Made by a program: the position numbers and the translations under genes. DNA of 64,000 nt, taken from positions 186,001 through 250,000 of IMG/VR virus record IMGVR_UViG_3300012582_000004. The stretch is one strand, 5' to 3'. Source of the DNA: a virus. Of this stretch, positions 1 to 64,000 are shown piece by piece. The notes beneath the pieces were generated by a model. The model was not told the origin of the DNA and did not search any database. It saw only the letters and a list, made by a program, of their open reading frames with translations. Positions within the stretch are counted from its first letter, which is position 1. Every line of letters begins with the position of its first letter.

Positions 1-627
1 TCGGCACTAAATAATCGTCTAATTCACGTAAAACATGAATTAACTGCACAAGAATGGATAGATTCATATGCCAAAGATAATGTTCATCCATTAATAGTAA
101 ACTTCGTTAAGAATTATCCAGAAGAATTCTATAGAAGAGGAAAAGAAGATGTTCGCGCATATGCAACACCACGTACATGGACATTCTTGAGTAGCTTTAT
201 AAATACCACATTGGGTGAAAATTCAAATAATATTGAAGCTGTTAAAGAATTGGTACAAAAAAATGGATTCTCTTATATTGGTAATTCGCAAGTGAAGTTT
301 AACAAGTATCTTGAAGAAACAATGAGATTATCTATTAATGATGTACTTAAATCATTCGATAAAGTAAAATCAGCATTAGAAAAATCTAATAGAGATAAAA
401 AATCTGAGTTGTTGAATAACTTACGTGAAATGAAGTTAAATAGCTTAACTGAAAATGAAGTTTCTAATTTAATTAGCTTCTTAAATATTCTTGATGAAGA
501 TGAATTAATCGGTTATTTAACGTACCTAATTGATGGTGGAATGGATGATGAATTGAAGAAATATCCATATAAAAACATTCTACAATCATTTAAGGTAATC
601 TTGAAAAAGATTTCATCAATGAGCTAA
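1..627 (+). CDS. MoxR-type AAA+ ATPase, C-terminal part (5' end outside window)
   Basis: The reading frame is open from the first base, so the gene starts upstream. The first visible residues (SALNNR..HVKHELTAQEW) followed by AYATPRTWTFLSS match the C-terminal lid region of MoxR/dynein-like AAA+ ATPases, which typically reads A-TPRSW. The Walker motifs would lie upstream and cannot be checked. The last 120 residues are helical and charged. MoxR ATPases usually remodel or chaperone partner proteins; the partner here is unknown. A strong hairpin follows the stop. Confidence 0.6.
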   Translation, partial: SALNNRLIHVKHELTAQEWIDSYAKDNVHPLIVNFVKNYPEEFYRRGKEDVRAYATPRTWTFLSSFINTTLGENSNNIEAVKELVQKNGFSYIGNSQVKFNKYLEETMRLSINDVLKSFDKVKSALEKSNRDKKSELLNNLREMKLNSLTENEVSNLISFLNILDEDELIGYLTYLIDGGMDDELKKYPYKNILQSFKVILKKISSMS

Positions 628-643
628 TATATTTGGGTTTAGT

Positions 644-684
644 AATAAAAGAACCACATCTGATAAAGGTGTGGTTCTTTTATT
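644..684. terminator. Bidirectional intrinsic terminator
   Basis: A 15-bp perfect stem (AATAAAAGAACCACA with its complement) has an 11-base loop and T runs on both sides. It lies between convergent genes and overlaps the last codons of the minus-strand gene. Confidence 0.8.
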
Positions 685-916
685 GAACAATATAACCAAT
701 ATGTTGTAATAGTCTTACTAGACAAGACTCGAAATCTTTTTCACCACCTATATTTTTTTCTTGTAGTGTTTGTGGATAATAAAAATTATTTTTAGATTTA
801 AAGTAGATTTTACCAATTTTAAGCCATTTTTCATCTTTAAAAATGTAAATATATTCAAACGAGTCTATATAGCACCCATATTTTTTACAAATAATGTTTA
901 AATCTTTGTTTTTCAT
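680..916 (-). CDS. Hypothetical protein, 78 aa
   Basis: A small protein of no recognised family, with several aromatic residues (Y/F) and a YIYIFKDEKW segment. A GTG precedes the ATG directly; ATG is taken as start. It is convergent with the AAA+ gene and shares its terminator. A TTAATATATA element about 45 nt upstream on the same strand resembles the class C boxes. Confidence 0.55.
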   Translation of the reverse strand: MKNKDLNIICKKYGCYIDSFEYIYIFKDEKWLKIGKIYFKSKNNFYYPQTLQEKNIGGEKDFESCLVRLLQHIGYIVQ

Positions 917-973
917 CACACCAGTAGAAATTCTTCATAAAATCAAGATATATATTAATATTTCTTAAAATAA

Positions 974-1004
974 TTGTTTTTTATATAAAAAATTTATACC
1001 TTTG
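974..1004 (+). promoter_or_regulatory. Class A promoter (Bacteroidota type)
   Basis: TTG, 20 bp, TACCTTTG matches the Bacteroidota consensus TTG-N19/20-TAnnTTTG. It lies about 100 bp upstream of the peptidase fusion gene. Confidence 0.65.
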
Positions 1005-1102
1005 TGTTAAATAAAACCATATTTGATACTCCGAATACAGACTTTTAGTCCGATGAGAAATTAAAGAGGTAGTTTTAATATATAATAAAAATAGAATCGC
1101 AA

Positions 1103-3205
1103 ATGGATTTTAAAAAGACATTTATTAGTCTTACGCAGTGGACAATACCTCATGGATATGAGGAAAGTATTGCACATTTGCTACCTAAAGGAGTACAAAA
1201 AGACGGTATTGGTAATTATCATATTACCATTGGTGAAAATAGTAAAACATTGTTTACTTGTCATTTAGATACTGTTTCTAAAAGAGAGAAAATTCATCAT
1301 GTTATTAGTGGTAATATTATTAAAACTAATGGTAAAACTATTTTAGGTGGTGACAATAAAGCTGGTGTATGTATTTTGATGTATCTAATTGAACAAAATG
1401 TTCCTGGTACATATTACTTCTTTGTTGGCGAAGAGTGTGGAACAATAGGTTCAAGATGGGCATTACAAAATAATACTGAATTTTTTAAAGGATTTAAGAG
1501 AGCCGTTGCATATGATAGAAGAGAGCAAGGTTCAATTATTACATATCAAAGAGGTAGAAGATGTTGTTCTGATGATTTTGCTAATGCTTTATCAATGGAT
1601 TTTGCAAAAAATAGAATGGAATATCATATAGATCCCAATGGAGTTTATACGGATACTGCTGTATTTGTGAATGTAATACCAGAGTGTACTAATTTGTCTG
1701 CTGGTGTTGTTGGTGAGCATACTAATAGCGAACATGTAGATATTGAATATTGTGAAAGAGTAGCTAAAGCTTCTGTTAAAATAGATTGGGAAAATTTACC
1801 TGCTATTAGAGAAGCAAAAGAGGAAGATTATAGTAATTATTATAATAGAGGTAATTCACAATTCAGAGGTGGTTATACTGTATATGATTACAGAAAGAGG
1901 AATGGATTACTTGGTAATAGTAAATGGAAAAAATCAAGAGATCCAGAAGAGGAGGAAGAAGAGGATGATGATTCGATATTAGCTAATGATGATCATTATC
2001 AAGCAACAGGTAGAAGAAATAATATTGTTAATAAACACTTTCATCTTGCAAATAATGAAGAAGAACATGATTGTGAACATTGTGATGGTGATGGTATACA
2101 TTCATGTGAAAACTGTGATGGTATGGGTGTTATCGAATGTGATAATTGTGATGGTGTAGGTAGAAAATATACAGATAAAAATTGTAAAAAATGTAAAGGT
2201 GAAGGTACAGTTTTCAATGAAGTTTGTCCTGTGTGTGATGGAGAAGGATATGAATTTACAGATTGTAAGAAATGTAAAGGTGTTGGTAATTTAGGTGAGT
2301 GTGAAATGTGTGATAGTACAGGAGATGTTGATTGTGTTTTTTGTAATGGCACTGGTATAGAATTATTTAATGATGAAGAGGATGATGAAGTAGCTGGGTA
2401 TGACGATGACGATGATTCTAGTGATTATTCAAGTAGAGGTGGTAGTTTTCTAAACGAAGATCCAAATGATTATAATTGGAGAAGATGGAATAATAATGAT
2501 AAAAATACTAAAAATGGAATTGAAAAATTTGATTCATTTTTAAATAGAAGTAATAAAAATGATGGGCATACATCACTATATTCTGAAAATCTAATGGTTG
2601 TTAGACAACCAAATGGTTTATTTGGTGTATTTAATGAAAAAACTTCAAATTTTGAAAAATTTAATCTACTTGATGAAGAAGCACAAGAATTTTTAAATGA
2701 CGAATTAGATATTTCAAATTTAATAATTCAACATATGATTCAGGCAGCAGTAAATGATAAATTATCAAAAGAAAATTCTGAATTCCATAAATCGGATGAT
2801 GGATTGGGTAGATGGAGATATTGTTTAAATGAACTTTCATCTAAAGTAGGTGGTGAAAATATGGTTGAAGAAGCAATAGATGAAATTAAAAAATATATCC
2901 TAAAGCACGGTGAAAAAGTTGCAATGGATAAAAAGAAAACTCGTAGAGGTAATAAGAAGTCTACTAATAGAGAAAATGTTTATGAAAATTTCATAAAGGC
3001 TGAAAATAGAAGAGACTTCATTAATGCATTAAAAGGTAGTAGCTTAGAAGAATTTATTGATGAAATGAAACATTTATCACCAAAATCTTTAAATATAACC
3101 CTAAATGTTATTCTAAACTTTGTTAAAGCAGAAGATTTAGAAAAAGACAAACCTGTCCATATAATATTTAATATTTTTAAGAAACAAGTTGACGAATTAA
3201 TCTAA
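1103..3205 (+). CDS. M20/M42-like metallopeptidase fused to eight DnaJ-type zinc repeats
   Basis: Residues 1 to about 235 form a zinc aminopeptidase-like domain: HLDT (H54, D56), GGDNKAG (D84), GEE (E110, E111), YDRRE (D138) and GEHT (H206) are the expected metal ligands and catalytic glutamate of M20/M28/M42 peptidases. An acidic linker follows at about 280-300. Residues about 323-420 then hold eight CxxCxGxG-like motifs, twice the four of DnaJ; the seventh is CEMCDSTG. There is no J domain. The last 250 residues are charged and unassigned. A paralog of the peptidase part lies at 35791-37071. Substrate unknown; the zinc region probably binds proteins. Confidence 0.7.
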   Translation: MDFKKTFISLTQWTIPHGYEESIAHLLPKGVQKDGIGNYHITIGENSKTLFTCHLDTVSKREKIHHVISGNIIKTNGKTILGGDNKAGVCILMYLIEQNVPGTYYFFVGEECGTIGSRWALQNNTEFFKGFKRAVAYDRREQGSIITYQRGRRCCSDDFANALSMDFAKNRMEYHIDPNGVYTDTAVFVNVIPECTNLSAGVVGEHTNSEHVDIEYCERVAKASVKIDWENLPAIREAKEEDYSNYYNRGNSQFRGGYTVYDYRKRNGLLGNSKWKKSRDPEEEEEEDDDSILANDDHYQATGRRNNIVNKHFHLANNEEEHDCEHCDGDGIHSCENCDGMGVIECDNCDGVGRKYTDKNCKKCKGEGTVFNEVCPVCDGEGYEFTDCKKCKGVGNLGECEMCDSTGDVDCVFCNGTGIELFNDEEDDEVAGYDDDDDSSDYSSRGGSFLNEDPNDYNWRRWNNNDKNTKNGIEKFDSFLNRSNKNDGHTSLYSENLMVVRQPNGLFGVFNEKTSNFEKFNLLDEEAQEFLNDELDISNLIIQHMIQAAVNDKLSKENSEFHKSDDGLGRWRYCLNELSSKVGGENMVEEAIDEIKKYILKHGEKVAMDKKKTRRGNKKSTNRENVYENFIKAENRRDFINALKGSSLEEFIDEMKHLSPKSLNITLNVILNFVKAEDLEKDKPVHIIFNIFKKQVDELI

Positions 3206-3246
3206 AAACAAAAAAAGTGAGACTTTATTCCCACTTTTTTTGTTTT
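3205..3246 (+). terminator. Intrinsic terminator
   Basis: A perfect 15-bp stem (AAAACAAAAAAAGTG and its complement) directly follows the stop of the peptidase fusion and ends in a T-rich arm. Confidence 0.75.
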
Positions 3247-3269
3247 CTCTATATTTTTTGTTATATTTG
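3240..3269 (+). promoter_or_regulatory. Class A promoter
   Basis: TTG, 19 bp, TATATTTG. It overlaps the preceding terminator and lies 33 bp upstream of the kinase-like gene. Confidence 0.65.
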
Positions 3270-3302
3270 TAAACATTTCCTTTATAAAAGGATATAAGCA
3301 TT

Positions 3303-3791
3303 ATGATAAAATTAAATCCAACGATTAAAATTTTGATTGGTCCGCCATGCAGCGGTAAAACTTTTTACGTAAATAAAAATGCTTTATCTAACGAAGTAGT
3401 AATATCAAGAGATGCTATTATAATGGAATTACATCCCGATTTAAATTATACAGAAGCATATAGAGTATGTAATCAGAAAGATGTTAATAGAATATTTAAA
3501 GAAAGATTTGACGAATGTGTAGCTAATGGGGTATCTATTATCATAGACAAAACTAATTTAACTTCTAAAACAAGAAAAAAACTATTAGCTAAAGTCTCTG
3601 TTGATTATACTAAAATAGCGATACTATTTGATTGGGATAAGAAAATATTGTTAGAACGAAATATTAAGAGAAATATAGAAGAAGGTAAATTTATATCTGA
3701 TAAAGTATTTGAAGATATGATAAATTCTTTTGTACCTATAAAAGATATTGAAGGATTTGACAAAGTTATATCTTTAAAAATAAGCAAATAA
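3303..3791 (+). CDS. Polynucleotide-kinase-like P-loop protein
   Basis: A Walker A motif GPPCSGKT (residues 13-20) near the N-terminus, ISRD soon after and IIIDKTNL match the AAA_33/T4 Pnk kinase family, in which Asp and Arg after the P-loop bind the 5'-OH end. Length (162 aa) fits a kinase domain alone, without the T4 3'-phosphatase. It probably phosphorylates RNA or DNA 5' ends. A putative RNA ligase at 27070 and a HAD protein at 20975 could complete a repair set, which is inference. Confidence 0.65.
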   Translation: MIKLNPTIKILIGPPCSGKTFYVNKNALSNEVVISRDAIIMELHPDLNYTEAYRVCNQKDVNRIFKERFDECVANGVSIIIDKTNLTSKTRKKLLAKVSVDYTKIAILFDWDKKILLERNIKRNIEEGKFISDKVFEDMINSFVPIKDIEGFDKVISLKISK

Positions 3792-3851
3792 AATATGTAT
3801 GTCAAGTATATGAGAAAAAGGTAGATTAATAATTAGAACTATACTTGTGTG

Positions 3852-4100
3852 ATGGATGTTAAAAAAGGGGATACTATAATATGTAAAAAAGAATTTACAT
3901 TAGCTGGTCATAATTTTATACTTAATCAAAAATATATTATTAAAGGTGATGGTATTATTGGTGGAAAGCGAGTACTTACTATTTCGATAAAAGGTGGAGA
4001 ACGATATTTAGGAAGTTTACGTAATATTTATGAATCAACTTTAAATAATAATTTTGAAAATAAATGGGATAAAAGAAAAAGAATTATTGATGAACTATAA
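3852..4100 (+). CDS. Small SH3-like protein with C-terminal tag, 82 aa
   Basis: The N-terminal part (KKGDTIICKKEF) looks like the first strands of a KOW/SH3-type barrel. The end, KRKRIIDEL, is the earliest case in this window of the shared C-terminal motif. GTG immediately precedes the ATG used here. No function is recognised. Confidence 0.55.
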   Translation: MDVKKGDTIICKKEFTLAGHNFILNQKYIIKGDGIIGGKRVLTISIKGGERYLGSLRNIYESTLNNNFENKWDKRKRIIDEL

Positions 4101-4149
4101 CAAAGAACAATTTTAATCGTTATATATACTGTATGAAACAAATAACAAA

Positions 4150-4202
4150 ATATTAGCCTTTTTCAATTTTTAACTGAATACCCAATTCAGTAATGCTAAT
4201 AT
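4150..4202 (+). promoter_or_regulatory. Nested hairpin upstream of the release factor gene
   Basis: An outer 8-bp pairing (ATATTAGC with GCTAATAT) encloses an inner hairpin (CTGAAT, loop ACCCA, ATTCAG). It ends 30 nt before the ATG and has no U-tract, so it does not look like a terminator. It may be a structured leader. Confidence 0.4.
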
Positions 4203-4231
4203 ATTGTATAATCAAAAAATAATTTACAAAA

Positions 4232-4906
4232 ATGGAAAAGATAATTTTAGAAATTCGTCAAGCCGAAGGTGGTGATGATGCGAAACTACTTACAGAAGAT
4301 ATGGCTAATATTTATATCAAAGCATCCAATATTCAAAACTTCAAAGTTAAACCTATTGAGTGAAGAGATGGCTTCATAACACTTTCTGTTGAAGGTGAAG
4401 GCGTGAAGCAATATTTTTCAAATGAAAGCGGTATTCATTGTTGGAATAGAGTTCCTCCTACAGAAAAAAGAGGAAGAATGCAAACTAGTTATGTATCAGT
4501 ATCCATTTTATCTCAATATAAAAAAACGTTTAATATGAATTGTGATGATGTGAGAGTTCTTTATACAAAAGGCTCTGGTCCTGGGGGACAAGCAAAGAAT
4601 AAATTAGAAACTTGTGTGGTATTAATGCACATTCCTACTAATATATCTGTTAGAATTGATGGTAGAAGTAGAGTTCATAATGAAAAAGAAGCTTGGAGAA
4701 TATTAGAAGATAGATTAAAAAAAGTTCATAACAATATAGAAGATAGTATTGAAAACACTAATAGGTTTGATCAAATTGGATATGGTAAAAGAGGTAATAA
4801 AAAAAGGAGTTATAAAGTAAAAGACAACTTAGTTATTGATCATGATACTAATAAGAAAATTCAATTAAAAGATATTCTTAAAGGTAGAATCGAACTTCTT
4901 AAATAA
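4232..4906 (+). CDS. RF1-like peptide chain release factor with an in-frame UGA at codon 44
   Basis: Read through the UGA (4361-4363), the protein has 224 codons. It begins LEIRQAEGGDDA, equivalent to the EIRAGTGGDE strand of RF1 domain 2. It continues with VPPTEKRGRMQTS, whose P-P-T fits the RF1 PxT codon-recognition motif. Then comes the catalytic GGQ loop (GSGPGGQAKNK). The N-terminal domain 1 is absent. Neither the +1 nor the -1 frame stays open after the UGA, so frameshifting alone does not rescue it. Either UGA is read through, or a downstream GTG (4403) starts a truncated protein, or the gene is decaying. UGA is a normal stop elsewhere in this window. Confidence 0.7.
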
Positions 4907-4970
4907 GATATTGCTTAATTTCTTTCAAAACAATGAAAATTAAAGATTTATCAAAAATGTTTAAAAATAT

Positions 4971-5001
4971 TTGCTTAATTAGAAAATACCTATTATATTT
5001 G
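4971..5001 (+). promoter_or_regulatory. Class A promoter
   Basis: TTG, 20 bp, TATATTTG, 27 bp upstream of the TelA gene. Confidence 0.65.
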
Positions 5002-5028
5002 TAAAAAAGAAATAAACCGACATCATAT

Positions 5029-6153
5029 ATGAACTCAGAAAAATCATTAAAAACAGTAGAAATTAATAAAGTAAAGCCAGAAGTTTTAGCGAAAGCTCAA
5101 AGTCTTGTCAAAACTATTGATATTTCTAAACAGGATAGTATTACTAACCTTGGATTAGAAACTCAGCAAAAGTTGAGTTCTATGAATAATGCAATTCTTG
5201 ATGAAGTTCGAACAAAAGATTCGGGTGAAGTAGGTAAAACTATTAATGAATTACTTACTCAAATCAATGCCATTGATGTTGATTTAAAACCAAGCCCACT
5301 TGCAAGCATTCCAATTATTGGAAGTTTTCTTGCTAAAATGTTTGATAAAGGAAAAGAAATTGTTTCTAAATATGAATCAGTTAAAACTAATATCAATGGT
5401 ATAGTTTTAAAGCTTGATAAAAGTCGCTTAGGATTAAGAAAAGACAATAATAATTTTCAAACTATGTTTGAAAAGAATGTTATAAACATTTCTGATTTGG
5501 ATGCTGCTATTGTTGCAGGTAAAATGAAAGTTGAAGAATTGAGTGGTGTCGTAGCATCATTCAGTCCTGAAGATGGTATTGAGGATTATGAGAAAAAAGA
5601 TACCGTTAACTTTTTGGATAGACTTGAAAAGAAAGTATATGACTTGCAATTAACAAGACATATTACTATTCAATCATTGCCTCAAATTAGATTGATTCAA
5701 TCAAACAATCAATTGCTCGAAGATAAAATTTTAAGTTCAATTAACAATACCATTCCAATTTGGCAACAACAAATGGTTATTGGACTTGGTATTCAAAGAC
5801 AAAAAAATGTGTTAGAAGTTGCTAAAAATATGGATGATGCAACAAATATAATGATTGTTAAAAATTCCGAGAATCTTAAATTTAACACAATTGAAGCTGC
5901 TAAAGCTAACGAGCGTGGAATTATTGACGTGGCTTCTTTGAAGAAAGTGAATGAAGATATAATGTCCACTCTTGATGAACTAGTTAAAATTAAAGAAGAT
6001 GGAAAGAAAGCAAGACAACAAGCTGAGGTAGAACTTTCAATGATTGAAAGTGAATTGAAAAATAAAATCCTTACAATCAAACAAGGTACATCAGCAACAG
6101 ATGTTGAACCAAATGTTAAAATTATCAATATAGACGAGCCAGAAAATGTCTAA
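5029..6153 (+). CDS. telA: TelA/KlaA-family toxic anion resistance protein
   Basis: The middle and C-terminal thirds carry family hallmarks: NNTIPIWQQQMVIGLG, QRQKNVLEVAK, ERGIIDVASLKKVNEDIMST, and a terminal charged coiled coil. Length (374 aa) is typical. TelA proteins are linked to tellurite and envelope stress resistance and in some hosts to phage or colicin tolerance; the mechanism is unsettled. The start overlaps nothing, and its 3' end overlaps the next gene by 8 nt, so the two are co-translated. Confidence 0.8.
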   Translation: MNSEKSLKTVEINKVKPEVLAKAQSLVKTIDISKQDSITNLGLETQQKLSSMNNAILDEVRTKDSGEVGKTINELLTQINAIDVDLKPSPLASIPIIGSFLAKMFDKGKEIVSKYESVKTNINGIVLKLDKSRLGLRKDNNNFQTMFEKNVINISDLDAAIVAGKMKVEELSGVVASFSPEDGIEDYEKKDTVNFLDRLEKKVYDLQLTRHITIQSLPQIRLIQSNNQLLEDKILSSINNTIPIWQQQMVIGLGIQRQKNVLEVAKNMDDATNIMIVKNSENLKFNTIEAAKANERGIIDVASLKKVNEDIMSTLDELVKIKEDGKKARQQAEVELSMIESELKNKILTIKQGTSATDVEPNVKIINIDEPENV

Positions 6154-7105
6154 TCTTGTAAAAGTAAATAATAACAGAAATGCTTCATTGTGGAATCGCT
6201 TTACTAATTTCTTTTTACAAGTTTTTGGTATTTCTTCCGATGAAATTCAAACTGTTGTAATAGAACCTGTGGACATGAGAAAAGAATATGTTAAAAGTAG
6301 TACGAAAAAAATCCGTACACTTTCTAACGTGTTGAAGTGTGATGAATTTGTTATAGGTGAAACTGTAACAATAGAACAACCACAGTTATTGTTCAATGAT
6401 ATATTAAAAATTGTTAATAGTGTTCATTCAAGAATTGAAAGTGATATTAATATAATACCTGAGAAGTTAGAACAATTTCACATGTATTATACAGATAACT
6501 TAATAACTCTTCTCGCTCAATTAAAAAATATGAGAGAAGATATTAGAGAGGTTCATATAAATTCAGAGCCATATGTAGCAAAAGCAATTAGTTATCGTGA
6601 AGCTCTTATAAATCAAGCATTAAAAAATAATGATGCTGTTATTAACGAAAGATATGGTGATGTAATTGGTAAGAGAATGATCAAAGCGGAGAGAGAAGCT
6701 TTTCTTGCAACATTAGACAGACGAATATTCTACATTAAAAACAGTAAAGATGTTGAACGCTGTCCTATATTTTATTCAATGGGACATTTATATAAAGTGT
6801 TTATTGGTGGTGAAAATAATGAGTATGTAACCAAAAAACTTGTTATAAATGAAGGCTTTAATATTAGAATAGAAGATGCTAAATATAATAATGATGATAA
6901 TTTTGCTAATATTATATTAACTAAGCAAAAAATATGCAAAGTTGAATTTTTTAGTTTAACACAAGAGCAATACGATTTGTTGGTTGAATTTAAAATAAAG
7001 ATTGGTGAATATTATACTAACATGGATGGTAAGAAAGAAAAAATTAAATTAGAGATTGATAATCTCAAATCAATCTTGAATACTGATATGTTAGATTTAG
7101 GTTAA
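6146..7105 (+). CDS. TelA-operon partner, unknown function, 319 aa
   Basis: It follows telA with an 8-nt overlap. It is predicted largely helical in residues 90-200, with a C-terminal beta-rich section and a closing coiled coil (YYTNMDGKKEKIKLEIDNL). It has no signal peptide or clear transmembrane segment. No family recognised; a complex with TelA is inferred only from gene order. Confidence 0.6.
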   Translation: MSNLVKVNNNRNASLWNRFTNFFLQVFGISSDEIQTVVIEPVDMRKEYVKSSTKKIRTLSNVLKCDEFVIGETVTIEQPQLLFNDILKIVNSVHSRIESDINIIPEKLEQFHMYYTDNLITLLAQLKNMREDIREVHINSEPYVAKAISYREALINQALKNNDAVINERYGDVIGKRMIKAEREAFLATLDRRIFYIKNSKDVERCPIFYSMGHLYKVFIGGENNEYVTKKLVINEGFNIRIEDAKYNNDDNFANIILTKQKICKVEFFSLTQEQYDLLVEFKIKIGEYYTNMDGKKEKIKLEIDNLKSILNTDMLDLG

Positions 7106-7107
7106 TT

Positions 7108-7485
7108 ATGAGAAGTAAAGTAGTAAAGCGAATATTATCAGAAGCTTCTATAAGTAACTCTAAAATTTTAGAAAAAGCCATTGTCGAACATAAAAAGAAA
7201 TGGGATAGTGTGAATAGCATATTATCATTTTTTGGTGCAATATTATGGTTTTTTACAATTATTGCATTATTTAAGATAAGTCCAATAATCGGCATAATTT
7301 TATTATTTTGGTCATTTTTGGGTATATTTTCTTTAAATTTTAATAATAGTAATACAATTATTATATTACCACTTATTATATGGATGTTGATATTCGCATT
7401 AATATCATATTTGTTAATGAAAATAAATTATCCAACATTAGCAAAAATAAGAAAACAAAAAATTAAAAAAGCTTCTAAAATTTAG
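7108..7485 (+). CDS. Small membrane protein of the telA operon, 125 aa
   Basis: Two nucleotides after the previous stop. About three hydrophobic segments lie at residues 33-53, 55-72 and 82-108, with a basic cytoplasmic-looking tail. The C-terminus is encoded within the terminator stem. It may be the membrane anchor for the two upstream proteins. Confidence 0.6.
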   Translation: MRSKVVKRILSEASISNSKILEKAIVEHKKKWDSVNSILSFFGAILWFFTIIALFKISPIIGIILLFWSFLGIFSLNFNNSNTIIILPLIIWMLIFALISYLLMKINYPTLAKIRKQKIKKASKI

Positions 7486-7496
7486 AAGCTTTTTTT
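7465..7496 (+). terminator. Intrinsic terminator of the telA operon
   Basis: A 15-bp stem built on AAAAAAGCTTCTAAA and its complement, followed by T7. It overlaps the last codons of the membrane gene. Confidence 0.8.
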
Positions 7497-7533
7497 GGTT
7501 TAGTATCGACTCTAATCAAGTTACCTACTTTTA

Positions 7534-8445
7534 TTATTTATCCATTCCTGCTTTAGGTTCTTCTAAATTGTTATGATATTCATGTTCCGCATCAGGATTA
7601 AGAATCATTTGTTTCCCTAATTCAAACCATGCTCGTGATAAATCTTTATCCATTTTATATAAAGATGTTGTGAGTGCGAATGGCGTATAATATATATTTA
7701 ATGGAATATTTTTCTGGAAACATGCTAATTTTATTTCACTTTCATTTTCAATCGTTGTATTTCTTGACATCACTGTAATAGTTCTTAACATCACACCTAA
7801 AACACTCTTTGGTGTCCATTCAACATCACTCTCCGTTAATTCTATTTTCTCTGGTCGTGAGAATATAACATCTAGTGATTTTGATCCAGCTTCTAATGCC
7901 GCAATACCACCGACATGTTCTAGTGATCCACCATCAATATAATAATATTCACCTATTTTTACAGTTTCAGTTGCAATAGGAATTGATGACGATGCAACAA
8001 CCCATTTGATTGCCGTCTCATAGTCTACTTTAGTAATATCACAATATTCAATTCTAACTAAATTAAGATTTACTGCACCTATTTTTACAATTTTACCAGA
8101 ATTTTTCATTCTTTCGTGTTGCTCTGGTGTGTAATATTTTTTTAATAGTTTATCTAAAGAATATTTACCTAAAGATTGTTTTCCTGAAATAACTCTGAAT
8201 ACCGCTTTAAGTGATATTTTACCATTATCTTTTGTTGGTTTAACTTCAAAGAAGTCGTCCTCGGTTGTATTCATAATAGCATTTTCTAAAATATCATAAT
8301 CTTTAATTGCGATTAGTAATGCTATTATTGATCCTGCTGAAATACCAGTAATGACTTCGTAATCATTTCGTTTCATGAGCTCTGTAGCTACAGAGCTCAA
8401 AAAACTGATCTTAGTTGATCCTCCTGATATAGCTAAACCTTTCAT
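7534..8445 (-). CDS. Patatin-like phospholipase
   Basis: Oxyanion loop GGSTK (residues 8-12), nucleophile elbow GISAG (Ser36) and the dyad DGG (Asp171) are all present and correctly ordered for a patatin Ser/Asp lipase. Length 303 aa. There is no signal peptide, so it acts in the cytoplasm or is packaged. Likely substrates are membrane phospholipids; a role in lysis or host membrane change is inference. It is a single leftward gene with its own class B promoter. Confidence 0.85.
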   Translation of the reverse strand: MKGLAISGGSTKISFLSSVATELMKRNDYEVITGISAGSIIALLIAIKDYDILENAIMNTTEDDFFEVKPTKDNGKISLKAVFRVISGKQSLGKYSLDKLLKKYYTPEQHERMKNSGKIVKIGAVNLNLVRIEYCDITKVDYETAIKWVVASSSIPIATETVKIGEYYYIDGGSLEHVGGIAALEAGSKSLDVIFSRPEKIELTESDVEWTPKSVLGVMLRTITVMSRNTTIENESEIKLACFQKNIPLNIYYTPFALTTSLYKMDKDLSRAWFELGKQMILNPDAEHEYHNNLEEPKAGMDK

Positions 8446-8470
8446 ATTTTATCGATAAATTAATTTATAC

Positions 8471-8497
8471 TTTATATAATAAAAAATGAAAAAGTTT
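8471..8497 (-). promoter_or_regulatory. Class B promoter
   Basis: AAACTTTTT, 12 bp, TATAAAG, about 26 bp upstream of the patatin gene. Confidence 0.5.
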
Positions 8498-8592
8498 TAA
8501 TATGGTAAAAAAAACAACAGAGGATTTTTTATTAGATGTTTTAAAAAATAAATATGACTAAATTATATGCCAAATATTTTTCTTTATATTAA

Positions 8593-8620
8593 AAACTTAT
8601 TTGAGCTTTACTTTATAATA
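8593..8620 (+). promoter_or_regulatory. Class B promoter
   Basis: AAACTTATT, 12 bp, TATAATA, 17 bp upstream of the NTPase gene. Confidence 0.6.
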
Positions 8621-8637
8621 GAAAAGAAATACAAAAT

Positions 8638-9186
8638 ATGATAGTTATACAGCTTATTGCGGGTCCAGGGACAGGAAAATCAACATTAGCACATTCTTTA
8701 TTTTCAAAATTAAAGAAAAAAGGATTTAATGTAGAATTCGTCTTTGAAATAGCAAAAGAAATGCTTTTCGAAGAAAATAGTGCTATAAAATATCAAATGC
8801 AAGTTTTTTCAGAACAGCTTTGGAAATTGAGATCAAAAGAAAGTAAAGTTGATATTATTGTAACTGATACATCTTTATTATTAGGATTAATATACTCAAG
8901 AGAAGAGAATCCACATTTTATACCTATGACAATATGGGAGTATAATCAATATCAAAATATGACATATTTTTTAGAAAGAGAAGATTTAGTATATCAACCT
9001 CATGGTAGATTCCAAACAGAAGAACAAGCAAAAGAAATTGATACAACAGTATTAAATTTACTAAAAGAACATAATATAGAATATAAATCAATAAAAAGAA
9101 AAGGTGCTAAAAAAACAATTCTCGATGATATTGAAAAAATTTTACAACCTACTTTAGAAACTTTAAAAGATAATGTAACTGAATAA
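8638..9186 (+). CDS. P-loop NTPase (AAA_28/NadR-like kinase)
   Basis: GPGTGKST (residues 9-16) is a Walker A motif; IIVTDTSLLLG resembles the Walker B region of NadR/AAA_28 kinases. The C-terminal half, with a Q/E-rich segment, resembles the lid of nucleoside or deoxynucleoside kinases. It probably phosphorylates a small metabolite or nucleotide. It is followed after 3 nt by the next gene, likely an operon. Confidence 0.6.
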   Translation: MIVIQLIAGPGTGKSTLAHSLFSKLKKKGFNVEFVFEIAKEMLFEENSAIKYQMQVFSEQLWKLRSKESKVDIIVTDTSLLLGLIYSREENPHFIPMTIWEYNQYQNMTYFLEREDLVYQPHGRFQTEEQAKEIDTTVLNLLKEHNIEYKSIKRKGAKKTILDDIEKILQPTLETLKDNVTE

Positions 9187-9189
9187 TAT

Positions 9190-9684
9190 ATGTTTCAATG
9201 TGTCCTTAAAACAGCGATAGATGATAACGACAAAATACAGTGGCAAGCATTGTATGTTGATGGTAAAAAAGTATTAGAAAACTTTGAAATCGATATAGAG
9301 AAAGCTCTACCTATATTCACACCAGGTAACATTGATTATGATGTAGTAGATATGCGAGAAAATGAATTTTCGGATATTGATAACTCGTTTCCATCAAATG
9401 AAGACTTTTATTATTTACTTGACTATAGAGACATTGAAGTTGGTTCTAAAGTATGGTTAGAAGATGGTGAGTGGGAAGTATCGGAAGTCGTTGGTGGTTA
9501 TAGAGAAACTGGTGAGTATGAATATGTTGATTGGAAAGGGTTAACACCATATAAAAAAATGATACGCTATTCAGGACATATTATAACAAGATTTAAAGTA
9601 AAAGGTAAAAATATAACTTTTGTATGGGAAGATTACAACTATCAACAATCTTATTTATACGAATATTTGAATTGTTTAAAATAA
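9190..9684 (+). CDS. Hypothetical protein, 164 aa
   Basis: Acidic N-terminal half, then a Trp/Tyr-rich beta-like stretch (VWLEDGEWEVSEVVGGY). No known family recognised. It is co-transcribed with the upstream NTPase. Confidence 0.6.
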   Translation: MFQCVLKTAIDDNDKIQWQALYVDGKKVLENFEIDIEKALPIFTPGNIDYDVVDMRENEFSDIDNSFPSNEDFYYLLDYRDIEVGSKVWLEDGEWEVSEVVGGYRETGEYEYVDWKGLTPYKKMIRYSGHIITRFKVKGKNITFVWEDYNYQQSYLYEYLNCLK

Positions 9685-9715
9685 AAAAGGGTGAATTAAT
9701 TCACCCTTTTTTATT
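9680..9715 (+). terminator. Intrinsic terminator
   Basis: A 16-bp stem (core AAAAAAGGGTGAA and complement) with a TTAA loop immediately after the 164-aa gene. Confidence 0.85.
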
Positions 9716-9739
9716 AGTATAATTTAGGAGAATAGAAAG

Positions 9740-9749
9740 TAAATATATA
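9740..9749 (+). promoter_or_regulatory. Class C (putative late) promoter box
   Basis: TAAATATATA, 23 nt before the start of the acidic leader-bearing protein. Confidence 0.4.
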
Positions 9750-9772
9750 CTAAAAAGTAAATAAAATTTTAA

Positions 9773-10774
9773 ATGAGTAAGTTAAAAAGATTGAAATCTT
9801 TTAGTGATTATAAACAGGATATGGGAAATACACCAAAATCTACTCCTGTACCATTGGTTTCGGAAAGAAATTTACATAAAAGTGTAGTTACTAAACAAAG
9901 AATGGTGAAAGAATCTGCTTTTAAAGTGGGTGATGATTATAAAGTAAAGGTTACTTTTGATATTCCTGTATCATTAATATCTGCTTATATTGAAAAAGTA
10001 CAATCTGAAACAGGTAAAAATGCTTTAGAACATTTTAATGAAACTGAGTTGGCTGAACAAATGGCTCAATACATACTAAAACAACATTTAAATATTGATC
10101 AAATACCGTCAGCATTATCAGTTGGTGAAGATCCTAATAGTTCTGAATCTACAGAAGCGCAAGAAGAAAATGATGCTACTGATTTAGGTGCTGAATTTGG
10201 TGATACGCCATCGGGTGAAACAGCAGAACCAGGTATTGAAGAAACACCATCAACAGATACACCATCTAATATTGATATTAATGATTCTGATTTAAATATT
10301 GATAAAGAAGAAGATGGAGAAGATATATCATTAGAAGATGATAATAAAGAAGAGGTTGGTGAAGACATTCCATTAGAAGATGAAACTTCTGAAGAACCTG
10401 AATCCGAAACAAAAGAAGATCAAGATGAAAAAGAAATTAACTTAAAAAGTGATGAAGTAAATCTTGGTGAAGAAAGAGAGATTGAAGCAAATAAAATAGA
10501 AGAACAAGAAGAAGAATATGAAGAAATAAATCTTGATGTTGATACTATTGGTGATACAACAGGTGTATTGAATAGTGTTACTATGGCTACTAAAGATATG
10601 TTATTCTATCTTAAACATCATGGAATAGATTGTACTGATTGTACAGCCAAAGATGTTGTAGATATTTATAATGAAATATCAAAAGAATATACAATTGGAA
10701 TTGATGATGATGGTAATGAAATAAAGCCAAGTCATAAAGAAGATTCCGATTTTAATGATTCTGATTTGTACTAA
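9773..10774 (+). CDS. Acidic protein with capsid-leader-like N-terminus; scaffold or internal head candidate
   Basis: It begins MSKLKRLKSFSDYK, like the basic-aromatic leaders of other genes here. Residues about 125-265 are strongly Glu/Asp-rich with repeated EEDGEDI/EEVGEDI-type segments; the ends are more ordered. The charge profile recalls prohead core proteins, but no sequence family is recognised. The next gene carries a similar leader. Confidence 0.55.
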   Translation: MSKLKRLKSFSDYKQDMGNTPKSTPVPLVSERNLHKSVVTKQRMVKESAFKVGDDYKVKVTFDIPVSLISAYIEKVQSETGKNALEHFNETELAEQMAQYILKQHLNIDQIPSALSVGEDPNSSESTEAQEENDATDLGAEFGDTPSGETAEPGIEETPSTDTPSNIDINDSDLNIDKEEDGEDISLEDDNKEEVGEDIPLEDETSEEPESETKEDQDEKEINLKSDEVNLGEEREIEANKIEEQEEEYEEINLDVDTIGDTTGVLNSVTMATKDMLFYLKHHGIDCTDCTAKDVVDIYNEISKEYTIGIDDDGNEIKPSHKEDSDFNDSDLY

Positions 10775-10793
10775 AAAATAAAAGATAAATGTT

Positions 10794-11063
10794 ATGAGTA
10801 AATATAAATATTTAACAAATTTTAAACAATTTGAATCACCTTATGGGAAAGATTCCAATGGTACACAGACATCACATATGTATAAAGTTGGTGATAATGT
10901 TATAGTAGATGACATTAACGAAAAACATGCTGGTAAAGAAGGTGTCATTGTAGTACCTACTGATTTACATGAAGTAAAAGAAAAACAAGGTGAAATGGTA
11001 AAAGTGAAATTTACCGATGGTAAATCGGATTATGTAAGTATCTATGAATTAAACAAGATATAA
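10794..11063 (+). CDS. KOW/SH3-like small protein with leader-like N-terminus, 89 aa
   Basis: N-terminus MSKYKYLTNFKQFES resembles the leader set, with Q-F-E as a possible cleavage site. It is followed by YKVGDNVIVDD..GKEGVIV, a KOW/SH3 barrel pattern. It lies 19 nt after the acidic protein and is closed by a terminator. Confidence 0.55.
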   Translation: MSKYKYLTNFKQFESPYGKDSNGTQTSHMYKVGDNVIVDDINEKHAGKEGVIVVPTDLHEVKEKQGEMVKVKFTDGKSDYVSIYELNKI

Positions 11064-11065
11064 TG

Positions 11066-11092
11066 AAAAGGGAGATTAATTCTCCCTTTTTT
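11066..11092 (+). terminator. Intrinsic terminator
   Basis: A stem AAAAGGGAGA with its complement around a short AT loop, then a T run. Confidence 0.8.
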
Positions 11093-11108
11093 ATTTCCGA
11101 AATTTTTA

Positions 11109-11138
11109 AAACTTTTTTACACATTTTCCATATATTAT
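11109..11138 (+). promoter_or_regulatory. Class B promoter
   Basis: AAACTTTTT, 13 bp, TATATTATAA, upstream of the dnaJ operon. Confidence 0.5.
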
Positions 11139-11155
11139 AAAGTCTGTGGTAAATT

Positions 11156-11365
11156 GTGAATTTAATATATACATTTATGGCAATAGGTTCAATACCATCA
11201 AGACTTTACTTAGATTATGATATGGCTATCCATATTTATAATAAAATGGGAGATATTCAATTTATTGATTTCTTAGAAAACCACTATGTAATCTCTATGG
11301 ATAAAGATTGTTATTATTTTCTTTTAAGTATTAAACAGGATTATGATAAATTAAAAAAGTTTTAA
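11156..11365 (+). CDS. Hypothetical protein, 62-69 aa
   Basis: A GTG start at 11156 gives 69 aa; an in-frame ATG at 11177 gives 62. The sequence is rich in Tyr and Asp ([16 protein letters not shown]). Its stop overlaps the dnaJ start by one base, so the two are translationally linked. No function recognised. Confidence 0.5.
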
Positions 11366-12342
11366 TGTCATTTATGAAACAAGATTATTACAACATTTTA
11401 GGTGTTGATAAAAACACTTCGCCAGAAGAATTAAAAGCAGCTTATAGAAAAAAAGCAAAAGAACATCATCCAGACAAAGGTGGTGATGCGGAACAATTTA
11501 AAATTATCAATTCTGCATATGAAACTCTCTCTGATCCACAAAAAAGGAGAGAATATGATAACCCGAATCAATTTTCAAATTTCCAAGGTTCTCCTTTCGG
11601 TCAAGAGTTTAATTTCGATTTCGATTCAATATTTAATCAATTTAATTTTGGTGGACATAGAAAACAAGAATTTAGAGAAGATTTAGATATAAGATTAACT
11701 GTAGATATACCGTTTAAAACTATTTACCAAGATAAACCATTAGAAATAAAATACTATAAAAATACACCATGTTCTAAATGTAATTATACAGGTGTTGAAG
11801 AAAGTGATGATTCTGCTGATTGTTTACATTGTGATGGTAAAGGACATAGTACAAAATTTGGAGGAAATAAAACAACTTGTAATTATTGTCATGGTTCAGG
11901 TAAAATTCATACAAAGGCATGTTCTCAATGTGATGGTAATAAAGTAGAATCTAAATTAGAAACTATTACAATGGACAATGTATTTATATTAGGTGAAGAA
12001 CCACAAAGGATGGCATATAGAGGTAGTGGACACTTTTCTAGATATTATCCTGGTAGAAGAGGTGATTTAATAATTTTATTAAACCCTATAGTAGATGGAA
12101 AATATTTAAGACAAGGTGTTAATTTATTACACCAATTGGATATAGATTATAGAACAGCAATTGAAGGTGGTGAAATTGAGTATACGCATCTTGATGACAA
12201 AATTTATAAAATAAGAATTTCTGAAAAATCTAATAAAGGAACTAAACTAAAAATGACAGGAAAAGGATTATTACAAAGAGATAAAAAAACAAGAGGTGAT
12301 TTAATAATTGAATTATCTATAATTATAAATTATGCAATTTAA
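11365..12342 (+). CDS. dnaJ: DnaJ (Hsp40) co-chaperone
   Basis: The J domain is at the N-terminus with HPD at residues 35-37. A Gly/Phe-rich linker follows, then four zinc motifs: [24 protein letters not shown] and the degenerate [10 protein letters not shown]-terminal substrate-binding region includes [10 protein letters not shown]. At 325 aa it is slightly short for DnaJ. It would stimulate host DnaK, since no DnaK is seen here. Confidence 0.9.
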
Positions 12343-12742
12343 AGATTTGATTGATAATGGTGGTAGTGGTGTTTATTATAAAAATGTATCCATTATAAAA
12401 AAAGAAATAGAAAATATAAATGAAGATTTTATTTCTAAGAAAAGGATTATCCCAAATTCATTAAAGGATGTTTTACTTGATGAATCAATAACATATTGTT
12501 TTAATGAATATTATGTTGATGGTAATATGAAATCATATAGAGATTATAATAATAAATGTACAAGTGTATCTTTTTATTATGAATATAATGGAACAATATT
12601 TCTAAGTATTAAGAAAACGAATAGTGGTAAAATAACACGTAAGTGTATATTTGCGTGGGATGATATTTATATTGAAAGAATTTATAAAGCTATATGTAAA
12701 ATAGATAGGAATAATATTATTTCAGAAATCGTTAATGAATAA
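12332..12742 (+). CDS. Hypothetical protein, 136 aa
   Basis: It overlaps the dnaJ end by 11 nt, so it is likely co-translated. Mixed alpha/beta, Lys/Ile/Asn-rich; no recognised motif. Confidence 0.55.
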
Positions 12743-12767
12743 AAATATATAGAAAAATACAACTACA

Positions 12768-12989
12768 ATGATGGATATTAAAGATAATTGTACAGAAATG
12801 TTAAGAGAAGAAAGAGAAATCTTAATAAAAACATTAATAGATAATTTAGATGAATTGAAAGAAGATTTTTATAAAGGACATATTCATATAGACAAAGAAT
12901 CAATGTTGAGAAAAATTAATGAAATTTGGGATAACTATCAATTTGAAATGAAATATCGTAAGCTTAAGGCTTTATCAGAAAAGAAATAA
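12768..12989 (+). CDS. Hypothetical helical protein, 73 aa
   Basis: Highly charged and helical throughout (EMLREEREILIKTLIDNLDE), probably a small coiled coil. Two adjacent ATG codons; either could start. It is convergent with the minus-strand leader gene. Confidence 0.5.
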   Translation: MMDIKDNCTEMLREEREILIKTLIDNLDELKEDFYKGHIHIDKESMLRKINEIWDNYQFEMKYRKLKALSEKK

Positions 12990-12992
12990 ATT

Positions 12993-13355
12993 TTAATTAT
13001 CCTTTAATATAATTAAATATTTTCTATTTGTAATAGGAGATATATTTTCTTTTATTGTCCAATTATTATCCGATAATTTCATTTTAAATAATCTTAATCT
13101 TATATCACATAAAACATATAAACGAATTTCGGTATAGTTTACACTTTTAATTATATTTTTTATTTTTTTATAAAAATTTGGTTCAGGTTTTCCAATTTTA
13201 TTAAATGAATAGGTGTCTGTATCAATATCATAATATGCAATATCTAAATCTACTGTTTTCTTATCCCTTTCTTCTAAAATTATTTTATATTCTCCTATAT
13301 AAAACACATTTTTATTGGAAGAATCGTAATTTTCAAATAATTTGATATATTTCAT
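12993..13355 (-). CDS. Leader-bearing protein (MKYIKLFENY), 120 aa
   Basis: The first ten residues are the archetype of the N-terminal leader set, with L-F-E at residues 6-8 as a possible prohead-protease site. The rest is beta-rich with no recognised family. A TATATATA stretch lies upstream. Proposed to be packaged in the capsid, by analogy only. Confidence 0.55.
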   Translation of the reverse strand: MKYIKLFENYDSSNKNVFYIGEYKIILEERDKKTVDLDIAYYDIDTDTYSFNKIGKPEPNFYKKIKNIIKSVNYTEIRLYVLCDIRLRLFKMKLSDNNWTIKENISPITNRKYLIILKDN

Positions 13356-13421
13356 ATTTAAATATTTAAACTATATATAAAACAAAAATTACTTTTTAAG
13401 TAGAATAGTAAATCTTGACAT

Positions 13422-14177
13422 ATGAAAAGCATTAATTTTAAAGCAAGTAAAGAAGAATTTCATAAATTCTTATATATTATAGAAGAATTAAATAAAATAT
13501 CAGACACTCATAAAATAAAATGGGAAGGTGATAATGTTTTCATTTATTCTCTTATGGGTGATGATGGTACAAATCAGAAAATAGATGTTCTAAAGATATT
13601 TATTTTAAAACGTGATGTAGTATTTGCAGAATTTCTTGACGATAACATTACCTGGATAATAATAAAAACTAAGAGTTGGTTGAAGCAAGTTAAATTTCTT
13701 CGTGATGATGATGAAGATGTTGACATTTGCATTAATGTCATAGATAATAAAGTATATTCAGTTCAATTGAAAACTTCTATTCTACAGATTAATACTATCG
13801 CTGGTGATGATGTAATCAAAGATGTTCCAATGTCATTTGTTAAGGAGAGAATGAATCCTAAGTATGCCGATTGGACATTCAACGCATCCGAAGATTTAAT
13901 TAAGAGAGTTAAAAAACTTAATAAGTTAGATCCTTATAATGATATTATATCATTAACATCAATTGATGGTGAAGTAGTGATTAGAGAAGAAGCATTATGG
14001 GATTTAAAGATTACACCAAATGGAACAGTACCATCAAATAATTGGCTATTTAAGAAAGAACATTTAGAAAGAATTACATTAAATGAAGATGGTGTAGTGT
14101 TCGGTGTATTCGAAAGTTATATTTCAGTTAAAGAGAAAGAAAGTACAATGTTATTTACTTTAGATTTACTGTCATAA
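13422..14177 (+). CDS. Possible DNA polymerase sliding clamp (gp45/PCNA-like)
   Basis: The length (251 aa) and the two-part beta-alpha layout fit a clamp. FNASEDLIKRVKKLNKLD followed by DIISLTSIDGEVVI resembles the segment of T4 gp45 that opens its second domain. Acidic N-terminal half. A free-standing GIY-YIG endonuclease gene follows directly, as often seen next to phage replication genes. The call rests on pattern only; another nucleotide-metabolism protein remains possible. Confidence 0.4.
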   Translation: MKSINFKASKEEFHKFLYIIEELNKISDTHKIKWEGDNVFIYSLMGDDGTNQKIDVLKIFILKRDVVFAEFLDDNITWIIIKTKSWLKQVKFLRDDDEDVDICINVIDNKVYSVQLKTSILQINTIAGDDVIKDVPMSFVKERMNPKYADWTFNASEDLIKRVKKLNKLDPYNDIISLTSIDGEVVIREEALWDLKITPNGTVPSNNWLFKKEHLERITLNEDGVVFGVFESYISVKEKESTMLFTLDLLS

Positions 14178-14192
14178 AAATAATAATGATAT

Positions 14193-15128
14193 ATGAAAGA
14201 TAGTAAAAAACCTAATAAATATTGGACAAAAGAATTGTGTCATATAGAAGCCTTAAAATATGACACAAAAAGAGAATTTGAAAATAAATCTGGTTCAGCG
14301 TATGTTACGTCTATAAAAAATAAATGGATTAATGAAATATGTTCACACATGAAAAATTTGGTTAAACATGGATACTGGGTATTTGAAAAATGTAAAGAAG
14401 ATGCTCTAAAATATAAAAACAGACAAGATTTTAAAAATAATTCTGGTGGTTATAAAGCATCACTTAGAAATGGTTGGTTAAATGAAGTTTGTTCACATAT
14501 GGAAATTCAGGGTAGTAAATATTTGAGATTTATTTATGTGTTTGAGTTTGAAAATAATGCAGTATATATAGGATTATCATATAATGTTAAAATAAGATTG
14601 AATGAACATTTAAGTAATAAAAAAAGTCAGGTATATAAACATATAGAAAAAACAAATTCTAAATATATTTTAAAAATAGTAAATGATAAACCTATTATTA
14701 AAGAAAAAGCACAAATATTAGAACATGAGACAAAATTAAATTACATTAAAGAAGGTTGGATAATTCTTAATAAAGCTAAAACAGGTAAAGGATTTGGCTC
14801 TCTTGGTGGTAATACTATAAAATGGACATATGAAAAATGTAAAGAAGAATCTCTAAAATATAAAACTAAAAGTGAATTTAAAAATAAATCAAATGGTGCT
14901 TATAGTTCTTCTGTTAAAAATAATTGGTATAAAAAAATAACCTCACATATGATAGAACTCAAGAAACCAAATGGTTATTGGACAAAAGAAAAATGTCATG
15001 AAGAAGCTTTGAAATATAAATCCAAAATAAATTTTTGTAATGGATCTAAATTTGCTTATTCCAAATCTTATAAAGAAGGGTGGTTGCTTGATGTGTGTAT
15101 TCATATGATAACTTGTTATGATAAATAA
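14193..15128 (+). CDS. GIY-YIG homing endonuclease with flanking repeats
   Basis: A central domain (residues about 110-205) carries YVFEF and AVYIGLS, the GIY-YIG signature, followed by RLNEH. It is flanked by two N-terminal and two C-terminal copies of a roughly 45-residue repeat with the pattern YWTKE-C-EALKY..F...S.AY..S...W...ICSHM, which probably binds DNA. It is free-standing, 15 nt after the clamp-like gene, and likely mobile. Confidence 0.8.
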   Translation: MKDSKKPNKYWTKELCHIEALKYDTKREFENKSGSAYVTSIKNKWINEICSHMKNLVKHGYWVFEKCKEDALKYKNRQDFKNNSGGYKASLRNGWLNEVCSHMEIQGSKYLRFIYVFEFENNAVYIGLSYNVKIRLNEHLSNKKSQVYKHIEKTNSKYILKIVNDKPIIKEKAQILEHETKLNYIKEGWIILNKAKTGKGFGSLGGNTIKWTYEKCKEESLKYKTKSEFKNKSNGAYSSSVKNNWYKKITSHMIELKKPNGYWTKEKCHEEALKYKSKINFCNGSKFAYSKSYKEGWLLDVCIHMITCYDK

Positions 15129-15363
15129 AATGAAACTTGGTGTTTTATACCATGATGGAAAGATAGTAAATCACCGTCCTCTATTGAAAGTTTTATTAAA
15201 TCCGATACTAAGAATGTTCGGAATCTGTATTGGTACTAACTTTAAAGATGGTGTTTTGGGTAGTATTATGATTATTAAATGCGAAAAAGTAAATAAATTA
15301 CAATGGGACTTCACCAATCATAATAAATACGATAAGATAGATAGAAAAAGATTATTTATCTAA
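15118..15363 (+). CDS. Hypothetical protein, 81 aa
   Basis: Overlaps the endonuclease by 11 nt. The sequence MKLGVLYHDGKIV begins at residue 5; ATG at 15118 or 15130 are both possible. No recognised family. Confidence 0.45.
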   Translation: MINKMKLGVLYHDGKIVNHRPLLKVLLNPILRMFGICIGTNFKDGVLGSIMIIKCEKVNKLQWDFTNHNKYDKIDRKRLFI

Positions 15364-15379
15364 AAAATAATATCACAAT

Positions 15380-16069
15380 GTGTTTGCACTAAAAAAGAAT
15401 ATTTCACAAATTTTAATACCTGCTCTTAGAAAAAATGGTTGTGCATTTGATTTAGCAAAATATATTAATAAAAGAAATTTAATAATAAATTCTTTATTGG
15501 ATGAGGATTGTGAAATCGGAGAAGCCTATTCACCATATTTAAAAGGAAATAAGAAAATAAAAATAGTTTTCTTTAATAGTCACCTTGTTTTAAATGATGA
15601 TTTGAATAATACTTTAGTTAGAATTGATAACTACATGGATGATGTTGATAATACTGTTAATATTATTAATGAATATTACCAAGCAAAGTTTTATGAAAAA
15701 GATGAAATAAAAGAAATCTTAAAAGATAGAGCAGATGTTGAAAAAATAGAAAAACTACTAGATATTTTTTATCCTGATGTTAAAGTAAGAAATTATGGTA
15801 TTGTTGAAAGTAATTTATATTTATATTTAGGTGCTGGAATTTTTAGTTTTGAAATAAAAACAACAGATACTAATAAAAGAAGTTGCTTTACTAAAATACA
15901 TTTTTATGGTAGATCTAGTGGTAAGTATCAAACAAATAATTACGGGCAAATTTGGAATTTAAATTCTAAGTATAGATATTTAATATCATTCTCACAAGAT
16001 CAATTAGAAATTAATGATTTCAATTTTCATAGATACGTAAAAGCCTATAATAAAAGCAAAACTATATAA
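15380..16069 (+). CDS. Hypothetical protein, 229 aa
   Basis: GTG start; the overlapping ATG two bases upstream is out of frame and closes at once. Helical charged centre (residues 85-130) and beta-rich C-terminal half. It is convergent with the glycosyltransferase. No family recognised. Confidence 0.55.
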   Translation: MFALKKNISQILIPALRKNGCAFDLAKYINKRNLIINSLLDEDCEIGEAYSPYLKGNKKIKIVFFNSHLVLNDDLNNTLVRIDNYMDDVDNTVNIINEYYQAKFYEKDEIKEILKDRADVEKIEKLLDIFYPDVKVRNYGIVESNLYLYLGAGIFSFEIKTTDTNKRSCFTKIHFYGRSSGKYQTNNYGQIWNLNSKYRYLISFSQDQLEINDFNFHRYVKAYNKSKTI

Positions 16070-16702
16070 TTATTCAGCAGAATGATTTATGAATCTATTT
16101 CTAATAGTTGAGAAGTTTGGTACTGTTTCAATTATAGATGGATTAATTGCGTATGATTTTCCTCTTGTGTGAAAAATTTCTGATGTGATTACATCTATTG
16201 GTCTATCGACTTTTTGTAGTTCTTCTAAATATAAATCATATATAGAATTATTTATAGCATACATTTGACAACTCCAAGAACCATTTAATTTTATCAATCT
16301 ATTACCACTCCAATCGGGCTGTATATGGTGTGTTGATGCAAAATGAAATAGTTCCCAATCAGAAGGTAAACTAAGCATTGCTTCATCAACCTTTTTATTT
16401 GTATTAGGTTTAAATAATAAGTCATCTTCTAAAATAAGAATATTCTTATATCCTTTTGATTTAGCATCATTGATTATATTAATTGTTGTATAGACAAGCC
16501 CAGCAGCACCTTTTGTCCATCCAGGCATTGTAGCAGTATTAGTTTCATCCCAAGTAAAATCAGTTCTATAACCATCTACACCTGGAAACACTTCAAATTC
16601 TAAATTAATTTGAGAGCATTGATATGTTATTAAATTTAATCTGTCTTGACAAATCAACGGTATATTTATAACATATGTGTGATCAAAGTATGTATTTATC
16701 AT
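16070..16702 (-). CDS. Family 25 (LPS-type) glycosyltransferase
   Basis: The layout YVINIPLICQDR..FPGVDG..TKGAAGLVYT..NILILEDDLLF is that of GT25 enzymes, with the acidic EDD at residues 92-94 in the nucleotide-sugar/metal site. It lies just after the tail fibre gene in the same leftward unit. It may glycosylate the fibre or modify host surface glycan. Confidence 0.75.
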   Translation of the reverse strand: MINTYFDHTYVINIPLICQDRLNLITYQCSQINLEFEVFPGVDGYRTDFTWDETNTATMPGWTKGAAGLVYTTINIINDAKSKGYKNILILEDDLLFKPNTNKKVDEAMLSLPSDWELFHFASTHHIQPDWSGNRLIKLNGSWSCQMYAINNSIYDLYLEELQKVDRPIDVITSEIFHTRGKSYAINPSIIETVPNFSTIRNRFINHSAE

Positions 16703-16717
16703 ATTAATATTTATTTT

Positions 16718-18421
16718 TTATGAAATAGAAATAGTAGTTATTGCCCCAGCATTGTCAATTGAAATATACCATAACGTATTATCTGGACTTCTACCACTAA
16801 TTACACTATCAGCTATTGGGTTATTATATGTTTGTGTAGCATCTGAATATACATTAAATGTGGAGTTAGAAATTGTACTATTAAAAGTTATATTTTTTAC
16901 AGTATTATTAAATGCGATATTAGTACAAGTATTATTTATTATTAAATTTGTGCAATTTATTGCGAATTTACCAACCGTTACTGAACCTGATGTAGATACT
17001 GAAATATTATTACAACCTGTTGCAAATTCAGTAGATGAAATAATACCATCAATTATAATATCATTACACCCTATATTAAATTCATTGTTAAATAATGTAC
17101 CATAAGAAACAACACTTTTAGAATTCTTAATCTGTGAACAGTTATTAGATATTCTATTACTTATTGCCCATAACATAAAGTTGTCGGTGCAATTATTACC
17201 AAGTGAATTATTAGATGAATTGTAAATAACATTATTGCTATTACTTGCGCCAAGTGTATTATTTTTTCCATATTGATTAATATGATTAGATGTAGAGAAA
17301 TCGCCGATGGTGTTATAAGATGAAATCATATTTAAATAATTATTAGAGCAATTTGATTTTAATGTATTATATCTTGCCATATAACCAATGTAATTATTAA
17401 TACCAGTTTTACCTATTGTATTACCGTGTGCCATACCACCAATAAAGAAATATGTGTTATTACTATCTACGTATGTGTTGTTTGATGAGTTGATAATAAA
17501 ATTATTACATCCATAATTTACTGTTGATAAATCTGGTGATATATTATCAACTTCATCAGATATTGTTCCATTAAAACAATTTTGTTCAATTTGTATATTA
17601 ACACCCCTTTTAATTACAATATTATTATATGCTATTGATATATTCTTTTTAACATAACTATTTTTAACATTATTTTCAAATGTAAAATATTCAGTTGGAG
17701 TATTTGCAGCATAAACAGTACCCCCCAAAAAAGTAATTACTTGATCCCATGATAACATGTTTGCTAAATCGAGTTGTTCCCAATATTTAGAAAGTAAATC
17801 ATCTGAAAATGTTCCACTTGTATGTGCTGTCCTACATCTATAAAGAACACTACTTTGGTTAACTATTGTACCTATACCGTAAGGAGTTGATGTTACCCAT
17901 GCAGTAAATAAACCTATAGTTATAGGGTATCTAACAAACTTAACAGTTCTAATATCATAATAAGCAAAGTTATTATTAACAGTATCGTGTCTAAATGTTA
18001 TTTTACCATTTCTTGGTGTTGACGAATCTTCACAAAGAATATCCTGAAAATCATAATGAATTAAATCAGTGGGGAATAATGTTGAATATGCTTGTTTATG
18101 AAAAGTATTTGTAGAAACAGATAGTACAAGTAAAGGCTCTGTAGTACCAGTTTTTATTGTGGTTGTGATAGGTTGTTGATATTTTGTTACATAATCACTT
18201 ATTGAATAGAATTTACCCACTGATAGATTGCTGTTTGATACTAAAGTCGCTAAATTTGCATACGTTATAGCTTCAGTATTAATTAAATCATTTGAGTTAA
18301 GAATGGATGATATTTTACCATTTGTACCAAAAACTGGAATAGTACCCGAAGTACCATTAATGGTTTTTGAAATTAATTCTTCATTAACGTTATAATTACC
18401 AAAAGCTGATTTAAAAGACAT
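16718..18421 (-). CDS. Tail fibre / appendage protein, beta-helix-like
   Basis: 567 aa. The N-terminal third is globular. Residues about 230-530 are rich in Asn/Ser/Thr/Ile with a repeating N-x-I-x-x-x-S/T rhythm, as in right-handed beta-helix tail fibres. Cysteines recur at intervals. The C-terminus (TLWYISIDNAGAITTISIS) is a short strand-rich tip. It probably binds host surface polysaccharide. A TAATATATA box precedes it, like other late genes here. Confidence 0.7.
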   Translation of the reverse strand: MSFKSAFGNYNVNEELISKTINGTSGTIPVFGTNGKISSILNSNDLINTEAITYANLATLVSNSNLSVGKFYSISDYVTKYQQPITTTIKTGTTEPLLVLSVSTNTFHKQAYSTLFPTDLIHYDFQDILCEDSSTPRNGKITFRHDTVNNNFAYYDIRTVKFVRYPITIGLFTAWVTSTPYGIGTIVNQSSVLYRCRTAHTSGTFSDDLLSKYWEQLDLANMLSWDQVITFLGGTVYAANTPTEYFTFENNVKNSYVKKNISIAYNNIVIKRGVNIQIEQNCFNGTISDEVDNISPDLSTVNYGCNNFIINSSNNTYVDSNNTYFFIGGMAHGNTIGKTGINNYIGYMARYNTLKSNCSNNYLNMISSYNTIGDFSTSNHINQYGKNNTLGASNSNNVIYNSSNNSLGNNCTDNFMLWAISNRISNNCSQIKNSKSVVSYGTLFNNEFNIGCNDIIIDGIISSTEFATGCNNISVSTSGSVTVGKFAINCTNLIINNTCTNIAFNNTVKNITFNSTISNSTFNVYSDATQTYNNPIADSVISGRSPDNTLWYISIDNAGAITTISIS

Positions 18422-18440
18422 TAATTATTAATCTATTTTA

Positions 18441-18451
18441 GGTATATATTA
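18441..18451 (-). promoter_or_regulatory. Class C (putative late) promoter box
   Basis: TAATATATACC on the minus strand, about 20 nt upstream of the tail fibre start. Confidence 0.5.
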
Positions 18452-18474
18452 TTTTTCTATACCTTTAAAAACGA

Positions 18475-18690
18475 TTATAAATTTCGCCATTTTTTAATTT
18501 CGTTGACTTTTTGCATTTTGTCCCATGCTCTAGTATTAATACTTGTTAAGTGATATGAACCGCATTTGGTGCAAAGATAAGAGCGTGATTCTTGCTTTTC
18601 CTTGGATTTATACACCTTATTATTTTTAATGTTTAAAAGGACTCTATCAGCTTCATGTTTAGTAAAGTATTTTCTTTTGAGGCATCCCAT
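18475..18690 (-). CDS. Small zinc-ribbon protein, 71 aa
   Basis: CLKRKYFTKHEADRVLL is followed by YLCTKCGSYHLTS, a CxxCGxxH pattern seen in small phage zinc-ribbon proteins. Highly basic. It lies between the tail fibre and HD genes on the same strand, 18 nt after the HD gene. Possibly nucleic-acid-binding. Confidence 0.55.
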   Translation of the reverse strand: MGCLKRKYFTKHEADRVLLNIKNNKVYKSKEKQESRSYLCTKCGSYHLTSINTRAWDKMQKVNEIKKWRNL

Positions 18691-18708
18691 AGCTCACAGG
18701 GGTTTAGG

Positions 18709-19527
18709 TTATTTAATTACGTCTTTTCCTAATTCTATCATTCTTTTAAAAACTGCATCCTTATCATTTGGTAAAGTACCATTTACAATTTCATCTTTCA
18801 ACTTTTTCTTGATAATTCCGATTTCTCTACCTGGTTTTAGATTAAAATAGTCCATTATCTCTTGACCAGAAACAGGTGGCTCAAATGTACGAACTTTATC
18901 GGCTTCTTCTAAAGCTATCATTTTAGATTTTAGTACATCAATACTTTTAATATTACTTTGTTTCCTCTCTTCATTCTTTGTTGTCATATCACATTTAGCG
19001 AAGAGTAGTAAATCATCCAAATCATCACCAATATCTAATTTAAATCTCCTAAGAGCAGAATCAGATACATTAGGGATACATAATACTTTAACTTGACCAT
19101 GTAAATTAATTAATTTCTTTACATAGTCTATCTTATCCATTGGTAAACTTAAACGTTTGAAAATGTTATCAATCATTCTAGCACCAATTTCTTCGTGTAA
19201 ATGGAATGTCCAACCTAAAGATTTATCATATCTTTTGGATTTAGCTTTTCCAATATCATGTAATATAGAAACACAGATTAACCAAGGGTTATCTGTCATA
19301 TTTCTTGTATTTCTAACAACTTTTATAGTATGCCAAAAATTGTCTTTATGGCCATTATTACCCACCCTTTCAACTCCCTTTAAAGCAGTTAATTCGGGTA
19401 ATAGATAATCTAATACCCCCATTTCATTTAGTTTTTCTAAATCTTCCGCAGGAGTATTTGAATGTAAAATGTTCAAAAAAATCTTAGTTTCCTCTTTAAA
19501 TGATTCAAATGTCATAAAATATTTCAT
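18709..19527 (-). CDS. HD-domain protein related to the C-terminal part of CCA-adding enzymes, with leader
   Basis: HD phosphohydrolase ligands are visible: H66, HD (90-91) in LHDIGK, and H111. The tail VSGQEIMDYFNLKPGREIG (about 218-237) matches the region that follows the HD domain in bacterial tRNA nucleotidyltransferases. The nucleotidyltransferase head is absent. The N-terminus MKYFMTFESF is of the leader type. It may be a tRNA 3'-end phosphatase or phosphodiesterase; this is inference from the family. Confidence 0.7.
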   Translation of the reverse strand: MKYFMTFESFKEETKIFLNILHSNTPAEDLEKLNEMGVLDYLLPELTALKGVERVGNNGHKDNFWHTIKVVRNTRNMTDNPWLICVSILHDIGKAKSKRYDKSLGWTFHLHEEIGARMIDNIFKRLSLPMDKIDYVKKLINLHGQVKVLCIPNVSDSALRRFKLDIGDDLDDLLLFAKCDMTTKNEERKQSNIKSIDVLKSKMIALEEADKVRTFEPPVSGQEIMDYFNLKPGREIGIIKKKLKDEIVNGTLPNDKDAVFKRMIELGKDVIK

Positions 19528-19531
19528 AAAC

Positions 19532-19539
19532 TATATATA
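19532..19539 (-). promoter_or_regulatory. Class C (putative late) promoter box
   Basis: TATATATA on the minus strand; TATATA, 4 nt, ATG of the HD gene. Confidence 0.5.
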
Positions 19540-19556
19540 CAAATTTACTAATTTTT

Positions 19557-19587
19557 TTGCATTTCTGCAAATTTTATGTTATTTTTG
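19557..19587 (+). promoter_or_regulatory. Class A promoter
   Basis: TTG, 20 bp, TATTTTTG, 23 bp before the membrane protein gene. Confidence 0.6.
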
Positions 19588-19610
19588 TTGTTCATAGTTA
19601 AAATAATTAT

Positions 19611-20153
19611 ATGAAAGCACCAATGTTCCGTAGTAGTGGAGATTTTCAGCGAGGAAATCATAATACAACAAATCGTAAAAAAAGAATACATTCTTTAATG
19701 TCACCTTTACCTTCAAAGAAAACAATAATTAAGATAGGTAATTTTCTATTTAACACAATATTATTAATTTCTTTTGCATGGCTTCATTATTGGTCAATAG
19801 GTAATTTATTTTTCAAAGATATAAAATCTACTGAACTTGTATATGGAACAATTCATAAAGTTTTTGAAAGACCTATGCATAATTCGAACACGGGTGATCA
19901 AAATGGTGTTGAAAAAATAATAGTGATGAAATATGCAGATGGATATGAAGAGAAAAATGTAAGCGATAAAACTTTTTATAAAGCTGTTGCTGGTGAAAGA
20001 ATGTGTTTTGAAAAACATATTAATGATGGTAAATTATTTCTATCATTTCTTGGTATGATAGTAATTGTTGTAGTTTATATAATAGTTATTGAAACACATT
20101 CAGATAAAATAAAAAAAGCATTTAAATATTTGTGGGACAAACTACCTGACTAA
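19611..20153 (+). CDS. Membrane protein with two transmembrane segments, 180 aa
   Basis: A basic N-terminus is followed by a hydrophobic helix at about 45-65 and a second at about 146-163, leaving an 80-residue loop that includes MKYADGYEEKNVSDK. Arg/Lys positions suggest both ends inside and the loop outside. No family recognised. Confidence 0.6.
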   Translation: MKAPMFRSSGDFQRGNHNTTNRKKRIHSLMSPLPSKKTIIKIGNFLFNTILLISFAWLHYWSIGNLFFKDIKSTELVYGTIHKVFERPMHNSNTGDQNGVEKIIVMKYADGYEEKNVSDKTFYKAVAGERMCFEKHINDGKLFLSFLGMIVIVVVYIIVIETHSDKIKKAFKYLWDKLPD

Positions 20154-20155
20154 GT

Positions 20156-20434
20156 ATGAAGATTAATAGAGAACATCCGCAAATAAAACTGTTTGTACAG
20201 GAAATGATTAATGAAAAAATTCCTTACTTACCCGATAAATTCGAACAAGAAGATTTTATGTTTCTTGTTATTGAACAAATGTGGAATAATAATAATTCAC
20301 CACAATGTGTATCAGCGGATGGTAATGTCGTGGGTGCAAGACGAACTGAATTATTCAAAAAAATATTCGATTACAAAAGAATTTACTTAATTGATGAACT
20401 AACAAATGATAAACAAGATAAAAACGTTATTTAA
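20156..20434 (+). CDS. Hypothetical protein, 92 aa
   Basis: Two nt after the membrane gene. Helical, acidic. Contains CVSADGNVVGARRTELF. Not recognised. Confidence 0.5.
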   Translation: MKINREHPQIKLFVQEMINEKIPYLPDKFEQEDFMFLVIEQMWNNNNSPQCVSADGNVVGARRTELFKKIFDYKRIYLIDELTNDKQDKNVI

Positions 20435-20597
20435 AAGTTTTAGCTTTAGTTGTGAACATAGCTTTGTATCAGATATTCAACTCAGAATTGTTGAATGTAC
20501 AAAATGTAATAAAAAATATTGGTACTCTTATGGTGATATTTATTCAAAACCTAATAAAATTCAAGAGAGAAAAAATAAAATAAAACTACTTAGTTAA
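20406..20597 (+). CDS. Small zinc-binding protein with tag-like end, 63 aa
   Basis: CEH near residue 16 and CTKC at about 36 suggest a zinc site. It ends ERKNKIKLLS, close to the shared C-terminal motif. It overlaps the previous gene by 29 nt in another frame, so the true start may lie further in. Confidence 0.45.
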   Translation: MINKIKTLFKSFSFSCEHSFVSDIQLRIVECTKCNKKYWYSYGDIYSKPNKIQERKNKIKLLS

Positions 20598-20951
20598 GTC
20601 TTCTATTTTTATTTCTCTTAAAAGAGGTTTCAAGTCTTCATCAATATGTAGAAAAATATTTTCAAGAAGTATATGTATCTGTGATGGGACTTGTGCATGA
20701 TCTCTTCTATCATAAATAAAGAAAATCATTATATCTTGATTTATACTATCAGTTAGATATGAATATTTAGTCTGTACTTTATATGGAATTTTTTCATATA
20801 TGAAGTATTCGGAGAAAGTTTCTACATTGTTTATATACTTAAAAGTAATTGCCTTTCTTTTTACAATATCATAAAATAATGATGGAACTCTTAATGGAGT
20901 TGTTAAGTTTTTTGTATTTTTAAGTTTAGGTTTATTAACATTTTTAATCAT
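20586..20951 (-). CDS. Hypothetical protein, 121 aa
   Basis: Basic N-terminus, then a mixed alpha/beta region with IMIFFIYDRRDHAQVP. Convergent overlap of 12 nt with the zinc protein. A TATATA lies one base before the ATG context. No family recognised. Confidence 0.5.
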   Translation of the reverse strand: MIKNVNKPKLKNTKNLTTPLRVPSLFYDIVKRKAITFKYINNVETFSEYFIYEKIPYKVQTKYSYLTDSINQDIMIFFIYDRRDHAQVPSQIHILLENIFLHIDEDLKPLLREIKIEDLTK

Positions 20952-20974
20952 TTATATAATCCTCTTAAATCTCA

Positions 20975-21484
20975 TTATTCGAGATTTTCTAATTTTTTTA
21001 ACAATTTGGTAATCTTACCGAGCATACCACACTGCTTTAAACCTTCGTCTATTTTACATCTAATAAACCTTTCAGGATAACATTTTAAAGGCATATCATC
21101 TAAAATATAGAAGTTTTCTATATTATTATCATTAATGTATTTAGTAATTTCAGTGTCTCTCTTCTCAGCCATATCTTCAAATAATTCAAGTTTTCCTGAA
21201 TCAAGCTTTTTATGAAATATGAAAGGAGTATATTCTGTTGGAATATGACTTACCTTATTCCATAAAAATATTTCTTGAATTTCGGGAAGAGAAAAGTGGC
21301 TTCTCCAATCAGAAGTTAATACAATATTGGTAGGAGTTAATTTTAACGCCTCATTTAATATATTAACACACTTAGGATCAAATGGATATGTAGTTCCATT
21401 GAACCAATTCTTTTTACTCCTGCTTTGTCTAAATGACCAGCTAGTTGTTATCACATCATCGATATCTAAAAATAGAACTATCAT
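20975..21484 (-). CDS. HAD-superfamily phosphatase (RNA-repair type)
   Basis: With the ATG start, DxD lies at residues 7 and 9 in VLFLDIDDV; then LTSDWR (motif II region) and YILDDM (motif IV) follow. This matches the HAD domain found in 'Swiss army knife' RNA repair proteins. A GTG three bases upstream is the alternative start. A 3'-phosphatase partner for the kinase and ligase of this window is a plausible role. Confidence 0.65.
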   Translation of the reverse strand: MIVLFLDIDDVITTSWSFRQSRSKKNWFNGTTYPFDPKCVNILNEALKLTPTNIVLTSDWRSHFSLPEIQEIFLWNKVSHIPTEYTPFIFHKKLDSGKLELFEDMAEKRDTEITKYINDNNIENFYILDDMPLKCYPERFIRCKIDEGLKQCGMLGKITKLLKKLENLE

Positions 21485-21490
21485 CACTAA

Positions 21491-21519
21491 TTATTAACGA
21501 AATATAAGTAGGAAAGTTT
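21491..21519 (-). promoter_or_regulatory. Class B promoter
   Basis: AAACTTTCC, 13 bp, TTAATAA, just before the HAD gene. Confidence 0.45.
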
Positions 21520-21603
21520 TGAAAATTAAAGTAGTTTAGCTATATTTAGCTTTAATTTTAATGTAAAATCAAAACTAATTGAAAATCTATTTATATAAGA
21601 TAT

Positions 21604-22068
21604 ATGAAAGTATTCGGAAAAGAAAGAAATTGTATAATTCATGATGAAAACAAAGTATGTGGATTCTTTGGTGAATATCGCTTCTTATCTAATTATGATT
21701 GGTGCGAAATACATTATGATGGATTAGTGTATTCATCTACTGAGGCTGCTTATCAGGCTGCTAAATCATTAGATAGAGAAACTCAAATTGAATATACAAG
21801 AATGGGTCCATCGGAGTCAAAAAAAATAGCATACAAATTACCTATAAGAGAAGATTGGTATGATATAAGACTTGATGTGATGTATGCGGTTATTAAAGAT
21901 AAATTTACACGACACGAAGAATTGAAAACTAAATTACTTCAGACGGGTGATAAATATTTAGAGGAAACTAATTATTGGAAAGATGTTTTTTGGGGTGTGT
22001 ATGATAGAAAAGGTGAGAACAATTTAGGAAAAATATTAATGCGAGTTAGAGAAGAAATTAAAAAATAG
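21604..22068 (+). CDS. NADAR-family (YbiA-like) glycosidase
   Basis: GFFGEYRFLSNYDWCEI, SSTEAAYQAAKSLD and WKDVFWGVYDRKGENNLGKIL are the three family signatures; length (154 aa) is typical. NADAR proteins cleave N-glycosidic bonds of ribose-linked intermediates, and DarG-type NADAR domains remove ADP-ribose from guanine in DNA. An anti-defence role against guanine ADP-ribosylation is inferred, not shown. Confidence 0.85.
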   Translation: MKVFGKERNCIIHDENKVCGFFGEYRFLSNYDWCEIHYDGLVYSSTEAAYQAAKSLDRETQIEYTRMGPSESKKIAYKLPIREDWYDIRLDVMYAVIKDKFTRHEELKTKLLQTGDKYLEETNYWKDVFWGVYDRKGENNLGKILMRVREEIKK

Positions 22069-22072
22069 AATT

Positions 22073-22333
22073 ATGGATATGTTGACAATCTGTATTGATG
22101 AATTAGCTCATTCTGATTATAATGACTACATAGAACAGAATTTATCTTTAGAACAATTAAAAAATCTAACTAAATTCTTTTTTGGTTGGAAAGGAATTAC
22201 TTCAGATGAATTGTGGCATATATATAATTCTGATAATAAAGAAATTATCACAAATATACCGCTCATTAAAAGTTTTATTAAATATTGTAAAAACGAACAA
22301 GAAATTGAAAATTTAATTAGAAGTTTAGTGTGA
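22073..22333 (+). CDS. Hypothetical protein, 86 aa
   Basis: Four nt after the NADAR gene, so probably the same operon. Acidic and helical (ELAHSDYNDYIEQNLSLEQL). Not recognised. Confidence 0.5.
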   Translation: MDMLTICIDELAHSDYNDYIEQNLSLEQLKNLTKFFFGWKGITSDELWHIYNSDNKEIITNIPLIKSFIKYCKNEQEIENLIRSLV

Positions 22334-22360
22334 CGGTTTAATAAAAATATTAATGCTAAT

Positions 22361-22642
22361 ATGGAAACTATATTGAATTACATAGTCAATAATCGCATAG
22401 TCAATGTTGATGGTTGGTATTATTGCCAGAAAAATTGCATTGTTAGTGAACATTCGGTAGAACTTTATTTTGAAAATACAAATTCATCACTTGATTATTA
22501 TATTATGATTAATTTAAGTAAACCATTTAAGTTTTCATTATATAGAGGTGAAAAAATACAGAAGAAAGCATTTCAAAAAGCTTTTTATAAAAAGTTACCA
22601 AGAAATTTAAAAATTCAAAAATTAGTAGGGGGTAGATTATGA
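22361..22642 (+). CDS. Hypothetical protein, 93 aa
   Basis: Contains WYYCQKNCIVSEHSVELYF, then a basic C-terminus RNLKIQKLVGGRL with a faint resemblance to the tag. Its stop overlaps the SerRS-arm start by 4 nt. Confidence 0.5.
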   Translation: METILNYIVNNRIVNVDGWYYCQKNCIVSEHSVELYFENTNSSLDYYIMINLSKPFKFSLYRGEKIQKKAFQKAFYKKLPRNLKIQKLVGGRL

Positions 22643-23001
22643 TACAAATTGATTTTATCCGAGAAAATAAAGATATGATAATCGAAGAATTAAATAAAAA
22701 ACATTTTCGTAATGCAAAAAAATATGTGGAAATAATTTTAGAAACCGATGCTAAGAGAATGTCAATTCAAAAAGAATTGGACGAATCTATATTAAGAATT
22801 AACATGAAATCAAATGAAATTGAAGTTTATTTAAGTAATGGTGAAATAGAGGCAGCAGAGGACATTAAAAATAAATCTAATATATTAGGAAAGAAGATTA
22901 AAGAATTAATTAAAGAATTGAAAGATGTTGAAGAAAAACTTAATGATAAATTAGTTAAGCTTCCTAATATACCGCACACCGATGTTCCTGACATACATTG
23001 A
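22639..23001 (+). CDS. Free-standing seryl-tRNA synthetase N-terminal (tRNA-binding arm) domain
   Basis: MIQIDFIRENKDMIIEEL, QKELDESILRINMKSNEI and a closing KLPNIPHTDVP match the N-terminal coiled-coil domain of bacterial SerRS almost feature for feature. That domain grips the long variable arm of tRNA-Ser. The protein ends at 120 aa, where the SerRS catalytic core would begin; no frame downstream continues the core. Three tRNA-Ser genes lie 1.6-2.7 kb downstream. A tRNA-Ser chaperone, shield or SerRS competitor is possible. Confidence 0.8.
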   Translation: MIQIDFIRENKDMIIEELNKKHFRNAKKYVEIILETDAKRMSIQKELDESILRINMKSNEIEVYLSNGEIEAAEDIKNKSNILGKKIKELIKELKDVEEKLNDKLVKLPNIPHTDVPDIH

Positions 23002-23101
23002 ACGGGAGCGCATTAACACTTTCTATAATTATGCATCTCTTTTAGAAAATAATCAAACAGTTTATGATGTTAAATTACCATATGCACAGGATTTTATTTA
23101 A
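22982..23101 (+). CDS. Possible small protein, 39 aa
   Basis: ATG in another frame inside the end of the SerRS-arm gene; the product (MFLTYIERERINTFYNYASL...) uses codons like its neighbours. Only frame and position support it. Confidence 0.3.
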   Translation: MFLTYIERERINTFYNYASLLENNQTVYDVKLPYAQDFI

Positions 23102-23113
23102 TAAATTAAAAAT

Positions 23114-23287
23114 ATGAAATTATTAAAAGTAGAATTATTATCATTATTAATTTACGTAATTTTAACTCTACCCCATCTTAGTTATTTAATATTTGATGTT
23201 GGTATACAATATTCATTACCTGTTTGTTTATCGGTTGGTATAGTTTCAGTTATAATTGGTAATATAATAATGTTTGATAGGAAATAA
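23114..23287 (+). CDS. Small membrane protein, 57 aa
   Basis: Two hydrophobic helices (residues about 5-25 and 33-52) with a short loop and a basic end (MFDRK). It could be a holin-like or membrane-disturbing protein, but no specific feature proves that. Confidence 0.5.
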   Translation: MKLLKVELLSLLIYVILTLPHLSYLIFDVGIQYSLPVCLSVGIVSVIIGNIIMFDRK

Positions 23288-23299
23288 TTGATATAAAAT

Positions 23300-23330
23300 T
23301 TGGAAGTTTAATTATTTTTGTATATATTTG
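23300..23330 (+). promoter_or_regulatory. Class A promoter
   Basis: TTG, 20 bp, TATATTTG, 16 bp before the next start codon. Confidence 0.65.
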
Positions 23331-23346
23331 TGTTAAAATTAAATTT

Positions 23347-23865
23347 ATGGGATATTCAATTTCACAAGGTAAAACATCTTTTAAAATTAAAGGTGAAAAT
23401 ATTCAAGGAGCATTAAAAGCTATTAAGGATTTTGCATCGAAGCGAACAAAATTAGGATATTTTGATGCTAAAAAAATTGCAAATGCTAAAACATTAGACG
23501 AAGCGTTTAAAGAACTTTGTTGGAAATTTAAGTACACCGAAGTACAAGAAGATGTTTTAACGCTTGATAAAGCAAAAGTTATGTTAGAGTCTCTTTATGG
23601 AAAAATAAAAAATGAAGGTGCTAGTGAACAATATGCGTTGTCTTGCTTAGATGAAATTATTTCTAAATTTCCTAAAGATAAAGATGTTATAGGTATCACA
23701 CAACAAGTCGAATATTTAGGCGAAGAAAGAATAATCTTTAATGTTATTGCACCATTTGTTGAAGAAGGTAGCTTTATTGAAATTGTGGGTGAGGATGGTG
23801 AAACATGGCGTTGGGTTTTTGAAGGTGGTAAGTGTGAAGAAAAGAAACCAAAAATAAAATGGTAA
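23347..23865 (+). CDS. Hypothetical protein, 172 aa
   Basis: Starts MGYSISQGKTSFKIKGENIQ. Helical centre and an acidic beta-rich C-terminal third (GSFIEIVGEDGETWRWVFEGG). Good start support from the promoter. Not recognised. Confidence 0.6.
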   Translation: MGYSISQGKTSFKIKGENIQGALKAIKDFASKRTKLGYFDAKKIANAKTLDEAFKELCWKFKYTEVQEDVLTLDKAKVMLESLYGKIKNEGASEQYALSCLDEIISKFPKDKDVIGITQQVEYLGEERIIFNVIAPFVEEGSFIEIVGEDGETWRWVFEGGKCEEKKPKIKW

Positions 23866-23972
23866 TATTTGTAATTGCGATTCAAGCTGGTAAATGTACA
23901 ATAGAGAAAAATAAATTCAAAATAAGAAAACAATTTCAAAAAATAAACGTTTACTATAATATAACCCATTAA
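23859..23972 (+). CDS. Possible small protein, 37 aa
   Basis: Its ATG overlaps the preceding stop; the product is basic with a hydrophobic N-terminus (MVIFVIAIQAGKC). Weak support. Confidence 0.25.
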   Translation: MVIFVIAIQAGKCTIEKNKFKIRKQFQKINVYYNITH

Positions 23973-23987
23973 GGGAACAAATAAGTT

Positions 23988-23997
23988 TAAATATATA
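23988..23997 (+). promoter_or_regulatory. Class C (putative late) promoter box
   Basis: TAAATATATA, 5 nt, ATG of the 29-aa gene at 24003. Confidence 0.5.
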
Positions 23998-24002
23998 CTA
24001 TT

Positions 24003-24092
24003 ATGAAAGCAATGATTTTAAGTTTATGTCTATCGTTATCGCTAAGTTTGCAAAAACTTGGGGTGGTAGGCGTATGTAAAGTCATTAGTTAA
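24003..24092 (+). CDS. Micro-gene, 29 aa, bounded by promoter box and terminator
   Basis: The product begins MKAMILSLCLSLSLSLQKL, a short hydrophobic Leu/Ser peptide. It is framed by a class C box 5 nt before the ATG and a strong terminator 22 nt after the stop, so a short transcript of about 150 nt is expected. It could equally be a non-coding RNA. Confidence 0.45.
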   Translation: MKAMILSLCLSLSLSLQKLGVVGVCKVIS

Positions 24093-24114
24093 TATAAAAG
24101 ACTTTAAATATCTT

Positions 24115-24146
24115 AAACCCTAAGTTCAAAAGACTTAGGGTTTTTT
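24115..24146 (+). terminator. Intrinsic terminator
   Basis: An 11-bp stem AAACCCTAAGT and complement, 7-base loop, then T6. Confidence 0.85.
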
Positions 24147-24174
24147 GTTTTATATTAAAAAAATTAATGAAATT

Positions 24175-24417
24175 ATGGAAAAGATAATGATTAAAGTTGT
24201 GGGTATGTTTAGTAATTGTTATATTCCTAAATATGATATGTATTTTGCTACAAAAACAGAACATGGTAATGATGCTATAATTAAAAAAGCAAATGCAATG
24301 ATAACAGTTTCAAATAATTTTAAAAACATTAATGAAGATTATAAAAGACAATTAGAAAATGAAGATGAAAAAAATAATGAAACGAAGGCTATATTGGATG
24401 GATATAAAGTGATGTAG
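24175..24417 (+). CDS. Hypothetical protein, 80 aa
   Basis: The ATG at 24175 is chosen because upstream in-frame codons run into the terminator. Contains a Cys/Tyr-rich centre (MFSNCYIPKYDMYFATK) and a charged helical tail. It lies directly before the tRNA array. Confidence 0.5.
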   Translation: MEKIMIKVVGMFSNCYIPKYDMYFATKTEHGNDAIIKKANAMITVSNNFKNINEDYKRQLENEDEKNNETKAILDGYKVM

Positions 24418-24425
24418 TTTTTAAT

Positions 24426-24505
24426 GCTCCCATGGTGGAATGGCAGACACGCTCGGCTTAAAATCGAGTGCCTTGTGCATACAGGTTCAAGTCCTGTTGG
24501 GAGTA
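24426..24505 (+). tRNA. tRNA-Leu (UAA)
   Basis: Acceptor GCTCCCA with TGGGAGT, anticodon loop CTTAAAA, T-arm ACAGG-TTCAAGT-CCTGT, long variable region of 13 nt, Leu-type D-arm GTGGAATGGCAGACAC. No CCA is encoded. Confidence 0.9.
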
Positions 24506-24518
24506 CTAATTATCACAT

Positions 24519-24604
24519 GCCCTTGTGATGTAATGCAGCCATGAACGCCTTAGAAGCGTTTGCGAAGTAATAGTAGCGTGTAGGTTCGAGTCCTACCAAG
24601 GGTA
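24519..24604 (+). tRNA. tRNA-Leu (UAG)
   Basis: Acceptor GCCCTTG with CAAGGGT, anticodon stem AACGC/GCGTT with loop CTTAGAA, long variable arm, T-arm GTAGG/CCTAC. Reads CUA and other CUN codons. Confidence 0.9.
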
Positions 24605-24613
24605 CACAATAAT

Positions 24614-24702
24614 GGAGGGAATCTGGCTGGATGAAGAGCCAATCTTGAAAATTGGTAAATCGGTGATGAACTGGTTTGTGGGTTCGAGTCCCACTTCCTC
24701 CT
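24614..24702 (+). tRNA. tRNA-Ser (UGA)
   Basis: Acceptor GGAGGGA with TTCCTCC, anticodon stem CCAAT/ATTGG with loop CTTGAAA, long variable arm, T-arm GTGGG/CCCAC. The anticodon UGA reads UCA; it is not a UGA suppressor. Confidence 0.9.
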
Positions 24703-24708
24703 CAAAAT

Positions 24709-24781
24709 GGTACTATGGCCGAGTGGATATAGGCGCACGTCTGCAAAACGTGATACATCAGTTCGAACCTGATTAGTACCT
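24709..24781 (+). tRNA. tRNA-Cys (GCA)
   Basis: Acceptor GGTACTA with TAGTACC, anticodon stem CACGT/ACGTG with loop CTGCAAA, short variable loop, T-arm ATCAG/CTGAT. Confidence 0.9.
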
Positions 24782-24788
24782 CAAAAAT

Positions 24789-24875
24789 GGAGAGTAGGCA
24801 AATATTGGTTTGTTGCGGCATCCTGCTAAGATGTTCCGTATAAAAGCGGTGAGGGTTCAATTCCCTTGCTCTCCT
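24789..24875 (+). tRNA. tRNA-Ser (GCU)
   Basis: Acceptor GGAGAGT with GCTCTCC, anticodon stem GCATC/GATGT with loop CTGCTAA, long variable arm. Reads AGC/AGU. The T-stem GAGGG/CCCTT has a G-U closing pair. Confidence 0.88.
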
Positions 24876-24954
24876 CAAATAAAGTTCTATTGTGTAAATA
24901 TTATCACACTTAAACGTAGCCGAACTTTTTGATATATAATATCAAAAAAAAGCT

Positions 24955-25659
24955 ATGAGTTTAAAAAGTGAGAAAATATTAAAGTATGCTAAAAAAATTA
25001 GAGCGATTGAATTATTAGGTGGTTGTTGCATTGAATGTGGTGTTGATAATATACATAAATTATGTTTTCACCATATAAATAGAAATGATAAAAAATTTGA
25101 TATTTCGGATAAATTAGGATTAAAGTGGAACAAAATAAAAGATGAAGTTATAAAATGTGAGTTATTATGTTTAAATTGTCATACAGAAAAACATTATAAT
25201 GAAATTTCTGATAAAAAAGATATAAAAAGAAGGAGTGAAAAAAAACTATTTATTTCAATAAAGGGTGATTCATGTGAATATTGTAATTATAATAAGTGTG
25301 ATGCAACATTAGAATTTCATCATCATAATGATAATAAAAATTTCTCTATAGGGAAAAAAAGATTAACTAAAAATAATTTATTATTATTTATAGAAGAAAT
25401 AAACAAGTGTACTTTATTATGTAAAAATTGCCATATTCATTTACATAAAGATAGTTTCTATGATGATAATAAAGATGAAATAATAAAAAAGAAAAATGAT
25501 TATATTGATTTAAATAAAATTGATTTAGATAAATTTTTTGAATTATATAATGGTGGGTATAAACAAGTTGAAATATCAAAACTGTTAAATTGTTCAAAAA
25601 GTAGAATCTCAGAATTAGTTTCAAAATATTTTAAAGGGAAGAATACTCAAGTGATTTAA
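24955..25659 (+). CDS. Duplicated HNH-type endonuclease inside the tRNA array
   Basis: Two similar zinc/HNH units: CCIECG..FHHINR..CLNCH and CEYCNY..FHHHND..CKNCHIHLH. A C-terminal helix-turn-helix-like segment follows (YKQVEISKLLNCSKSRISELV). This is the layout of phage homing endonucleases that bind tRNA or structural genes. Its last 23 nt overlap the start of tRNA-Ser(GGA), so the stop lies inside the tRNA. Confidence 0.75.
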   Translation: MSLKSEKILKYAKKIRAIELLGGCCIECGVDNIHKLCFHHINRNDKKFDISDKLGLKWNKIKDEVIKCELLCLNCHTEKHYNEISDKKDIKRRSEKKLFISIKGDSCEYCNYNKCDATLEFHHHNDNKNFSIGKKRLTKNNLLLFIEEINKCTLLCKNCHIHLHKDSFYDDNKDEIIKKKNDYIDLNKIDLDKFFELYNGGYKQVEISKLLNCSKSRISELVSKYFKGKNTQVI

Positions 25660-25727
25660 GAGGATACATTGGAAATGTATTAGATCGGGATTAACCTGGT
25701 GCGTGAGTTTGAATCTCACTTCTTCCA
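25637..25727 (+). tRNA. tRNA-Ser (GGA)
   Basis: Acceptor GGAAGAA with TTCTTCC, anticodon stem ATACA/TGTAT with loop TTGGAAA, long variable arm, T-arm GTGAG/CTCAC. Its 5' end overlaps the HNH gene by 23 nt. Confidence 0.88.
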
Positions 25728-25732
25728 CAAAT

Positions 25733-25806
25733 GGCTTAGTGATGTAATTGGTAAACGTGTTCGGTTCAAACCCGAAATTTTATAGGTTCGAGTCCTATCT
25801 AAGCTA
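25733..25806 (+). tRNA. tRNA with anticodon CAA (Leu), short variable loop
   Basis: Acceptor GGCTTAG with CTAAGCT, Leu-like D-arm, anticodon stem TTCGG/CCGAA with loop TTCAAAC, T-arm ATAGG/CCTAT. The variable region is about 5 nt, unlike normal tRNA-Leu, so amino acid identity is less certain. Confidence 0.75.
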
Positions 25807-25817
25807 CAATAATAAAT

Positions 25818-25892
25818 GCCATTGTGGTGGAATTGGTTATACACACTAGTCTAAGAAACTAGGAATTGCAGGTTCGACTCCTGTCAATGGTA
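25818..25892 (+). tRNA. tRNA with anticodon AAG (Leu), short variable loop
   Basis: Acceptor GCCATTG with CAATGGT, D-arm GTGGAATTGGTTATACAC typical of Leu, anticodon stem CTAGT/ACTAG with loop CTAAGAA, T-arm GCAGG/CCTGT. The variable region is about 5 nt. A34 is unusual in bacteria and might be converted to inosine. Confidence 0.75.
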
Positions 25893-25911
25893 CTAAAAAA
25901 TATATATTTAT

Positions 25912-26595
25912 GTGATAAAAAAACAAAATGTAAAGGTTAAAATAACAGATATAGCAAATAATATTCTATTAAATGGTACTTTTAATATAAGAATTAAAAA
26001 TTATAGAATTGAAATTTTAATTGATTATCCAACATTTAAAAAATTGGAATCTGAGGATAAAGGATATATGTTATTTAATGATATGGTTATTACAATTAAT
26101 GATATGAATGTAAAACCAATTATTTATTATTTTCTTTTAGAAGAACCTATATCAGATAATGATAATAGAAGAGAATTTTTTAAATTTCTAAACGGTAGTG
26201 ATAAATATATTGAAGAAGAAATGTATATAGTTCATAGAAGAAAGCGTGATTTTACAACAGAGCATTTAACTATTGAATTTGATAATATTGAATATTCAAT
26301 AATTGATTATATAATCTATTGTCAAAAAATTTACGATAAAGCAATTAGACAGAAAATTAATATATTTAAACAAAATTTACCAGAAATAATAGAATTTAAT
26401 TCTACTAAAGAAGTTCTACAACTAAATATTCGTGAAAAAGATGATGATGATGGATTTGTATTTGAATACTTAGATTGTAATAATAAATCAATTATTAATT
26501 TTGAATCGTATGATGATATTAATTCTTATGAGATTTCGGAAATATATGGTAACATGCTTAATATAAATAAACAAGTTAAAATATTACAATTTTAG
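25912..26595 (+). CDS. Hypothetical protein, 227 aa
   Basis: GTG start; the ATG two bases before is closed at once by TGA. Beta-rich N-terminal half, RRKRD patch at about 108, helical centre. No family recognised. Follows the tRNA array. Confidence 0.5.
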   Translation: MIKKQNVKVKITDIANNILLNGTFNIRIKNYRIEILIDYPTFKKLESEDKGYMLFNDMVITINDMNVKPIIYYFLLEEPISDNDNRREFFKFLNGSDKYIEEEMYIVHRRKRDFTTEHLTIEFDNIEYSIIDYIIYCQKIYDKAIRQKINIFKQNLPEIIEFNSTKEVLQLNIREKDDDDGFVFEYLDCNNKSIINFESYDDINSYEISEIYGNMLNINKQVKILQF

Positions 26596-26603
26596 CTTGT
26601 TGG

Positions 26604-26975
26604 CTAAATAATTTGCAATTGTATTTTAAGTCCTCTATCATTCAAAGTATTCATGAATGTAATTATATATTGTGCTAACATAGAGTCATCAGGATTCATA
26701 TAAATGGATACTAATTCTTCTGTATTAGAACTATATTCATTATTGGTTATAAAATTTAATAGTTTATCAAAATCTGAGCGGTATTTTTTACGTCTATCGC
26801 TATCATTATACATAAAAGGAGTTCCAATAGGATTACGCAAACCAGGGTATGACATTACTTTCTTTTTTAAATAGCTAAGAAGTGATATTTTTCTATATGA
26901 CATAGGAAATTTTGAAAAACCTTCTTCAAATAGATTTAAGTATTGTTCTCTTAGTTTTTCTATATCGTTATTCAT
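26604..26975 (-). CDS. Hypothetical protein, 123 aa
   Basis: Helical, with RKISLLSYLKKKVMSYPGLR and a DSDRRKKYRSD patch. Convergent with the previous gene. Not recognised. Confidence 0.5.
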   Translation of the reverse strand: MNNDIEKLREQYLNLFEEGFSKFPMSYRKISLLSYLKKKVMSYPGLRNPIGTPFMYNDSDRRKKYRSDFDKLLNFITNNEYSSNTEELVSIYMNPDDSMLAQYIITFMNTLNDRGLKIQLQII

Positions 26976-26995
26976 AATTTTGGGACATTTATTCC

Positions 26996-27025
26996 TATTT
27001 CTACTAAATGAGAATCAAAAAGTTT
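26996..27025 (-). promoter_or_regulatory. Class B promoter, weak -10
   Basis: AAACTTTTT, 13 bp, TAGAAATA, upstream of the 123-aa gene. Confidence 0.35.
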
Positions 27026-27033
27026 TAAAATGT

Positions 27034-27064
27034 TTGTATTTGTGTATATATTTTGCTATATTTG
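27034..27064 (+). promoter_or_regulatory. Class A promoter, leaderless position
   Basis: TTG, 20 bp, TATATTTG, only 5 nt before the RNA ligase ATG, so transcription should start at or very near the start codon. Confidence 0.65.
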
Positions 27065-27069
27065 TGTAT

Positions 27070-27651
27070 ATGAAAAAAATAAGCACATTATTTAAAAAGG
27101 ATCCTAAAGATTTGGGTTTAGTAACTACTGAAGTTAGTCCTGAAAATGATTGGGTTATAAAAGGAGAAGGTATAGCAACTCGTAAATGGGATGGTATTGC
27201 TACTGCTATTATGGACGGTTGTTTATTTAAAAGGTATGATGTAAAAAAAGGAAGAACTGCTCCTATTGGTGCTATTCCTTGTCAAGAACCTGATGAAATA
27301 ACAGGACATCATCCACATTGGGTAAAATGTGAAAGAACAAATCCTGCCGATAAATATTTCTTTATGGCATTTGATAGTTTAGAAGATAAATCTGAGGGAA
27401 CATATGAATTAATTTCTGATAATTTTCAAGGTAGACATTCTAAAAAGAATCCTGAGAACATTACAGGACATAAGCTTATTAAACATGGTGTTGAATCATT
27501 TGAATTGAATGATTTAAGCTTTGAAGCTATAAAAGCGTTTATATGCAATCCTGATAATGATGTTGAAGGTATTGTATTCCACCATAAGACTGATGGTAGA
27601 ATGTGTAAAATTAAAAAATCTAATTTTGGAGTCCTTAGATATAAAATATAA
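27070..27651 (+). CDS. RNA ligase-like nucleotidyltransferase (DUF5565 type)
   Basis: Motif I KWDG (K39) in ATRKWDGIA gives the lysine that takes AMP. VEGIVFHH corresponds to motif IV and CKIKK to motif V of covalent nucleotidyltransferases. At 193 aa it is a minimal ligase. The promoter position fixes the start here rather than at an upstream codon. It probably seals RNA, for example cleaved tRNA, together with the kinase at 3303. Confidence 0.75.
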   Translation: MKKISTLFKKDPKDLGLVTTEVSPENDWVIKGEGIATRKWDGIATAIMDGCLFKRYDVKKGRTAPIGAIPCQEPDEITGHHPHWVKCERTNPADKYFFMAFDSLEDKSEGTYELISDNFQGRHSKKNPENITGHKLIKHGVESFELNDLSFEAIKAFICNPDNDVEGIVFHHKTDGRMCKIKKSNFGVLRYKI

Positions 27652-28007
27652 TGAAAAAGATTAATCATTTATCTCTCATAGAATTAGAAGCAGAACTCGC
27701 CGAGTTAAAATCTGATACATTGTATATAAAAATACTTGAATTACAGAAACAAATTACTGTAATGAAAAATATTAACAATAAAGAAGTTATTGAAGATTTT
27801 CTTAAAGAAAATAAAAACAGACTTGTAAAAGTAAAAGGTATTGTAGATAAAGGCATTATTCAAGATGCTTTTTTAAAAAGAAATGATATAGTTGTAAAAG
27901 TTCTTATATATGGTTATAACCGTAGTAAAAGATTTTTTAACTATAAATTAAATGAAATTGATATTATTGGGAAATATATTCCACCTGTAGTAAAAAATAT
28001 AAATTAG
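27651..28007 (+). CDS. Hypothetical protein, 118 aa
   Basis: Start overlaps the ligase stop by one base. N-terminal coiled coil (LIELEAELAELK) and a beta-rich C-terminal half. Probably the same operon. Confidence 0.55.
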   Translation: MKKINHLSLIELEAELAELKSDTLYIKILELQKQITVMKNINNKEVIEDFLKENKNRLVKVKGIVDKGIIQDAFLKRNDIVVKVLIYGYNRSKRFFNYKLNEIDIIGKYIPPVVKNIN

Positions 28008-28008
28008 A

Positions 28009-28308
28009 ATGGATTTATCTTTCGAAATGTTATATGATGGTATGGAGTTCTCTGCTCGAATAAATGAAATACCTTGTGTTGGTAAAATAGCATTGTTCGA
28101 TGGTGGTGTATATTTGTGTCAAAATGTAAAATCGGGGGCATATTGTGTTCGTAATAAAAGACATGGATATGATTTTAGTTGGGCAATATTAACAAAGAAT
28201 TGTTATAAGAAAACAATAGAACGTGCATTAAAACAAAATCATGTATCTGAGTTTAAAATTTTAAATAGAAGAAAGAATAGAATAACTGAATTTTATAATA
28301 AAAAATAG
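28009..28308 (+). CDS. Tandem family D, copy 1 (99 aa)
   Basis: First of four adjacent paralogs with the shared pattern DGMEFSA.I..IPCVGKIA.F...VYLCQ..K.G..C...RHGYDFSW, then NRRKNRITEFYNKK at the end. That end resembles the window-wide C-terminal motif extended by a few residues. A small SH3-like barrel is likely. Function unknown. Confidence 0.65.
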   Translation: MDLSFEMLYDGMEFSARINEIPCVGKIALFDGGVYLCQNVKSGAYCVRNKRHGYDFSWAILTKNCYKKTIERALKQNHVSEFKILNRRKNRITEFYNKK

Positions 28309-28309
28309 A

Positions 28310-28609
28310 ATGAATTTAACATTTGAGTCATTGCAAGATGGTATGGAATTTTCCGCACATATAGATGGGACACCATGTGAAGGTAAACTTTGTATGTATG
28401 ATAACCATGTCTTTTTATGTCAAGACAAGAAAGATGGTATTGATTGTAGACGTGACAGAAGACATGGTTATCAATTTAGTTGGATAATTAAAGATCCATA
28501 TAAAAAAACTACAACACTTGATCAAGCATTGAAGATACATGGTGTAACTGGATTTAAAATTCTGAATAAAAGAAAAGATAGAATAACTGACTTTTATAAT
28601 CAAAACTAA
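28310..28609 (+). CDS. Tandem family D, copy 2 (99 aa)
   Basis: Same architecture as copy 1 with IPC replaced by TPC and LCQDKKDG, and the end KRKDRITDFYNQN. One nt separates it from copy 1. Confidence 0.65.
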   Translation: MNLTFESLQDGMEFSAHIDGTPCEGKLCMYDNHVFLCQDKKDGIDCRRDRRHGYQFSWIIKDPYKKTTTLDQALKIHGVTGFKILNKRKDRITDFYNQN

Positions 28610-28614
28610 TTGAA

Positions 28615-28914
28615 ATGGAATTATCTTTTGAATCATTAACAGATGGTATGGAATTTTCTGCTAACATAGATGGAATACCATGTGTTGGTAAAATTGCTGT
28701 ATTTAGTGGTTTTGTATATTTATGTCAAAATAAAAAATCTGGCGCACTTTGTGGATACGATAAAAGACATGGTTATAATAGTAGTTGGATAATTAGAAAT
28801 CCTGCTAAACATGTTCCATCACTATCGGTATCGTTCGCTGAAAACAGAGTAACTGAATTTAAAATTCTGAATAAAAGAAAAGATAGAATAACTGAATTTT
28901 ATAATCAACATTAA
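28615..28914 (+). CDS. Tandem family D, copy 3 (99 aa)
   Basis: Most like copy 2 in its last 20 residues (ILNKRKDRITEFYNQH), suggesting recent duplication or gene conversion. Confidence 0.65.
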   Translation: MELSFESLTDGMEFSANIDGIPCVGKIAVFSGFVYLCQNKKSGALCGYDKRHGYNSSWIIRNPAKHVPSLSVSFAENRVTEFKILNKRKDRITEFYNQH

Positions 28915-28915
28915 A

Positions 28916-29221
28916 ATGGATTTATCTTTCGAATTGTTATATGATGGTATAGAATATTCTGCTAACATTGTTGGAATACCTTGTGTAGGTAAAGTTTCTA
29001 TGTTTGATAACAGTGTTTATTTATGTCAAGATAAAACAGAAGGTTCTGACTGTGGTGTTGATAGAAGACATGGTTATGATTACAGTTGGGTGATTGTAGA
29101 AAGTTTGGACGATACTCCATTAGAAGAAGCATTGGATTTAAATGATGTTAAAGATTTTAAAATAATAAATAGAGTAGCTGATAAAAGAAAAGAAAGAATA
29201 AATAAATTAAATTTTGACTAA
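28916..29221 (+). CDS. Tandem family D, copy 4 (101 aa)
   Basis: Most divergent end (DKRKERINKLNFD) while the core DGIEYSANIVGIPCVGKV is retained. A fifth relative lies at 53108. Confidence 0.65.
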   Translation: MDLSFELLYDGIEYSANIVGIPCVGKVSMFDNSVYLCQDKTEGSDCGVDRRHGYDYSWVIVESLDDTPLEEALDLNDVKDFKIINRVADKRKERINKLNFD

Positions 29222-29230
29222 TATCTATTA

Positions 29231-30820
29231 TTATTTCAAATAGTCAATTAACGAAGAAAGTATTTCTTGTTTATTTTCTATACCATCAATTTGTTTTACA
29301 AAATTTATAAATCTTTTTTTATCATCATCACTTGTAAATTTAATATGTTGATTTCCAATAGAACCATTATCATAAACTCTAAATGTTGTAGTATAATTAT
29401 TATCAACAGTTTCAAAAAAATCATTTATTGAATTATATACCAATGTATTATAATCATCAAATAGTTTACTGTTTATAAAAATTATATTTAAGAATCCTGC
29501 TGATGCTACATAGGTACTAACACCAGAAGTATCAATTACGCATGTTATAGGATTCTCGTATTTACCTACTAGTAAATTAAAAACTCCCCATTTTTCTTTA
29601 CTTTTATTGAGATAATAAATAAAATTATTTGCTTCTGAATACACATCATCCTCTTCTTCGTCTTCATCATCAAAGTCAACATTTTCTCTAATATCTAATG
29701 GTTTATCAAAACGAAATGCATTTAGAGGGATATTATTTTCAGTTAAGAATGTTATAACATTTTTTATACTATTGGTATCGGTAAATTTTCTATAGATTAC
29801 ATCAGATGTTATATTAACGTATATTCTATATTTAGATTTTTTCCTTTGGTATTTACCCAATCTAACATAATCATTATTCTTTGCAATATCTAAAAATTCT
29901 TCTCTAATCATAGTAAATTTAATGCTTGACGGAGTTCCCCAAGTACTCGTTTTATTATATTTTAGACTATGTGGTTCAATAATACATCTACAATTACCTG
30001 TTTTTTTATTCCATGTATGTATAATTCCATATTTTTCTTTACTTTTTTCTAAGTCTTCGAAAAATATTTCGTCTTCTTCTTCCTCGCCATCATCATCGTA
30101 ATCTAAATATTCATTTAATGTCATAATTTTTTTCAATTCATCATCAAGTTCAATAGTCTTAAATGTCTTTTCGCATTCTTTTACTAACTCTTTAATATTA
30201 TTGTATTTTTTAGATATAACCATAATACCTTCTAATTCTATAGATGGTCCATCAACAGATAAAGTTTCAATTTCTTTTATATCTTTATTAAGAACAATTG
30301 TGTAATAATCACTATCTTGAATTAAATGATACCATATCTTTCTACTATTATCATTAGTGGCATAAGAAGAACTTCTAGCATATCCAATTTCATTTATAAG
30401 AGCTTTGTACATCTTATACCCTAAACCAATTCCAAATAATTTATCGGATAATCCTATTGCATGTATTCTATTTAATGGATGTTCAACTTGAAAAGCTAAT
30501 TTTAATTTAAGTCTATTTTGTGTAATTTCTTTATATTCATTTACTAATTTAAGTAAATGTATGTTCTCTTTTACTGATACTGACCATTCATCAGTTTTGT
30601 AAACTTTTCTATCTAATACAGCATATAAATCATCTACAGAAATGTATTTTAAAATTGTTCTAATTTCGGTTAATAATAATTCACCTTTATCATCAGTTTG
30701 GGATTCTGGTTTATTTTTTGTAAGTTCTTTATTTTGTATTAGATAAAAGTCCTTATTAGAGTCTATCCATTGTTTAGACATCTCTTTTTCAAATAAATAG
30801 AATTTCTTTAAAAATTTCAT
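29231..30820 (-). CDS. Leader-bearing 529-aa protein, possible GNAT-like domain
   Basis: N-terminus MKFLKKFYLFEKE is of the leader type with L-F-E. Residues about 130-205 contain GIGLGYKMYKALINEIG and a following N-x-x-x-IW pattern, which resembles the acetyl-CoA loop of GNAT enzymes. The 44794 protein shares this part. Two acidic linkers (about 255 and 390) precede two related C-terminal segments beginning EKYGI and EKWGV. It may be a virion-packaged acyltransferase; weak. Confidence 0.55.
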   Translation of the reverse strand: MKFLKKFYLFEKEMSKQWIDSNKDFYLIQNKELTKNKPESQTDDKGELLLTEIRTILKYISVDDLYAVLDRKVYKTDEWSVSVKENIHLLKLVNEYKEITQNRLKLKLAFQVEHPLNRIHAIGLSDKLFGIGLGYKMYKALINEIGYARSSSYATNDNSRKIWYHLIQDSDYYTIVLNKDIKEIETLSVDGPSIELEGIMVISKKYNNIKELVKECEKTFKTIELDDELKKIMTLNEYLDYDDDGEEEEDEIFFEDLEKSKEKYGIIHTWNKKTGNCRCIIEPHSLKYNKTSTWGTPSSIKFTMIREEFLDIAKNNDYVRLGKYQRKKSKYRIYVNITSDVIYRKFTDTNSIKNVITFLTENNIPLNAFRFDKPLDIRENVDFDDEDEEEDDVYSEANNFIYYLNKSKEKWGVFNLLVGKYENPITCVIDTSGVSTYVASAGFLNIIFINSKLFDDYNTLVYNSINDFFETVDNNYTTTFRVYDNGSIGNQHIKFTSDDDKKRFINFVKQIDGIENKQEILSSLIDYLK

Positions 30821-30824
30821 AGTT

Positions 30825-30833
30825 TATATATTA
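30825..30833 (-). promoter_or_regulatory. Class C (putative late) promoter box
   Basis: TAATATATA, 4 nt, ATG of the 529-aa gene. Confidence 0.55.
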
Positions 30834-30882
30834 ATATTACAGCTTTGATTAATATATAGATTTAGAAAACTTTTAGTATAGG

Positions 30883-31308
30883 GTGAAGAAACTATTGAAT
30901 AAAACGTTTAAGGAGATGGCTTTTGAGTTTTCCCTTATGGTTACTTTTAGTACAGGAGTTACTGCATTCTATCATGTTGTCTTAGGAATAATTAATGATT
31001 ATAAACCACATTTTACTAACCACGCATTAATTTATTTAATACTTACATCTTGTTGTATCCTATTACAGTCTATCTATGAAGTTATCCAAGAAAAGAACTC
31101 TATTGGGAAAGTAATACCATGTTTTATTGATAGAATAATTAACATCGTTGGATTTACCTTCATGTTAGTTCCAACTGTCTTAATTATCAATAAAGCATTT
31201 GGTTATACTGAAATTCTTGGAGATTTTAAGATTCAAGGCGTTGTTTTGAGCTATTTTTTATCATTTATAACATTTTTAGTAAGAACTTACATATTTCATA
31301 GAGATTAA
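30883..31308 (+). CDS. Membrane protein, about four transmembrane segments, 141 aa
   Basis: GTG start. Hydrophobic stretches at about 17-37, 47-66, 86-104 and 116-136. No known family. Ends IFHRD. Confidence 0.55.
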   Translation: MKKLLNKTFKEMAFEFSLMVTFSTGVTAFYHVVLGIINDYKPHFTNHALIYLILTSCCILLQSIYEVIQEKNSIGKVIPCFIDRIINIVGFTFMLVPTVLIINKAFGYTEILGDFKIQGVVLSYFLSFITFLVRTYIFHRD

Positions 31309-31309
31309 T

Positions 31310-31340
31310 TTGTGAATTCAAGGTTTTTTGTGTAAATTTG
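31310..31340 (+). promoter_or_regulatory. Class A promoter
   Basis: TTG, 20 bp, TAAATTTG, 16 bp before the next ATG. Confidence 0.65.
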
Positions 31341-31356
31341 TATTATAATTCAAATT

Positions 31357-31728
31357 ATGGAAAGTATAAGAACTACATTAATAGCTAAAACTCTTAAAAA
31401 TTATCCTTCGCATAAAATAATTTTATATGCTATAGAATTGGGTAAGGGTATGATGTATTCTTTACAGAAAGCTTTAAGAAATGAAAATATTAGACATTAT
31501 ATGTTGGATATGTGTGACTTACATGTGGATATTTATTTGAATCATATTAAAAGTAGCTCAGAACATTCGGTTTTTGTATTAGCTGATTTCCATAAATTAT
31601 CAGAATCAAATAAAAATAAAATTCTAATGTATATGTTCGAAAATGATAAGAAGTTGAATTTTGTTATCTGTGGATTGGATAGTATAAGCATTGATAATGT
31701 GCTATTAAATAAAATGATTACAGTTTAA
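31357..31728 (+). CDS. Hypothetical protein, 123 aa, AAA-lid-like centre
   Basis: VFVLADFHKLSESNKNKILMYMF resembles, in short form, the Walker B and sensor region of AAA+ clamp-loader subunits, but there is no Walker A motif. This may be coincidence. Otherwise unrecognised. Confidence 0.45.
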   Translation: MESIRTTLIAKTLKNYPSHKIILYAIELGKGMMYSLQKALRNENIRHYMLDMCDLHVDIYLNHIKSSSEHSVFVLADFHKLSESNKNKILMYMFENDKKLNFVICGLDSISIDNVLLNKMITV

Positions 31729-31730
31729 AT

Positions 31731-31761
31731 TTGTATTTGTTTACAAATTTTAGTACCTTTG
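31731..31761 (+). promoter_or_regulatory. Class A promoter
   Basis: TTG, 20 bp, TACCTTTG, 20 bp before the ATG at 31782. Confidence 0.65.
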
Positions 31762-31781
31762 TATTACTAAATAATAAAACT

Positions 31782-32036
31782 ATGCTAAAAGTATTTATAT
31801 CAGATGGTGGACTTGGATATGGGCAAGCAGCATTCTTAATAAAATTGGAAGGTGATGATTATTTGTGTATAGCAACACATGGTATTGATGAAGATGATAC
31901 CTACGCAATGTATCGTGTGGGTGAAATTGTAAAAGATTTGGAAGATATTTATGTATCGCCAAGTGATTTTAAATTGGAGGACTCTCCTTTATTCAAAACA
32001 TATCTATTCCAACATTTCTTAAAAACTAAAGTATAA
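31782..32036 (+). CDS. Hypothetical protein, 84 aa
   Basis: The ATG at 31782 fits the promoter; upstream in-frame codons overlap it. Acidic; contains FISDGGLGYGQAAFLIKL. Its stop overlaps the next start by one base. Confidence 0.55.
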   Translation: MLKVFISDGGLGYGQAAFLIKLEGDDYLCIATHGIDEDDTYAMYRVGEIVKDLEDIYVSPSDFKLEDSPLFKTYLFQHFLKTKV

Positions 32037-32398
32037 TGTCAAGTTTCAAATTTATAGAAATGAGAGATTGTGGTTCTACCAATTGTCCACATTGTGGTTC
32101 GGAAGGCAGGTATATCTATACTTGGGAACAGGATGGTAAGGTATATTCTGCTATGGCAGGATGCTACAAAGCATTAACTGGTAAATTAGAGAAAGGCGAA
32201 GCTTCTCGTTTCTATGAAATTTTAGCTGAAAAAGTAGTAAAAAATAAAACTCTTAATGGTTGGGATAAAGCAGTGTTAAGAATGCAGGAATATATTAAAG
32301 CAAATATTACGGATGTAAAAAAAGTAATATGGGCAGAAAATAAAATAGGTGAAGCATTGAGTCAAAGAAAAAAATATTTAGCTAAAAAGAGATATTAG
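32036..32398 (+). CDS. Small zinc-ribbon protein, 120 aa
   Basis: CGSTNCPHCGSEGRY and a later C in MAGCYKAL suggest one zinc site; helical basic C-terminus. In an operon with the genes on both sides. Possibly RNA- or DNA-binding. Confidence 0.55.
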   Translation: MSSFKFIEMRDCGSTNCPHCGSEGRYIYTWEQDGKVYSAMAGCYKALTGKLEKGEASRFYEILAEKVVKNKTLNGWDKAVLRMQEYIKANITDVKKVIWAENKIGEALSQRKKYLAKKRY

Positions 32399-32399
32399 T

Positions 32400-32603
32400 A
32401 TGTGTTTAACTGCATTTAGAAATGGTGACTTAGTGAGAATGCCAAACTGCAAAGATTTTAGATTGACATCTGATGTATATGAATATAAAATAGGGAGAAT
32501 GGGATTTAATACTGATAGAGAAAATGATAAGCCAATTTCTTATTTAAAATTACTAGAATCTGCTTACTTAGTAGAAACTAAAAGTGGAAGAAAAAATAAA
32601 TAA
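32400..32603 (+). CDS. Hypothetical protein, 67 aa
   Basis: One nt after the zinc-ribbon gene. Basic end SGRKNK. Not recognised. Convergent with the SDR gene. Confidence 0.5.
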   Translation: MCLTAFRNGDLVRMPNCKDFRLTSDVYEYKIGRMGFNTDRENDKPISYLKLLESAYLVETKSGRKNK

Positions 32604-33509
32604 CTATTTTCTTATTATTGCATAGTTCTTGATAAACCAATCAATCGTATTGTTCAACCCTTCTTCTAAGGATGTAAATTCAAAATCCTTAAAATCACTC
32701 TTAGCTGTTTTTTTAAATTGACCATTTGGTTTTGATGTATCAAACTTCATCTTACTTAATACATTAAATCTATCGGCTATTATAACGGCAATATCTTTTA
32801 TTGAATACTCATTTTCATTGATTGCCATAAAAGGTTCTTCTCTTTTCCAATTATCAATACTCCATAATATAAGTTTAGATAAATCATCCGAATAGATAAA
32901 CTGTCTTAATGGTGTACCATCACTCCATACAATAAAATCATTCCCTGTAAGGCTAGCTTCATATGCCTTTCTAATTAGTGCAGGAATCAAATGTGAATTT
33001 TCTAAATGATAGTAATCATTCTTACCGTAGACATTTGTAGGTATTACGCTTATCCAATTCTTACCTGTGAAATTTCTATACATCTTAGTTTGATAATATA
33101 ATAGTCTTTTAGCATATGAATATCCACTGTTGGATGAATGTGGACTTCCTAAATCTAATTGATTTGCAGTTAATGGATATGAAACATTGTCATTTGGAAA
33201 TATACAAGTAGATAAAATAGAAATAAAGTTCTCTACATTATTATTCAAAGCGGATTCTAAAATGTTTGAATTGATTTTAACGTTCTCGCTAAAAAATCCA
33301 TTGTTATCTTTCATATTTGAAAATACACCTCCGACTTTTGCAGCACAATGTATGATTGTATCAGGTGCTTCGGCTTCAATATAATTATTAGTTTGAGTTA
33401 AGTCTAATAAATTAGCCTTCTCTCTTGTATGTTCAATAGCATTACTAATATTATTTGCCAAAGAACTACCTAATAGTCCTTTTGATCCAGTTATCATTAT
33501 TCGTTGCAT
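32604..33509 (-). CDS. GDP-L-fucose synthase-like NAD(P) epimerase/reductase (SDR)
   Basis: GSKGLLGSSL gives the Rossmann glycine motif, STCIFP the catalytic serine region, YSYAK the Tyr-Lys pair. VYGKNDYYHLENSHLIPALI and GTPLRQFIYSDDL match GDP-fucose synthases closely. 301 aa is slightly short. It may supply an altered sugar nucleotide for surface or fibre glycosylation. Confidence 0.8.
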   Translation of the reverse strand: MQRIMITGSKGLLGSSLANNISNAIEHTREKANLLDLTQTNNYIEAEAPDTIIHCAAKVGGVFSNMKDNNGFFSENVKINSNILESALNNNVENFISILSTCIFPNDNVSYPLTANQLDLGSPHSSNSGYSYAKRLLYYQTKMYRNFTGKNWISVIPTNVYGKNDYYHLENSHLIPALIRKAYEASLTGNDFIVWSDGTPLRQFIYSDDLSKLILWSIDNWKREEPFMAINENEYSIKDIAVIIADRFNVLSKMKFDTSKPNGQFKKTAKSDFKDFEFTSLEEGLNNTIDWFIKNYAIIRK

Positions 33510-33571
33510 AACACATCATTTATCATTACTTTAAGTAAACCAGGTAATTTAGTTTCATATTTCCATCTCAT
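33497..33571 (-). CDS. Possible 24-aa peptide or gene remnant
   Basis: A short frame (MRWKYETKLPGLLKVM...) whose stop overlaps the SDR start. It may be the tail of a lost upstream sugar-nucleotide gene. Confidence 0.25.
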   Translation of the reverse strand: MRWKYETKLPGLLKVMINDVLCNE

Positions 33572-33629
33572 TTTAGTCCTTTATTTACAATTTTATTCAT
33601 ATAAAAATTATAATTTATTAATTATATTC

Positions 33630-33658
33630 AAACTTTCACTTTTGTTTATTATATAACA
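33630..33658 (+). promoter_or_regulatory. Class B promoter
   Basis: AAACTTTCA, 13 bp, TATAACA, 11 bp before the next ATG. Confidence 0.55.
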
Positions 33659-33669
33659 AAATAAAGTAC

Positions 33670-34041
33670 ATGAATTCTGAGTGGGTAGATAATATTGATG
33701 TAAATGAAATGATTTATCTTGCATCATTTGATGATGATTTAGGTGATAGACACACACTCGCATTTTATTATAAGGATTATTTATTAGTGATTCAAGAAAA
33801 TGCTTCTGTGATAGTTGTGTGGAAAAATACAGGTTCGCGTTCGAGCGGTATTTATGATTTTGAATGTGTCTATAGTTTTAATTATTTTAATAAAGAAGAT
33901 AAATCAGAATTTTTAAATTTTAAAGAAAAATATGAAAAAATGGTTAAAAATATCACTTTTATATTTAAAGACAAAGAAGAAATTGTAGAAAGATTTAAAA
34001 TTCAAAAAAGAAAATCAACAATTGAAGAATTTTGTAAATAA
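33670..34041 (+). CDS. C-terminally tagged hypothetical protein, 123 aa
   Basis: Beta-rich domain (LAFYYKDYLLVIQENASVIVVWKN), then a helical end QKRKSTIEEFCK, a variant of the shared tag. Unknown function. Confidence 0.55.
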   Translation: MNSEWVDNIDVNEMIYLASFDDDLGDRHTLAFYYKDYLLVIQENASVIVVWKNTGSRSSGIYDFECVYSFNYFNKEDKSEFLNFKEKYEKMVKNITFIFKDKEEIVERFKIQKRKSTIEEFCK

Positions 34042-34072
34042 GTTTAAAATACACATCTAAATTTAGAAAAAT

Positions 34073-34708
34073 ATGAAATATGCAATTATAATCTTACTTT
34101 TTATCGTATTAGGGTGTAGTAGTACTAAACCTATCATACAAGAACATGTTCACATTAAAAAAAATGATGTTACTGATGTTATCACTTTAAAAAGAGGTAA
34201 TCAACAAATTTTATTGGTTGGTGTAAAACATGTTGGAAGTATTAAATATTATAAACAAATACAAAGTATTTTAGATACATGTAGCACAGTGTTATATGAA
34301 GGAATTGATTTGGGTGATGAAAAGAGTGTTGAATATGAAGAAGCATCAAAAACATTAAAAGAAAGCTATGAAAAAATAGATGATTCTACTATTGTATATC
34401 AAGCAGATTATATAGAATATTCTGATGATTGGTATTTATCTGATTTAAATTCTGATGATATGGTAGCAATTTTTAATAGTAAGAGTTGGTATTTAGATGT
34501 TATGAAGAACAGCCTTTATGATCCTAAAATATATAATGCAGTAATAATTTTAAGAAATAATAAGACTGTTTTATATAGTATAAGATTGCTTGGGAAACAT
34601 CACAATAATATTACTATATTATATGGTAATTTACATTTGAAACATTTTATTGAAGAATTTTCTAAATTAGGATTTGTGGTAGCTAAAGAAGAGGAAATAA
34701 CATTATAA
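34073..34708 (+). CDS. Lipoprotein, TraB/GumN (TIKI)-like
   Basis: Signal peptide with lipobox LGCSS (Cys15). LVGVKHVGSIKYYKQIQ...VLYEGI near the start of the mature part and YGNLHLKHFIEEFSKLGF near the end match the two GxxH signatures of the TraB/TIKI fold, a proposed metalloprotease family. It would be anchored in the host envelope. A superinfection or signalling role is speculative. Confidence 0.5.
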   Translation: MKYAIIILLFIVLGCSSTKPIIQEHVHIKKNDVTDVITLKRGNQQILLVGVKHVGSIKYYKQIQSILDTCSTVLYEGIDLGDEKSVEYEEASKTLKESYEKIDDSTIVYQADYIEYSDDWYLSDLNSDDMVAIFNSKSWYLDVMKNSLYDPKIYNAVIILRNNKTVLYSIRLLGKHHNNITILYGNLHLKHFIEEFSKLGFVVAKEEEITL

Positions 34709-34723
34709 TTTTTCCTCTTCTTT
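34685..34723. terminator. Bidirectional intrinsic terminator
   Basis: A 13-bp stem AAAGAAGAGGAAA and complement spans the ends of two convergent genes. Confidence 0.75.
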
Positions 34724-34951
34724 ATTAATAATTTTGGCGGTGTTCATTAAAGAGTTATCTTCAAAAAATAATTCTATTTTTCTCTTTCTACTGTCCATCC
34801 AATCATAATAACAATCGTCATAATAACAATCATCACATTTACAATAAGAATTACACCAATGTTCATATGATTCGTCGTAATAACCATAACTCCAATAATC
34901 CTCTTTTATCTCATTTTCTACAATTTTCTTAGATGTGTAATTTTTATTCAT
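34703..34951 (-). CDS. Cys/Tyr/Asp-rich small protein, 82 aa
   Basis: The ATG at 34951 is preferred because a TATATA lies 5 nt upstream. The centre has six cysteines among Tyr and Asp (CNSYCKCDDCYYDDCYYDW), suggesting metal binding. SRKRKIELFF follows. No family recognised. Confidence 0.5.
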   Translation of the reverse strand: MNKNYTSKKIVENEIKEDYWSYGYYDESYEHWCNSYCKCDDCYYDDCYYDWMDSRKRKIELFFEDNSLMNTAKIINKEEEKL

Positions 34952-34956
34952 GTCTG

Positions 34957-34962
34957 TATATA
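34957..34962 (-). promoter_or_regulatory. Class C (putative late) promoter box
   Basis: TATATA, 5 nt, ATG; nearly abuts a rightward class B promoter. Confidence 0.45.
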
Positions 34963-34964
34963 TC

Positions 34965-34992
34965 AAACTTTTAACGTATTTTAAATATAATT
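34965..34992 (+). promoter_or_regulatory. Class B promoter, leaderless position
   Basis: AAACTTTTA, 12 bp, TATAATT; TATAAT is 4 nt from the ATG at 34996. Confidence 0.55.
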
Positions 34993-34995
34993 GTT

Positions 34996-35439
34996 ATGAA
35001 TAGAGAAGAAATAAATAGTATGAGCAATATTTACTATTTAGAAAACTATATAGACATTGATACATCGGGACAAGCTTCTTTAAGAATAACTTACTTCAAA
35101 AATGATCACCCAGCATTAGAACAGGAAATATTAGACAGAGATATTGCTATTAGAGGTTGTAAATTAACATCAATGTTATTTGATGCGGAATGGTACATTT
35201 ATAAATTATGTAATGTTGTAAATATAGTTGAATTCACAACTCAATTAGATAGCTTTATTATTTATACTCTAATAGGTAAATCTGTGATATCTGTTAGAGA
35301 TAAAGGAGTAGTAAGAAAATTAAATATAGATGAATTATTTTTAGAATACGATTTTATAGAAGACGATAAAAAATTAAGTGAAAATCAAATAGATAATTTT
35401 AATATTGACACTTTAAATATTAATAGTAAGAAATTGTGA
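34996..35439 (+). CDS. Hypothetical protein, 147 aa
   Basis: Mixed alpha/beta, acidic. Start fixed by the promoter. Its TGA overlaps the next start (GTGA). Not recognised. Confidence 0.55.
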   Translation: MNREEINSMSNIYYLENYIDIDTSGQASLRITYFKNDHPALEQEILDRDIAIRGCKLTSMLFDAEWYIYKLCNVVNIVEFTTQLDSFIIYTLIGKSVISVRDKGVVRKLNIDELFLEYDFIEDDKKLSENQIDNFNIDTLNINSKKL

Positions 35440-35807
35440 TAGAGCTTAATAAATTTTATATAATGAATATGCATTTAATCTACATTATATGTGAGCGATC
35501 ATCTGTTTGGACTAAAAATAATGCACATATGGGATACAATTTTATTGTTTTGGGTGAAATAATAGATGAAAATACTTTTGATGTGCGTAATGCATCAGGA
35601 AAAATTATATGGTTCAATACACATGATATGAATTTAGATAAACCAACTAAGAAAGAGTTTGATAATTTTTTTAATTATATTCATACTAAAGAAAAAGAAT
35701 TTACTGCGAATTTATATGAATTGATAGAACAGGATTATCCAAACATACTATATAAATTTCCAACATTAAAGCAAATAAGAGGTTCAAAAATTAAATGTCT
35801 TTTATAG
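35436..35807 (+). CDS. Hypothetical protein, 123 aa
   Basis: GTG start in a 4-nt overlap. Resembles small SH3-like proteins at its start (LNKFYIMNMHLIYII), then a helical end. Convergent overlap with the peptidase gene. Confidence 0.5.
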   Translation: MIELNKFYIMNMHLIYIICERSSVWTKNNAHMGYNFIVLGEIIDENTFDVRNASGKIIWFNTHDMNLDKPTKKEFDNFFNYIHTKEKEFTANLYELIEQDYPNILYKFPTLKQIRGSKIKCLL

Positions 35808-37071
35808 AATAGCCTTTGCCTATTTTTTCTAAACGAATTCCTCTATTTTCCAATTCCTTTTTAACATCTTCCATATTTTGTGTTTTCAATGTAATTAAAT
35901 AATTAAATTTGGCATCAGATAGAACACCACCATTTATTTCGAATTCTTTTAATAGCAGATCACAGAACGTTTTAACATCCATTTTACTAACACCAATAAA
36001 TGTGAAGAAATCTTCTATAGTATTAAATTCTTTACCATTACATGATATTAACCCGTTGTAAATAGAAACTTCATATTCTTCATCTTCATGCCACTTAACG
36101 AAGTGATACTTCCTATTAACCTTAAATAGTTGTAAATAGTTATTATAGCTCCTTATTTCATGACAGACGAAATATAAATCGTCAAACATAGTAAATATTT
36201 CTTGGAATAATAGTTGATCATTACTTAATTCACTACCTTCAACATATTTTCTACTGTCAATAGAATAATTATTTTCGAGTTTTCTATCGGTTGATAACCC
36301 TTCCCAATTTATTTTAGATGCCGCTAAAGCAACATCTTTAATATAAGAAATATCTACATATTCATTTACTGTATGCTCATTCCAAACACCAACAGAAATA
36401 TTAACACATTCTGGAATTAAATCTACAAAAAATGCACTATCTGTATAATATCCCGTACTATCTTTATGGAATTTCATACCCACATTGTAAAATTCTTTAA
36501 TTAGATTATCTACAAATATATTAGAACAACATACTCTTCCAAGTTGTCTATTCACAATAGAGCCTTTTTCTTTTCTATCAAAAGTAATTATCCTTTTAAA
36601 TTTTTTAAAATATTCAGGTTTCTCTTCTATTGCGTGTATAGAACCATATGGATAATCTCCATGAACTGTTGATTCCTCACCTAAGAAGAAATAATAAGTA
36701 CCTGGTATTCCTTTAGATATTAAATAAAATAGTACAGTACAACCCGCTTTATTATCACCACCTAATATTGTAGTTTTATCGGTTGATATAATATTACCAT
36801 TAATTATATGATTTACCTTTTCGTAATTCTTTGAAGCAGTATCTAAATGTGATGTAAATAAAGTTTCACTATTATCAATTTCATAATAATAATTACCTAT
36901 TGCATCCTTTTTCCAACCATTAGGTAATAAGTGTTCTAAAGTATCCTCTTTTCCGAAAGGGATTGTGTAATCGGTTAGATTTAAAAATGTTTTTTTAAAG
37001 TCGAATCCTCTATTTTCTTGATTTTCAATAGATTCTTTGAAGAAATTTTCATATTTATGGTAATATTTCAC
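35791..37071 (-). CDS. Leader-bearing M20/M42-like metallopeptidase, 426 aa
   Basis: GTG start, then the leader MKYYHKYENFFKES. From residue 24 it is paralogous to the 1103 peptidase: TSHLDTASK, ILGGDNKAG, FLGEES, FDRKEKG and WNEHT supply the metal ligands. The zinc-repeat region is missing; about 170 unrelated residues follow. The leader suggests a packaged, injected peptidase. Confidence 0.7.
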   Translation of the reverse strand: MKYYHKYENFFKESIENQENRGFDFKKTFLNLTDYTIPFGKEDTLEHLLPNGWKKDAIGNYYYEIDNSETLFTSHLDTASKNYEKVNHIINGNIISTDKTTILGGDNKAGCTVLFYLISKGIPGTYYFFLGEESTVHGDYPYGSIHAIEEKPEYFKKFKRIITFDRKEKGSIVNRQLGRVCCSNIFVDNLIKEFYNVGMKFHKDSTGYYTDSAFFVDLIPECVNISVGVWNEHTVNEYVDISYIKDVALAASKINWEGLSTDRKLENNYSIDSRKYVEGSELSNDQLLFQEIFTMFDDLYFVCHEIRSYNNYLQLFKVNRKYHFVKWHEDEEYEVSIYNGLISCNGKEFNTIEDFFTFIGVSKMDVKTFCDLLLKEFEINGGVLSDAKFNYLITLKTQNMEDVKKELENRGIRLEKIGKGYSIKDI

Positions 37072-37075
37072 AATT

Positions 37076-37084
37076 TATATATTA
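37076..37084 (-). promoter_or_regulatory. Class C (putative late) promoter box
   Basis: TAATATATA, 4 nt, GTG of the peptidase. Confidence 0.55.
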
Positions 37085-37090
37085 ATATTC

Positions 37091-37119
37091 AAACTTTATA
37101 AAAAATAAAGCATATAAAC
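37091..37119 (+). promoter_or_regulatory. Class B promoter
   Basis: AAACTTTAT, 13 bp, TATAAAC, 22 bp before the nucleotidyltransferase gene. Confidence 0.5.
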
Positions 37120-37141
37120 ATATATAAAAAGAATAATATCA

Positions 37142-37735
37142 ATGATTTACGAGCTTAATGAAAATGAGTTAAGGGATTACGTTAAAACCTATAAAAGAAA
37201 AAGCATTATATCTTCTATAGAAGACGATAGTCCAAATAAAATATATTTAAAAAATGTACCGAGAAGAAAAAGAAAGCTATTACAATATCTTTCTAATTAT
37301 GGTGTAATCGGTGGTAGCATGGCATTAAAACTTTATGGTGTATTACAAAGATGTGTATATGATATTGATTTGTTATGTAATGACTCAGGATATACATATT
37401 TAAAAACCAATCATAGAAAACGTAGATATAATGTATATAGTTCATTCTCGCCATTATCCAAACACCATGTAGATTGTTTGGCTGTTAGTAAACATAACTT
37501 ATTATGTATGAAAACTGATATATTTATAAAAGAAAATATCAATTACATAGAAATTGATGGAATTAAATTACAATCTTTGAATGATATTATAAATGAAAAG
37601 ACATTAGCAATGAGATATAAAGATGTGGGTGATTTAAAAGAAATTCTTTCAAGAGTAGATTCCGATCAATATATTGTTAAAACAAACAGAACAATTTTTA
37701 GGAGTATTTTTGAATCATTATATACAACAGTATAA
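37142..37735 (+). CDS. AbiEii/MNT-like nucleotidyltransferase
   Basis: GVIGGSMALKLYG (GGS at 57-59) followed by YDIDLL (DxD at 74-76) and HVDCLAV (third acid) is the nucleotidyltransferase signature of AbiEii-type proteins. Such enzymes can nucleotidylate tRNAs as toxins; here it could act on host or tRNA targets. No antitoxin-like partner is obvious; two unknown genes follow in the same direction. Confidence 0.65.
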   Translation: MIYELNENELRDYVKTYKRKSIISSIEDDSPNKIYLKNVPRRKRKLLQYLSNYGVIGGSMALKLYGVLQRCVYDIDLLCNDSGYTYLKTNHRKRRYNVYSSFSPLSKHHVDCLAVSKHNLLCMKTDIFIKENINYIEIDGIKLQSLNDIINEKTLAMRYKDVGDLKEILSRVDSDQYIVKTNRTIFRSIFESLYTTV

Positions 37736-37744
37736 AATATTTTT

Positions 37745-38110
37745 ATGAAAATGAACATAAATGAATTAGATTTATCACAATTTGAATATATAGGATCGGA
37801 AATTGAGCATAACATTTCAAATGTTGGATTTAAAGATTATTTTATATATGATAATTTATTAGTATTAGTAGTTCCAAGTGTTATTATTAAATTTTATGAC
37901 AAAAAACTAAGTATGACACATAGTGAAAATCTTTATATGTTGAATAAAATTTTACATTTAATTACAAAGCACATTAATTTTACAGAAAATTATTCAAATA
38001 TGATGAATAATATAAAACAAACCATAGGACGTAATTATATTACATATGATGCTATTAAATTAGCATATCGTATATCATTGAGAAGAAGAAAAATTGATGA
38101 ATTATTATGA
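37745..38110 (+). CDS. C-terminally tagged hypothetical protein, 121 aa
   Basis: Ends RRRKIDELL, a clear example of the shared tag. The body is Ile/Leu-rich and mixed. Its TGA overlaps the next ATG. Confidence 0.55.
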   Translation: MKMNINELDLSQFEYIGSEIEHNISNVGFKDYFIYDNLLVLVVPSVIIKFYDKKLSMTHSENLYMLNKILHLITKHINFTENYSNMMNNIKQTIGRNYITYDAIKLAYRISLRRRKIDELL

Positions 38111-38556
38111 ACATTGCCAGAAAATTTATAATTTCAGAAGTTTTACAATTACCACCTACAAATTTTTCAGAGGAAGAGTTAAATACGTTGAATATATTTT
38201 ATAATTTATTTCTAAAAATAAAAATGTTTACTGAAAATGATATTCAATATTATTTTATGCATAATCATTGTATATTTATGTTCAATCCTAAAACAAATGA
38301 TGTAAAATTTAATGTAATATTTTATTATATATTTATGCGAGATTATAAATTTACAGATAATAGTCTAAAATATTTTTTAAAACTATATTTAACTGCTATT
38401 TTTAAATTGGATGTAAAAAATGTTGATTGTTACGAGAAATCATTTTCACACATAGAAGATATGTATTTCAAACACTCTTTATGGAATCCTATTAGAAAAA
38501 TAAATGGTATTTTAGTTTCTATTTATTCTTTTGTTTTAAAAAAATTTAATCATTAA
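38107..38556 (+). CDS. Hypothetical protein, 149 aa
   Basis: Phe/Tyr-rich helical protein (FNVIFYYIFMRDYKF). No tag. Overlaps its upstream neighbour by 4 nt and the convergent gene by 11 nt. Confidence 0.5.
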   Translation: MNIARKFIISEVLQLPPTNFSEEELNTLNIFYNLFLKIKMFTENDIQYYFMHNHCIFMFNPKTNDVKFNVIFYYIFMRDYKFTDNSLKYFLKLYLTAIFKLDVKNVDCYEKSFSHIEDMYFKHSLWNPIRKINGILVSIYSFVLKKFNH

Positions 38557-39169
38557 TATTTATTTCTATAGCAGTATTTTTAATTAACGCATTAATATTT
38601 TCTATTATATTAATGTATAATTTTTTATAAAAATCTATATCACCAAAATCGGTAAAGTTTAAATTATTATTGTAAAAGTAATCAGGAAATTCACTATTTT
38701 TATAAGATTTTACAAATTCATTAATATTCGGTAATGATACAGAAACAATATATTGTTTTATATTATCTATCTCATTGGTTAAAACTGCCTCTTCTTGTTC
38801 ATCTGCTTTTTTCCCAGTTTTTTTCAATATTCTTTTCCCTATTTTATCATCAAAATAATCAACTGATATAACTTTATATTTTTGTGATATTTTATTTAAA
38901 TCTAAATCCATTCTTACTAATAATTCTTGATCCTCAAGTCCCATATTTTTTATATTATTTGGTGTATTTAAAAATTTGTTTCTTGTTAATGATATGAATT
39001 TCATTCTTTTTGAAATGTGTTCTTTTTTATACAAATTAGGAAAGTCGTTATAAAAATATCTGTATGCTTTTAATTTATTTTCTTCTAAAATGTAATATAA
39101 ATTTATCATTTCTGTAAAATGATAAACAATATTACTATTAAAATTTTCAAATATTTTTATGTATTTCAT
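38546..39169 (-). CDS. Leader-bearing putative ADP-ribosyltransferase
   Basis: Leader MKYIKIFENF (I-F-E site). YHFT (H17), FISLTRN (about 59-64), VRMDLD and EEAVL (about 126-130) follow in the order seen in DarT/ART-like folds, where His and Glu are key. The 59021 protein repeats the same layout. T4 packages the ADP-ribosyltransferase Alt, so a packaged ART is plausible. Confidence 0.5.
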   Translation of the reverse strand: MKYIKIFENFNSNIVYHFTEMINLYYILEENKLKAYRYFYNDFPNLYKKEHISKRMKFISLTRNKFLNTPNNIKNMGLEDQELLVRMDLDLNKISQKYKVISVDYFDDKIGKRILKKTGKKADEQEEAVLTNEIDNIKQYIVSVSLPNINEFVKSYKNSEFPDYFYNNNLNFTDFGDIDFYKKLYINIIENINALIKNTAIEININD

Positions 39170-39175
39170 GTTTTT

Positions 39176-39853
39176 TCAATTTATTATTTTTACTTTTGTA
39201 TCTAAATCACAATCACCTGTATCTAATAATTTCCAAAGTTCGACATAATTAAGTTTCGATCTTCCATAAGCATTAGAATTTATATTTTGTACCGCGATAT
39301 CATATTCATAACCTTGAGAATCATTTAATGTGATATTAACGTTATTAACTATATAAGTATTTTCACTATTGTATTTATAGAATTGAATTTTCTTACCAAT
39401 TAAAGACATAGCATATTCTTCTGGTATGGTATAACATTTTGGTAATTTTTTTATATTCTCGCTATATAATGGGAATGCTTCTTTTAATTTAGATATAAAA
39501 TCATACCATTCATCTTCTTTAAATTGAATATCATTTAAATTGAGCTTTGCTCCAAAATATGTACTTATATTTAATTGTAAATCATATTTATTAACATTAT
39601 CGTAAAATTCATCAATATTTTTGAAATGATTGTGTTCTAAATTTAAAACAGTAGATTCACATCCATTAATTCTAGCTGTTATATTACCATCATTTTCTGA
39701 AAAAGAAATATACCTAATACGAAAAGTATTTCCTTGAATATAAACAACTGGTGATTTTCTAATTGAATTGAAAAAGTTATCAATTTCTATATAAAATTCA
39801 TCATCTTCTTCATTTTCATCATCAAAGTCTTCAAATAGCTTTAAATATTTCAT
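39176..39853 (-). CDS. Leader-bearing protein (MKYLKLFEDF), 225 aa
   Basis: Leader with L-F-E, an acidic spacer, then a mixed alpha/beta body without recognised motifs. 6 nt upstream of the ART-like gene on the same strand, so the two share a transcript. Confidence 0.55.
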   Translation of the reverse strand: MKYLKLFEDFDDENEEDDEFYIEIDNFFNSIRKSPVVYIQGNTFRIRYISFSENDGNITARINGCESTVLNLEHNHFKNIDEFYDNVNKYDLQLNISTYFGAKLNLNDIQFKEDEWYDFISKLKEAFPLYSENIKKLPKCYTIPEEYAMSLIGKKIQFYKYNSENTYIVNNVNITLNDSQGYEYDIAVQNINSNAYGRSKLNYVELWKLLDTGDCDLDTKVKIIN

Positions 39854-39858
39854 ACGAG

Positions 39859-39867
39859 TATATATTA
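39859..39867 (-). promoter_or_regulatory. Class C (putative late) promoter box
   Basis: TAATATATA, 5 nt, ATG; overlaps the next class B promoter by one base. Confidence 0.55.
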
Positions 39868-39894
39868 AACTTTATTTTTAATGTTGGTATAATT
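39867..39894 (+). promoter_or_regulatory. Class B promoter, leaderless position
   Basis: AAACTTTAT, 12 bp, TATAATT; TATAAT is 4 nt from the ATG. Confidence 0.55.
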
Positions 39895-39897
39895 ACC

Positions 39898-40164
39898 ATG
39901 AGCTTTAATTATATTACTAATCATAAAGAATTAAAATATAAAGTTGGGGATACCGTATTTATCGATTTGCCTTATATGGATGAAGTTCCAAAGAATTATT
40001 CTGATATTGATTACTTAGTAATAGGAATTAAATCATATAAAGAAGGTTTAAGATATTCAATTAAAGCAGAATGTGAAAATTTCTATTTACATGGTGTAGA
40101 AGAACATAAGTTGGTTACTATGGATGAACTATGGAATAATAAAATAAAATGGTTAGGGAAGTAA
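39898..40164 (+). CDS. SH3-like small protein, 88 aa
   Basis: YKVGDTVFIDLPY is a typical KOW/SH3 opening. No tag. Unknown function. Confidence 0.55.
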   Translation: MSFNYITNHKELKYKVGDTVFIDLPYMDEVPKNYSDIDYLVIGIKSYKEGLRYSIKAECENFYLHGVEEHKLVTMDELWNNKIKWLGK

Positions 40165-40186
40165 AAATGAAAATTCTCAACAAATT

Positions 40187-40417
40187 TTACCTTTCGAATG
40201 AATTAAAAGGTTTGATATAATTGTAAGATTGAATAACTTCATCATCACTAATGTTAGTATTATTAGTGTTTTTTGGATATAAATTAGTATATGGATTACT
40301 ATAGAAATTGTTAATTACTTTATTGTTATCTGATTTGGGATAATATTTCTTTCTATTCCTTTTTTTAGCTTTCTTAGCCTCATTGAGAAAATCATACCAC
40401 GAAAAAATTTCAATCAT
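40187..40417 (-). CDS. Short protein with T4-like capsid leader, 76 aa
   Basis: FSWYDFLNEAKKAKK closely resembles the T4 internal-protein leader (QEFIAEA) with LNE as an L-x-E cleavage site. The rest is basic then Asn/Tyr-rich and disordered-looking, fitting a DNA-associated internal protein. Confidence 0.5.
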   Translation of the reverse strand: MIEIFSWYDFLNEAKKAKKRNRKKYYPKSDNNKVINNFYSNPYTNLYPKNTNNTNISDDEVIQSYNYIKPFNSFER

Positions 40418-40437
40418 AACAGTATTATAATTTGGTT

Positions 40438-40446
40438 TATATATTA
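40438..40446 (-). promoter_or_regulatory. Class C (putative late) promoter box
   Basis: TAATATATA about 20 nt upstream of the 76-aa gene. Confidence 0.45.
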
Positions 40447-40473
40447 AAAAAACACCTCTAATTTAGAGATGTT
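40446..40473 (-). terminator. Intrinsic terminator
   Basis: AAACATCTCTAA and near-complement followed by T7 on the minus strand, downstream of the 83-aa gene. Confidence 0.6.
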
Positions 40474-40483
40474 TAGTGATTAG

Positions 40484-40735
40484 TTAAACATAATCTTTTA
40501 TAATATTTAAAATTTCTTTTGATAAACCTGATTCATCATATTCTAATTCCATTGACCAAAAAACACCATCACTAATAAAATAAAGTTCTGCACAATATCT
40601 ACCACCCTTAGTTCCCATTTTCCATGCCTGTAATCCTTTTAAATCATTATTATTTAATGATATATGTACAACATCATTAATAAGAATGTTAGTCCTTTTA
40701 CCAATGGTTTCTGTAGTTATAATATTTATCCCCAT
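40484..40735 (-). CDS. Hypothetical protein, 83 aa
   Basis: Beta-rich small protein (TNILINDVVHISLNNN). Its start overlaps the SET gene stop by one base, so they are co-translated. Confidence 0.5.
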   Translation of the reverse strand: MGINIITTETIGKRTNILINDVVHISLNNNDLKGLQAWKMGTKGGRYCAELYFISDGVFWSMELEYDESGLSKEILNIIKDYV

Positions 40736-41142
40736 TATAATATCATTTTATTAAATTCGTAATCAGAATCAATAGAACCAAATTTATTATAATCATCGGT
40801 TAATTCATCACCAATATTTATATCTACTTTAGCTACAGTAACTCCCATTTCATCATCATTTAAGTTAACACTTTCACAATTAGGATCATCCGAATGATTA
40901 AAAAATCTTGCGTTATCCACACACATCACATATAAACCTTTATACATGAAGCAATATTTAATGAGAAATTCCTTATATAATGGATTGGAAACAGATTGAT
41001 ATTCTTCTTCTGTATATAATTTATCGATAAATGTATCGATACGCCATACAATAGTTCCTTTAGGTATAAATTCGGCGGCGAATAACCCTATACCAGCACT
41101 TTCTATTGGACTTTCACTGAGATATGTTTTTACTTTTAGCAT
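40735..41142 (-). CDS. SET-domain protein
   Basis: SAGIGLFAAEFIPKGTIVWR, DNARFFNHSDDPNC and GDELTDDY are the three SET motifs (SAM and lysine-binding core plus the pseudoknot RFFNHS). At 135 aa only the core is present. SET proteins methylate protein lysines; the target is unknown. Rare in phages of bacteria but seen in large ones. Confidence 0.8.
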   Translation of the reverse strand: MLKVKTYLSESPIESAGIGLFAAEFIPKGTIVWRIDTFIDKLYTEEEYQSVSNPLYKEFLIKYCFMYKGLYVMCVDNARFFNHSDDPNCESVNLNDDEMGVTVAKVDINIGDELTDDYNKFGSIDSDYEFNKMIL

Positions 41143-41157
41143 AATTCTATTATTTCA

Positions 41158-41185
41158 TATTATAGATAATGCCTTTTAAATGTTT
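41158..41185 (-). promoter_or_regulatory. Class B promoter
   Basis: AAACATTTA, 12 bp, TATAATA, upstream of the SET gene. Confidence 0.5.
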
Positions 41186-41295
41186 TAAACTTATTGTATA
41201 TTTTTTGTATAATTACAAATTCTAATTATTGTGAAATATTTAATAAGAAAATTTGAAAATCGTGAGAAAGTATGTGCTCTTTTCCCAATTTTTTT

Positions 41296-41324
41296 AAACT
41301 TTTACTTTCTTATTTTCTATAATA
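41296..41324 (+). promoter_or_regulatory. Class B promoter, leaderless position
   Basis: AAACTTTTA, 13 bp, TATAATA, 4 nt before the ATG. Confidence 0.65.
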
Positions 41325-41328
41325 ACAA

Positions 41329-41634
41329 ATGAGAAAAATCTCAAAAGAAATAGTCTATAGTAGAGATGGTAGCACCTATACAGAATGTTGGATAGGTTTA
41401 AATGTTGGTGATAAACTACTATGTATAGATAATACCATTGCTTCAAAATATGTATGTCTTACTGTAGGAAGAGTGTATACAGTATTTAGATTAGCTCTCA
41501 TTGATAATAAAAATGTAGCACATATAATAGATAATGGTTGTCTTTCTTGCTTAGTTACAACAGATAGGTTTTCTATCATAAAGGATAAATTTGAAAAAAG
41601 AATTGATAAAATTGCAGGTTTAATTGAAGAATAA
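41329..41634 (+). CDS. SH3-like protein with weak tag, 101 aa
   Basis: LNVGDKLLCIDNT and VGRVYTVFRL give a KOW/SH3-like pattern resembling the 3852 protein. Ends FEKRIDKIAGLIEE, a loose version of the shared tag. First gene of the long rightward small-gene run. Confidence 0.55.
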   Translation: MRKISKEIVYSRDGSTYTECWIGLNVGDKLLCIDNTIASKYVCLTVGRVYTVFRLALIDNKNVAHIIDNGCLSCLVTTDRFSIIKDKFEKRIDKIAGLIEE

Positions 41635-41676
41635 TGCTACCACACTATCCAGTGTAATTACCAAAAGCGTAAACTA

Positions 41677-41886
41677 ATGAAATTGTCAAACAATGAATTA
41701 AAAGAATTAGGGATAAAATCAATAGGTGTTATCTCAGAAAAGAGTCTTGCTCCTTTATTTTATATTAAATTCTTAGATGATGAGAAAGACATGGTTAGGT
41801 TTAATTCGGTGGAAGATTTTAATGAATATATTAGGGAGTTATATGCTTTAATAAGAAAAATTAAAATAGATGATATATTAGAATGA
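41677..41886 (+). CDS. Tagged family E, copy 1 (69 aa)
   Basis: First of four adjacent paralogs with the pattern K-E-L-G-I-K-S-I-G..FYIKFLD..K....S.EDFNEYI and the tag RKIKIDDILE. Stop and next start overlap (ATGA). Confidence 0.6.
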   Translation: MKLSNNELKELGIKSIGVISEKSLAPLFYIKFLDDEKDMVRFNSVEDFNEYIRELYALIRKIKIDDILE

Positions 41887-42092
41887 TAGAATCAATTGGT
41901 ATTTTCAAAGACAAGTATTTTAAAGAATTGCAAATAAAATCAATAGGAACAGTATTTAAAAATTCTAATCCTGTATATTACATTGAATTTTTAGATAAAG
42001 TAAAAAATGTAATTTATTGTAATTCTATAGAAGAATTTAATAGTAATATTATAAGCATGTGTAGAAAAATTAAGATAAATCAATTATTATAA
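41883..42092 (+). CDS. Tagged family E, copy 2 (69 aa)
   Basis: Paralog: LQIKSIGTVFKNSNPVYYIEFLD, tag CRKIKINQLL at the end. Overlaps both neighbours. Confidence 0.6.
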   Translation: MIESIGIFKDKYFKELQIKSIGTVFKNSNPVYYIEFLDKVKNVIYCNSIEEFNSNIISMCRKIKINQLL

Positions 42093-42313
42093 TGAATAAG
42101 TATAAATATAAGTATGAGTATATCACAAAGGAGAATATTAAAAAATTAGGAATATTATATTATACCACGACTGATCAATATTTAAAACGAAATTTCTACA
42201 TTGTATTTGAAGGTGAGAAGAAGAAATTAAAATCTATTGAACATGTGAATGAATTCATAAAAACTATGTTAATAGTAGAGCTAAGAAAAAATAAAATAGA
42301 TGAACTATTATGA
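42092..42313 (+). CDS. Tagged family E, copy 3 (73 aa)
   Basis: Paralog with a basic-aromatic start and tag LRKNKIDELL. TGA overlaps the next ATG. Confidence 0.6.
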   Translation: MNKYKYKYEYITKENIKKLGILYYTTTDQYLKRNFYIVFEGEKKKLKSIEHVNEFIKTMLIVELRKNKIDELL

Positions 42314-42534
42314 AACAATGGTACATTTTAACTAAAGAAGAACTTTTATTATTAGGAATAAACGGTATAGAAACGAGTCACATAATTTATAGTAATAAAC
42401 CATCTATATTTTTATATTATATTAAATTTGTAAATGGTACAGAAAATATTCTATATTCATTAAAAGAAATTGATGATTATATTACAAATTTGCAAATAGA
42501 CATAAGAAAAAATAAAATACAAGAATTATTATGA
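42310..42534 (+). CDS. Tagged family E, copy 4 (74 aa)
   Basis: Paralog (LLLLGINGIETSH...YYIKFVNG), tag IRKNKIQELL. Confidence 0.6.
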   Translation: MKQWYILTKEELLLLGINGIETSHIIYSNKPSIFLYYIKFVNGTENILYSLKEIDDYITNLQIDIRKNKIQELL

Positions 42535-42827
42535 AACCATCATTTAAAAACAGATTGTTTATTATCAATAAAAGAGTTTCTCGTATAAAAATTATATCTA
42601 TTTTTCTAATAATAGAACTAATTAACTTGTCGAGTAATTATAATAATTTAGAACGTTTTTTAATATGTACAAGTGCTGTATTAGCATTGGTTATTTTTAT
42701 AACACTGAAATTATTATTTCCTGAAGGAGGATTTGTTTATAGTGAAAAAGAAGAAGCAGTAATTGAAGAACAACAAATGGAAGAGAAAATAAAATTAAGA
42801 AAAAAGAAAATACAAAATTTAATATAG
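42531..42827 (+). CDS. Tagged membrane protein, 98 aa
   Basis: Two hydrophobic helices (about 19-36 and 44-65), a charged tail, and the tag LRKKKIQNLI. The tag would face the cytoplasm by the positive-inside rule. Confidence 0.6.
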   Translation: MKPSFKNRLFIINKRVSRIKIISIFLIIELINLSSNYNNLERFLICTSAVLALVIFITLKLLFPEGGFVYSEKEEAVIEEQQMEEKIKLRKKKIQNLI

Positions 42828-42828
42828 A

Positions 42829-43221
42829 ATGATAAAATTACTATCATATAGCACTATTGTTTTTAATGTTGCTATGACAATAATATCAATAACAAACATA
42901 TTTGTAGAAAATAATGTATTATCTTATATTATTACCATTGCATTACCAATTCAAATTGTATTAGCAGTATATTTTTTAATTATTACTATTAAAAATTATG
43001 TAAAAACTAAAAGGCAACACAAATTAATAAATTTTATAAATGAATATAAAATTAAAAAAGGTGATACTGTATACATAAATCCAAATGTGTTGAAAGAAAC
43101 AAACATTACTATATCATCTAATATTAATGGTGTAGAAATAGTATATGATAAATCAATACCAAGCTTTAAAGTAGAAACTTTATCAGAAAGAAGAAAGAAA
43201 CGTATTAATAATTTAGTATAA
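42829..43221 (+). CDS. Tagged membrane protein, 130 aa
   Basis: Two hydrophobic helices in the first 55 residues, then a soluble SH3-like part (KKGDTVYINPN) and the tag RRKKRINNLV. Confidence 0.6.
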   Translation: MIKLLSYSTIVFNVAMTIISITNIFVENNVLSYIITIALPIQIVLAVYFLIITIKNYVKTKRQHKLINFINEYKIKKGDTVYINPNVLKETNITISSNINGVEIVYDKSIPSFKVETLSERRKKRINNLV

Positions 43222-43409
43222 TGAAAAAAATTAAACAAATTACAATTGAAGTTTTAAAATGGATATTATTTATATTATTCATTTATAGTATATCTATATT
43301 AGCATCACCATTATTTCCATGGCTTCTACTAAGTAAAAAAGCCTGTGGTTATATGGAACGTATTTTAGATTGGTATGTTGGATTAGGATTTATGCCAAAA
43401 ATGCCATAA
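43221..43409 (+). CDS. Small membrane protein, 62 aa
   Basis: Hydrophobic segment at about 12-37 with WLLLSKKACG; no tag. Overlaps the previous stop by one base. Confidence 0.5.
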   Translation: MKKIKQITIEVLKWILFILFIYSISILASPLFPWLLLSKKACGYMERILDWYVGLGFMPKMP

Positions 43410-43413
43410 AAAT

Positions 43414-44034
43414 ATGCTAAGAGATTTCTTAAAAGAACCCGTCGTAAACAATAATGGTAAAATTCAACTTGATAAAGTAGAGAAGTTTATACAATTTAAC
43501 TTTGATACCAATGAGAAAATTGGGGGTGTATTCATAATTAATAATTTATTCATTGCATATTCTAAAAAAAATGGGTACAAATCAATTATAAATATTGTTA
43601 ACTCTATTCAGAGGTTTAGTAATAGTAATTTCCACTTAATTAATAGATTATATACTGAAATAGAAAGTGGAAATAAAATAACAGTAGATAGATTATCTAC
43701 TGACTATAGTGAGAAGTCTAAATTTATAGAAGATAGAAAAGATTTATGTAATGTTACTAAAATAGGTAGTTATAAAAAACATTTGATACATAGAAAGCAA
43801 TACTTCTACAAGTGTGTATTACAAAGACTTAAATATGTAAAAGTTAGTAGTGTTAATGAACCAATGCCACCAAAAGCGTATTTTATATCTGATAGCGAGG
43901 TATCAAATTATAAAAATATTGGGTTGGGTGGGTTTCTATATCAATCACCAACAAACAAACAAATATTTGTTGATGAAGAATTGAATATGGTATTTAAACG
44001 CGAAAGAAGACTTTCTATAATAAATGAATTATAA
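43414..44034 (+). CDS. C-terminally tagged protein, 206 aa
   Basis: Largest protein of this run; mixed alpha/beta, basic centre. Ends KRERRLSIINEL, a tag variant. No family recognised. Confidence 0.55.
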   Translation: MLRDFLKEPVVNNNGKIQLDKVEKFIQFNFDTNEKIGGVFIINNLFIAYSKKNGYKSIINIVNSIQRFSNSNFHLINRLYTEIESGNKITVDRLSTDYSEKSKFIEDRKDLCNVTKIGSYKKHLIHRKQYFYKCVLQRLKYVKVSSVNEPMPPKAYFISDSEVSNYKNIGLGGFLYQSPTNKQIFVDEELNMVFKRERRLSIINEL

Positions 44035-44354
44035 TGGATACAAATAGAGAAAATGTGATTAGACTCATTGAGTGCTTAGGGTTTATTAAAAGTCGATATT
44101 CTATGATAACCTCACCCGTTTCAAAAAAGAGTTTTTTATCTACATTTGCAGGTGATTCATGGGTTTTGAAATATGATGATGTTGAATATGAAATAAAAAT
44201 ATTTAATACTGGTATAAATTTAACTAATTATGAGACTGGTAAATTAGTTTTTTCTATTGTGAACTTAATTGATGATGATTATAATGTATTTTATAAAGAA
44301 TTAAGAAAGCATTTTAAAGTGTTGTTCAGAAAAAAAATTATTGAAGAAATTTAA
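44034..44354 (+). CDS. C-terminally tagged protein, 106 aa
   Basis: Acidic/beta-rich centre (WVLKYDDVEYEIKIFNTGINL), end LFRKKIIEEI. Overlaps its upstream neighbour by one base. Confidence 0.55.
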   Translation: MDTNRENVIRLIECLGFIKSRYSMITSPVSKKSFLSTFAGDSWVLKYDDVEYEIKIFNTGINLTNYETGKLVFSIVNLIDDDYNVFYKELRKHFKVLFRKKIIEEI

Positions 44355-44355
44355 T

Positions 44356-44589
44356 ATGGGAAATTTAATATTTAAAAGAGTTGGTGAAATGGTAGGTGTT
44401 TGTAAAAATGCCGAAATAATAGAAGTACTACAATATAATGTTGATGGTAATGGTGGATTTTTGTATATTGGTGATGGTGAGCATATAGGTATAGAATCAA
44501 AGGAAAATTTAAAAATTATGATAAATTATAAAAGACATTTCACTTGGGATAGTCGTAGTTATAAAATTGATAACTTATTAAAAGACTAA
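44356..44589 (+). CDS. C-terminally tagged protein, 77 aa
   Basis: The ATG at 44356, one nt after the previous stop, is preferred over an upstream TTG. Gly-rich centre; end SRSYKIDNLLKD is a tag variant. Confidence 0.55.
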   Translation: MGNLIFKRVGEMVGVCKNAEIIEVLQYNVDGNGGFLYIGDGEHIGIESKENLKIMINYKRHFTWDSRSYKIDNLLKD

Positions 44590-44810
44590 TGTGTGTGGCT
44601 TTACAAGGTGGCTGTTGTTATTGTAGTTTAGCTTTTACTAAAGGCATAGACTTTAGTAAAAAGTATAGAATATGGGAAGAGAAATCATTCTTTGGATTAT
44701 TTACATCCACTTATAATGAAATGAACATGTGTTATCAATGTATAGATAAATTTAAAGAAAAGTATTCCACTATAAATATTAGAAAGAGAAGAATTAAAAA
44801 GTTGTTGTAA
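44589..44810 (+). CDS. Tagged small zinc-finger-like protein, 73 aa
   Basis: CCYCSL (residues 9-14) and MCYQCIDKF (about 47-55) form a likely four-cysteine zinc site. Ends IRKRRIKKLL. Last gene of the run, convergent with the next. Confidence 0.6.
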   Translation: MCVALQGGCCYCSLAFTKGIDFSKKYRIWEEKSFFGLFTSTYNEMNMCYQCIDKFKEKYSTINIRKRRIKKLL

Positions 44811-45684
44811 TTTTATTTTTCTTTATAAACCTATTAACATCTCTCATAACAACATCATATATTGGTCCTTTTTTAAATATAAAATCATTTTTCCACGTTT
44901 TTAATTTTTTATTATAAACAGCAACAGTAGAATCATATAGGTTTAAATATATGTATCTCCCATCAGAAAAAGAATATTTATCATCATGATTCAAATATTC
45001 GGTTGAATATTTTAATTCATCAACAAATGATAAATCTTTTATAAGTTTACTATCTAAAGTAATAGCATTTCTACTATAATCATTTTCAATTAAATATGTT
45101 ATAAATTCTTTTTTAACTTCATTTAGATATGGTTTGTAGATAATTCCAACTTTATAATCATCTGCTCTAAATTTAACATAAAATGAATAGAAATCCTTAT
45201 CATGTATTAAATTATTCCATATACTTTTAACCTCATTTGAGGCATCACCTTCAGATGAAATATAATGGAATTTCTTTGCTACATATTTGTAAATATAATT
45301 ACCTAAATTAATACCCTTTAAAAAAGTAGGAATGCCTGCAAAATGAATTCTATTAAAGTTAATCCATTCTATTGTAATATAAAAATATGGGTCGTCTGAA
45401 TTTTCATCACGATCATCACGAACGTAATACAATTTTTTATACATTTTTATTAATTCTTTATACTGTGTCATAATATCACCAGTAAAAAATAATATCTCCT
45501 TTCTATCATTATACTCAAATTCTAACTTATTACTTTGCATAAGCTTTTGAAGTTTTTCTTTAAACTTATTCAAATTGCTATAAAAAGCATTTTTTTGTGT
45601 ATTATAGTTATTAAATTTACCTAATGTTATATTATCAGATGATTTAAATTCTCTCTCTAAAATCAATTTTTTGATATATTTCAT
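44794..45684 (-). CDS. Leader-bearing paralog of the 529-aa protein, 296 aa
   Basis: The ATG at 45684 gives MKYIKKLILEREF, a leader with I-L-E; an upstream TTG would add six residues. RIHFAGIPTFLKGINLGNYIYKY..IWNNLI parallels the GNAT-like part of the 29231 protein. No tag. Confidence 0.55.
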   Translation of the reverse strand: MKYIKKLILEREFKSSDNITLGKFNNYNTQKNAFYSNLNKFKEKLQKLMQSNKLEFEYNDRKEILFFTGDIMTQYKELIKMYKKLYYVRDDRDENSDDPYFYITIEWINFNRIHFAGIPTFLKGINLGNYIYKYVAKKFHYISSEGDASNEVKSIWNNLIHDKDFYSFYVKFRADDYKVGIIYKPYLNEVKKEFITYLIENDYSRNAITLDSKLIKDLSFVDELKYSTEYLNHDDKYSFSDGRYIYLNLYDSTVAVYNKKLKTWKNDFIFKKGPIYDVVMRDVNRFIKKNKITTTF

Positions 45685-45709
45685 AAAAAGTGAATTAGTC
45701 AATTTTTAT

Positions 45710-45718
45710 TATATATTA
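45710..45718 (-). promoter_or_regulatory. Class C (putative late) promoter box
   Basis: TAATATATA, about 25 nt before the ATG at 45684; next to a rightward class B promoter. Confidence 0.45.
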
Positions 45719-45723
45719 ATTTG

Positions 45724-45752
45724 AAACTTATTGATTTTGAAACTATATAATA
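45724..45752 (+). promoter_or_regulatory. Class B promoter, leaderless position
   Basis: AAACTTATT, 13 bp, TATAATA; TATAAT is 4 nt from the ATG at 45756. Confidence 0.6.
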
Positions 45753-45755
45753 AAT

Positions 45756-46148
45756 ATGAAGGATTTGGTAAAATTAGATATAGTATTTGAAAACTGTGAT
45801 TTTATTACAATAGAGAAAGATAATATACACAATTTCTTTATTACAGACATTACAGAGAGAATATCATTGGTATCAAATGCTTTACTGGTATATAAAAAAG
45901 CAGGTACATGTCATCTAACATTGAAATGGGATAATGTTAAAAACTTTTTTATGCAGTTTGTCGATGATTCTAAAACATTAGAAAATAGAATAAAAATTAA
46001 GGATATAACTAATTACCATTTACATCTTACTGATGGCTCTGAATTAGTAATATATGTTCCATGGGAGGGTGGTGATTATACAAATTCTAAGGAAATCCAC
46101 GAAGAAGTATTACAAAATGATAGAGAATTTTTTACAATAAACCATTAA
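45756..46148 (+). CDS. Hypothetical protein, 130 aa
   Basis: Beta-rich protein with VPWEGGDYTNSKEIHE near the end. No tag. Not recognised. Confidence 0.5.
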   Translation: MKDLVKLDIVFENCDFITIEKDNIHNFFITDITERISLVSNALLVYKKAGTCHLTLKWDNVKNFFMQFVDDSKTLENRIKIKDITNYHLHLTDGSELVIYVPWEGGDYTNSKEIHEEVLQNDREFFTINH

Positions 46149-46244
46149 CTTATTGTAAATCAGACAGTTATGTAATGTAATAATTACCTTAGAATATTTC
46201 TTATTTTAATTTTTTTTAATTATATTTATGCCTAATTAAAAAAT

Positions 46245-46484
46245 ATGGTAGCTAAATTTAGAAATTATAAAACATTAACACAGGCTGAATTATCTTTATT
46301 TTTATTTAACATATATTATAGATGTATGTTTAAAATACAAAACATAAAGATTGTATCAAATGAATCACATGTTCGCAGAGAATTTCGTGGTGATAGATAT
46401 GTAGTTTATTCTAAATTTACAACACAAGAAGAATTTGACAATTTGAAGAAAAAAATTAAAGAATTAAGAGCGAAGAAAAAATGA
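46245..46484 (+). CDS. Small basic protein, 79 aa
   Basis: Lys/Arg-rich and aromatic, with a basic helical tail (DNLKKKIKELRAKKK). Possibly nucleic-acid-binding. Overlaps the next gene by 4 nt. Confidence 0.5.
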   Translation: MVAKFRNYKTLTQAELSLFLFNIYYRCMFKIQNIKIVSNESHVRREFRGDRYVVYSKFTTQEEFDNLKKKIKELRAKKK

Positions 46485-46657
46485 CACAGACACTTACGTT
46501 TGCTCAATGGTTTGCTAAAGCAAAATTAATATTAGTATCTAAATATGAATGGGATGCTGAAGATATTATGGCATCCATTGATTCGTTGGAAGACTATTAT
46601 AATGCTGGTTATACCGTTGTGGATGCAATAACAGATGACAGAACATATTGGAATTAA
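46481..46657 (+). CDS. Hypothetical acidic protein, 58 aa
   Basis: ATGA overlap with the previous stop. Product starts MTQTLTFAQWFAKAKLIL and is acidic with three Trp. The overlap and composition support it. Convergent with a leader-bearing gene. Confidence 0.5.
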   Translation: MTQTLTFAQWFAKAKLILVSKYEWDAEDIMASIDSLEDYYNAGYTVVDAITDDRTYWN

Positions 46658-46902
46658 GACTTAGATTTCCTTTTATTCATTAAGCCCTTAATGAACTCTT
46701 TAACATCATCCTGACAATCTGTGGTGGGTAAAAAGGCATAACCTCTTACACGACTTGACCATTTAACTAAACCAATAACAGAGCCATCTTTGATTACATT
46801 ATAAGTATCTGTCTTAGCAGATTCCTTTTTAGGTTGTTTCTCAAACTTAATACCATCCTTAGCAGATTCCAATAAACTAAATAATGCAAAATGTAATATC
46901 AT
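46654..46902 (-). CDS. Leader-bearing protein (FSLLESA), 82 aa
   Basis: N-terminus LHFALFSLLESAKDG has L-L-E followed by small residues, like a T4 prohead-protease site. The remaining 65 residues include VIGLVKWSSRVRGYAFLP. Class C box 4 nt before the ATG. Confidence 0.5.
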   Translation of the reverse strand: MILHFALFSLLESAKDGIKFEKQPKKESAKTDTYNVIKDGSVIGLVKWSSRVRGYAFLPTTDCQDDVKEFIKGLMNKRKSKS

Positions 46903-46906
46903 AATC

Positions 46907-46915
46907 TATATATTA
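46907..46915 (-). promoter_or_regulatory. Class C (putative late) promoter box
   Basis: TAATATATA, 4 nt, ATG of the 82-aa gene. Confidence 0.55.
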
Positions 46916-46929
46916 GATTGGTAGATACT

Positions 46930-46958
46930 AAACTTTTTACTTTTTAGATTCTATAATA
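46930..46958 (+). promoter_or_regulatory. Class B promoter
   Basis: AAACTTTTT, 13 bp, TATAATA, 17 bp before the next ATG. Confidence 0.65.
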
Positions 46959-46975
46959 CAAAAGTCTTAAAATAA

Positions 46976-47512
46976 ATGATTGAGATTAAATCTTACCAAA
47001 TAGATGGAATAATTCGCAACTGGACTTCTGTTGCAGTTCAATTAGGAGCAATAGATATTCCTAACTGGTGTCTATGTTTAGAACAATCGTGTATATATTA
47101 TACAAATTATATTCAAGCCAATGTTACGAGAACTAATAACATTCCATTAGTTGCTTCTATATTAAGCAAACTAATTAAGAATGATATTCAGATTAGACAT
47201 AATTATGATACAATCGTAAAGAGAAATTTTACTATCAATAATATTAATACTAATATTACATATGAGGAATATTTATTATCCATTAAAGAAACGCATTATT
47301 ATAGCTATAAAATAGAAAAAGATATTGAAGTAGAACAAATATATAAAATTGAAAATGCATATTCACACTTAGCTAATGAATTTATAAATGATATTAAAGT
47401 TAAAGCTAATGGTAGAAATATGTTAACATTTAATCTAATTGATTCTATAGAAATTTCTGAAATAGATGGATTTAACACAGTTGAAATGAAATGTACTTAT
47501 GGATTTGTTTAA
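46976..47512 (+). CDS. Family F protein, copy 1 (178 aa)
   Basis: Paralog of the 59726 protein: both have NW/KWT near residue 15-20, a C-x-x-E-Q-A/S segment, SKLIKNDIQIRHNYD, ANGR and the end KCTYGFV. No tag. Unknown function. Confidence 0.6.
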   Translation: MIEIKSYQIDGIIRNWTSVAVQLGAIDIPNWCLCLEQSCIYYTNYIQANVTRTNNIPLVASILSKLIKNDIQIRHNYDTIVKRNFTINNINTNITYEEYLLSIKETHYYSYKIEKDIEVEQIYKIENAYSHLANEFINDIKVKANGRNMLTFNLIDSIEISEIDGFNTVEMKCTYGFV

Positions 47513-47717
47513 ATATTTAAATATGGAAAATTCAAAATCTCAAAAGAAATTAAATAGAATCAAAAGTAAATGTACTAATATGTATAGAGTAAATCTATTA
47601 CGTAAGTATCAGATAACTCAATTTAATCTTTTGATTAGAAAATTATTAAGTGAAGGTAGAATAACTAAAGAAGAAGTTAATTTCTACATTAAAAATAAAA
47701 ATGATATTATAATATGA
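47499..47717 (+). CDS. Hypothetical basic protein, 64-72 aa
   Basis: Overlaps the previous gene by 14 nt; an internal ATG (47523, MENSKS) would give 64 aa without overlap. Lys/Arg-rich helical. Confidence 0.45.
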   Translation: MDLFKYLNMENSKSQKKLNRIKSKCTNMYRVNLLRKYQITQFNLLIRKLLSEGRITKEEVNFYIKNKNDIII

Positions 47718-47759
47718 AAAAGTTAATTAACTGTGCTATTAAAGATTTTATTTAAAAAT

Positions 47760-47788
47760 AAACTTTTTGCTTTTTAGATCATATAATA
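47760..47788 (+). promoter_or_regulatory. Class B promoter
   Basis: AAACTTTTT, 13 bp, TATAATA; nearly identical over 25 bp to the element at 46930. Confidence 0.65.
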
Positions 47789-47825
47789 GTATATGATTAC
47801 AAAAACATTCTATAAATAATAAAAA

Positions 47826-48080
47826 ATGGCTATATACAGATTAGGATTTACACAGATTAAATCAATACAAGGAAATACATTCATATATAAAATTCTTATT
47901 AAGAATGAATTCGAAAAAAATTATGAAATTGAGTATTTATCATTAATACGTATTTATGGTGAACAAGATGCGGTTTTAGAAATACACAAAAATCAAACAA
48001 CATTAATTTCCAAAGATAGAGTATTTGACATCCACAATAAAGAGGTGACATGGTTCAAAAAAATATGGTCAGGATTATAA
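47826..48080 (+). CDS. Hypothetical protein, 84 aa
   Basis: Beta-rich; ends FKKIWSGL. No tag. Unknown. Confidence 0.5.
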   Translation: MAIYRLGFTQIKSIQGNTFIYKILIKNEFEKNYEIEYLSLIRIYGEQDAVLEIHKNQTTLISKDRVFDIHNKEVTWFKKIWSGL

Positions 48081-48090
48081 ATTGAACATT

Positions 48091-48378
48091 ATGGATTCTA
48101 ATTTACATAATATTTTAAATAGAATTGGATTCGAAAAAGTTTATACATATTCAGAAAATTTTGTAAATACTGTTTATAAATACAAACTCTATTGTCTTAG
48201 TGTATATGTTTATAGCAACAGTGAAATTTATTATAACTTTTATATTGATGAACATCTTTATTTTATTGATGATAATAATACTATATTATTTGGAGATAAT
48301 AGAAATAGTCTATTAAAAATATTATTAAGCGAATTTAAAGTAGAATTAAGAAAAAGTAGAATAGAAGAACTACTTTAA
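48091..48378 (+). CDS. C-terminally tagged protein, 95 aa
   Basis: ATG at 48091 chosen over an upstream TTG. Tyr-rich beta domain, then LRKSRIEELL at the end. Confidence 0.55.
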   Translation: MDSNLHNILNRIGFEKVYTYSENFVNTVYKYKLYCLSVYVYSNSEIYYNFYIDEHLYFIDDNNTILFGDNRNSLLKILLSEFKVELRKSRIEELL

Positions 48379-48391
48379 TATGTATTCTATT

Positions 48392-48706
48392 CTATAGTAC
48401 ACATAATTCTTTAATTAAGGTGTCTAATTTTTTAATTCTAATAAATGTTCTAATTTCTTTAAAATTAGCATTTTTTGTAATAAAAGTTCTAACGTTAGTA
48501 ATTTTGTATTCACCATCATAAGTTTTTGTTATAATAAACTCGTGGAAAGAATGGTATGTATATTCTCTATCACTACCATAAAATTTAGCAGTTTGTTTAT
48601 CAATACCTAGAGAATCTAATTCGCTCACATTAATTATATTCTCTATTTTTACTAAGTTTGAAAATAATTCTAAATATATACAACATGGAATTAAAGAAGA
48701 TAACAA
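48392..48706 (-). CDS. Weakly tagged protein, start uncertain (up to 104 aa)
   Basis: Related to the 51684 protein (L-D/E-S-L-G..., RTFIRIKKLDTLI). Its only in-frame start is a TTG inside the divergent hydrolase gene, so the 5' end may be eroded or use a non-standard start. Ends with a tag-like helix plus KELCVL. Confidence 0.4.
   Translation of the reverse strand: MLSSLIPCCIYLELFSNLVKIENIINVSELDSLGIDKQTAKFYGSDREYTYHSFHEFIITKTYDGEYKITNVRTFITKNANFKEIRTFIRIKKLDTLIKELCVL
48671..48680 (+). promoter_or_regulatory. Class C (putative late) promoter box
   Basis: TAAATATATA, 4 nt, ATG of the glycoside hydrolase. Confidence 0.55.
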
Positions 48707-50544
48707 TTACAAAAGATATGATCATATCATTGGTAAATAGTGATGGTGATGCTATGAAAATGTTTGATAATAATATTAGTACCAATTGGTTTCCTGGTTG
48801 GAATGATATATATTATCCAGCATCAATAATTATTGATTTAAAAGGTAGTTTTTCTATAAAAAAAATAAGATTATTTGATGGTGAAGCTACACCACAATTA
48901 AAAATATTAGCTGGTATAGATGATGTTTTTAATACAAAAGAGCTTCTAAATATAAATTTAGATAAATATAATCAATGGAGAGAATTTAATGTAGATGTTA
49001 TTGTAAAATATTTAATAATTCAGCTTCCAAAAACTAAAACATTTTCGGCAAATGAGATAGAGTTCTATAGTGATAGTGGTGTTTTAAATGATATAATAGA
49101 GTCAAAATTTAAATTACAAGATAATGTTAATGGTATTTTTGGTGTTAATTCATTTCACTGGGTTGATAGTAGTTTATTAGAACCCTTTAAGTATATAAGA
49201 GAATATCAGTATTGGGAATGGATGGAAAATACTAAAGGTAAATATACTTTTGAGCCTACTAGGTCGGGTGCTGGTAATTTTGATACGCATTATCAAAAAA
49301 TGAAAGATGATGGTTTTGTAGTTGTACCGTGTATTAATCAATCTCCAAAGTGGTTTAATGTTAATAATGATGCTTCTTTTAATAAAGATTGGAAACCCAT
49401 TTTACCTGGTTCGGATTCATTAAGCCCATCATCATATATTGACTTTGCTAAATTTTTATTTCAATTAAGTGCTAGATATGGTACTGAAATTGTTAGTGAT
49501 AGTTTACTTGATATTGATAGTATTCCTTTTTGGACTGGATCACCTAAAAATACCAAAAAAACTGGTCTAAATTTATTACAATATATAGAAGTTTGGAATG
49601 AACCCGATAAAACATGGAAGGGTGCTCAAGCATACTTCTCACCATTTGAATTTGCTGCTATGATGTCTGCTTGCTATGATGGACACTGTGGTACATTAGG
49701 TCCCAATGTGGGGATTAAAACGGCCAATCCTAATATGAAAGTAGTGATGGGTGGTTTAGCTAGATTATCTATTGATTATATTAAAGCAATGGACTTATGG
49801 TTTAAAACATATAGAACAGATAAGATATTCGCATCAGATGTAATTAACTTTCATCACTATTCTAATTCTATTGATATACAACAATATAATAATACAAATT
49901 CTTTTGGTATATCACCAGAAGAAGATGATATTTGTGGAAAAATGATAGAATTAAAAACTTATATTAATACTAATTATACAGACAAAGAAATGTGGCTTTC
50001 TGAATATGGATATGATACAAATAATTCATCTCAAAGAGTGCCAGATAACACAAATACAATGAATAATAAAGAAGTTATTCAAGCATCATGGTTAACAAGA
50101 ACTATGTTATCATTAATGAAATCTAATATTGATAAATCTTTTTTATACATGATTTATGATGAAAGTATTAATGATAAAGGATTATATTCTATGTCAGGTG
50201 TTGTAAAAGATAAGTCACTAAATTTTGATAAAAAAATAGCTTGGGATTATATCAATAATTTATTTAAAGCACTTTATAATAGTAAATTAGATACTTATAA
50301 TGATGATTTAAATGGTAATATAAATTATGTTTTTAAAAATAACGATTCATATAATAGTATCTACTTTAATAGAAATAATAATTCTGATATAAAGTATTAT
50401 ATTTCTAATAGTTCTGATATTACAATTGTAAAAGGTAATGAACAACCAGTTAAAATAATTAGTAATGATTTAAACAAATATATAAAAATGATAAATTTTA
50501 ATATAGATGAAATACCATTAATTATAACATCTTATAAAAAATAA
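48685..50544 (+). CDS. Glycoside hydrolase (clan GH-A) with discoidin-like domain; depolymerase candidate
   Basis: Residues 1 to about 125 look like an F5/8-type C (discoidin) carbohydrate-binding domain (MFDNNISTNWFPGW, IIIDLKGSFSIKKIRLFDG). The catalytic part has YIEVWNEPDKTW (acid/base E306) and MWLSEYGYDT (nucleophile E440), typical of clan A hydrolases such as GH39-like enzymes. A C-terminal beta domain follows. The late-type promoter suggests a virion enzyme that cuts host surface polysaccharide. Confidence 0.75.
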   Translation: MELKKITITKDMIISLVNSDGDAMKMFDNNISTNWFPGWNDIYYPASIIIDLKGSFSIKKIRLFDGEATPQLKILAGIDDVFNTKELLNINLDKYNQWREFNVDVIVKYLIIQLPKTKTFSANEIEFYSDSGVLNDIIESKFKLQDNVNGIFGVNSFHWVDSSLLEPFKYIREYQYWEWMENTKGKYTFEPTRSGAGNFDTHYQKMKDDGFVVVPCINQSPKWFNVNNDASFNKDWKPILPGSDSLSPSSYIDFAKFLFQLSARYGTEIVSDSLLDIDSIPFWTGSPKNTKKTGLNLLQYIEVWNEPDKTWKGAQAYFSPFEFAAMMSACYDGHCGTLGPNVGIKTANPNMKVVMGGLARLSIDYIKAMDLWFKTYRTDKIFASDVINFHHYSNSIDIQQYNNTNSFGISPEEDDICGKMIELKTYINTNYTDKEMWLSEYGYDTNNSSQRVPDNTNTMNNKEVIQASWLTRTMLSLMKSNIDKSFLYMIYDESINDKGLYSMSGVVKDKSLNFDKKIAWDYINNLFKALYNSKLDTYNDDLNGNINYVFKNNDSYNSIYFNRNNNSDIKYYISNSSDITIVKGNEQPVKIISNDLNKYIKMINFNIDEIPLIITSYKK

Positions 50545-50551
50545 AAACAAA

Positions 50552-50938
50552 ATGAAGTATTTAAAATTATACGAAGATTTTTCAGATGAATGGGATGATG
50601 AACCAGAAGAAGATGATACTGATGTAGAAACATGTTTTAACTATAATGATGATGAAAAGACTCTTGGTGTAGATATAAAAAGTCTAAAAGCTTATTTCGA
50701 AGAAAAGGGTATTAATATCGTATATTCTATTTTTGATATGACAGATTATGATTATGGTATTCATTGTGAGTATGAACTTAAAATATCCATAGAATTTAAT
50801 AATATAGTAAACTATCTCCCACAAAAACAATCATTAATAGATGACTTTCGAAGATTGCCTTTTGTAGAAATCACTGATGGGAATAAGTACTTCTTTATTG
50901 TTAAATTTAAAGAAGGTATATTCGTTGAGGAAAATTAA
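50552..50938 (+). CDS. Leader-bearing protein (MKYLKLYEDF), 128 aa
   Basis: Leader with L-Y-E, acidic spacer, small alpha/beta body. 7 nt after the hydrolase, so both share the late-type promoter. Confidence 0.55.
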   Translation: MKYLKLYEDFSDEWDDEPEEDDTDVETCFNYNDDEKTLGVDIKSLKAYFEEKGINIVYSIFDMTDYDYGIHCEYELKISIEFNNIVNYLPQKQSLIDDFRRLPFVEITDGNKYFFIVKFKEGIFVEEN

Positions 50939-50966
50939 AATATAAAATATGAAACATTTAGTAAAA

Positions 50967-50983
50967 ATCATATATTATATGAT
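50967..50983. promoter_or_regulatory. Perfect 17-bp palindrome abutting a start codon
   Basis: ATCATATA, one central T, TATATGAT, ending one base before the ATG at 50984. It may be an operator or an RNA hairpin masking the start. Confidence 0.35.
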
Positions 50984-51331
50984 ATGGATTTTGAAACTAA
51001 AAGTAATTCCAATTCTGATAGACTCGAAAAGGAGAGAAAAATAAAAGAAGAATTTAATACATTATTAAAAGAAAATAAGTTAACTTATATTGATGAATTT
51101 ATTTATGGTTTTGATAATGAACAATATTCTACTACAACTTACTATTTTAAAAATAATGATGTAGATACTATATTCAAACACATATTATATCACAAAAAAA
51201 ATAAAGTGATAATTAATTATACAACACTATATGTAATATGGTATTATAATGAAGATTTAGCCTTACGTTTAAAGACTTTAATGTATAAAATCATAAATCG
51301 TAGAAAAATTTGTGATGAATTATCTGTATAA
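50984..51331 (+). CDS. C-terminally tagged protein, 115 aa
   Basis: Charged N-terminal helix, Tyr-rich centre, end INRRKICDELSV, a tag variant with two extra residues. Confidence 0.55.
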   Translation: MDFETKSNSNSDRLEKERKIKEEFNTLLKENKLTYIDEFIYGFDNEQYSTTTYYFKNNDVDTIFKHILYHKKNKVIINYTTLYVIWYYNEDLALRLKTLMYKIINRRKICDELSV

Positions 51332-51337
51332 TTTAGT

Positions 51338-51409
51338 CTATTGAAATAAATCTAACCTCTGTTCAAAAAACGATTTCTGTTCTAATTCTAAATATTCCAA
51401 CTTACTCAT
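51338..51409 (-). CDS. Possible small protein, 23 aa
   Basis: Its ATG overlaps the upstream stop (ATGA). Product MSKLEYLELEQKSFFEQRLD is helical. Overlap is the only support. Confidence 0.35.
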   Translation of the reverse strand: MSKLEYLELEQKSFFEQRLDLFQ

Positions 51410-51687
51410 TCTATTATACCTTTAATTTTATGTTGTCTAATTATATCCTTAAACTCTTCATTTAAGAATTCATATACTTTTGAAGAAGTTTTATTCCATA
51501 GTAAACATCTATCATCTTTAAATATCTGAAATCTGGTATTTACTTTTATTTCTGAATCCTCTCTAAACAATGGTGAACTTATTATTAAAATAAGATAATC
51601 TTTATATCTATACGATATAGCATCCGTATTTTCGGTTCTATAATAAACGAAACCAATAATATTCATAAGCTTCTTAACATTACTCAT
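51406..51687 (-). CDS. C-terminally tagged protein, 93 aa
   Basis: SYRYKDYLILIISSPL recalls the 33670 protein. End IIRQHKIKGIIE is a tag variant. Overlaps both neighbours by 4 nt. Confidence 0.55.
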   Translation of the reverse strand: MSNVKKLMNIIGFVYYRTENTDAISYRYKDYLILIISSPLFREDSEIKVNTRFQIFKDDRCLLWNKTSSKVYEFLNEEFKDIIRQHKIKGIIE

Positions 51688-51950
51688 ATAAAAGATTCTA
51701 ATTTTTTACTTCTAATAAAAACTTTTAGTTCATCAAGTGTTAAATATTCTAATTTACTAATATCTTTTATTTCATATTTAGTAGTATCTTTAACATAATA
51801 CTCTTTAAGATGGAATAATTTTTTATGAGCTTCGTGAACTTTAGCTATTACAAATTCACGAAAAATATATTCAACAGTATATCTTTCTATAGCTGCATGT
51901 TGTTTAGTTTTTACTTTACTTACTACTAATCCTAAAGATTCTAATCTCAT
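51684..51950 (-). CDS. C-terminally tagged protein, 88 aa
   Basis: Starts MRLESLGLVVSKVK; ends FIRSKKLESFI. Paralog of the 48392 protein. First gene of a leftward trio. Confidence 0.55.
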   Translation of the reverse strand: MRLESLGLVVSKVKTKQHAAIERYTVEYIFREFVIAKVHEAHKKLFHLKEYYVKDTTKYEIKDISKLEYLTLDELKVFIRSKKLESFI

Positions 51951-51954
51951 GTTT

Positions 51955-51982
51955 AATTATACACTAATATAAAAAAAAGTTT
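51955..51982 (-). promoter_or_regulatory. Class B promoter, leaderless position
   Basis: AAACTTTTT, 12 bp, TATAATT; TATAAT is 5 nt from the ATG. Confidence 0.6.
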
Positions 51983-52082
51983 GATTTTAAAACATTTAAC
52001 CATAGTTTCCCATAAATGTATGGGAAAATTTAAAGAGGTATATCATATACATGAAAATAGAATGTTGGTGTTTCATCAATAA

Positions 52083-52637
52083 TCATGACTTTTTACCTGT
52101 ACCATGAATAGTAAATTTTTCTTCATGTTCTGTACCAGGTGCAACTATAACATCAAAAGTAATGTCTTTATTGACTAAGCTTTCTACAGAAGAATTCATC
52201 TTTCCAACTTCGGATTCCATGTTTACCATTACTGAACCACCTTCGTTAATTGTTTTAGACTCATTTAGATGGTTTAAATCTTCTAATGATAATTTACCTT
52301 TAAATATGATTTCTTTAGCACCTTTCTTCTTATCAAATGAGTGTTTTTCTAAACCAATACTTTCTAAAAAATCTATTATAGGTTCTACTTTCTCTAAAGT
52401 AAATCTTGCTGTACCGCTACCATGAAATTCAATACCAAACTTATTGGAAATAATGCTTTTTAATTTAAAATTAGGCTTATTGTCAAATGATTGTTCCATA
52501 AAAACATCATTACCAAAAATATTAATATGTATCCATATAGGCTCTTGTAAAGTACCCGTTATATCTCTTTTCCATTGATTTTTTAAGTTATCAATGAAAC
52601 CTTCGAATGTTTTCATATTTTTCATAGTTATTATCAT
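52083..52637 (-). CDS. Leader-bearing protein (MKTFEGF), 184 aa
   Basis: Start taken 5 nt after a TATATA box; the leader MKNMKTFEGFIDNL begins four residues in. The body has ISNKFGIEFHGSGTARFTLE and an acidic C-terminal part. No family recognised. Confidence 0.5.
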   Translation of the reverse strand: MIITMKNMKTFEGFIDNLKNQWKRDITGTLQEPIWIHINIFGNDVFMEQSFDNKPNFKLKSIISNKFGIEFHGSGTARFTLEKVEPIIDFLESIGLEKHSFDKKKGAKEIIFKGKLSLEDLNHLNESKTINEGGSVMVNMESEVGKMNSSVESLVNKDITFDVIVAPGTEHEEKFTIHGTGKKS

Positions 52638-52642
52638 TTTTC

Positions 52643-52651
52643 TATATATTA
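52643..52651 (-). promoter_or_regulatory. Class C (putative late) promoter box
   Basis: TAATATATA, 5 nt, ATG. Confidence 0.5.
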
Positions 52652-52672
52652 GATATTTTATTGGCATTTTTA

Positions 52673-52701
52673 AAACTATTTATTTTCAAAAACATATAAG
52701 C
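52673..52701 (+). promoter_or_regulatory. Class B promoter
   Basis: AAACTATTT, 13 bp, TATAAGC, 25 bp before the next ATG. Confidence 0.45.
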
Positions 52702-52726
52702 ATTATTAACCATAATAATTTAAACT

Positions 52727-53095
52727 ATGATAATTACTTTATCTTTCTTTGTCGTTATAACATCATTAATAGCAATTGCTATTTATATTACTAAACATCA
52801 ACAAAAAGCTTTTATATTGAAAATATCCAAATATAAAATTGGAGATACCATTAAATTTGGTGATTATAAATATGATGGACATATAGTAAATATAGTCAAT
52901 ATTAAAGAAGGTACATTAAAAAAGTGGTCAGAAACTCATTTTATTGCTATTAGCTCAGATAAAGAATATTACAGAACATGGGATAATTTTAAAACAAATG
53001 TAAGTTATGAACAGAGAATAACCGAACGCGAAGAAATTAAAATAAAATCAAAATGTTCTGAATATATGTCTAAAAACAATAAATATATTAATTAA
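52727..53095 (+). CDS. Membrane-anchored SH3-like protein, 122 aa
   Basis: One N-terminal transmembrane helix (residues 2-21), then YKIGDTIKFGDYKYDGHIV, an SH3-type barrel pattern, and a charged tail. No clear tag. Confidence 0.55.
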   Translation: MIITLSFFVVITSLIAIAIYITKHQQKAFILKISKYKIGDTIKFGDYKYDGHIVNIVNIKEGTLKKWSETHFIAISSDKEYYRTWDNFKTNVSYEQRITEREEIKIKSKCSEYMSKNNKYIN

Positions 53096-53107
53096 ATTTA
53101 GAAATAT

Positions 53108-53377
53108 ATGATTATAGATAATTGGAAAACTGGTGATAAATTTATTGCAAAAATACGTGATGTGGAAGTAGAAGGTAAAATTTATATTACTGGTGCTCAT
53201 ATATTTCTATGTCAAAATACTTTTCGTGGTATGCCTTCTCCCGATAAATTAGGATATGATGGATCGTGGATTATTCATATATCAGATGTTAAATATGATA
53301 AAGTACCATATTTAACTAACTTAAAAGTATTCAATACTTTGAATAGAAAAGAAAGAATACAAAATTTATCTTTATAA
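53108..53377 (+). CDS. Family D, distant fifth copy (89 aa)
   Basis: WKTGDKFIAKIRDVEVEGKIYI..IFLCQN..GYDGSWII parallels the 28 kb tandem family. End NRKERIQNLSL resembles the shared tag. Confidence 0.6.
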   Translation: MIIDNWKTGDKFIAKIRDVEVEGKIYITGAHIFLCQNTFRGMPSPDKLGYDGSWIIHISDVKYDKVPYLTNLKVFNTLNRKERIQNLSL

Positions 53378-53381
53378 TTTA

Positions 53382-53409
53382 AAACATTTTGAAAGTCTTG
53401 GGTATAATA
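53382..53409 (+). promoter_or_regulatory. Class B promoter
   Basis: AAACATTTT, 12 bp, TATAATA, 37 bp before the next ATG. Confidence 0.5.
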
Positions 53410-53446
53410 CACGAGATAACTTCAAAAAAACTAAAGATAACTTCAA

Positions 53447-54322
53447 ATGAATAAACTACCTAACGACACGTTAGCTATTATAGCTGATGTTTTTTCCCTG
53501 TACAATGTTACAGATGAATCATTCCGATATAAATTGAATGATAAAAATCCAAATAGATTTAGCCTTAATGATTGGAATTATTTAACAGATATTCTACTAT
53601 CAAAATTGTCAACAAATTATCCCGAAGAAAACCCTGCCTATATAGAAAGTATATCTAAAACTATCATTATACCAGTAGGGAATCTATCAGTTAAAGAAGC
53701 TAGAAAGAAAATAAATGAAGCTAGAAAGAAAATAAACGAAGAACACTTAGAAAGACAACACACAGGATTCTTCGTGGATATTAATCCTGATTATACTAAT
53801 ACATGGTTTGATAATATTATTAAAATAGAATTAAATCAAGTTATACAAACTATATTGATAGATTACATAGATAGAAACACAATATATTTTAATCATATAG
53901 ACTATGGAGTAATATTTAAAACCATAGTAGAGAATAGAAGTATACTATCTCAAATGAGACCAGAAATTGCAATTACTATTAAAGCTTATATCAATTTCTT
54001 ATATGGTGCATTATCTAATAGAGAATCTATTATTCGCTGTGATGTCTATACAGGAGACATTATTGCTAAATTTAATAAGTTCACTCAAACAATATTCGAT
54101 GATTTTAGACATTATGTTATATACATAGATATCGATACAATATACATGAGAAATTATCATAATGTTGTAAATGATATAATAAGAGTATTAACTTCTAAAT
54201 ATGATTTTACATATAATGTTGAAGATGGATATAGTGGTATGTTCTTAGCTAAAAAGAAATTTGTATTATCTAAAGATGGTGTGGGAGTAAAGGTTAAAGG
54301 TATGAAACATTATGAAGGATAA
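53447..54322 (+). CDS. B-family DNA polymerase palm-like fragment, 291 aa
   Basis: KAYINFLYGALSN (about 180-192) matches motif B (K..NS.YGA) and VIYIDIDTIYM (about 223-233) matches motif C (YGDTDS) with both acidic residues kept but Gly replaced by Ile. The exonuclease and most finger regions are absent, and the motifs are only about 40 residues apart. A direct duplication (EARKKIN twice) lies at about 84-97. It may be a remnant or a reduced, repurposed palm. Confidence 0.45.
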   Translation: MNKLPNDTLAIIADVFSLYNVTDESFRYKLNDKNPNRFSLNDWNYLTDILLSKLSTNYPEENPAYIESISKTIIIPVGNLSVKEARKKINEARKKINEEHLERQHTGFFVDINPDYTNTWFDNIIKIELNQVIQTILIDYIDRNTIYFNHIDYGVIFKTIVENRSILSQMRPEIAITIKAYINFLYGALSNRESIIRCDVYTGDIIAKFNKFTQTIFDDFRHYVIYIDIDTIYMRNYHNVVNDIIRVLTSKYDFTYNVEDGYSGMFLAKKKFVLSKDGVGVKVKGMKHYEG

Positions 54323-54329
54323 TAATTTA

Positions 54330-54358
54330 AAACTTTTTGTAATCGTTTTCATATAATA
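54330..54358 (+). promoter_or_regulatory. Class B promoter, leaderless position
   Basis: AAACTTTTT, 13 bp, TATAATA; only 2 nt separate the box from the ATG. Confidence 0.6.
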
Positions 54359-54360
54359 GT

Positions 54361-54768
54361 ATGATAGAATATAAATTTATTATAGTTGGCGGTACGACTG
54401 ATTGTTTTACAATAGATGTAGAAGATAGTGAAAAATATAATAATAGTATTATATGGAATAAAGCCATTGAACATGCGAAAAGAAAGAACCTTCGTATTGG
54501 TTCTAGGGGAATGGGAATATATTGTTATGGTTGGGAAAAAGATGGTGAATATGAAGATTCTGGATTTGAAAAAACAGTTGCCCATTCCTATCAACGAGGA
54601 GTAGCATTTAAAATGTTAAAGAATTTAAAAGATCCTATACCATATCTAAAAATGATAGCTGAAGCAGAAGGTGAGCCTAATAAATTTAATTACTTAATTT
54701 TTAATATAATTGGAATGCCTGAATATAAAAAAGTTAAAAGAATTTCCATAATAAATGATATAATATAA
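54361..54768 (+). CDS. C-terminally tagged protein, 135 aa
   Basis: Beta-rich start (YKFIIVGGTTDCFTIDVEDS) and GSRGMGIYCYGWEKDGEYED; end VKRISIINDII. No family recognised. Confidence 0.55.
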   Translation: MIEYKFIIVGGTTDCFTIDVEDSEKYNNSIIWNKAIEHAKRKNLRIGSRGMGIYCYGWEKDGEYEDSGFEKTVAHSYQRGVAFKMLKNLKDPIPYLKMIAEAEGEPNKFNYLIFNIIGMPEYKKVKRISIINDII

Positions 54769-54905
54769 TGTTGACAAATAAAGAAAAAGAAAAATTCGAA
54801 CTAATAATTAAAGATAAAACATATCTTAAAAAAATGAATCTTATAAGAAGAATAAAATTCTTTTTTATTTCTATGTGTTATCGAATATTTAAGAAAAGCT
54901 TATAA
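54768..54905 (+). CDS. Small basic protein, 45 aa
   Basis: One-base overlap (TAATG) with the preceding gene. Charged helix followed by a hydrophobic stretch (IKFFFISMCYRIF). Operon position supports it. Confidence 0.45.
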   Translation: MLTNKEKEKFELIIKDKTYLKKMNLIRRIKFFFISMCYRIFKKSL

Positions 54906-54910
54906 ATAAT

Positions 54911-55195
54911 ATGAAACCTAAACCATTTAATAAATCAGATAGCATAAGTAATGAAGAACTTACAAAATATGCTACTAATTTAGTAATGATGCAACTTAAA
55001 GATAGTATATCAGAAGATACTTACAATAAATTCTTTGATAAATTTACTATCGAAGTAAATCTATTTTCAGCTACTACAATAACTATTGTAAATAGAAATA
55101 CAAATGAAGTATCATTTTGTTTTAATAACATAGGATTATTAATAATAGAAATTAAAAAGCTATTAAGAATAGATATTATAGAAGATTTATTGTAA
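54911..55195 (+). CDS. Tagged family G, copy 1 (94 aa)
   Basis: DTYNKFFDKFTIEV is shared with the 56397 and 56795 proteins. End LRIDIIEDLL. Lacks their N-terminal membrane helix. Confidence 0.55.
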   Translation: MKPKPFNKSDSISNEELTKYATNLVMMQLKDSISEDTYNKFFDKFTIEVNLFSATTITIVNRNTNEVSFCFNNIGLLIIEIKKLLRIDIIEDLL

Positions 55196-55276
55196 AAAGT
55201 TATGCTAACACACTTTCACACCATGCCTATTACACATAATATAAACAGAATTTAAACAATGTAAAATGAAATCTAT

Positions 55277-55885
55277 ATGAAGTACATAGCAGCTATTTTA
55301 ATATTAATTTCAATTAAAGGATTTATCCCTGTGGAAGTATCATGTAGTAAACAGATTCAAACAGATACATCTCTTTATAAAATATCCTATGTAAAAAAAT
55401 GTACTTACATATCTATAACTGATGATATGGTTCTAAATGATAGTGTAAGATTTAATAAATTAAAACAAGAATATAATAATATAATAATTCAAAAATTTAC
55501 ACCAAACCAAATTAGAAGTATTAAAGAAATATGTATATCCAACTCGGAATCATTTGATTACGAAGGTTCTAATTTTGTTGGTTTATGTATAGCAATGAAT
55601 TATAATAATTCATATATTCTAATAGCTTCTAACGATGATGATCATTTATCTAATTTATTACACGAATGTTGTCATGCGTTATATTTTGACAATATAGAGT
55701 TATTTAATAGTAAATATAAAGATAGATGGGAAAAATTAAATAATCAATTCGTATCCAATTATGCAAAGTGTTCTATAAAAGAAGATTTTGCCGAAACTGG
55801 TGAAACATATCTATGCAAATATAAAATAGTTGGATGCAAAGAGAAGTTAAAATTATTTGAGGAATTCTATAATGAAACTAAATGA
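55277..55885 (+). CDS. Secreted zinc metalloprotease (HExxH)
   Basis: Signal-peptide-like N-terminus (residues 1-19). LLHECCHALY gives HExxH at 129-133 and EDFAETGE (about 169-176) supplies the third ligand, as in gluzincins. 202 aa. Probably acts in the periplasm or outside; lysis or envelope remodelling is inference. Confidence 0.7.
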   Translation: MKYIAAILILISIKGFIPVEVSCSKQIQTDTSLYKISYVKKCTYISITDDMVLNDSVRFNKLKQEYNNIIIQKFTPNQIRSIKEICISNSESFDYEGSNFVGLCIAMNYNNSYILIASNDDDHLSNLLHECCHALYFDNIELFNSKYKDRWEKLNNQFVSNYAKCSIKEDFAETGETYLCKYKIVGCKEKLKLFEEFYNETK

Positions 55886-55886
55886 T

Positions 55887-56228
55887 ATGAATAAATTTAA
55901 ATATTGTATAGAATATCTACAGTCTATATCATATGATGATTTAGTTAATATATCATTTGATTTCTATGAAGATGATTCTAATTTTAATAACAAAGGCATT
56001 CATTTTGCGGTTGATGTAAAAGATATTAGTAGAATCTATACCGATGAAAATAACATATCTATTTATATGACTAATAAAGTATTCCCGTTTTTTGATATAA
56101 CATCTGTTAAAACAGGAAGATTTGTGTATAACACAAATACTAAAAAAGGTATAGAAGCTAAAATAGATAATCTATATGCATATATTAATAAGTATAGAAG
56201 AGATAAAATTATAAATGATTTGATATGA
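55887..56228 (+). CDS. C-terminally tagged protein, 113 aa
   Basis: ATG at 55887, one nt after the protease stop; an in-frame ATG at 55872 is possible. Ends YRRDKIINDLI. Confidence 0.5.
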   Translation: MNKFKYCIEYLQSISYDDLVNISFDFYEDDSNFNNKGIHFAVDVKDISRIYTDENNISIYMTNKVFPFFDITSVKTGRFVYNTNTKKGIEAKIDNLYAYINKYRRDKIINDLI

Positions 56229-56395
56229 TGATATTTATTTACATATTAGCAGGGATAGGTTTTCTATCTTTAATATACTTATTCCTATTTATTGTAATGA
56301 GTATAGGTGGAGGTGGAGGTGGTGGAAATAGTAGAAGTAATAGAAGATTTGAATATATTAAAGATAAGTTCTCAAACTATAACGAAATAGATTAA
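56225..56395 (+). CDS. Small membrane protein with poly-Gly stretch, 56 aa
   Basis: ATGA overlap with the previous stop. One long hydrophobic helix (residues 3-27), seven glycines in a row, then a basic soluble tail. No tag. Confidence 0.5.
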   Translation: MMIFIYILAGIGFLSLIYLFLFIVMSIGGGGGGGNSRSNRRFEYIKDKFSNYNEID

Positions 56396-56396
56396 T

Positions 56397-56798
56397 ATGA
56401 TAGTATTTTTTGGTTGGTTCGGTTTAATTGCTGTTATGGTTGCTTTATTATATATTGTAATATCTAAGTGGTGTGAATTATTAGATATAAGTATGAACAA
56501 TAGAAGAACAAGTTTACCTAGTTATAGAATGTCACCTAAAGAAAAAAAAGAGTGGGAACAGAGAATGGAGCAAATTATTAATAATAATTTAATGAACGAA
56601 ATTAAAGATAAGTTGTCTTCAAAAGATTATAATAAGTTCTTTAGTAGGTTTACTATAAAAACAGATGATGTTTTTATTAATATCTATATTGAAGATAATA
56701 TTACAAAAGAAACATATAATACCATGGATGATTTAGATGTTATATTAAATAAGATTAAAATTAAACTAAGAAAAGAAACTATTGAAGAATTATTATGA
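56397..56798 (+). CDS. Tagged family G, copy 2 (133 aa, membrane-anchored)
   Basis: N-terminal helix (GWFGLIAVMVALLYIVI), SMNNRRTSLP, YNKFFSRFTIK, tag LRKETIEELL. Tandem with copy 3; TGA overlaps the next ATG. Confidence 0.6.
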   Translation: MIVFFGWFGLIAVMVALLYIVISKWCELLDISMNNRRTSLPSYRMSPKEKKEWEQRMEQIINNNLMNEIKDKLSSKDYNKFFSRFTIKTDDVFINIYIEDNITKETYNTMDDLDVILNKIKIKLRKETIEELL

Positions 56799-57187
56799 TA
56801 GAAGTTTTAGGTTGGCTAGCTTTAATAGCAGTTATGGTTTTTTTATTATATTTTACAATAACTAAGGGTTGTGAAATATTAGATATAGATATGAATAATG
56901 GAAGAACAAGTTTACCATTATCTTCTAAAGAAATGGCGGAATGGGAAAAGGGGTATATATCAAACCGTATTAATATAGCGACAGAACAAATTAAAAATAA
57001 GATGTCTGTAGAGAATTATAATAAGTTCTCTAATAGATTTACAATAAAAGCAAATATAGCATATACATTCATTGAAGATAATATTACAAAAGATGCTTAT
57101 TCCCCTACAACTTCTATAGGCTTAGATGAAACATTAAACATCATTAAAATTAAACTAAGGAAAGAAACTATTGAAGAATTATTATGA
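56795..57187 (+). CDS. Tagged family G, copy 3 (130 aa, membrane-anchored)
   Basis: Same layout as copy 2, including DMNNGRTSLP and the identical last ten residues. Confidence 0.6.
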   Translation: MIEVLGWLALIAVMVFLLYFTITKGCEILDIDMNNGRTSLPLSSKEMAEWEKGYISNRINIATEQIKNKMSVENYNKFSNRFTIKANIAYTFIEDNITKDAYSPTTSIGLDETLNIIKIKLRKETIEELL

Positions 57188-57612
57188 AAAAGAATTACAA
57201 AGATATTCTCAATAATCATAAGATTATGAGGGAAAAACAAAATGATACATTTACTGAGTTTTGTTTAAAACTTAATAAGAATGTAGTAGATTGTAAATCG
57301 AGAAGTAATAAAATATCCGATATACTATCAGAGGATGAACATAATACAGAAACAATAAAAGTGTGTTTAGATATTTTTATTGGGGGTTATTTATTCGAAG
57401 ATTTTATTCCAAATTATACAAAATGTGGCATAGATAACGAAGTTGGTAAAAGTACCTATAAAATAGGTTATTATATATTAGACGATTATATAAATGTTGA
57501 ATTATATATTGACATATTTAAACGAACAGATATTCATAATTATGATATTATTAATGAAAATGGAATAACATCAACATTTGATATAATTAATGAAGAATTA
57601 AGATCTATGTGA
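57184..57612 (+). CDS. Hypothetical protein, 142 aa
   Basis: Last gene of this run; helical start and beta-rich centre; ends NEELRSM, not a clear tag. Convergent with a leader-bearing gene. Confidence 0.5.
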   Translation: MKKNYKDILNNHKIMREKQNDTFTEFCLKLNKNVVDCKSRSNKISDILSEDEHNTETIKVCLDIFIGGYLFEDFIPNYTKCGIDNEVGKSTYKIGYYILDDYINVELYIDIFKRTDIHNYDIINENGITSTFDIINEELRSM

Positions 57613-57930
57613 TAAATCGAATATTGCATGTTTAATTCCTCCTTCTACCGCTTCTGTGTAAGAAGGATATCCACCTTTATGATCATTTTTTGTAATGATA
57701 CCATTACTCATTGTATCTTTAAAAACATAAAAATAATTTATTTTACCATCGCTATAAGTGGAAACTACACTAATAGTTAATCTATATTGATCTGAAATAT
57801 ACGTTAATTGTTCTATTAAAGACATAGTCGATAATTTCTCTTTTAATTGTTCAATTTTAAATTCGTGAGATTTATCATTATCAAAGAGATTATCAAATGC
57901 TTTATTTTCAAATTTTTTAATATGTTTCAT
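57598..57930 (-). CDS. Leader-bearing protein (MKHIKKFENK), 110 aa
   Basis: Leader with K-F-E, charged helix, then ISVVSTYSDGKINYFYVFKD. Not recognised. Confidence 0.55.
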   Translation of the reverse strand: MKHIKKFENKAFDNLFDNDKSHEFKIEQLKEKLSTMSLIEQLTYISDQYRLTISVVSTYSDGKINYFYVFKDTMSNGIITKNDHKGGYPSYTEAVEGGIKHAIFDLSHRS

Positions 57931-57934
57931 AAAA

Positions 57935-57959
57935 TATATAAATTTTATTATATATATTA
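57935..57959 (-). promoter_or_regulatory. Class C (putative late) promoter region
   Basis: TATATA, 4 nt, ATG, with a second TAATATATA about 11 bp further upstream. Confidence 0.5.
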
Positions 57960-58160
57960 ACTATCTTTTACAGAATTTTCACACCACGTTTTAAAATCAT
58001 CTACAGCATTAGCAGAACCAATTCCTATCTCTTTATAATAAAGTAGATTGCTCATATTATCAGCCTTCTTAAATTTGTTAGGTATAGGATTCCATGAATA
58101 TGGTGAGTTTAATGCTAAAACCTCTTCGTGTGAATCGTTAAATTTTTTCAAATGCTTCAT
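57957..58160 (-). CDS. Leader-bearing protein (MKHLKKFND), 67 aa
   Basis: Leader followed by SPYSWNPIPNKFKK and a short helical C-terminus. The 3' end touches the promoter of the next gene. Confidence 0.5.
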   Translation of the reverse strand: MKHLKKFNDSHEEVLALNSPYSWNPIPNKFKKADNMSNLLYYKEIGIGSANAVDDFKTWCENSVKDS

Positions 58161-58164
58161 AACT

Positions 58165-58172
58165 TATATATA
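58165..58172 (-). promoter_or_regulatory. Class C (putative late) promoter box
   Basis: TTATATATA context; TATATA, 4 nt, ATG. Confidence 0.5.
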
Positions 58173-58235
58173 ATTTTTTAACTATAAAAATTATATTCAT
58201 AAAATAACACCTAAATTGTATGTAAAGTTTTTTGA

Positions 58236-58307
58236 GCAGGAGAAATGGACTTGAACCAATATATTAATACAGGATTGTATTACATTTTACTTTAAACTAT
58301 CTCCGCT
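58236..58307 (-). tRNA. Degenerate tRNA-like sequence (possible tRNA pseudogene)
   Basis: On the minus strand AGCGGAGA pairs with TCTCC-T-GCT with one bulge, followed by a D-arm-like TAGTTTAAAGT, an AT stem around AATCCT, and TTGGTTCAAGTCCA resembling a T-arm. The anticodon loop has the wrong size and T33 is missing, so no isotype is assigned. It fills the gene-free stretch at 58161-58440. Confidence 0.35.
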
Positions 58308-58440
58308 TGTTTATATTGTATTTAAAAAATAAAATTAGTTTTAATTTAGTTGATTGTTATATTCTTAAAATATTTTTACTTATCGTTCTAAGGTAGAGCC
58401 TCTTTTTTATCTGAAGAATAGATAATCTACTATATAATGA

Positions 58441-58812
58441 ATGGAAACAGTAATACTACCCGTAAAAGTTGTAGCTAATAACACAATAGTTAATGAGTTT
58501 AAAATCTTATATACATCTAATCTATTAATAGCGCACGACTTATACATTCATTTTAATTTCAATGATTATCACCAAGTAAAAAAGGATATTTTAAATATTC
58601 TAAATTATAACCCAGTTGGCGCATATTTCGGTGATTGTAGTGTGAGCTATCTAATTAAACAAACCACCACAAAAGACATACACGAATATAACACATTATC
58701 AATTTTAATATTAGAATCAGTAGATGTAAGATTCTATACTGATGAATCATATGAAAAATGGTCAAGTAAGTATAAAACTTTTAAAAGAAAGAATTTTATA
58801 GATAACTTTTAA
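58441..58812 (+). CDS. C-terminally tagged protein, 123 aa
   Basis: Mixed body; end FKRKNFIDNF, a tag variant. TATAAT lies just upstream of the ATG but no AAACTT box is clear. Confidence 0.5.
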   Translation: METVILPVKVVANNTIVNEFKILYTSNLLIAHDLYIHFNFNDYHQVKKDILNILNYNPVGAYFGDCSVSYLIKQTTTKDIHEYNTLSILILESVDVRFYTDESYEKWSSKYKTFKRKNFIDNF

Positions 58813-58818
58813 ATTTAT

Positions 58819-58849
58819 TTGTATATTTCATTTTTTATTGCTATATTTG
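58819..58849 (+). promoter_or_regulatory. Class A promoter, leaderless position
   Basis: TTG, 20 bp, TATATTTG, 5 nt before the ATG at 58855. Confidence 0.65.
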
Positions 58850-58854
58850 TAGGT

Positions 58855-59055
58855 ATGAAAAAATTCAATGATTGGATAGAATATCTAAAGGAAAATGTGG
58901 AAAATAACGCATTTTTGATACAACCATTGGAATTATACAATTTAGGCATTTATAATGAATCTGACTTAGATGATGTAATTACTAAAGAAGATAGCAATAT
59001 TTTAACTTCATATACGTTTCTTAAAAAGAAGCAGATTGATAGCTTTTTAGACTAA
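58855..59055 (+). CDS. Weakly tagged small protein, 66 aa
   Basis: Start fixed by the promoter. Acidic helical; end LKKKQIDSFLD resembles the tag. Convergent with the ART-like gene. Confidence 0.55.
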   Translation: MKKFNDWIEYLKENVENNAFLIQPLELYNLGIYNESDLDDVITKEDSNILTSYTFLKKKQIDSFLD

Positions 59056-59704
59056 TAAGAGTACCAGGCTTCCATAAATTTTCTTCATCAATTAATCTAA
59101 CTTCTATCTGTGGATAGATTTTTAAAAATTTTAAAAATTCTTCTTTCCCCAAATATGTATTTAAAGTTGTTTCATAGCAAAATTCTATAGCTATTAAATA
59201 TTTACCAACATTTTTTATAGGTTTGTATATTCTCTCTTCGTATTCAATTTCAAGTCCATTCGGATCTCTTTCTAAACCAACATTATTTATTGCCAATCTT
59301 TTACTATTAGTAATATCTGCTTTATGATAACTATTTTTCTTTGGATTTAAAACATCTCCAATTGTCTTGGATATAATATTTTTGTTTTTACTTTCTTGAT
59401 TTTTAGCATAGGCAACTTCATCAAATGGTTTATTTGTATATCCATCATTTTTTAGTTTATCGCTATCAAAAACAAGACGAACAGAACGCATACCATCCAT
59501 AGAATAATACCTGGACCTAGTGAATGATATAGATTTAATTGTTTCACCATTATCATCAAGATATCCATATGCAGGAGTATTAAGCTTTAATAAATTAGAA
59601 GTAATAACACCTTCCAATTTAGATGTCCAATGATACAATGGTTGTTTACTACCTTTTAAATAAGATTCATTTAAATGCTCAGTAAAACTCTTAATGTGCT
59701 TCAT
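59021..59704 (-). CDS. Leader-bearing putative ADP-ribosyltransferase, 227 aa
   Basis: Leader MKHIKSFTEHLNES (L-N-E site). PLYHWTS (H25), SISFTRSRYY (58-67), VRLVFD and EYEERIY (154-160) repeat the order seen in the 38546 protein and in ART folds (His, Ser/Tyr region, Glu). A packaged Alt-like effector is the working idea. Confidence 0.5.
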   Translation of the reverse strand: MKHIKSFTEHLNESYLKGSKQPLYHWTSKLEGVITSNLLKLNTPAYGYLDDNGETIKSISFTRSRYYSMDGMRSVRLVFDSDKLKNDGYTNKPFDEVAYAKNQESKNKNIISKTIGDVLNPKKNSYHKADITNSKRLAINNVGLERDPNGLEIEYEERIYKPIKNVGKYLIAIEFCYETTLNTYLGKEEFLKFLKIYPQIEVRLIDEENLWKPGTLISLKSYQSASF

Positions 59705-59708
59705 GAAC

Positions 59709-59717
59709 TATATATTA
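59709..59717 (-). promoter_or_regulatory. Class C (putative late) promoter box
   Basis: TAATATATA, 4 nt, ATG of the ART-like gene. Confidence 0.55.
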
Positions 59718-59725
59718 GAATTATT

Positions 59726-60280
59726 CTATACAAAACCATACTTACACTTAACTAATATCGTACCATCATAATCCATCACAGCTTTAATAAAACTAAAAGG
59801 CATAAAAATCCTACCATTAGCATTTTCTACAATATCATTGAAAATATTATTACATAATCTATCGTAAAATTTACCATTCTCTTCTAAAGTATTTTTATTT
59901 ATAGTTTCTCTATATGTATTATTCACCTGAATAGATTCTAAAAAATCTTCATAGTCCAAATCATTATCTAAGTTCTCTATCGTAAACTTTCTAACAATTC
60001 CTCTATCGTAGTTATGTCTAATTTGAATACCATGCTTAATTAGCTTACTCAATACTAACCATGTTAAATGTGTACCATCAAAAGTTTTGTATGTTAAAGA
60101 AGAATCTTTGTATATAGTCGTTGAATTATCTAAAGAACTTATATACATAGATGCTTGCTCCATACATATAGAGAAATTGGTAATATCTTCTATACTTGTA
60201 GTATTTGCTAAAGGTGTCCATTTATTAATTATATTACCAATAATATTTTTATCAGCTAATATATGTCTCATTGCGCTCAT
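59726..60280 (-). CDS. Family F protein, copy 2 (184 aa)
   Basis: Paralog of the 46976 protein (SKLIKHGIQIRHNYDRG, ANGR, end KCKYGFV). ATGA overlap with the stop of the upstream family H gene. Last gene of the leftward array. Confidence 0.6.
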   Translation of the reverse strand: MSAMRHILADKNIIGNIINKWTPLANTTSIEDITNFSICMEQASMYISSLDNSTTIYKDSSLTYKTFDGTHLTWLVLSKLIKHGIQIRHNYDRGIVRKFTIENLDNDLDYEDFLESIQVNNTYRETINKNTLEENGKFYDRLCNNIFNDIVENANGRIFMPFSFIKAVMDYDGTILVKCKYGFV

Positions 60281-60702
60281 AATAGTCTTTCAATTTTCTC
60301 TGCCCTAATATCAGTAGCTATATCAATAAGTATATTATAAAATTTGGGTACATTTAATGTAGAGTATATTTCATTGCATTTGTCATAATATAATGAATAT
60401 AAATTGTATTCATTTTTATCACTCTCAGATATTAATCTATATGTACCACATATATTATATTTTCTATTATAATCAATAGGAATATTATATCTAACAATTG
60501 TTATAACTAATTGATGCCTAACTTCATTATTCCATATATATAATTGTGGGTATAAAATAATATCAACTTTATCATTAATTTTAATTGTAATCCCATCATT
60601 ATACATTATTGTATAATCACCATTATCTAATTTATTATCAATAACTGTGCTATAAGTATCAAAAAAACTTTTTAATATTACAGTTTTATCTTTAATTTCC
60701 AT
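60277..60702 (-). CDS. Tagged family H, copy 1 (141 aa)
   Basis: Family H pattern: K..V...FF..Y...I..KL.NGDY.., then INDKVDIILYP, an I-x-R-Y segment, a short Y-N-I-C variant of GYARKYxI, LYSLYYDK, TLNVP and the tag DIRAEKIERLL. Most divergent full-length copy. Confidence 0.6.
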   Translation of the reverse strand: MEIKDKTVILKSFFDTYSTVIDNKLDNGDYTIMYNDGITIKINDKVDIILYPQLYIWNNEVRHQLVITIVRYNIPIDYNRKYNICGTYRLISESDKNEYNLYSLYYDKCNEIYSTLNVPKFYNILIDIATDIRAEKIERLL

Positions 60703-61127
60703 TATAATAATTCGTTTATTTTCTCTATCCTAATATCAGTAGTAATATTATTGAATAAAGTAGCTGCGAGAAATGTATTCTTTTCGGGGATATTAATAGT
60801 AGTGTATATATCATTAGATTTATTATAGTATAATGAATATAAATTCCACATGTTATTATTTTCTGAACATGATAAAACATAACTGCTATAAATTTCATAT
60901 TTTCTAGCATATCCTGTAACATCAGTATATCTATTAATAGATATTCCTATTGTCCCAGTATCTCCAATATATGAATATGGAATTAATCTAACATCATACC
61001 TATCATTTATTCTAATATAAATTCCAACTAAATTTAATTTATAATCACCATTATTTAACTTAGCATTTATGATACTATTATAAGCATTAAAGAAGTTCCT
61101 TATAACTTTTTTATCTTTTTCGTTCAT
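60702..61127 (-). CDS. Tagged family H, copy 2 (141 aa)
   Basis: Family H core (NAYNSIINAKLNNGDYKL, RYTDVTGYARKYEI, LYSLYYNKSNDIY), end DIRIEKINELL. One-base overlap with both neighbours. Confidence 0.65.
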   Translation of the reverse strand: MNEKDKKVIRNFFNAYNSIINAKLNNGDYKLNLVGIYIRINDRYDVRLIPYSYIGDTGTIGISINRYTDVTGYARKYEIYSSYVLSCSENNNMWNLYSLYYNKSNDIYTTINIPEKNTFLAATLFNNITTDIRIEKINELL

Positions 61128-61537
61128 TATATTAAATTCTCAATTTTACTTTTTCTTAAATCTGTATTAACATCATCAAAATTAATAGATATTGAAACAT
61201 GTCCATTAAATGTAGAATATATTTTATTTAATATCCCATAATATAAAGTAAATAATTTAAACTTACTATTGATTTCATTGCTATAAAATCCATAAGTATC
61301 GTAAATATCATATTTCCTAGCATGACCTGTAATATCTGTATATCTAATAATAGAAACACTTAATGTCTTAGTAGAAGATGAATTAAATGGATATAATAAA
61401 ACATCATATCTATCATTTATTATAATAGTAACATATCTATTTTTTAATTTATAATCACCATTATTCAATTTGTCCTGTATAATATTATTATACTCACTAA
61501 AAAATGATGCTATAATTTTTTCCTCTTTTTCACTCAT
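61127..61537 (-). CDS. Tagged family H, copy 3 (136 aa)
   Basis: Family H core with RYTDITGHARKYDI; end DLRKSKIENLI. Confidence 0.65.
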   Translation of the reverse strand: MSEKEEKIIASFFSEYNNIIQDKLNNGDYKLKNRYVTIIINDRYDVLLYPFNSSSTKTLSVSIIRYTDITGHARKYDIYDTYGFYSNEINSKFKLFTLYYGILNKIYSTFNGHVSISINFDDVNTDLRKSKIENLI

Positions 61538-61779
61538 TACATTAAATTCTCAATTTTAGTTACTCTATACTCAGCAGGTGTTTGAAAGTTATTTAGTATC
61601 TGCATATCAGTTTTAAATACACTATAAAAATACATATCATTTAAAGTTAATATCATTTCATCATTAGATAATAAACATGTATATCTTTCTCCCTTATTAA
61701 ATAATTTATAATAAGGATAGTTAATAGTGTTAACACATATTAAGTAATCAATACCTCTATATTTAGAAAAAACTCCCAT
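61537..61779 (-). CDS. Tagged small protein inside family H array, 80 aa
   Basis: Not clearly family H: starts MGVFSKYRGIDYLICVNT and lacks the NGDY and GYARKY segments, but ends EYRVTKIENLM, so it carries the tag. Confidence 0.55.
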   Translation of the reverse strand: MGVFSKYRGIDYLICVNTINYPYYKLFNKGERYTCLLSNDEMILTLNDMYFYSVFKTDMQILNNFQTPAEYRVTKIENLM

Positions 61780-62216
61780 TACTCTAATAAGTTATCTATT
61801 TTTTGTAATCTAATATCATTCTTAATGTCATCGAATAACATAAACTTAAATTGGTCATTAAAAATATTATTAGATGGTATATTAAGTGTGGAATATATCT
61901 CGTTAGATTTACTATAATATAATTTATATTCATCATCACCATCATTGATCGAAAATGAATAACTATTGTGAATATCATGTAATCTAGCATATCCTGTAAT
62001 ATCAGTATACCTAACAATAGTTGTTTCTAACATAGATGCCATACCCTTATTTGCTTTATATGAGAATGGAAAGAACATAACATCAAATCGCTCATTAATT
62101 TTAATAATGATATGTCTCAATTTTAACTCATAATCACCACTATCTAATTTAGTATCTATTATAACATTATAAGTATCGAAGAAGTCTGCTATAGTCTTTC
62201 TATCCTTTTTTATCAT
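61779..62216 (-). CDS. Tagged family H, copy 4 (145 aa)
   Basis: Family H core (DTYNVIIDTKLDSGDYEL, RYTDITGYARLHDI), end DIRLQKIDNLLE with one extra residue. Confidence 0.65.
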   Translation of the reverse strand: MIKKDRKTIADFFDTYNVIIDTKLDSGDYELKLRHIIIKINERFDVMFFPFSYKANKGMASMLETTIVRYTDITGYARLHDIHNSYSFSINDGDDEYKLYYSKSNEIYSTLNIPSNNIFNDQFKFMLFDDIKNDIRLQKIDNLLE

Positions 62217-62230
62217 ATTCCCAATTCCTA

Positions 62231-62659
62231 TTATAATAGTCTATCTATTTTCTCTACCCTAATATCACTATAAATTTCTTTGAATAAACTAAACCCATCA
62301 CTTTTAGGTATATTAAGTGTAGAATATATCTCATTAGATTTATTATAGTATAAGGAATATAAATTATATTCATCATCATTTTCTCTACAATTAAATCCAT
62401 AACTTCTAATAATATTATGTTTCCTAGCATACCCAGTAATATCAGCATATCTAATAATAGTTATTTCTATCAATGGTGTATCACCATTACCATACCAAAT
62501 TGTTGTATGTGGATACATCTTAATATCAAATCTATCACTTACTCTAATAGTAATATCCATCTGCTTTAATTCATAATCACCATTATCCAATTTAGCATTT
62601 ATTATACTATTATAAGTATTGAAGAAGCTTGCTACAATCTTTTTATCTCCCGTTAACAT
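62231..62659 (-). CDS. Tagged family H, copy 5 (142 aa)
   Basis: Family H core (NTYNSIINAKLDNGDYEL, RYADITGYARKHNI), end DIRVEKIDRLL. First gene of the leftward array, behind a class B promoter. Confidence 0.65.
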   Translation of the reverse strand: MLTGDKKIVASFFNTYNSIINAKLDNGDYELKQMDITIRVSDRFDIKMYPHTTIWYGNGDTPLIEITIIRYADITGYARKHNIIRSYGFNCRENDDEYNLYSLYYNKSNEIYSTLNIPKSDGFSLFKEIYSDIRVEKIDRLL

Positions 62660-62677
62660 ATTAATAATTCATATTAT

Positions 62678-62706
62678 CATTATAGCGGAATTATATGGGA
62701 AAGTTT
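62678..62706 (-). promoter_or_regulatory. Class B promoter
   Basis: AAACTTTCC, 13 bp, TATAATG, 18 bp before the family H array. Confidence 0.6.
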
Positions 62707-62711
62707 TATTT

Positions 62712-62739
62712 AAACTATTAAGAATATTTATGTATAATA
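62712..62739 (+). promoter_or_regulatory. Class B promoter
   Basis: AAACTATTA, 12 bp, TATAATA, back to back with the leftward promoter at 62678. Confidence 0.5.
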
Positions 62740-62755
62740 AGTAAACTATAAATAC

Positions 62756-62935
62756 ATGGATATAAAGAATATTGTATGTAGTAATTGCAATTCTACAAAT
62801 ATAACAATTACAAAAAAAAGAAAAAGAACAAGTGGTAAATTAGTTCATGGTAGAAAAATGAGCTATGGATATTGTTACAATGAACATGTTTGTAATAACT
62901 GTCAGAATACATGGAAAAAAGAAACAAGCTTATAA
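62756..62935 (+). CDS. Small zinc-ribbon protein, 59 aa
   Basis: VCSNCNS and VCNNCQNTW give a CxxC...CxxC ribbon around a very basic loop (KKRKRTSGK). Probably nucleic-acid-binding. One-base overlap with the next gene. Confidence 0.6.
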   Translation: MDIKNIVCSNCNSTNITITKKRKRTSGKLVHGRKMSYGYCYNEHVCNNCQNTWKKETSL

Positions 62936-63240
62936 TGACAAAATTCGAACAATATCAAAAGTACTCAAAATCTATAGTAGATGAATTTATAGACAAATGC
63001 TCTATGAAACATGATTACCTGGATTATTGTAATGCTCTTAGAATAGATAGTAATACATATTATACTTTCTATACAGCTAATACTAAAAGCCTTTTGGAAT
63101 TATCATTTGATACAAATCCACACACTTTATCCAAAGCAAATGTATATACTTCTAAAAGACGTAAGGAAGCTACTAAATGGCTAATAACAAATCATCTTAG
63201 TTATGAACAATGGTTATTGAAAAATAAAATATCACTATAA
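62935..63240 (+). CDS. Hypothetical protein, 101 aa
   Basis: ATG overlaps the zinc-ribbon stop. Helical, with SKRRKEATKWLITNHLSYEQW near the end. No tag. Confidence 0.55.
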   Translation: MTKFEQYQKYSKSIVDEFIDKCSMKHDYLDYCNALRIDSNTYYTFYTANTKSLLELSFDTNPHTLSKANVYTSKRRKEATKWLITNHLSYEQWLLKNKISL

Positions 63241-63666
63241 TAGATTTTCTATTTTATCTATTCTAATATCATTGTTAATATCCTTAAATATCTCTTCCGA
63301 TCTAAATGGAATAATGTAAGGGATATTAAGTGTAGAATATATCTCATTAAATTTTTCATAATATGAATATAAATTAAATTTATCATTATTTTCATTACAA
63401 GTAAATGCATGAATATTATGAATATTATATTTTCTAGCATATCCCGTAACATCCTTATATCTAACAATAGTTACTTCCAACAATGGTATATCGCCATTAC
63501 CATTCCAATTAGCTATATACGGATAAAATTTAACATCGAATCTATCATTTATTTTAATGGTAATATACCTCTGCTTTAATTCATAATCACCATTATCTAA
63601 CTTATTATCTATTATACCCTTATAGGTATCGAAGAAGTTTGCTATAACATCACCATTCGTTTTCAT
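63235..63666 (-). CDS. Tagged family H, copy 6 (143 aa)
   Basis: Family H core (DTYKGIIDNKLDNGDYEL, RYKDVTGYARKYNI), end DIRIDKIENLL. Separated from the rest of the array by two rightward genes and served by its own class B promoter. Confidence 0.65.
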   Translation of the reverse strand: MKTNGDVIANFFDTYKGIIDNKLDNGDYELKQRYITIKINDRFDVKFYPYIANWNGNGDIPLLEVTIVRYKDVTGYARKYNIHNIHAFTCNENNDKFNLYSYYEKFNEIYSTLNIPYIIPFRSEEIFKDINNDIRIDKIENLL

Positions 63667-63670
63667 ATAC

Positions 63671-63699
63671 TATTATAGGGAAATTATAAGGGAAAGTTT
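63671..63699 (-). promoter_or_regulatory. Class B promoter, leaderless position
   Basis: AAACTTTCC, 13 bp, TATAATA; TATAAT is 5 nt from the ATG. Confidence 0.65.
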
Positions 63700-63709
63700 T
63701 ATATAAAAC

Positions 63710-63740
63710 AAAAAAGAGGCTATTACACCTCTTTATTCTT
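63710..63740 (-). terminator. Intrinsic terminator
   Basis: AAAGAGG and CCTCTTT around an 8-base loop, T6 on the minus strand; closes the 71-aa gene. Confidence 0.65.
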
Positions 63741-63767
63741 CTTAATTGATTGACTCTTAGTTTTAAG

Positions 63768-63983
63768 CTACCATTTTTTTAGTAAAAGATATTGAAGTAA
63801 TAAATCAGTTTCTTTATAACCTGTATTATTCCCACCAGGAACACCTATCCCTGTTATATATCCATGTCCTTCGACACTATTAAAAACGAAGTTGATTTTA
63901 GATTTAACTAAAATTTCTTCTGTTTCTTTTAACAAATTTTCTTTTTCTGTTTTACCGAGATTTATTATATCATTTATATTCAT
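63768..63983 (-). CDS. Hypothetical protein, 71 aa
   Basis: Charged N-terminal helix and HGYITGIGVPGGNNTGY loop; ends LLKKW. TATATATA directly upstream. Not recognised. Confidence 0.5.
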   Translation of the reverse strand: MNINDIINLGKTEKENLLKETEEILVKSKINFVFNSVEGHGYITGIGVPGGNNTGYKETDLLLQYLLLKKW

Positions 63984-63994
63984 AATATATATAT
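63984..63994 (-). promoter_or_regulatory. Class C-like promoter box
   Basis: A run of TA steps reaching to within 4 nt of the ATG (TATATA, TATT, ATG). Confidence 0.35.
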
Positions 63995-64000
63995 CATGAG

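Follow-up and report, generated by a model that had tools for sequence, protein, structure and literature searches.

The DNA analysed here (the window: 64,000 nucleotides, positions 186,001 to 250,000 of the virus record IMGVR_UViG_3300012582_000004) contains, at 4232-4906, a class-I release factor gene that is interrupted by an in-frame UGA and involves no frameshift. Comparison with its relatives in phages and bacteria shows that such an internal stop codon, which we call a gate, is kept by selection across a family of release factors, and that a conserved release factor is encoded beyond it. At the level of sequence, these comparisons strongly support readthrough.

A release factor gene with an in-frame UGA

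The features of the gene, all on the + strand, are these:

4232..4906, +: complete class-I release factor gene; 224 residues with the UGA read through; RF1-like, without domain 1
4361..4363, +: internal in-frame UGA gate, codon 44, in the context GAG UGA AGA
4232..4363, +: short product if the ribosome stops at the internal UGA; 43 residues, including the GGxD helix start of domain 2
4268..4279, +: GGDD motif; GGxD in 90/90 family members, GGxE in canonical RF1, GGEE in Thermus RF1
4454..4462, +: PPT stop-codon recognition tripeptide (sequence motif), of the RF1 PxT type
4583..4591, +: GGQ peptide-release motif (sequence motif)

The ATG at 4232 and the terminal TAA at 4904-4906 were read in the sequence. 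When codon 44 is taken as a residue, the product matches the Pfam domains PCRF (residues 3-90) and RF-1 (residues 100-204), with E-values of about 1e-18 each. Homology thus runs in the same frame on either side of the TGA, as the earlier note on this DNA had claimed. The TGA, which the note put between domain-2 strands, falls at the end of one such strand (38-45), shortly ahead of the next (48-55). RF1 models gave the top score for the product, with matches beginning at about profile position 105-113, where domain 2 starts, so the product consists of domains 2-4 only. It scored 155.7 bits against the curated prfA model (cut-off 423.25) and 62.8 bits against the release_prfH model (cut-off 166.65), and falls below both. 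The AlphaFold2 model of the readthrough product (pLDDT 90.6), computed from rows of the window and the fetched loci, has the domain 2-4 fold of RF1 and RF2, with a TM-score of 0.93 and an rmsd of 1.5 Å to Thermus RF1 on the ribosome. The RF1-type assignment, made in the earlier note from the PPT motif, therefore agrees with the best profile match and with the modelled fold.

After the UGA, coding resumes in the same frame and not in the +1 frame. The +1 frame is closed by a TAA at 4377-4379, and the other shifted frame by a TGA about 30 nt past the internal stop. Since both are shut within about 35 nt, as had been noticed before, the two halves cannot be joined by a single frameshift, and a classic +1 shift was rejected for this gene. 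The prfB slip site, CUU-UGA-C with an upstream Shine-Dalgarno-like sequence, is absent from the window gene, which reads GAG UGA A at that point.

UGA is an ordinary terminator in these phages

The virus record of the window (347,857 bases) matches part of LR756504.1 (636,363 bases; W01 below) at 100% identity, in circularly permuted form. Both LR756504.1 and IMGVR_UViG_3300012582_000194 are identical to the window over 3.7 kb, TGA included; these matching records are the same phage and thus provide no independent evolutionary evidence. Five huge-phage genomes of more than 634 kb have been put in the Mahaphage clade, with hosts predicted to be Bacteroidetes, in a study that predicted genes with code 11 (PMC7162821). 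Such a prediction would cut the release factor gene at its internal UGA.

TGA ends 123 of 917 ORFs in W01, 174 of 917 in W04, and 207 of 995 in W03 (13-21% in the three phages counted), and it terminates 10-15% of the genes conserved among them (23/216 in W01). It is also an ordinary stop in the genes flanking the family loci. This bears out what had been seen among the neighbouring genes of the window, as do their ATGA overlaps (e.g., 37745-38110 with 38107-38556), and genome-wide recoding of UGA was rejected on these grounds.

We screened four phages of 635-735 kb (W01-W04) for TGA codons with homology on both sides, with antisense shadow frames removed. The release factor was found in all four and was the sole gene repeatedly interrupted. 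The remaining matches were weak, close to tRNAs, or 5' of start codons, except for one W01 candidate at 629380. This second candidate in-frame TGA (W01 629251-629604, L055:9251-9604, + strand, outside the window) reads ...QDGTQDR*RVNISVP... and corresponds to Gly in its W02 and W03 relatives. The TAG and TAA versions of the screen were noisy because W02 and W04 are closely related.

Among the tRNAs that ARAGORN detected in W01-W04, none has the anticodon UCA, and W01 and W02 gave no tRNA-Trp at all; W03 and W04 encode a tRNA-Trp(CCA) (W03 204163-204235, W04 343033-343104). Position 24 of these two seems, by eye, to be an A; the Hirsh UGA suppressor and the tRNA of Mimivirus have the same base there. 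The 735 kb phage W03 has two further tRNA genes with amber-reading CTA anticodons (690585-690738, L122:10585-10738, + strand), despite which TAG terminates about 5% of its ORFs. Several near-identical, odd tRNA-like genes occur in G000 (24108-24181, 82692-82911, 267924-268135, - strand); Infernal accepts them, and ARAGORN misses them or cannot assign them. The window itself has eight tRNA genes (Leu, Ser, Cys) at 24426-25893, in two blocks divided by an ORF (24955-25659) that, to the eye, has an HNH-like Cys/His pattern. It also encodes a tandem series of paralogues, similar to one another and about 140 residues long (60277-63666, - strand).

An internal stop is found in nearly all members of the family

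A search with four mega-phage proteins as query yielded 80 viral and 26 genome loci, and 90 distinct readable genes are the base for the family counts and the tree. An internal stop in early domain 2 is present in 83 of them and absent from seven. This is the reverse of relatives with a sense codon and a single broken copy, the outcome that the earlier note had named as fatal to its reading. Coding continues in the same frame past one or two internal stops in 53/90 genes. In another 30/90, the stop is followed by the +1 frame, mostly at prfB-type sites like CGG AGG GGT CTT TGA/TAG C; RF2-type shifting, which the earlier note dismissed for the window gene and which the frames exclude there, does occur in about one-third of the family. 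The gates (n = 93) comprise 83 UGA, 10 UAG, and no UAA codons, so that UGA is the usual gate codon but can be replaced by UAG.

The column of the window UGA is also UGA in seven distinct relatives (L006, L125, L126, L128, L133, L135, and L205). These have a second gate, UGA or UAG, eight codons further on, where the window copy has a serine. At the commonest gate column, F, L, Y, W, or I takes the place of the stop in relatives with a sense codon, while other gate columns tolerate many residues; Cys was not found among homologues at the i25, i32, and i40 gate columns.

The PPT tripeptide and, mostly, Gln181 and Thr194 (RF1-type residues) are kept in the family. The His193 position is Gln in many members; His193 is kept in the i25 clade (defined below), which is UGA-gated all the same. 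A few members have PPN (L149, L179, and L217) or PPS (L157) in place of PxT. In Nannocystis, Minicystis, and Novimethylophilus the factor is additional, since two full-length release factor genes are present in the same genomes. No conserved neighbours hinting at a function were common to the loci scanned. At L141:1966-3690, and also in L139, a partial release factor copy with two TGAs breaks off ahead of an HNH-like ORF, beyond which lies a full copy, an arrangement such as a mobile element might leave on splitting or duplicating the gene.

The gates are under selection

In the tree of the 90 members, same-frame genes cluster together and so do shifted ones, with exceptions in both directions: L134 (CTT TAG, +1) is nested in the same-frame mega-phage clade, and L142 (CTA TGA, same frame) lies in the shifted group. 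These positions indicate that the mode of escape switches on the tree while the stop is retained. Tree rows are not independent, and the counts therefore overstate the evidence.

Programmed readthrough is marked by a conserved stop with selection for same-frame coding on either side of it. This pattern was found, most strongly in the largest same-frame clade (i25, whose gate lies 25 codons past the EGG motif). UGA occupies the gate in 58/58 further anchored distinct loci of this clade, leaving out three more that the motif mis-anchored. Median dN/dS is 0.19 before the UGA and 0.15 after it, i.e., purifying selection acts on both sides, and synonymous constraint is strongest from the UGA onward. 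A 60-nt window that starts 14 nt past the first base of the UGA has a mean z of -3.40 relative to shuffles (n = 35), versus -0.1 to -1.2 in other windows. The corresponding stem begins at the eighth nucleotide past the UGA; 81% of its cells are paired, against 31-46% when it is slid, a control that somewhat favours the structure because the structure was derived from those same rows. Both sides changed in 12/15 pairs, and 0/500 shuffles were as high. Plain RNAalifold gave no structure; it was found by the RIBOSUM version and is backed by the pair counts.

The base after the gate points the same way: T follows 0/47 same-frame gates in unique contexts and 131/332 terminal TGAs of W01, W03, and W04, a comparison weakened as a test by relatedness and amino-acid choice. 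An ATG between the gate and PxT is present in only 4/53 same-frame genes, so restart would seldom yield a complete domain 2, and the possibility of restart or of two separate proteins was rejected.

The window copy has one further feature:

4365..4417, +: predicted RNA stem-loop, a possible readthrough stimulator; 61-nt fold of -16.7 kcal/mol with z -2.98, but z only -1.45 for 81 nt

The signal of a putative readthrough-stimulating RNA element is thus strong in the i25 clade and no more than suggestive in the window copy, where it comes from a predicted fold. This copy has a single gate, lies on a long branch (0.94), and belongs to a clade under weaker purifying selection (median dN/dS 0.43, 13 pairs); the case for it comes largely from kinship with the rest of the family.

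Relation to known recoded release factors

The nearest precedent is the eRF1 of Mimivirus (R726) and Megavirus (mg280). Readthrough at UGA-C and a frameshift at CUU-UAG/UAA-C have been described for it, together with a Trp-tRNA that resembles the Hirsh suppressor (PMC3521657). It too is a viral class-I factor with an early coding UGA that needs readthrough, and it shares the CUU-stop-C shift site, Trp as the proposed insert, and a weak-termination base after the UGA (PMC3521657). Unlike the present family, the eRF1 is of eukaryotic/archaeal type, is encoded by amoeba viruses, and combines both events in one gene; the family described here is of bacterial type, occurs in phages and bacteria, usually has one mode per gene, and has a covarying stem-loop in one clade.

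As in prfB, which encodes RF2, an early internal stop must be escaped for the factor to be synthesised (PMC12421855, PMC5009743), and the shifted relatives use the CTT-TGA-C site with an upstream Shine-Dalgarno-like sequence. In contrast, the window factor is RF1-type, lacks domain 1, and has its gate inside domain 2, where escape is in the same frame. UAG gates also occur in the family, whereas Prince et al. (2025) never found UAG in the prfB motif of 8,164 genomes and saw no convincing programmed shift in prfA (PMC12421855). The product resembles RF1 (prfA) in fold, GGQ, PxT, and top sequence match, but lacks domain 1, stays well short of the prfA cut-off, has GGxD instead of GGxE, and contains an internal stop. 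PrfH/RFH (PMC1586002) is likewise a class-I factor without domain 1 that is extra to RF1 and RF2; the present factor differs in retaining PPT, in its weak profile match, and in being recoded, and an RtcB neighbour was not found.

Atkins et al. (2016) reported that RF2 genes with an early UGA in the same frame had at one time been thought possible, with none found, and that a UAG/RF1 counterpart was not known; they also mention that a release factor gene of a giant amoeba virus has both readthrough and a frameshift (PMC5009743). The literature searched, which covered few subscription papers or preprints, gave no earlier account of this family. Standard-code gene callers split or truncate these genes, which may explain why they were overlooked.

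A gate that probably opens when termination fails

We consider it likely that the window gene encodes an extra class-I release factor without domain 1, gated by its internal stop, that is made only when UGA termination is weak. Under efficient UGA termination, translation would end at codon 44 with a useless fragment of 43 residues. If UGA termination were slow, because the RF2 of the host was depleted, saturated, or blocked, the UGA would be decoded by a near-cognate aminoacyl-tRNA, with Trp-tRNA(CCA) the most likely, and the full factor made in frame. Trp would suit the gate columns, being among the residues of sense relatives at the commonest one. We infer that readthrough would rise as RF2 activity drops, the gate in effect sensing RF2, and that the product may then help to terminate phage messages, which mostly end in UAA.

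That dozens of related genes keep an early stop suggests that the factor probably appears only once ordinary termination fails. The design common to the family would be that a stop codon must fail before the factor appears, by readthrough in the window phage and by a +1 shift aided by a Shine-Dalgarno-like sequence in many relatives; a fall in RF2 would be sensed by UGA gates and one in RF1 by UAG gates, and no gate is UAA, the stop on which both factors act. Because the factor looks RF1-like, its UGA gate would cross-sense RF2 rather than the factor itself, which is less simple than the autoregulation of prfB. The interpretation given in the earlier note thus survives as regards an RF1-type factor, same-frame readthrough, and UGA as an ordinary stop, and has to be widened to include +1 shifts and UAG gates; the RF2 dependence that it proposed stays an inference.

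A live rival, which we nevertheless think unlikely, is true autoregulation, in which the factor, despite its PPT, would also recognise UGA (or all three stops), and the gate would close a negative feedback like that of prfB. It remains in contention because every member has GGxD where RF1 has GGxE, and many have Gln at the His193 position, which may allow a wider codon range. The use of both UGA and UAG as gates is consistent with it, as is the presence in shifted members of the prfB cassette, through which RF2 regulates itself (PMC12421855). Against it stand the retained RF1-type PPT, mostly with Gln181 and Thr194, and the i25 clade, which is UGA-gated yet retains His193. It is rather improbable that the gate is opened by a UGA suppressor tRNA supplied late in infection by the phage or the host, acting as a developmental switch and not as an RF2 sensor. 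Phages with recoded stops do carry suppressor tRNAs (PMC13037316), and two of these phages encode the tRNA-Trp(CCA). But the tRNA search of W01-W04 gave no UCA anticodon and, in W01 and W02, no tRNA-Trp; the screen pointed to no other gene that needs UGA suppression; and the +1 shifted relatives need none.

A recent break or an assembly error is what a lone in-frame stop in one gene usually signals, and the long branch of the window copy could be read in this way. Conservation of the internal stop refutes both for the family, and for the window copy the agreement of three records, the intact motifs, and the UGA at the same column in seven other relatives make them very improbable. An alternative code, in which UGA is a sense codon in the phage or its host, would account for homology on both sides of the UGA. 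It is scarcely credible given the share of ORFs and conserved genes that end in TGA in W01 and a screen that yields essentially this gene alone, and neither the UAG gates nor the +1 shifts of relatives would follow from it. Selenocysteine, to which the conserved stem-loop close past the UGA in the largest clade might point, is just as hard to credit: it was rejected because the residues of sense relatives at the column are F, L, Y, W, or I and never C, and because UAG takes the place of UGA at another gate. Nor did any Rfam family reach its cut-off in the loci tested.

Implications

Our preferred reading, a factor released by weak termination, can be extended to the whole family, although here we stand slightly on the side of doubt. 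A widespread extra class-I factor of phages and some bacteria may act, behind its UGA or UAG gate, as a sensor of termination failure, and appear only on a collapse of RF2 or RF1 activity in the host, e.g., during host takeover. The family is large and natural, has a layout reported as never seen in bacterial RF1 and RF2 genes, and includes gates in which readthrough and frameshift interchange. It makes testable the question of why bacteria favour a shift over readthrough and would offer a natural sensor of termination efficiency. It also suggests that large phages manage termination actively.
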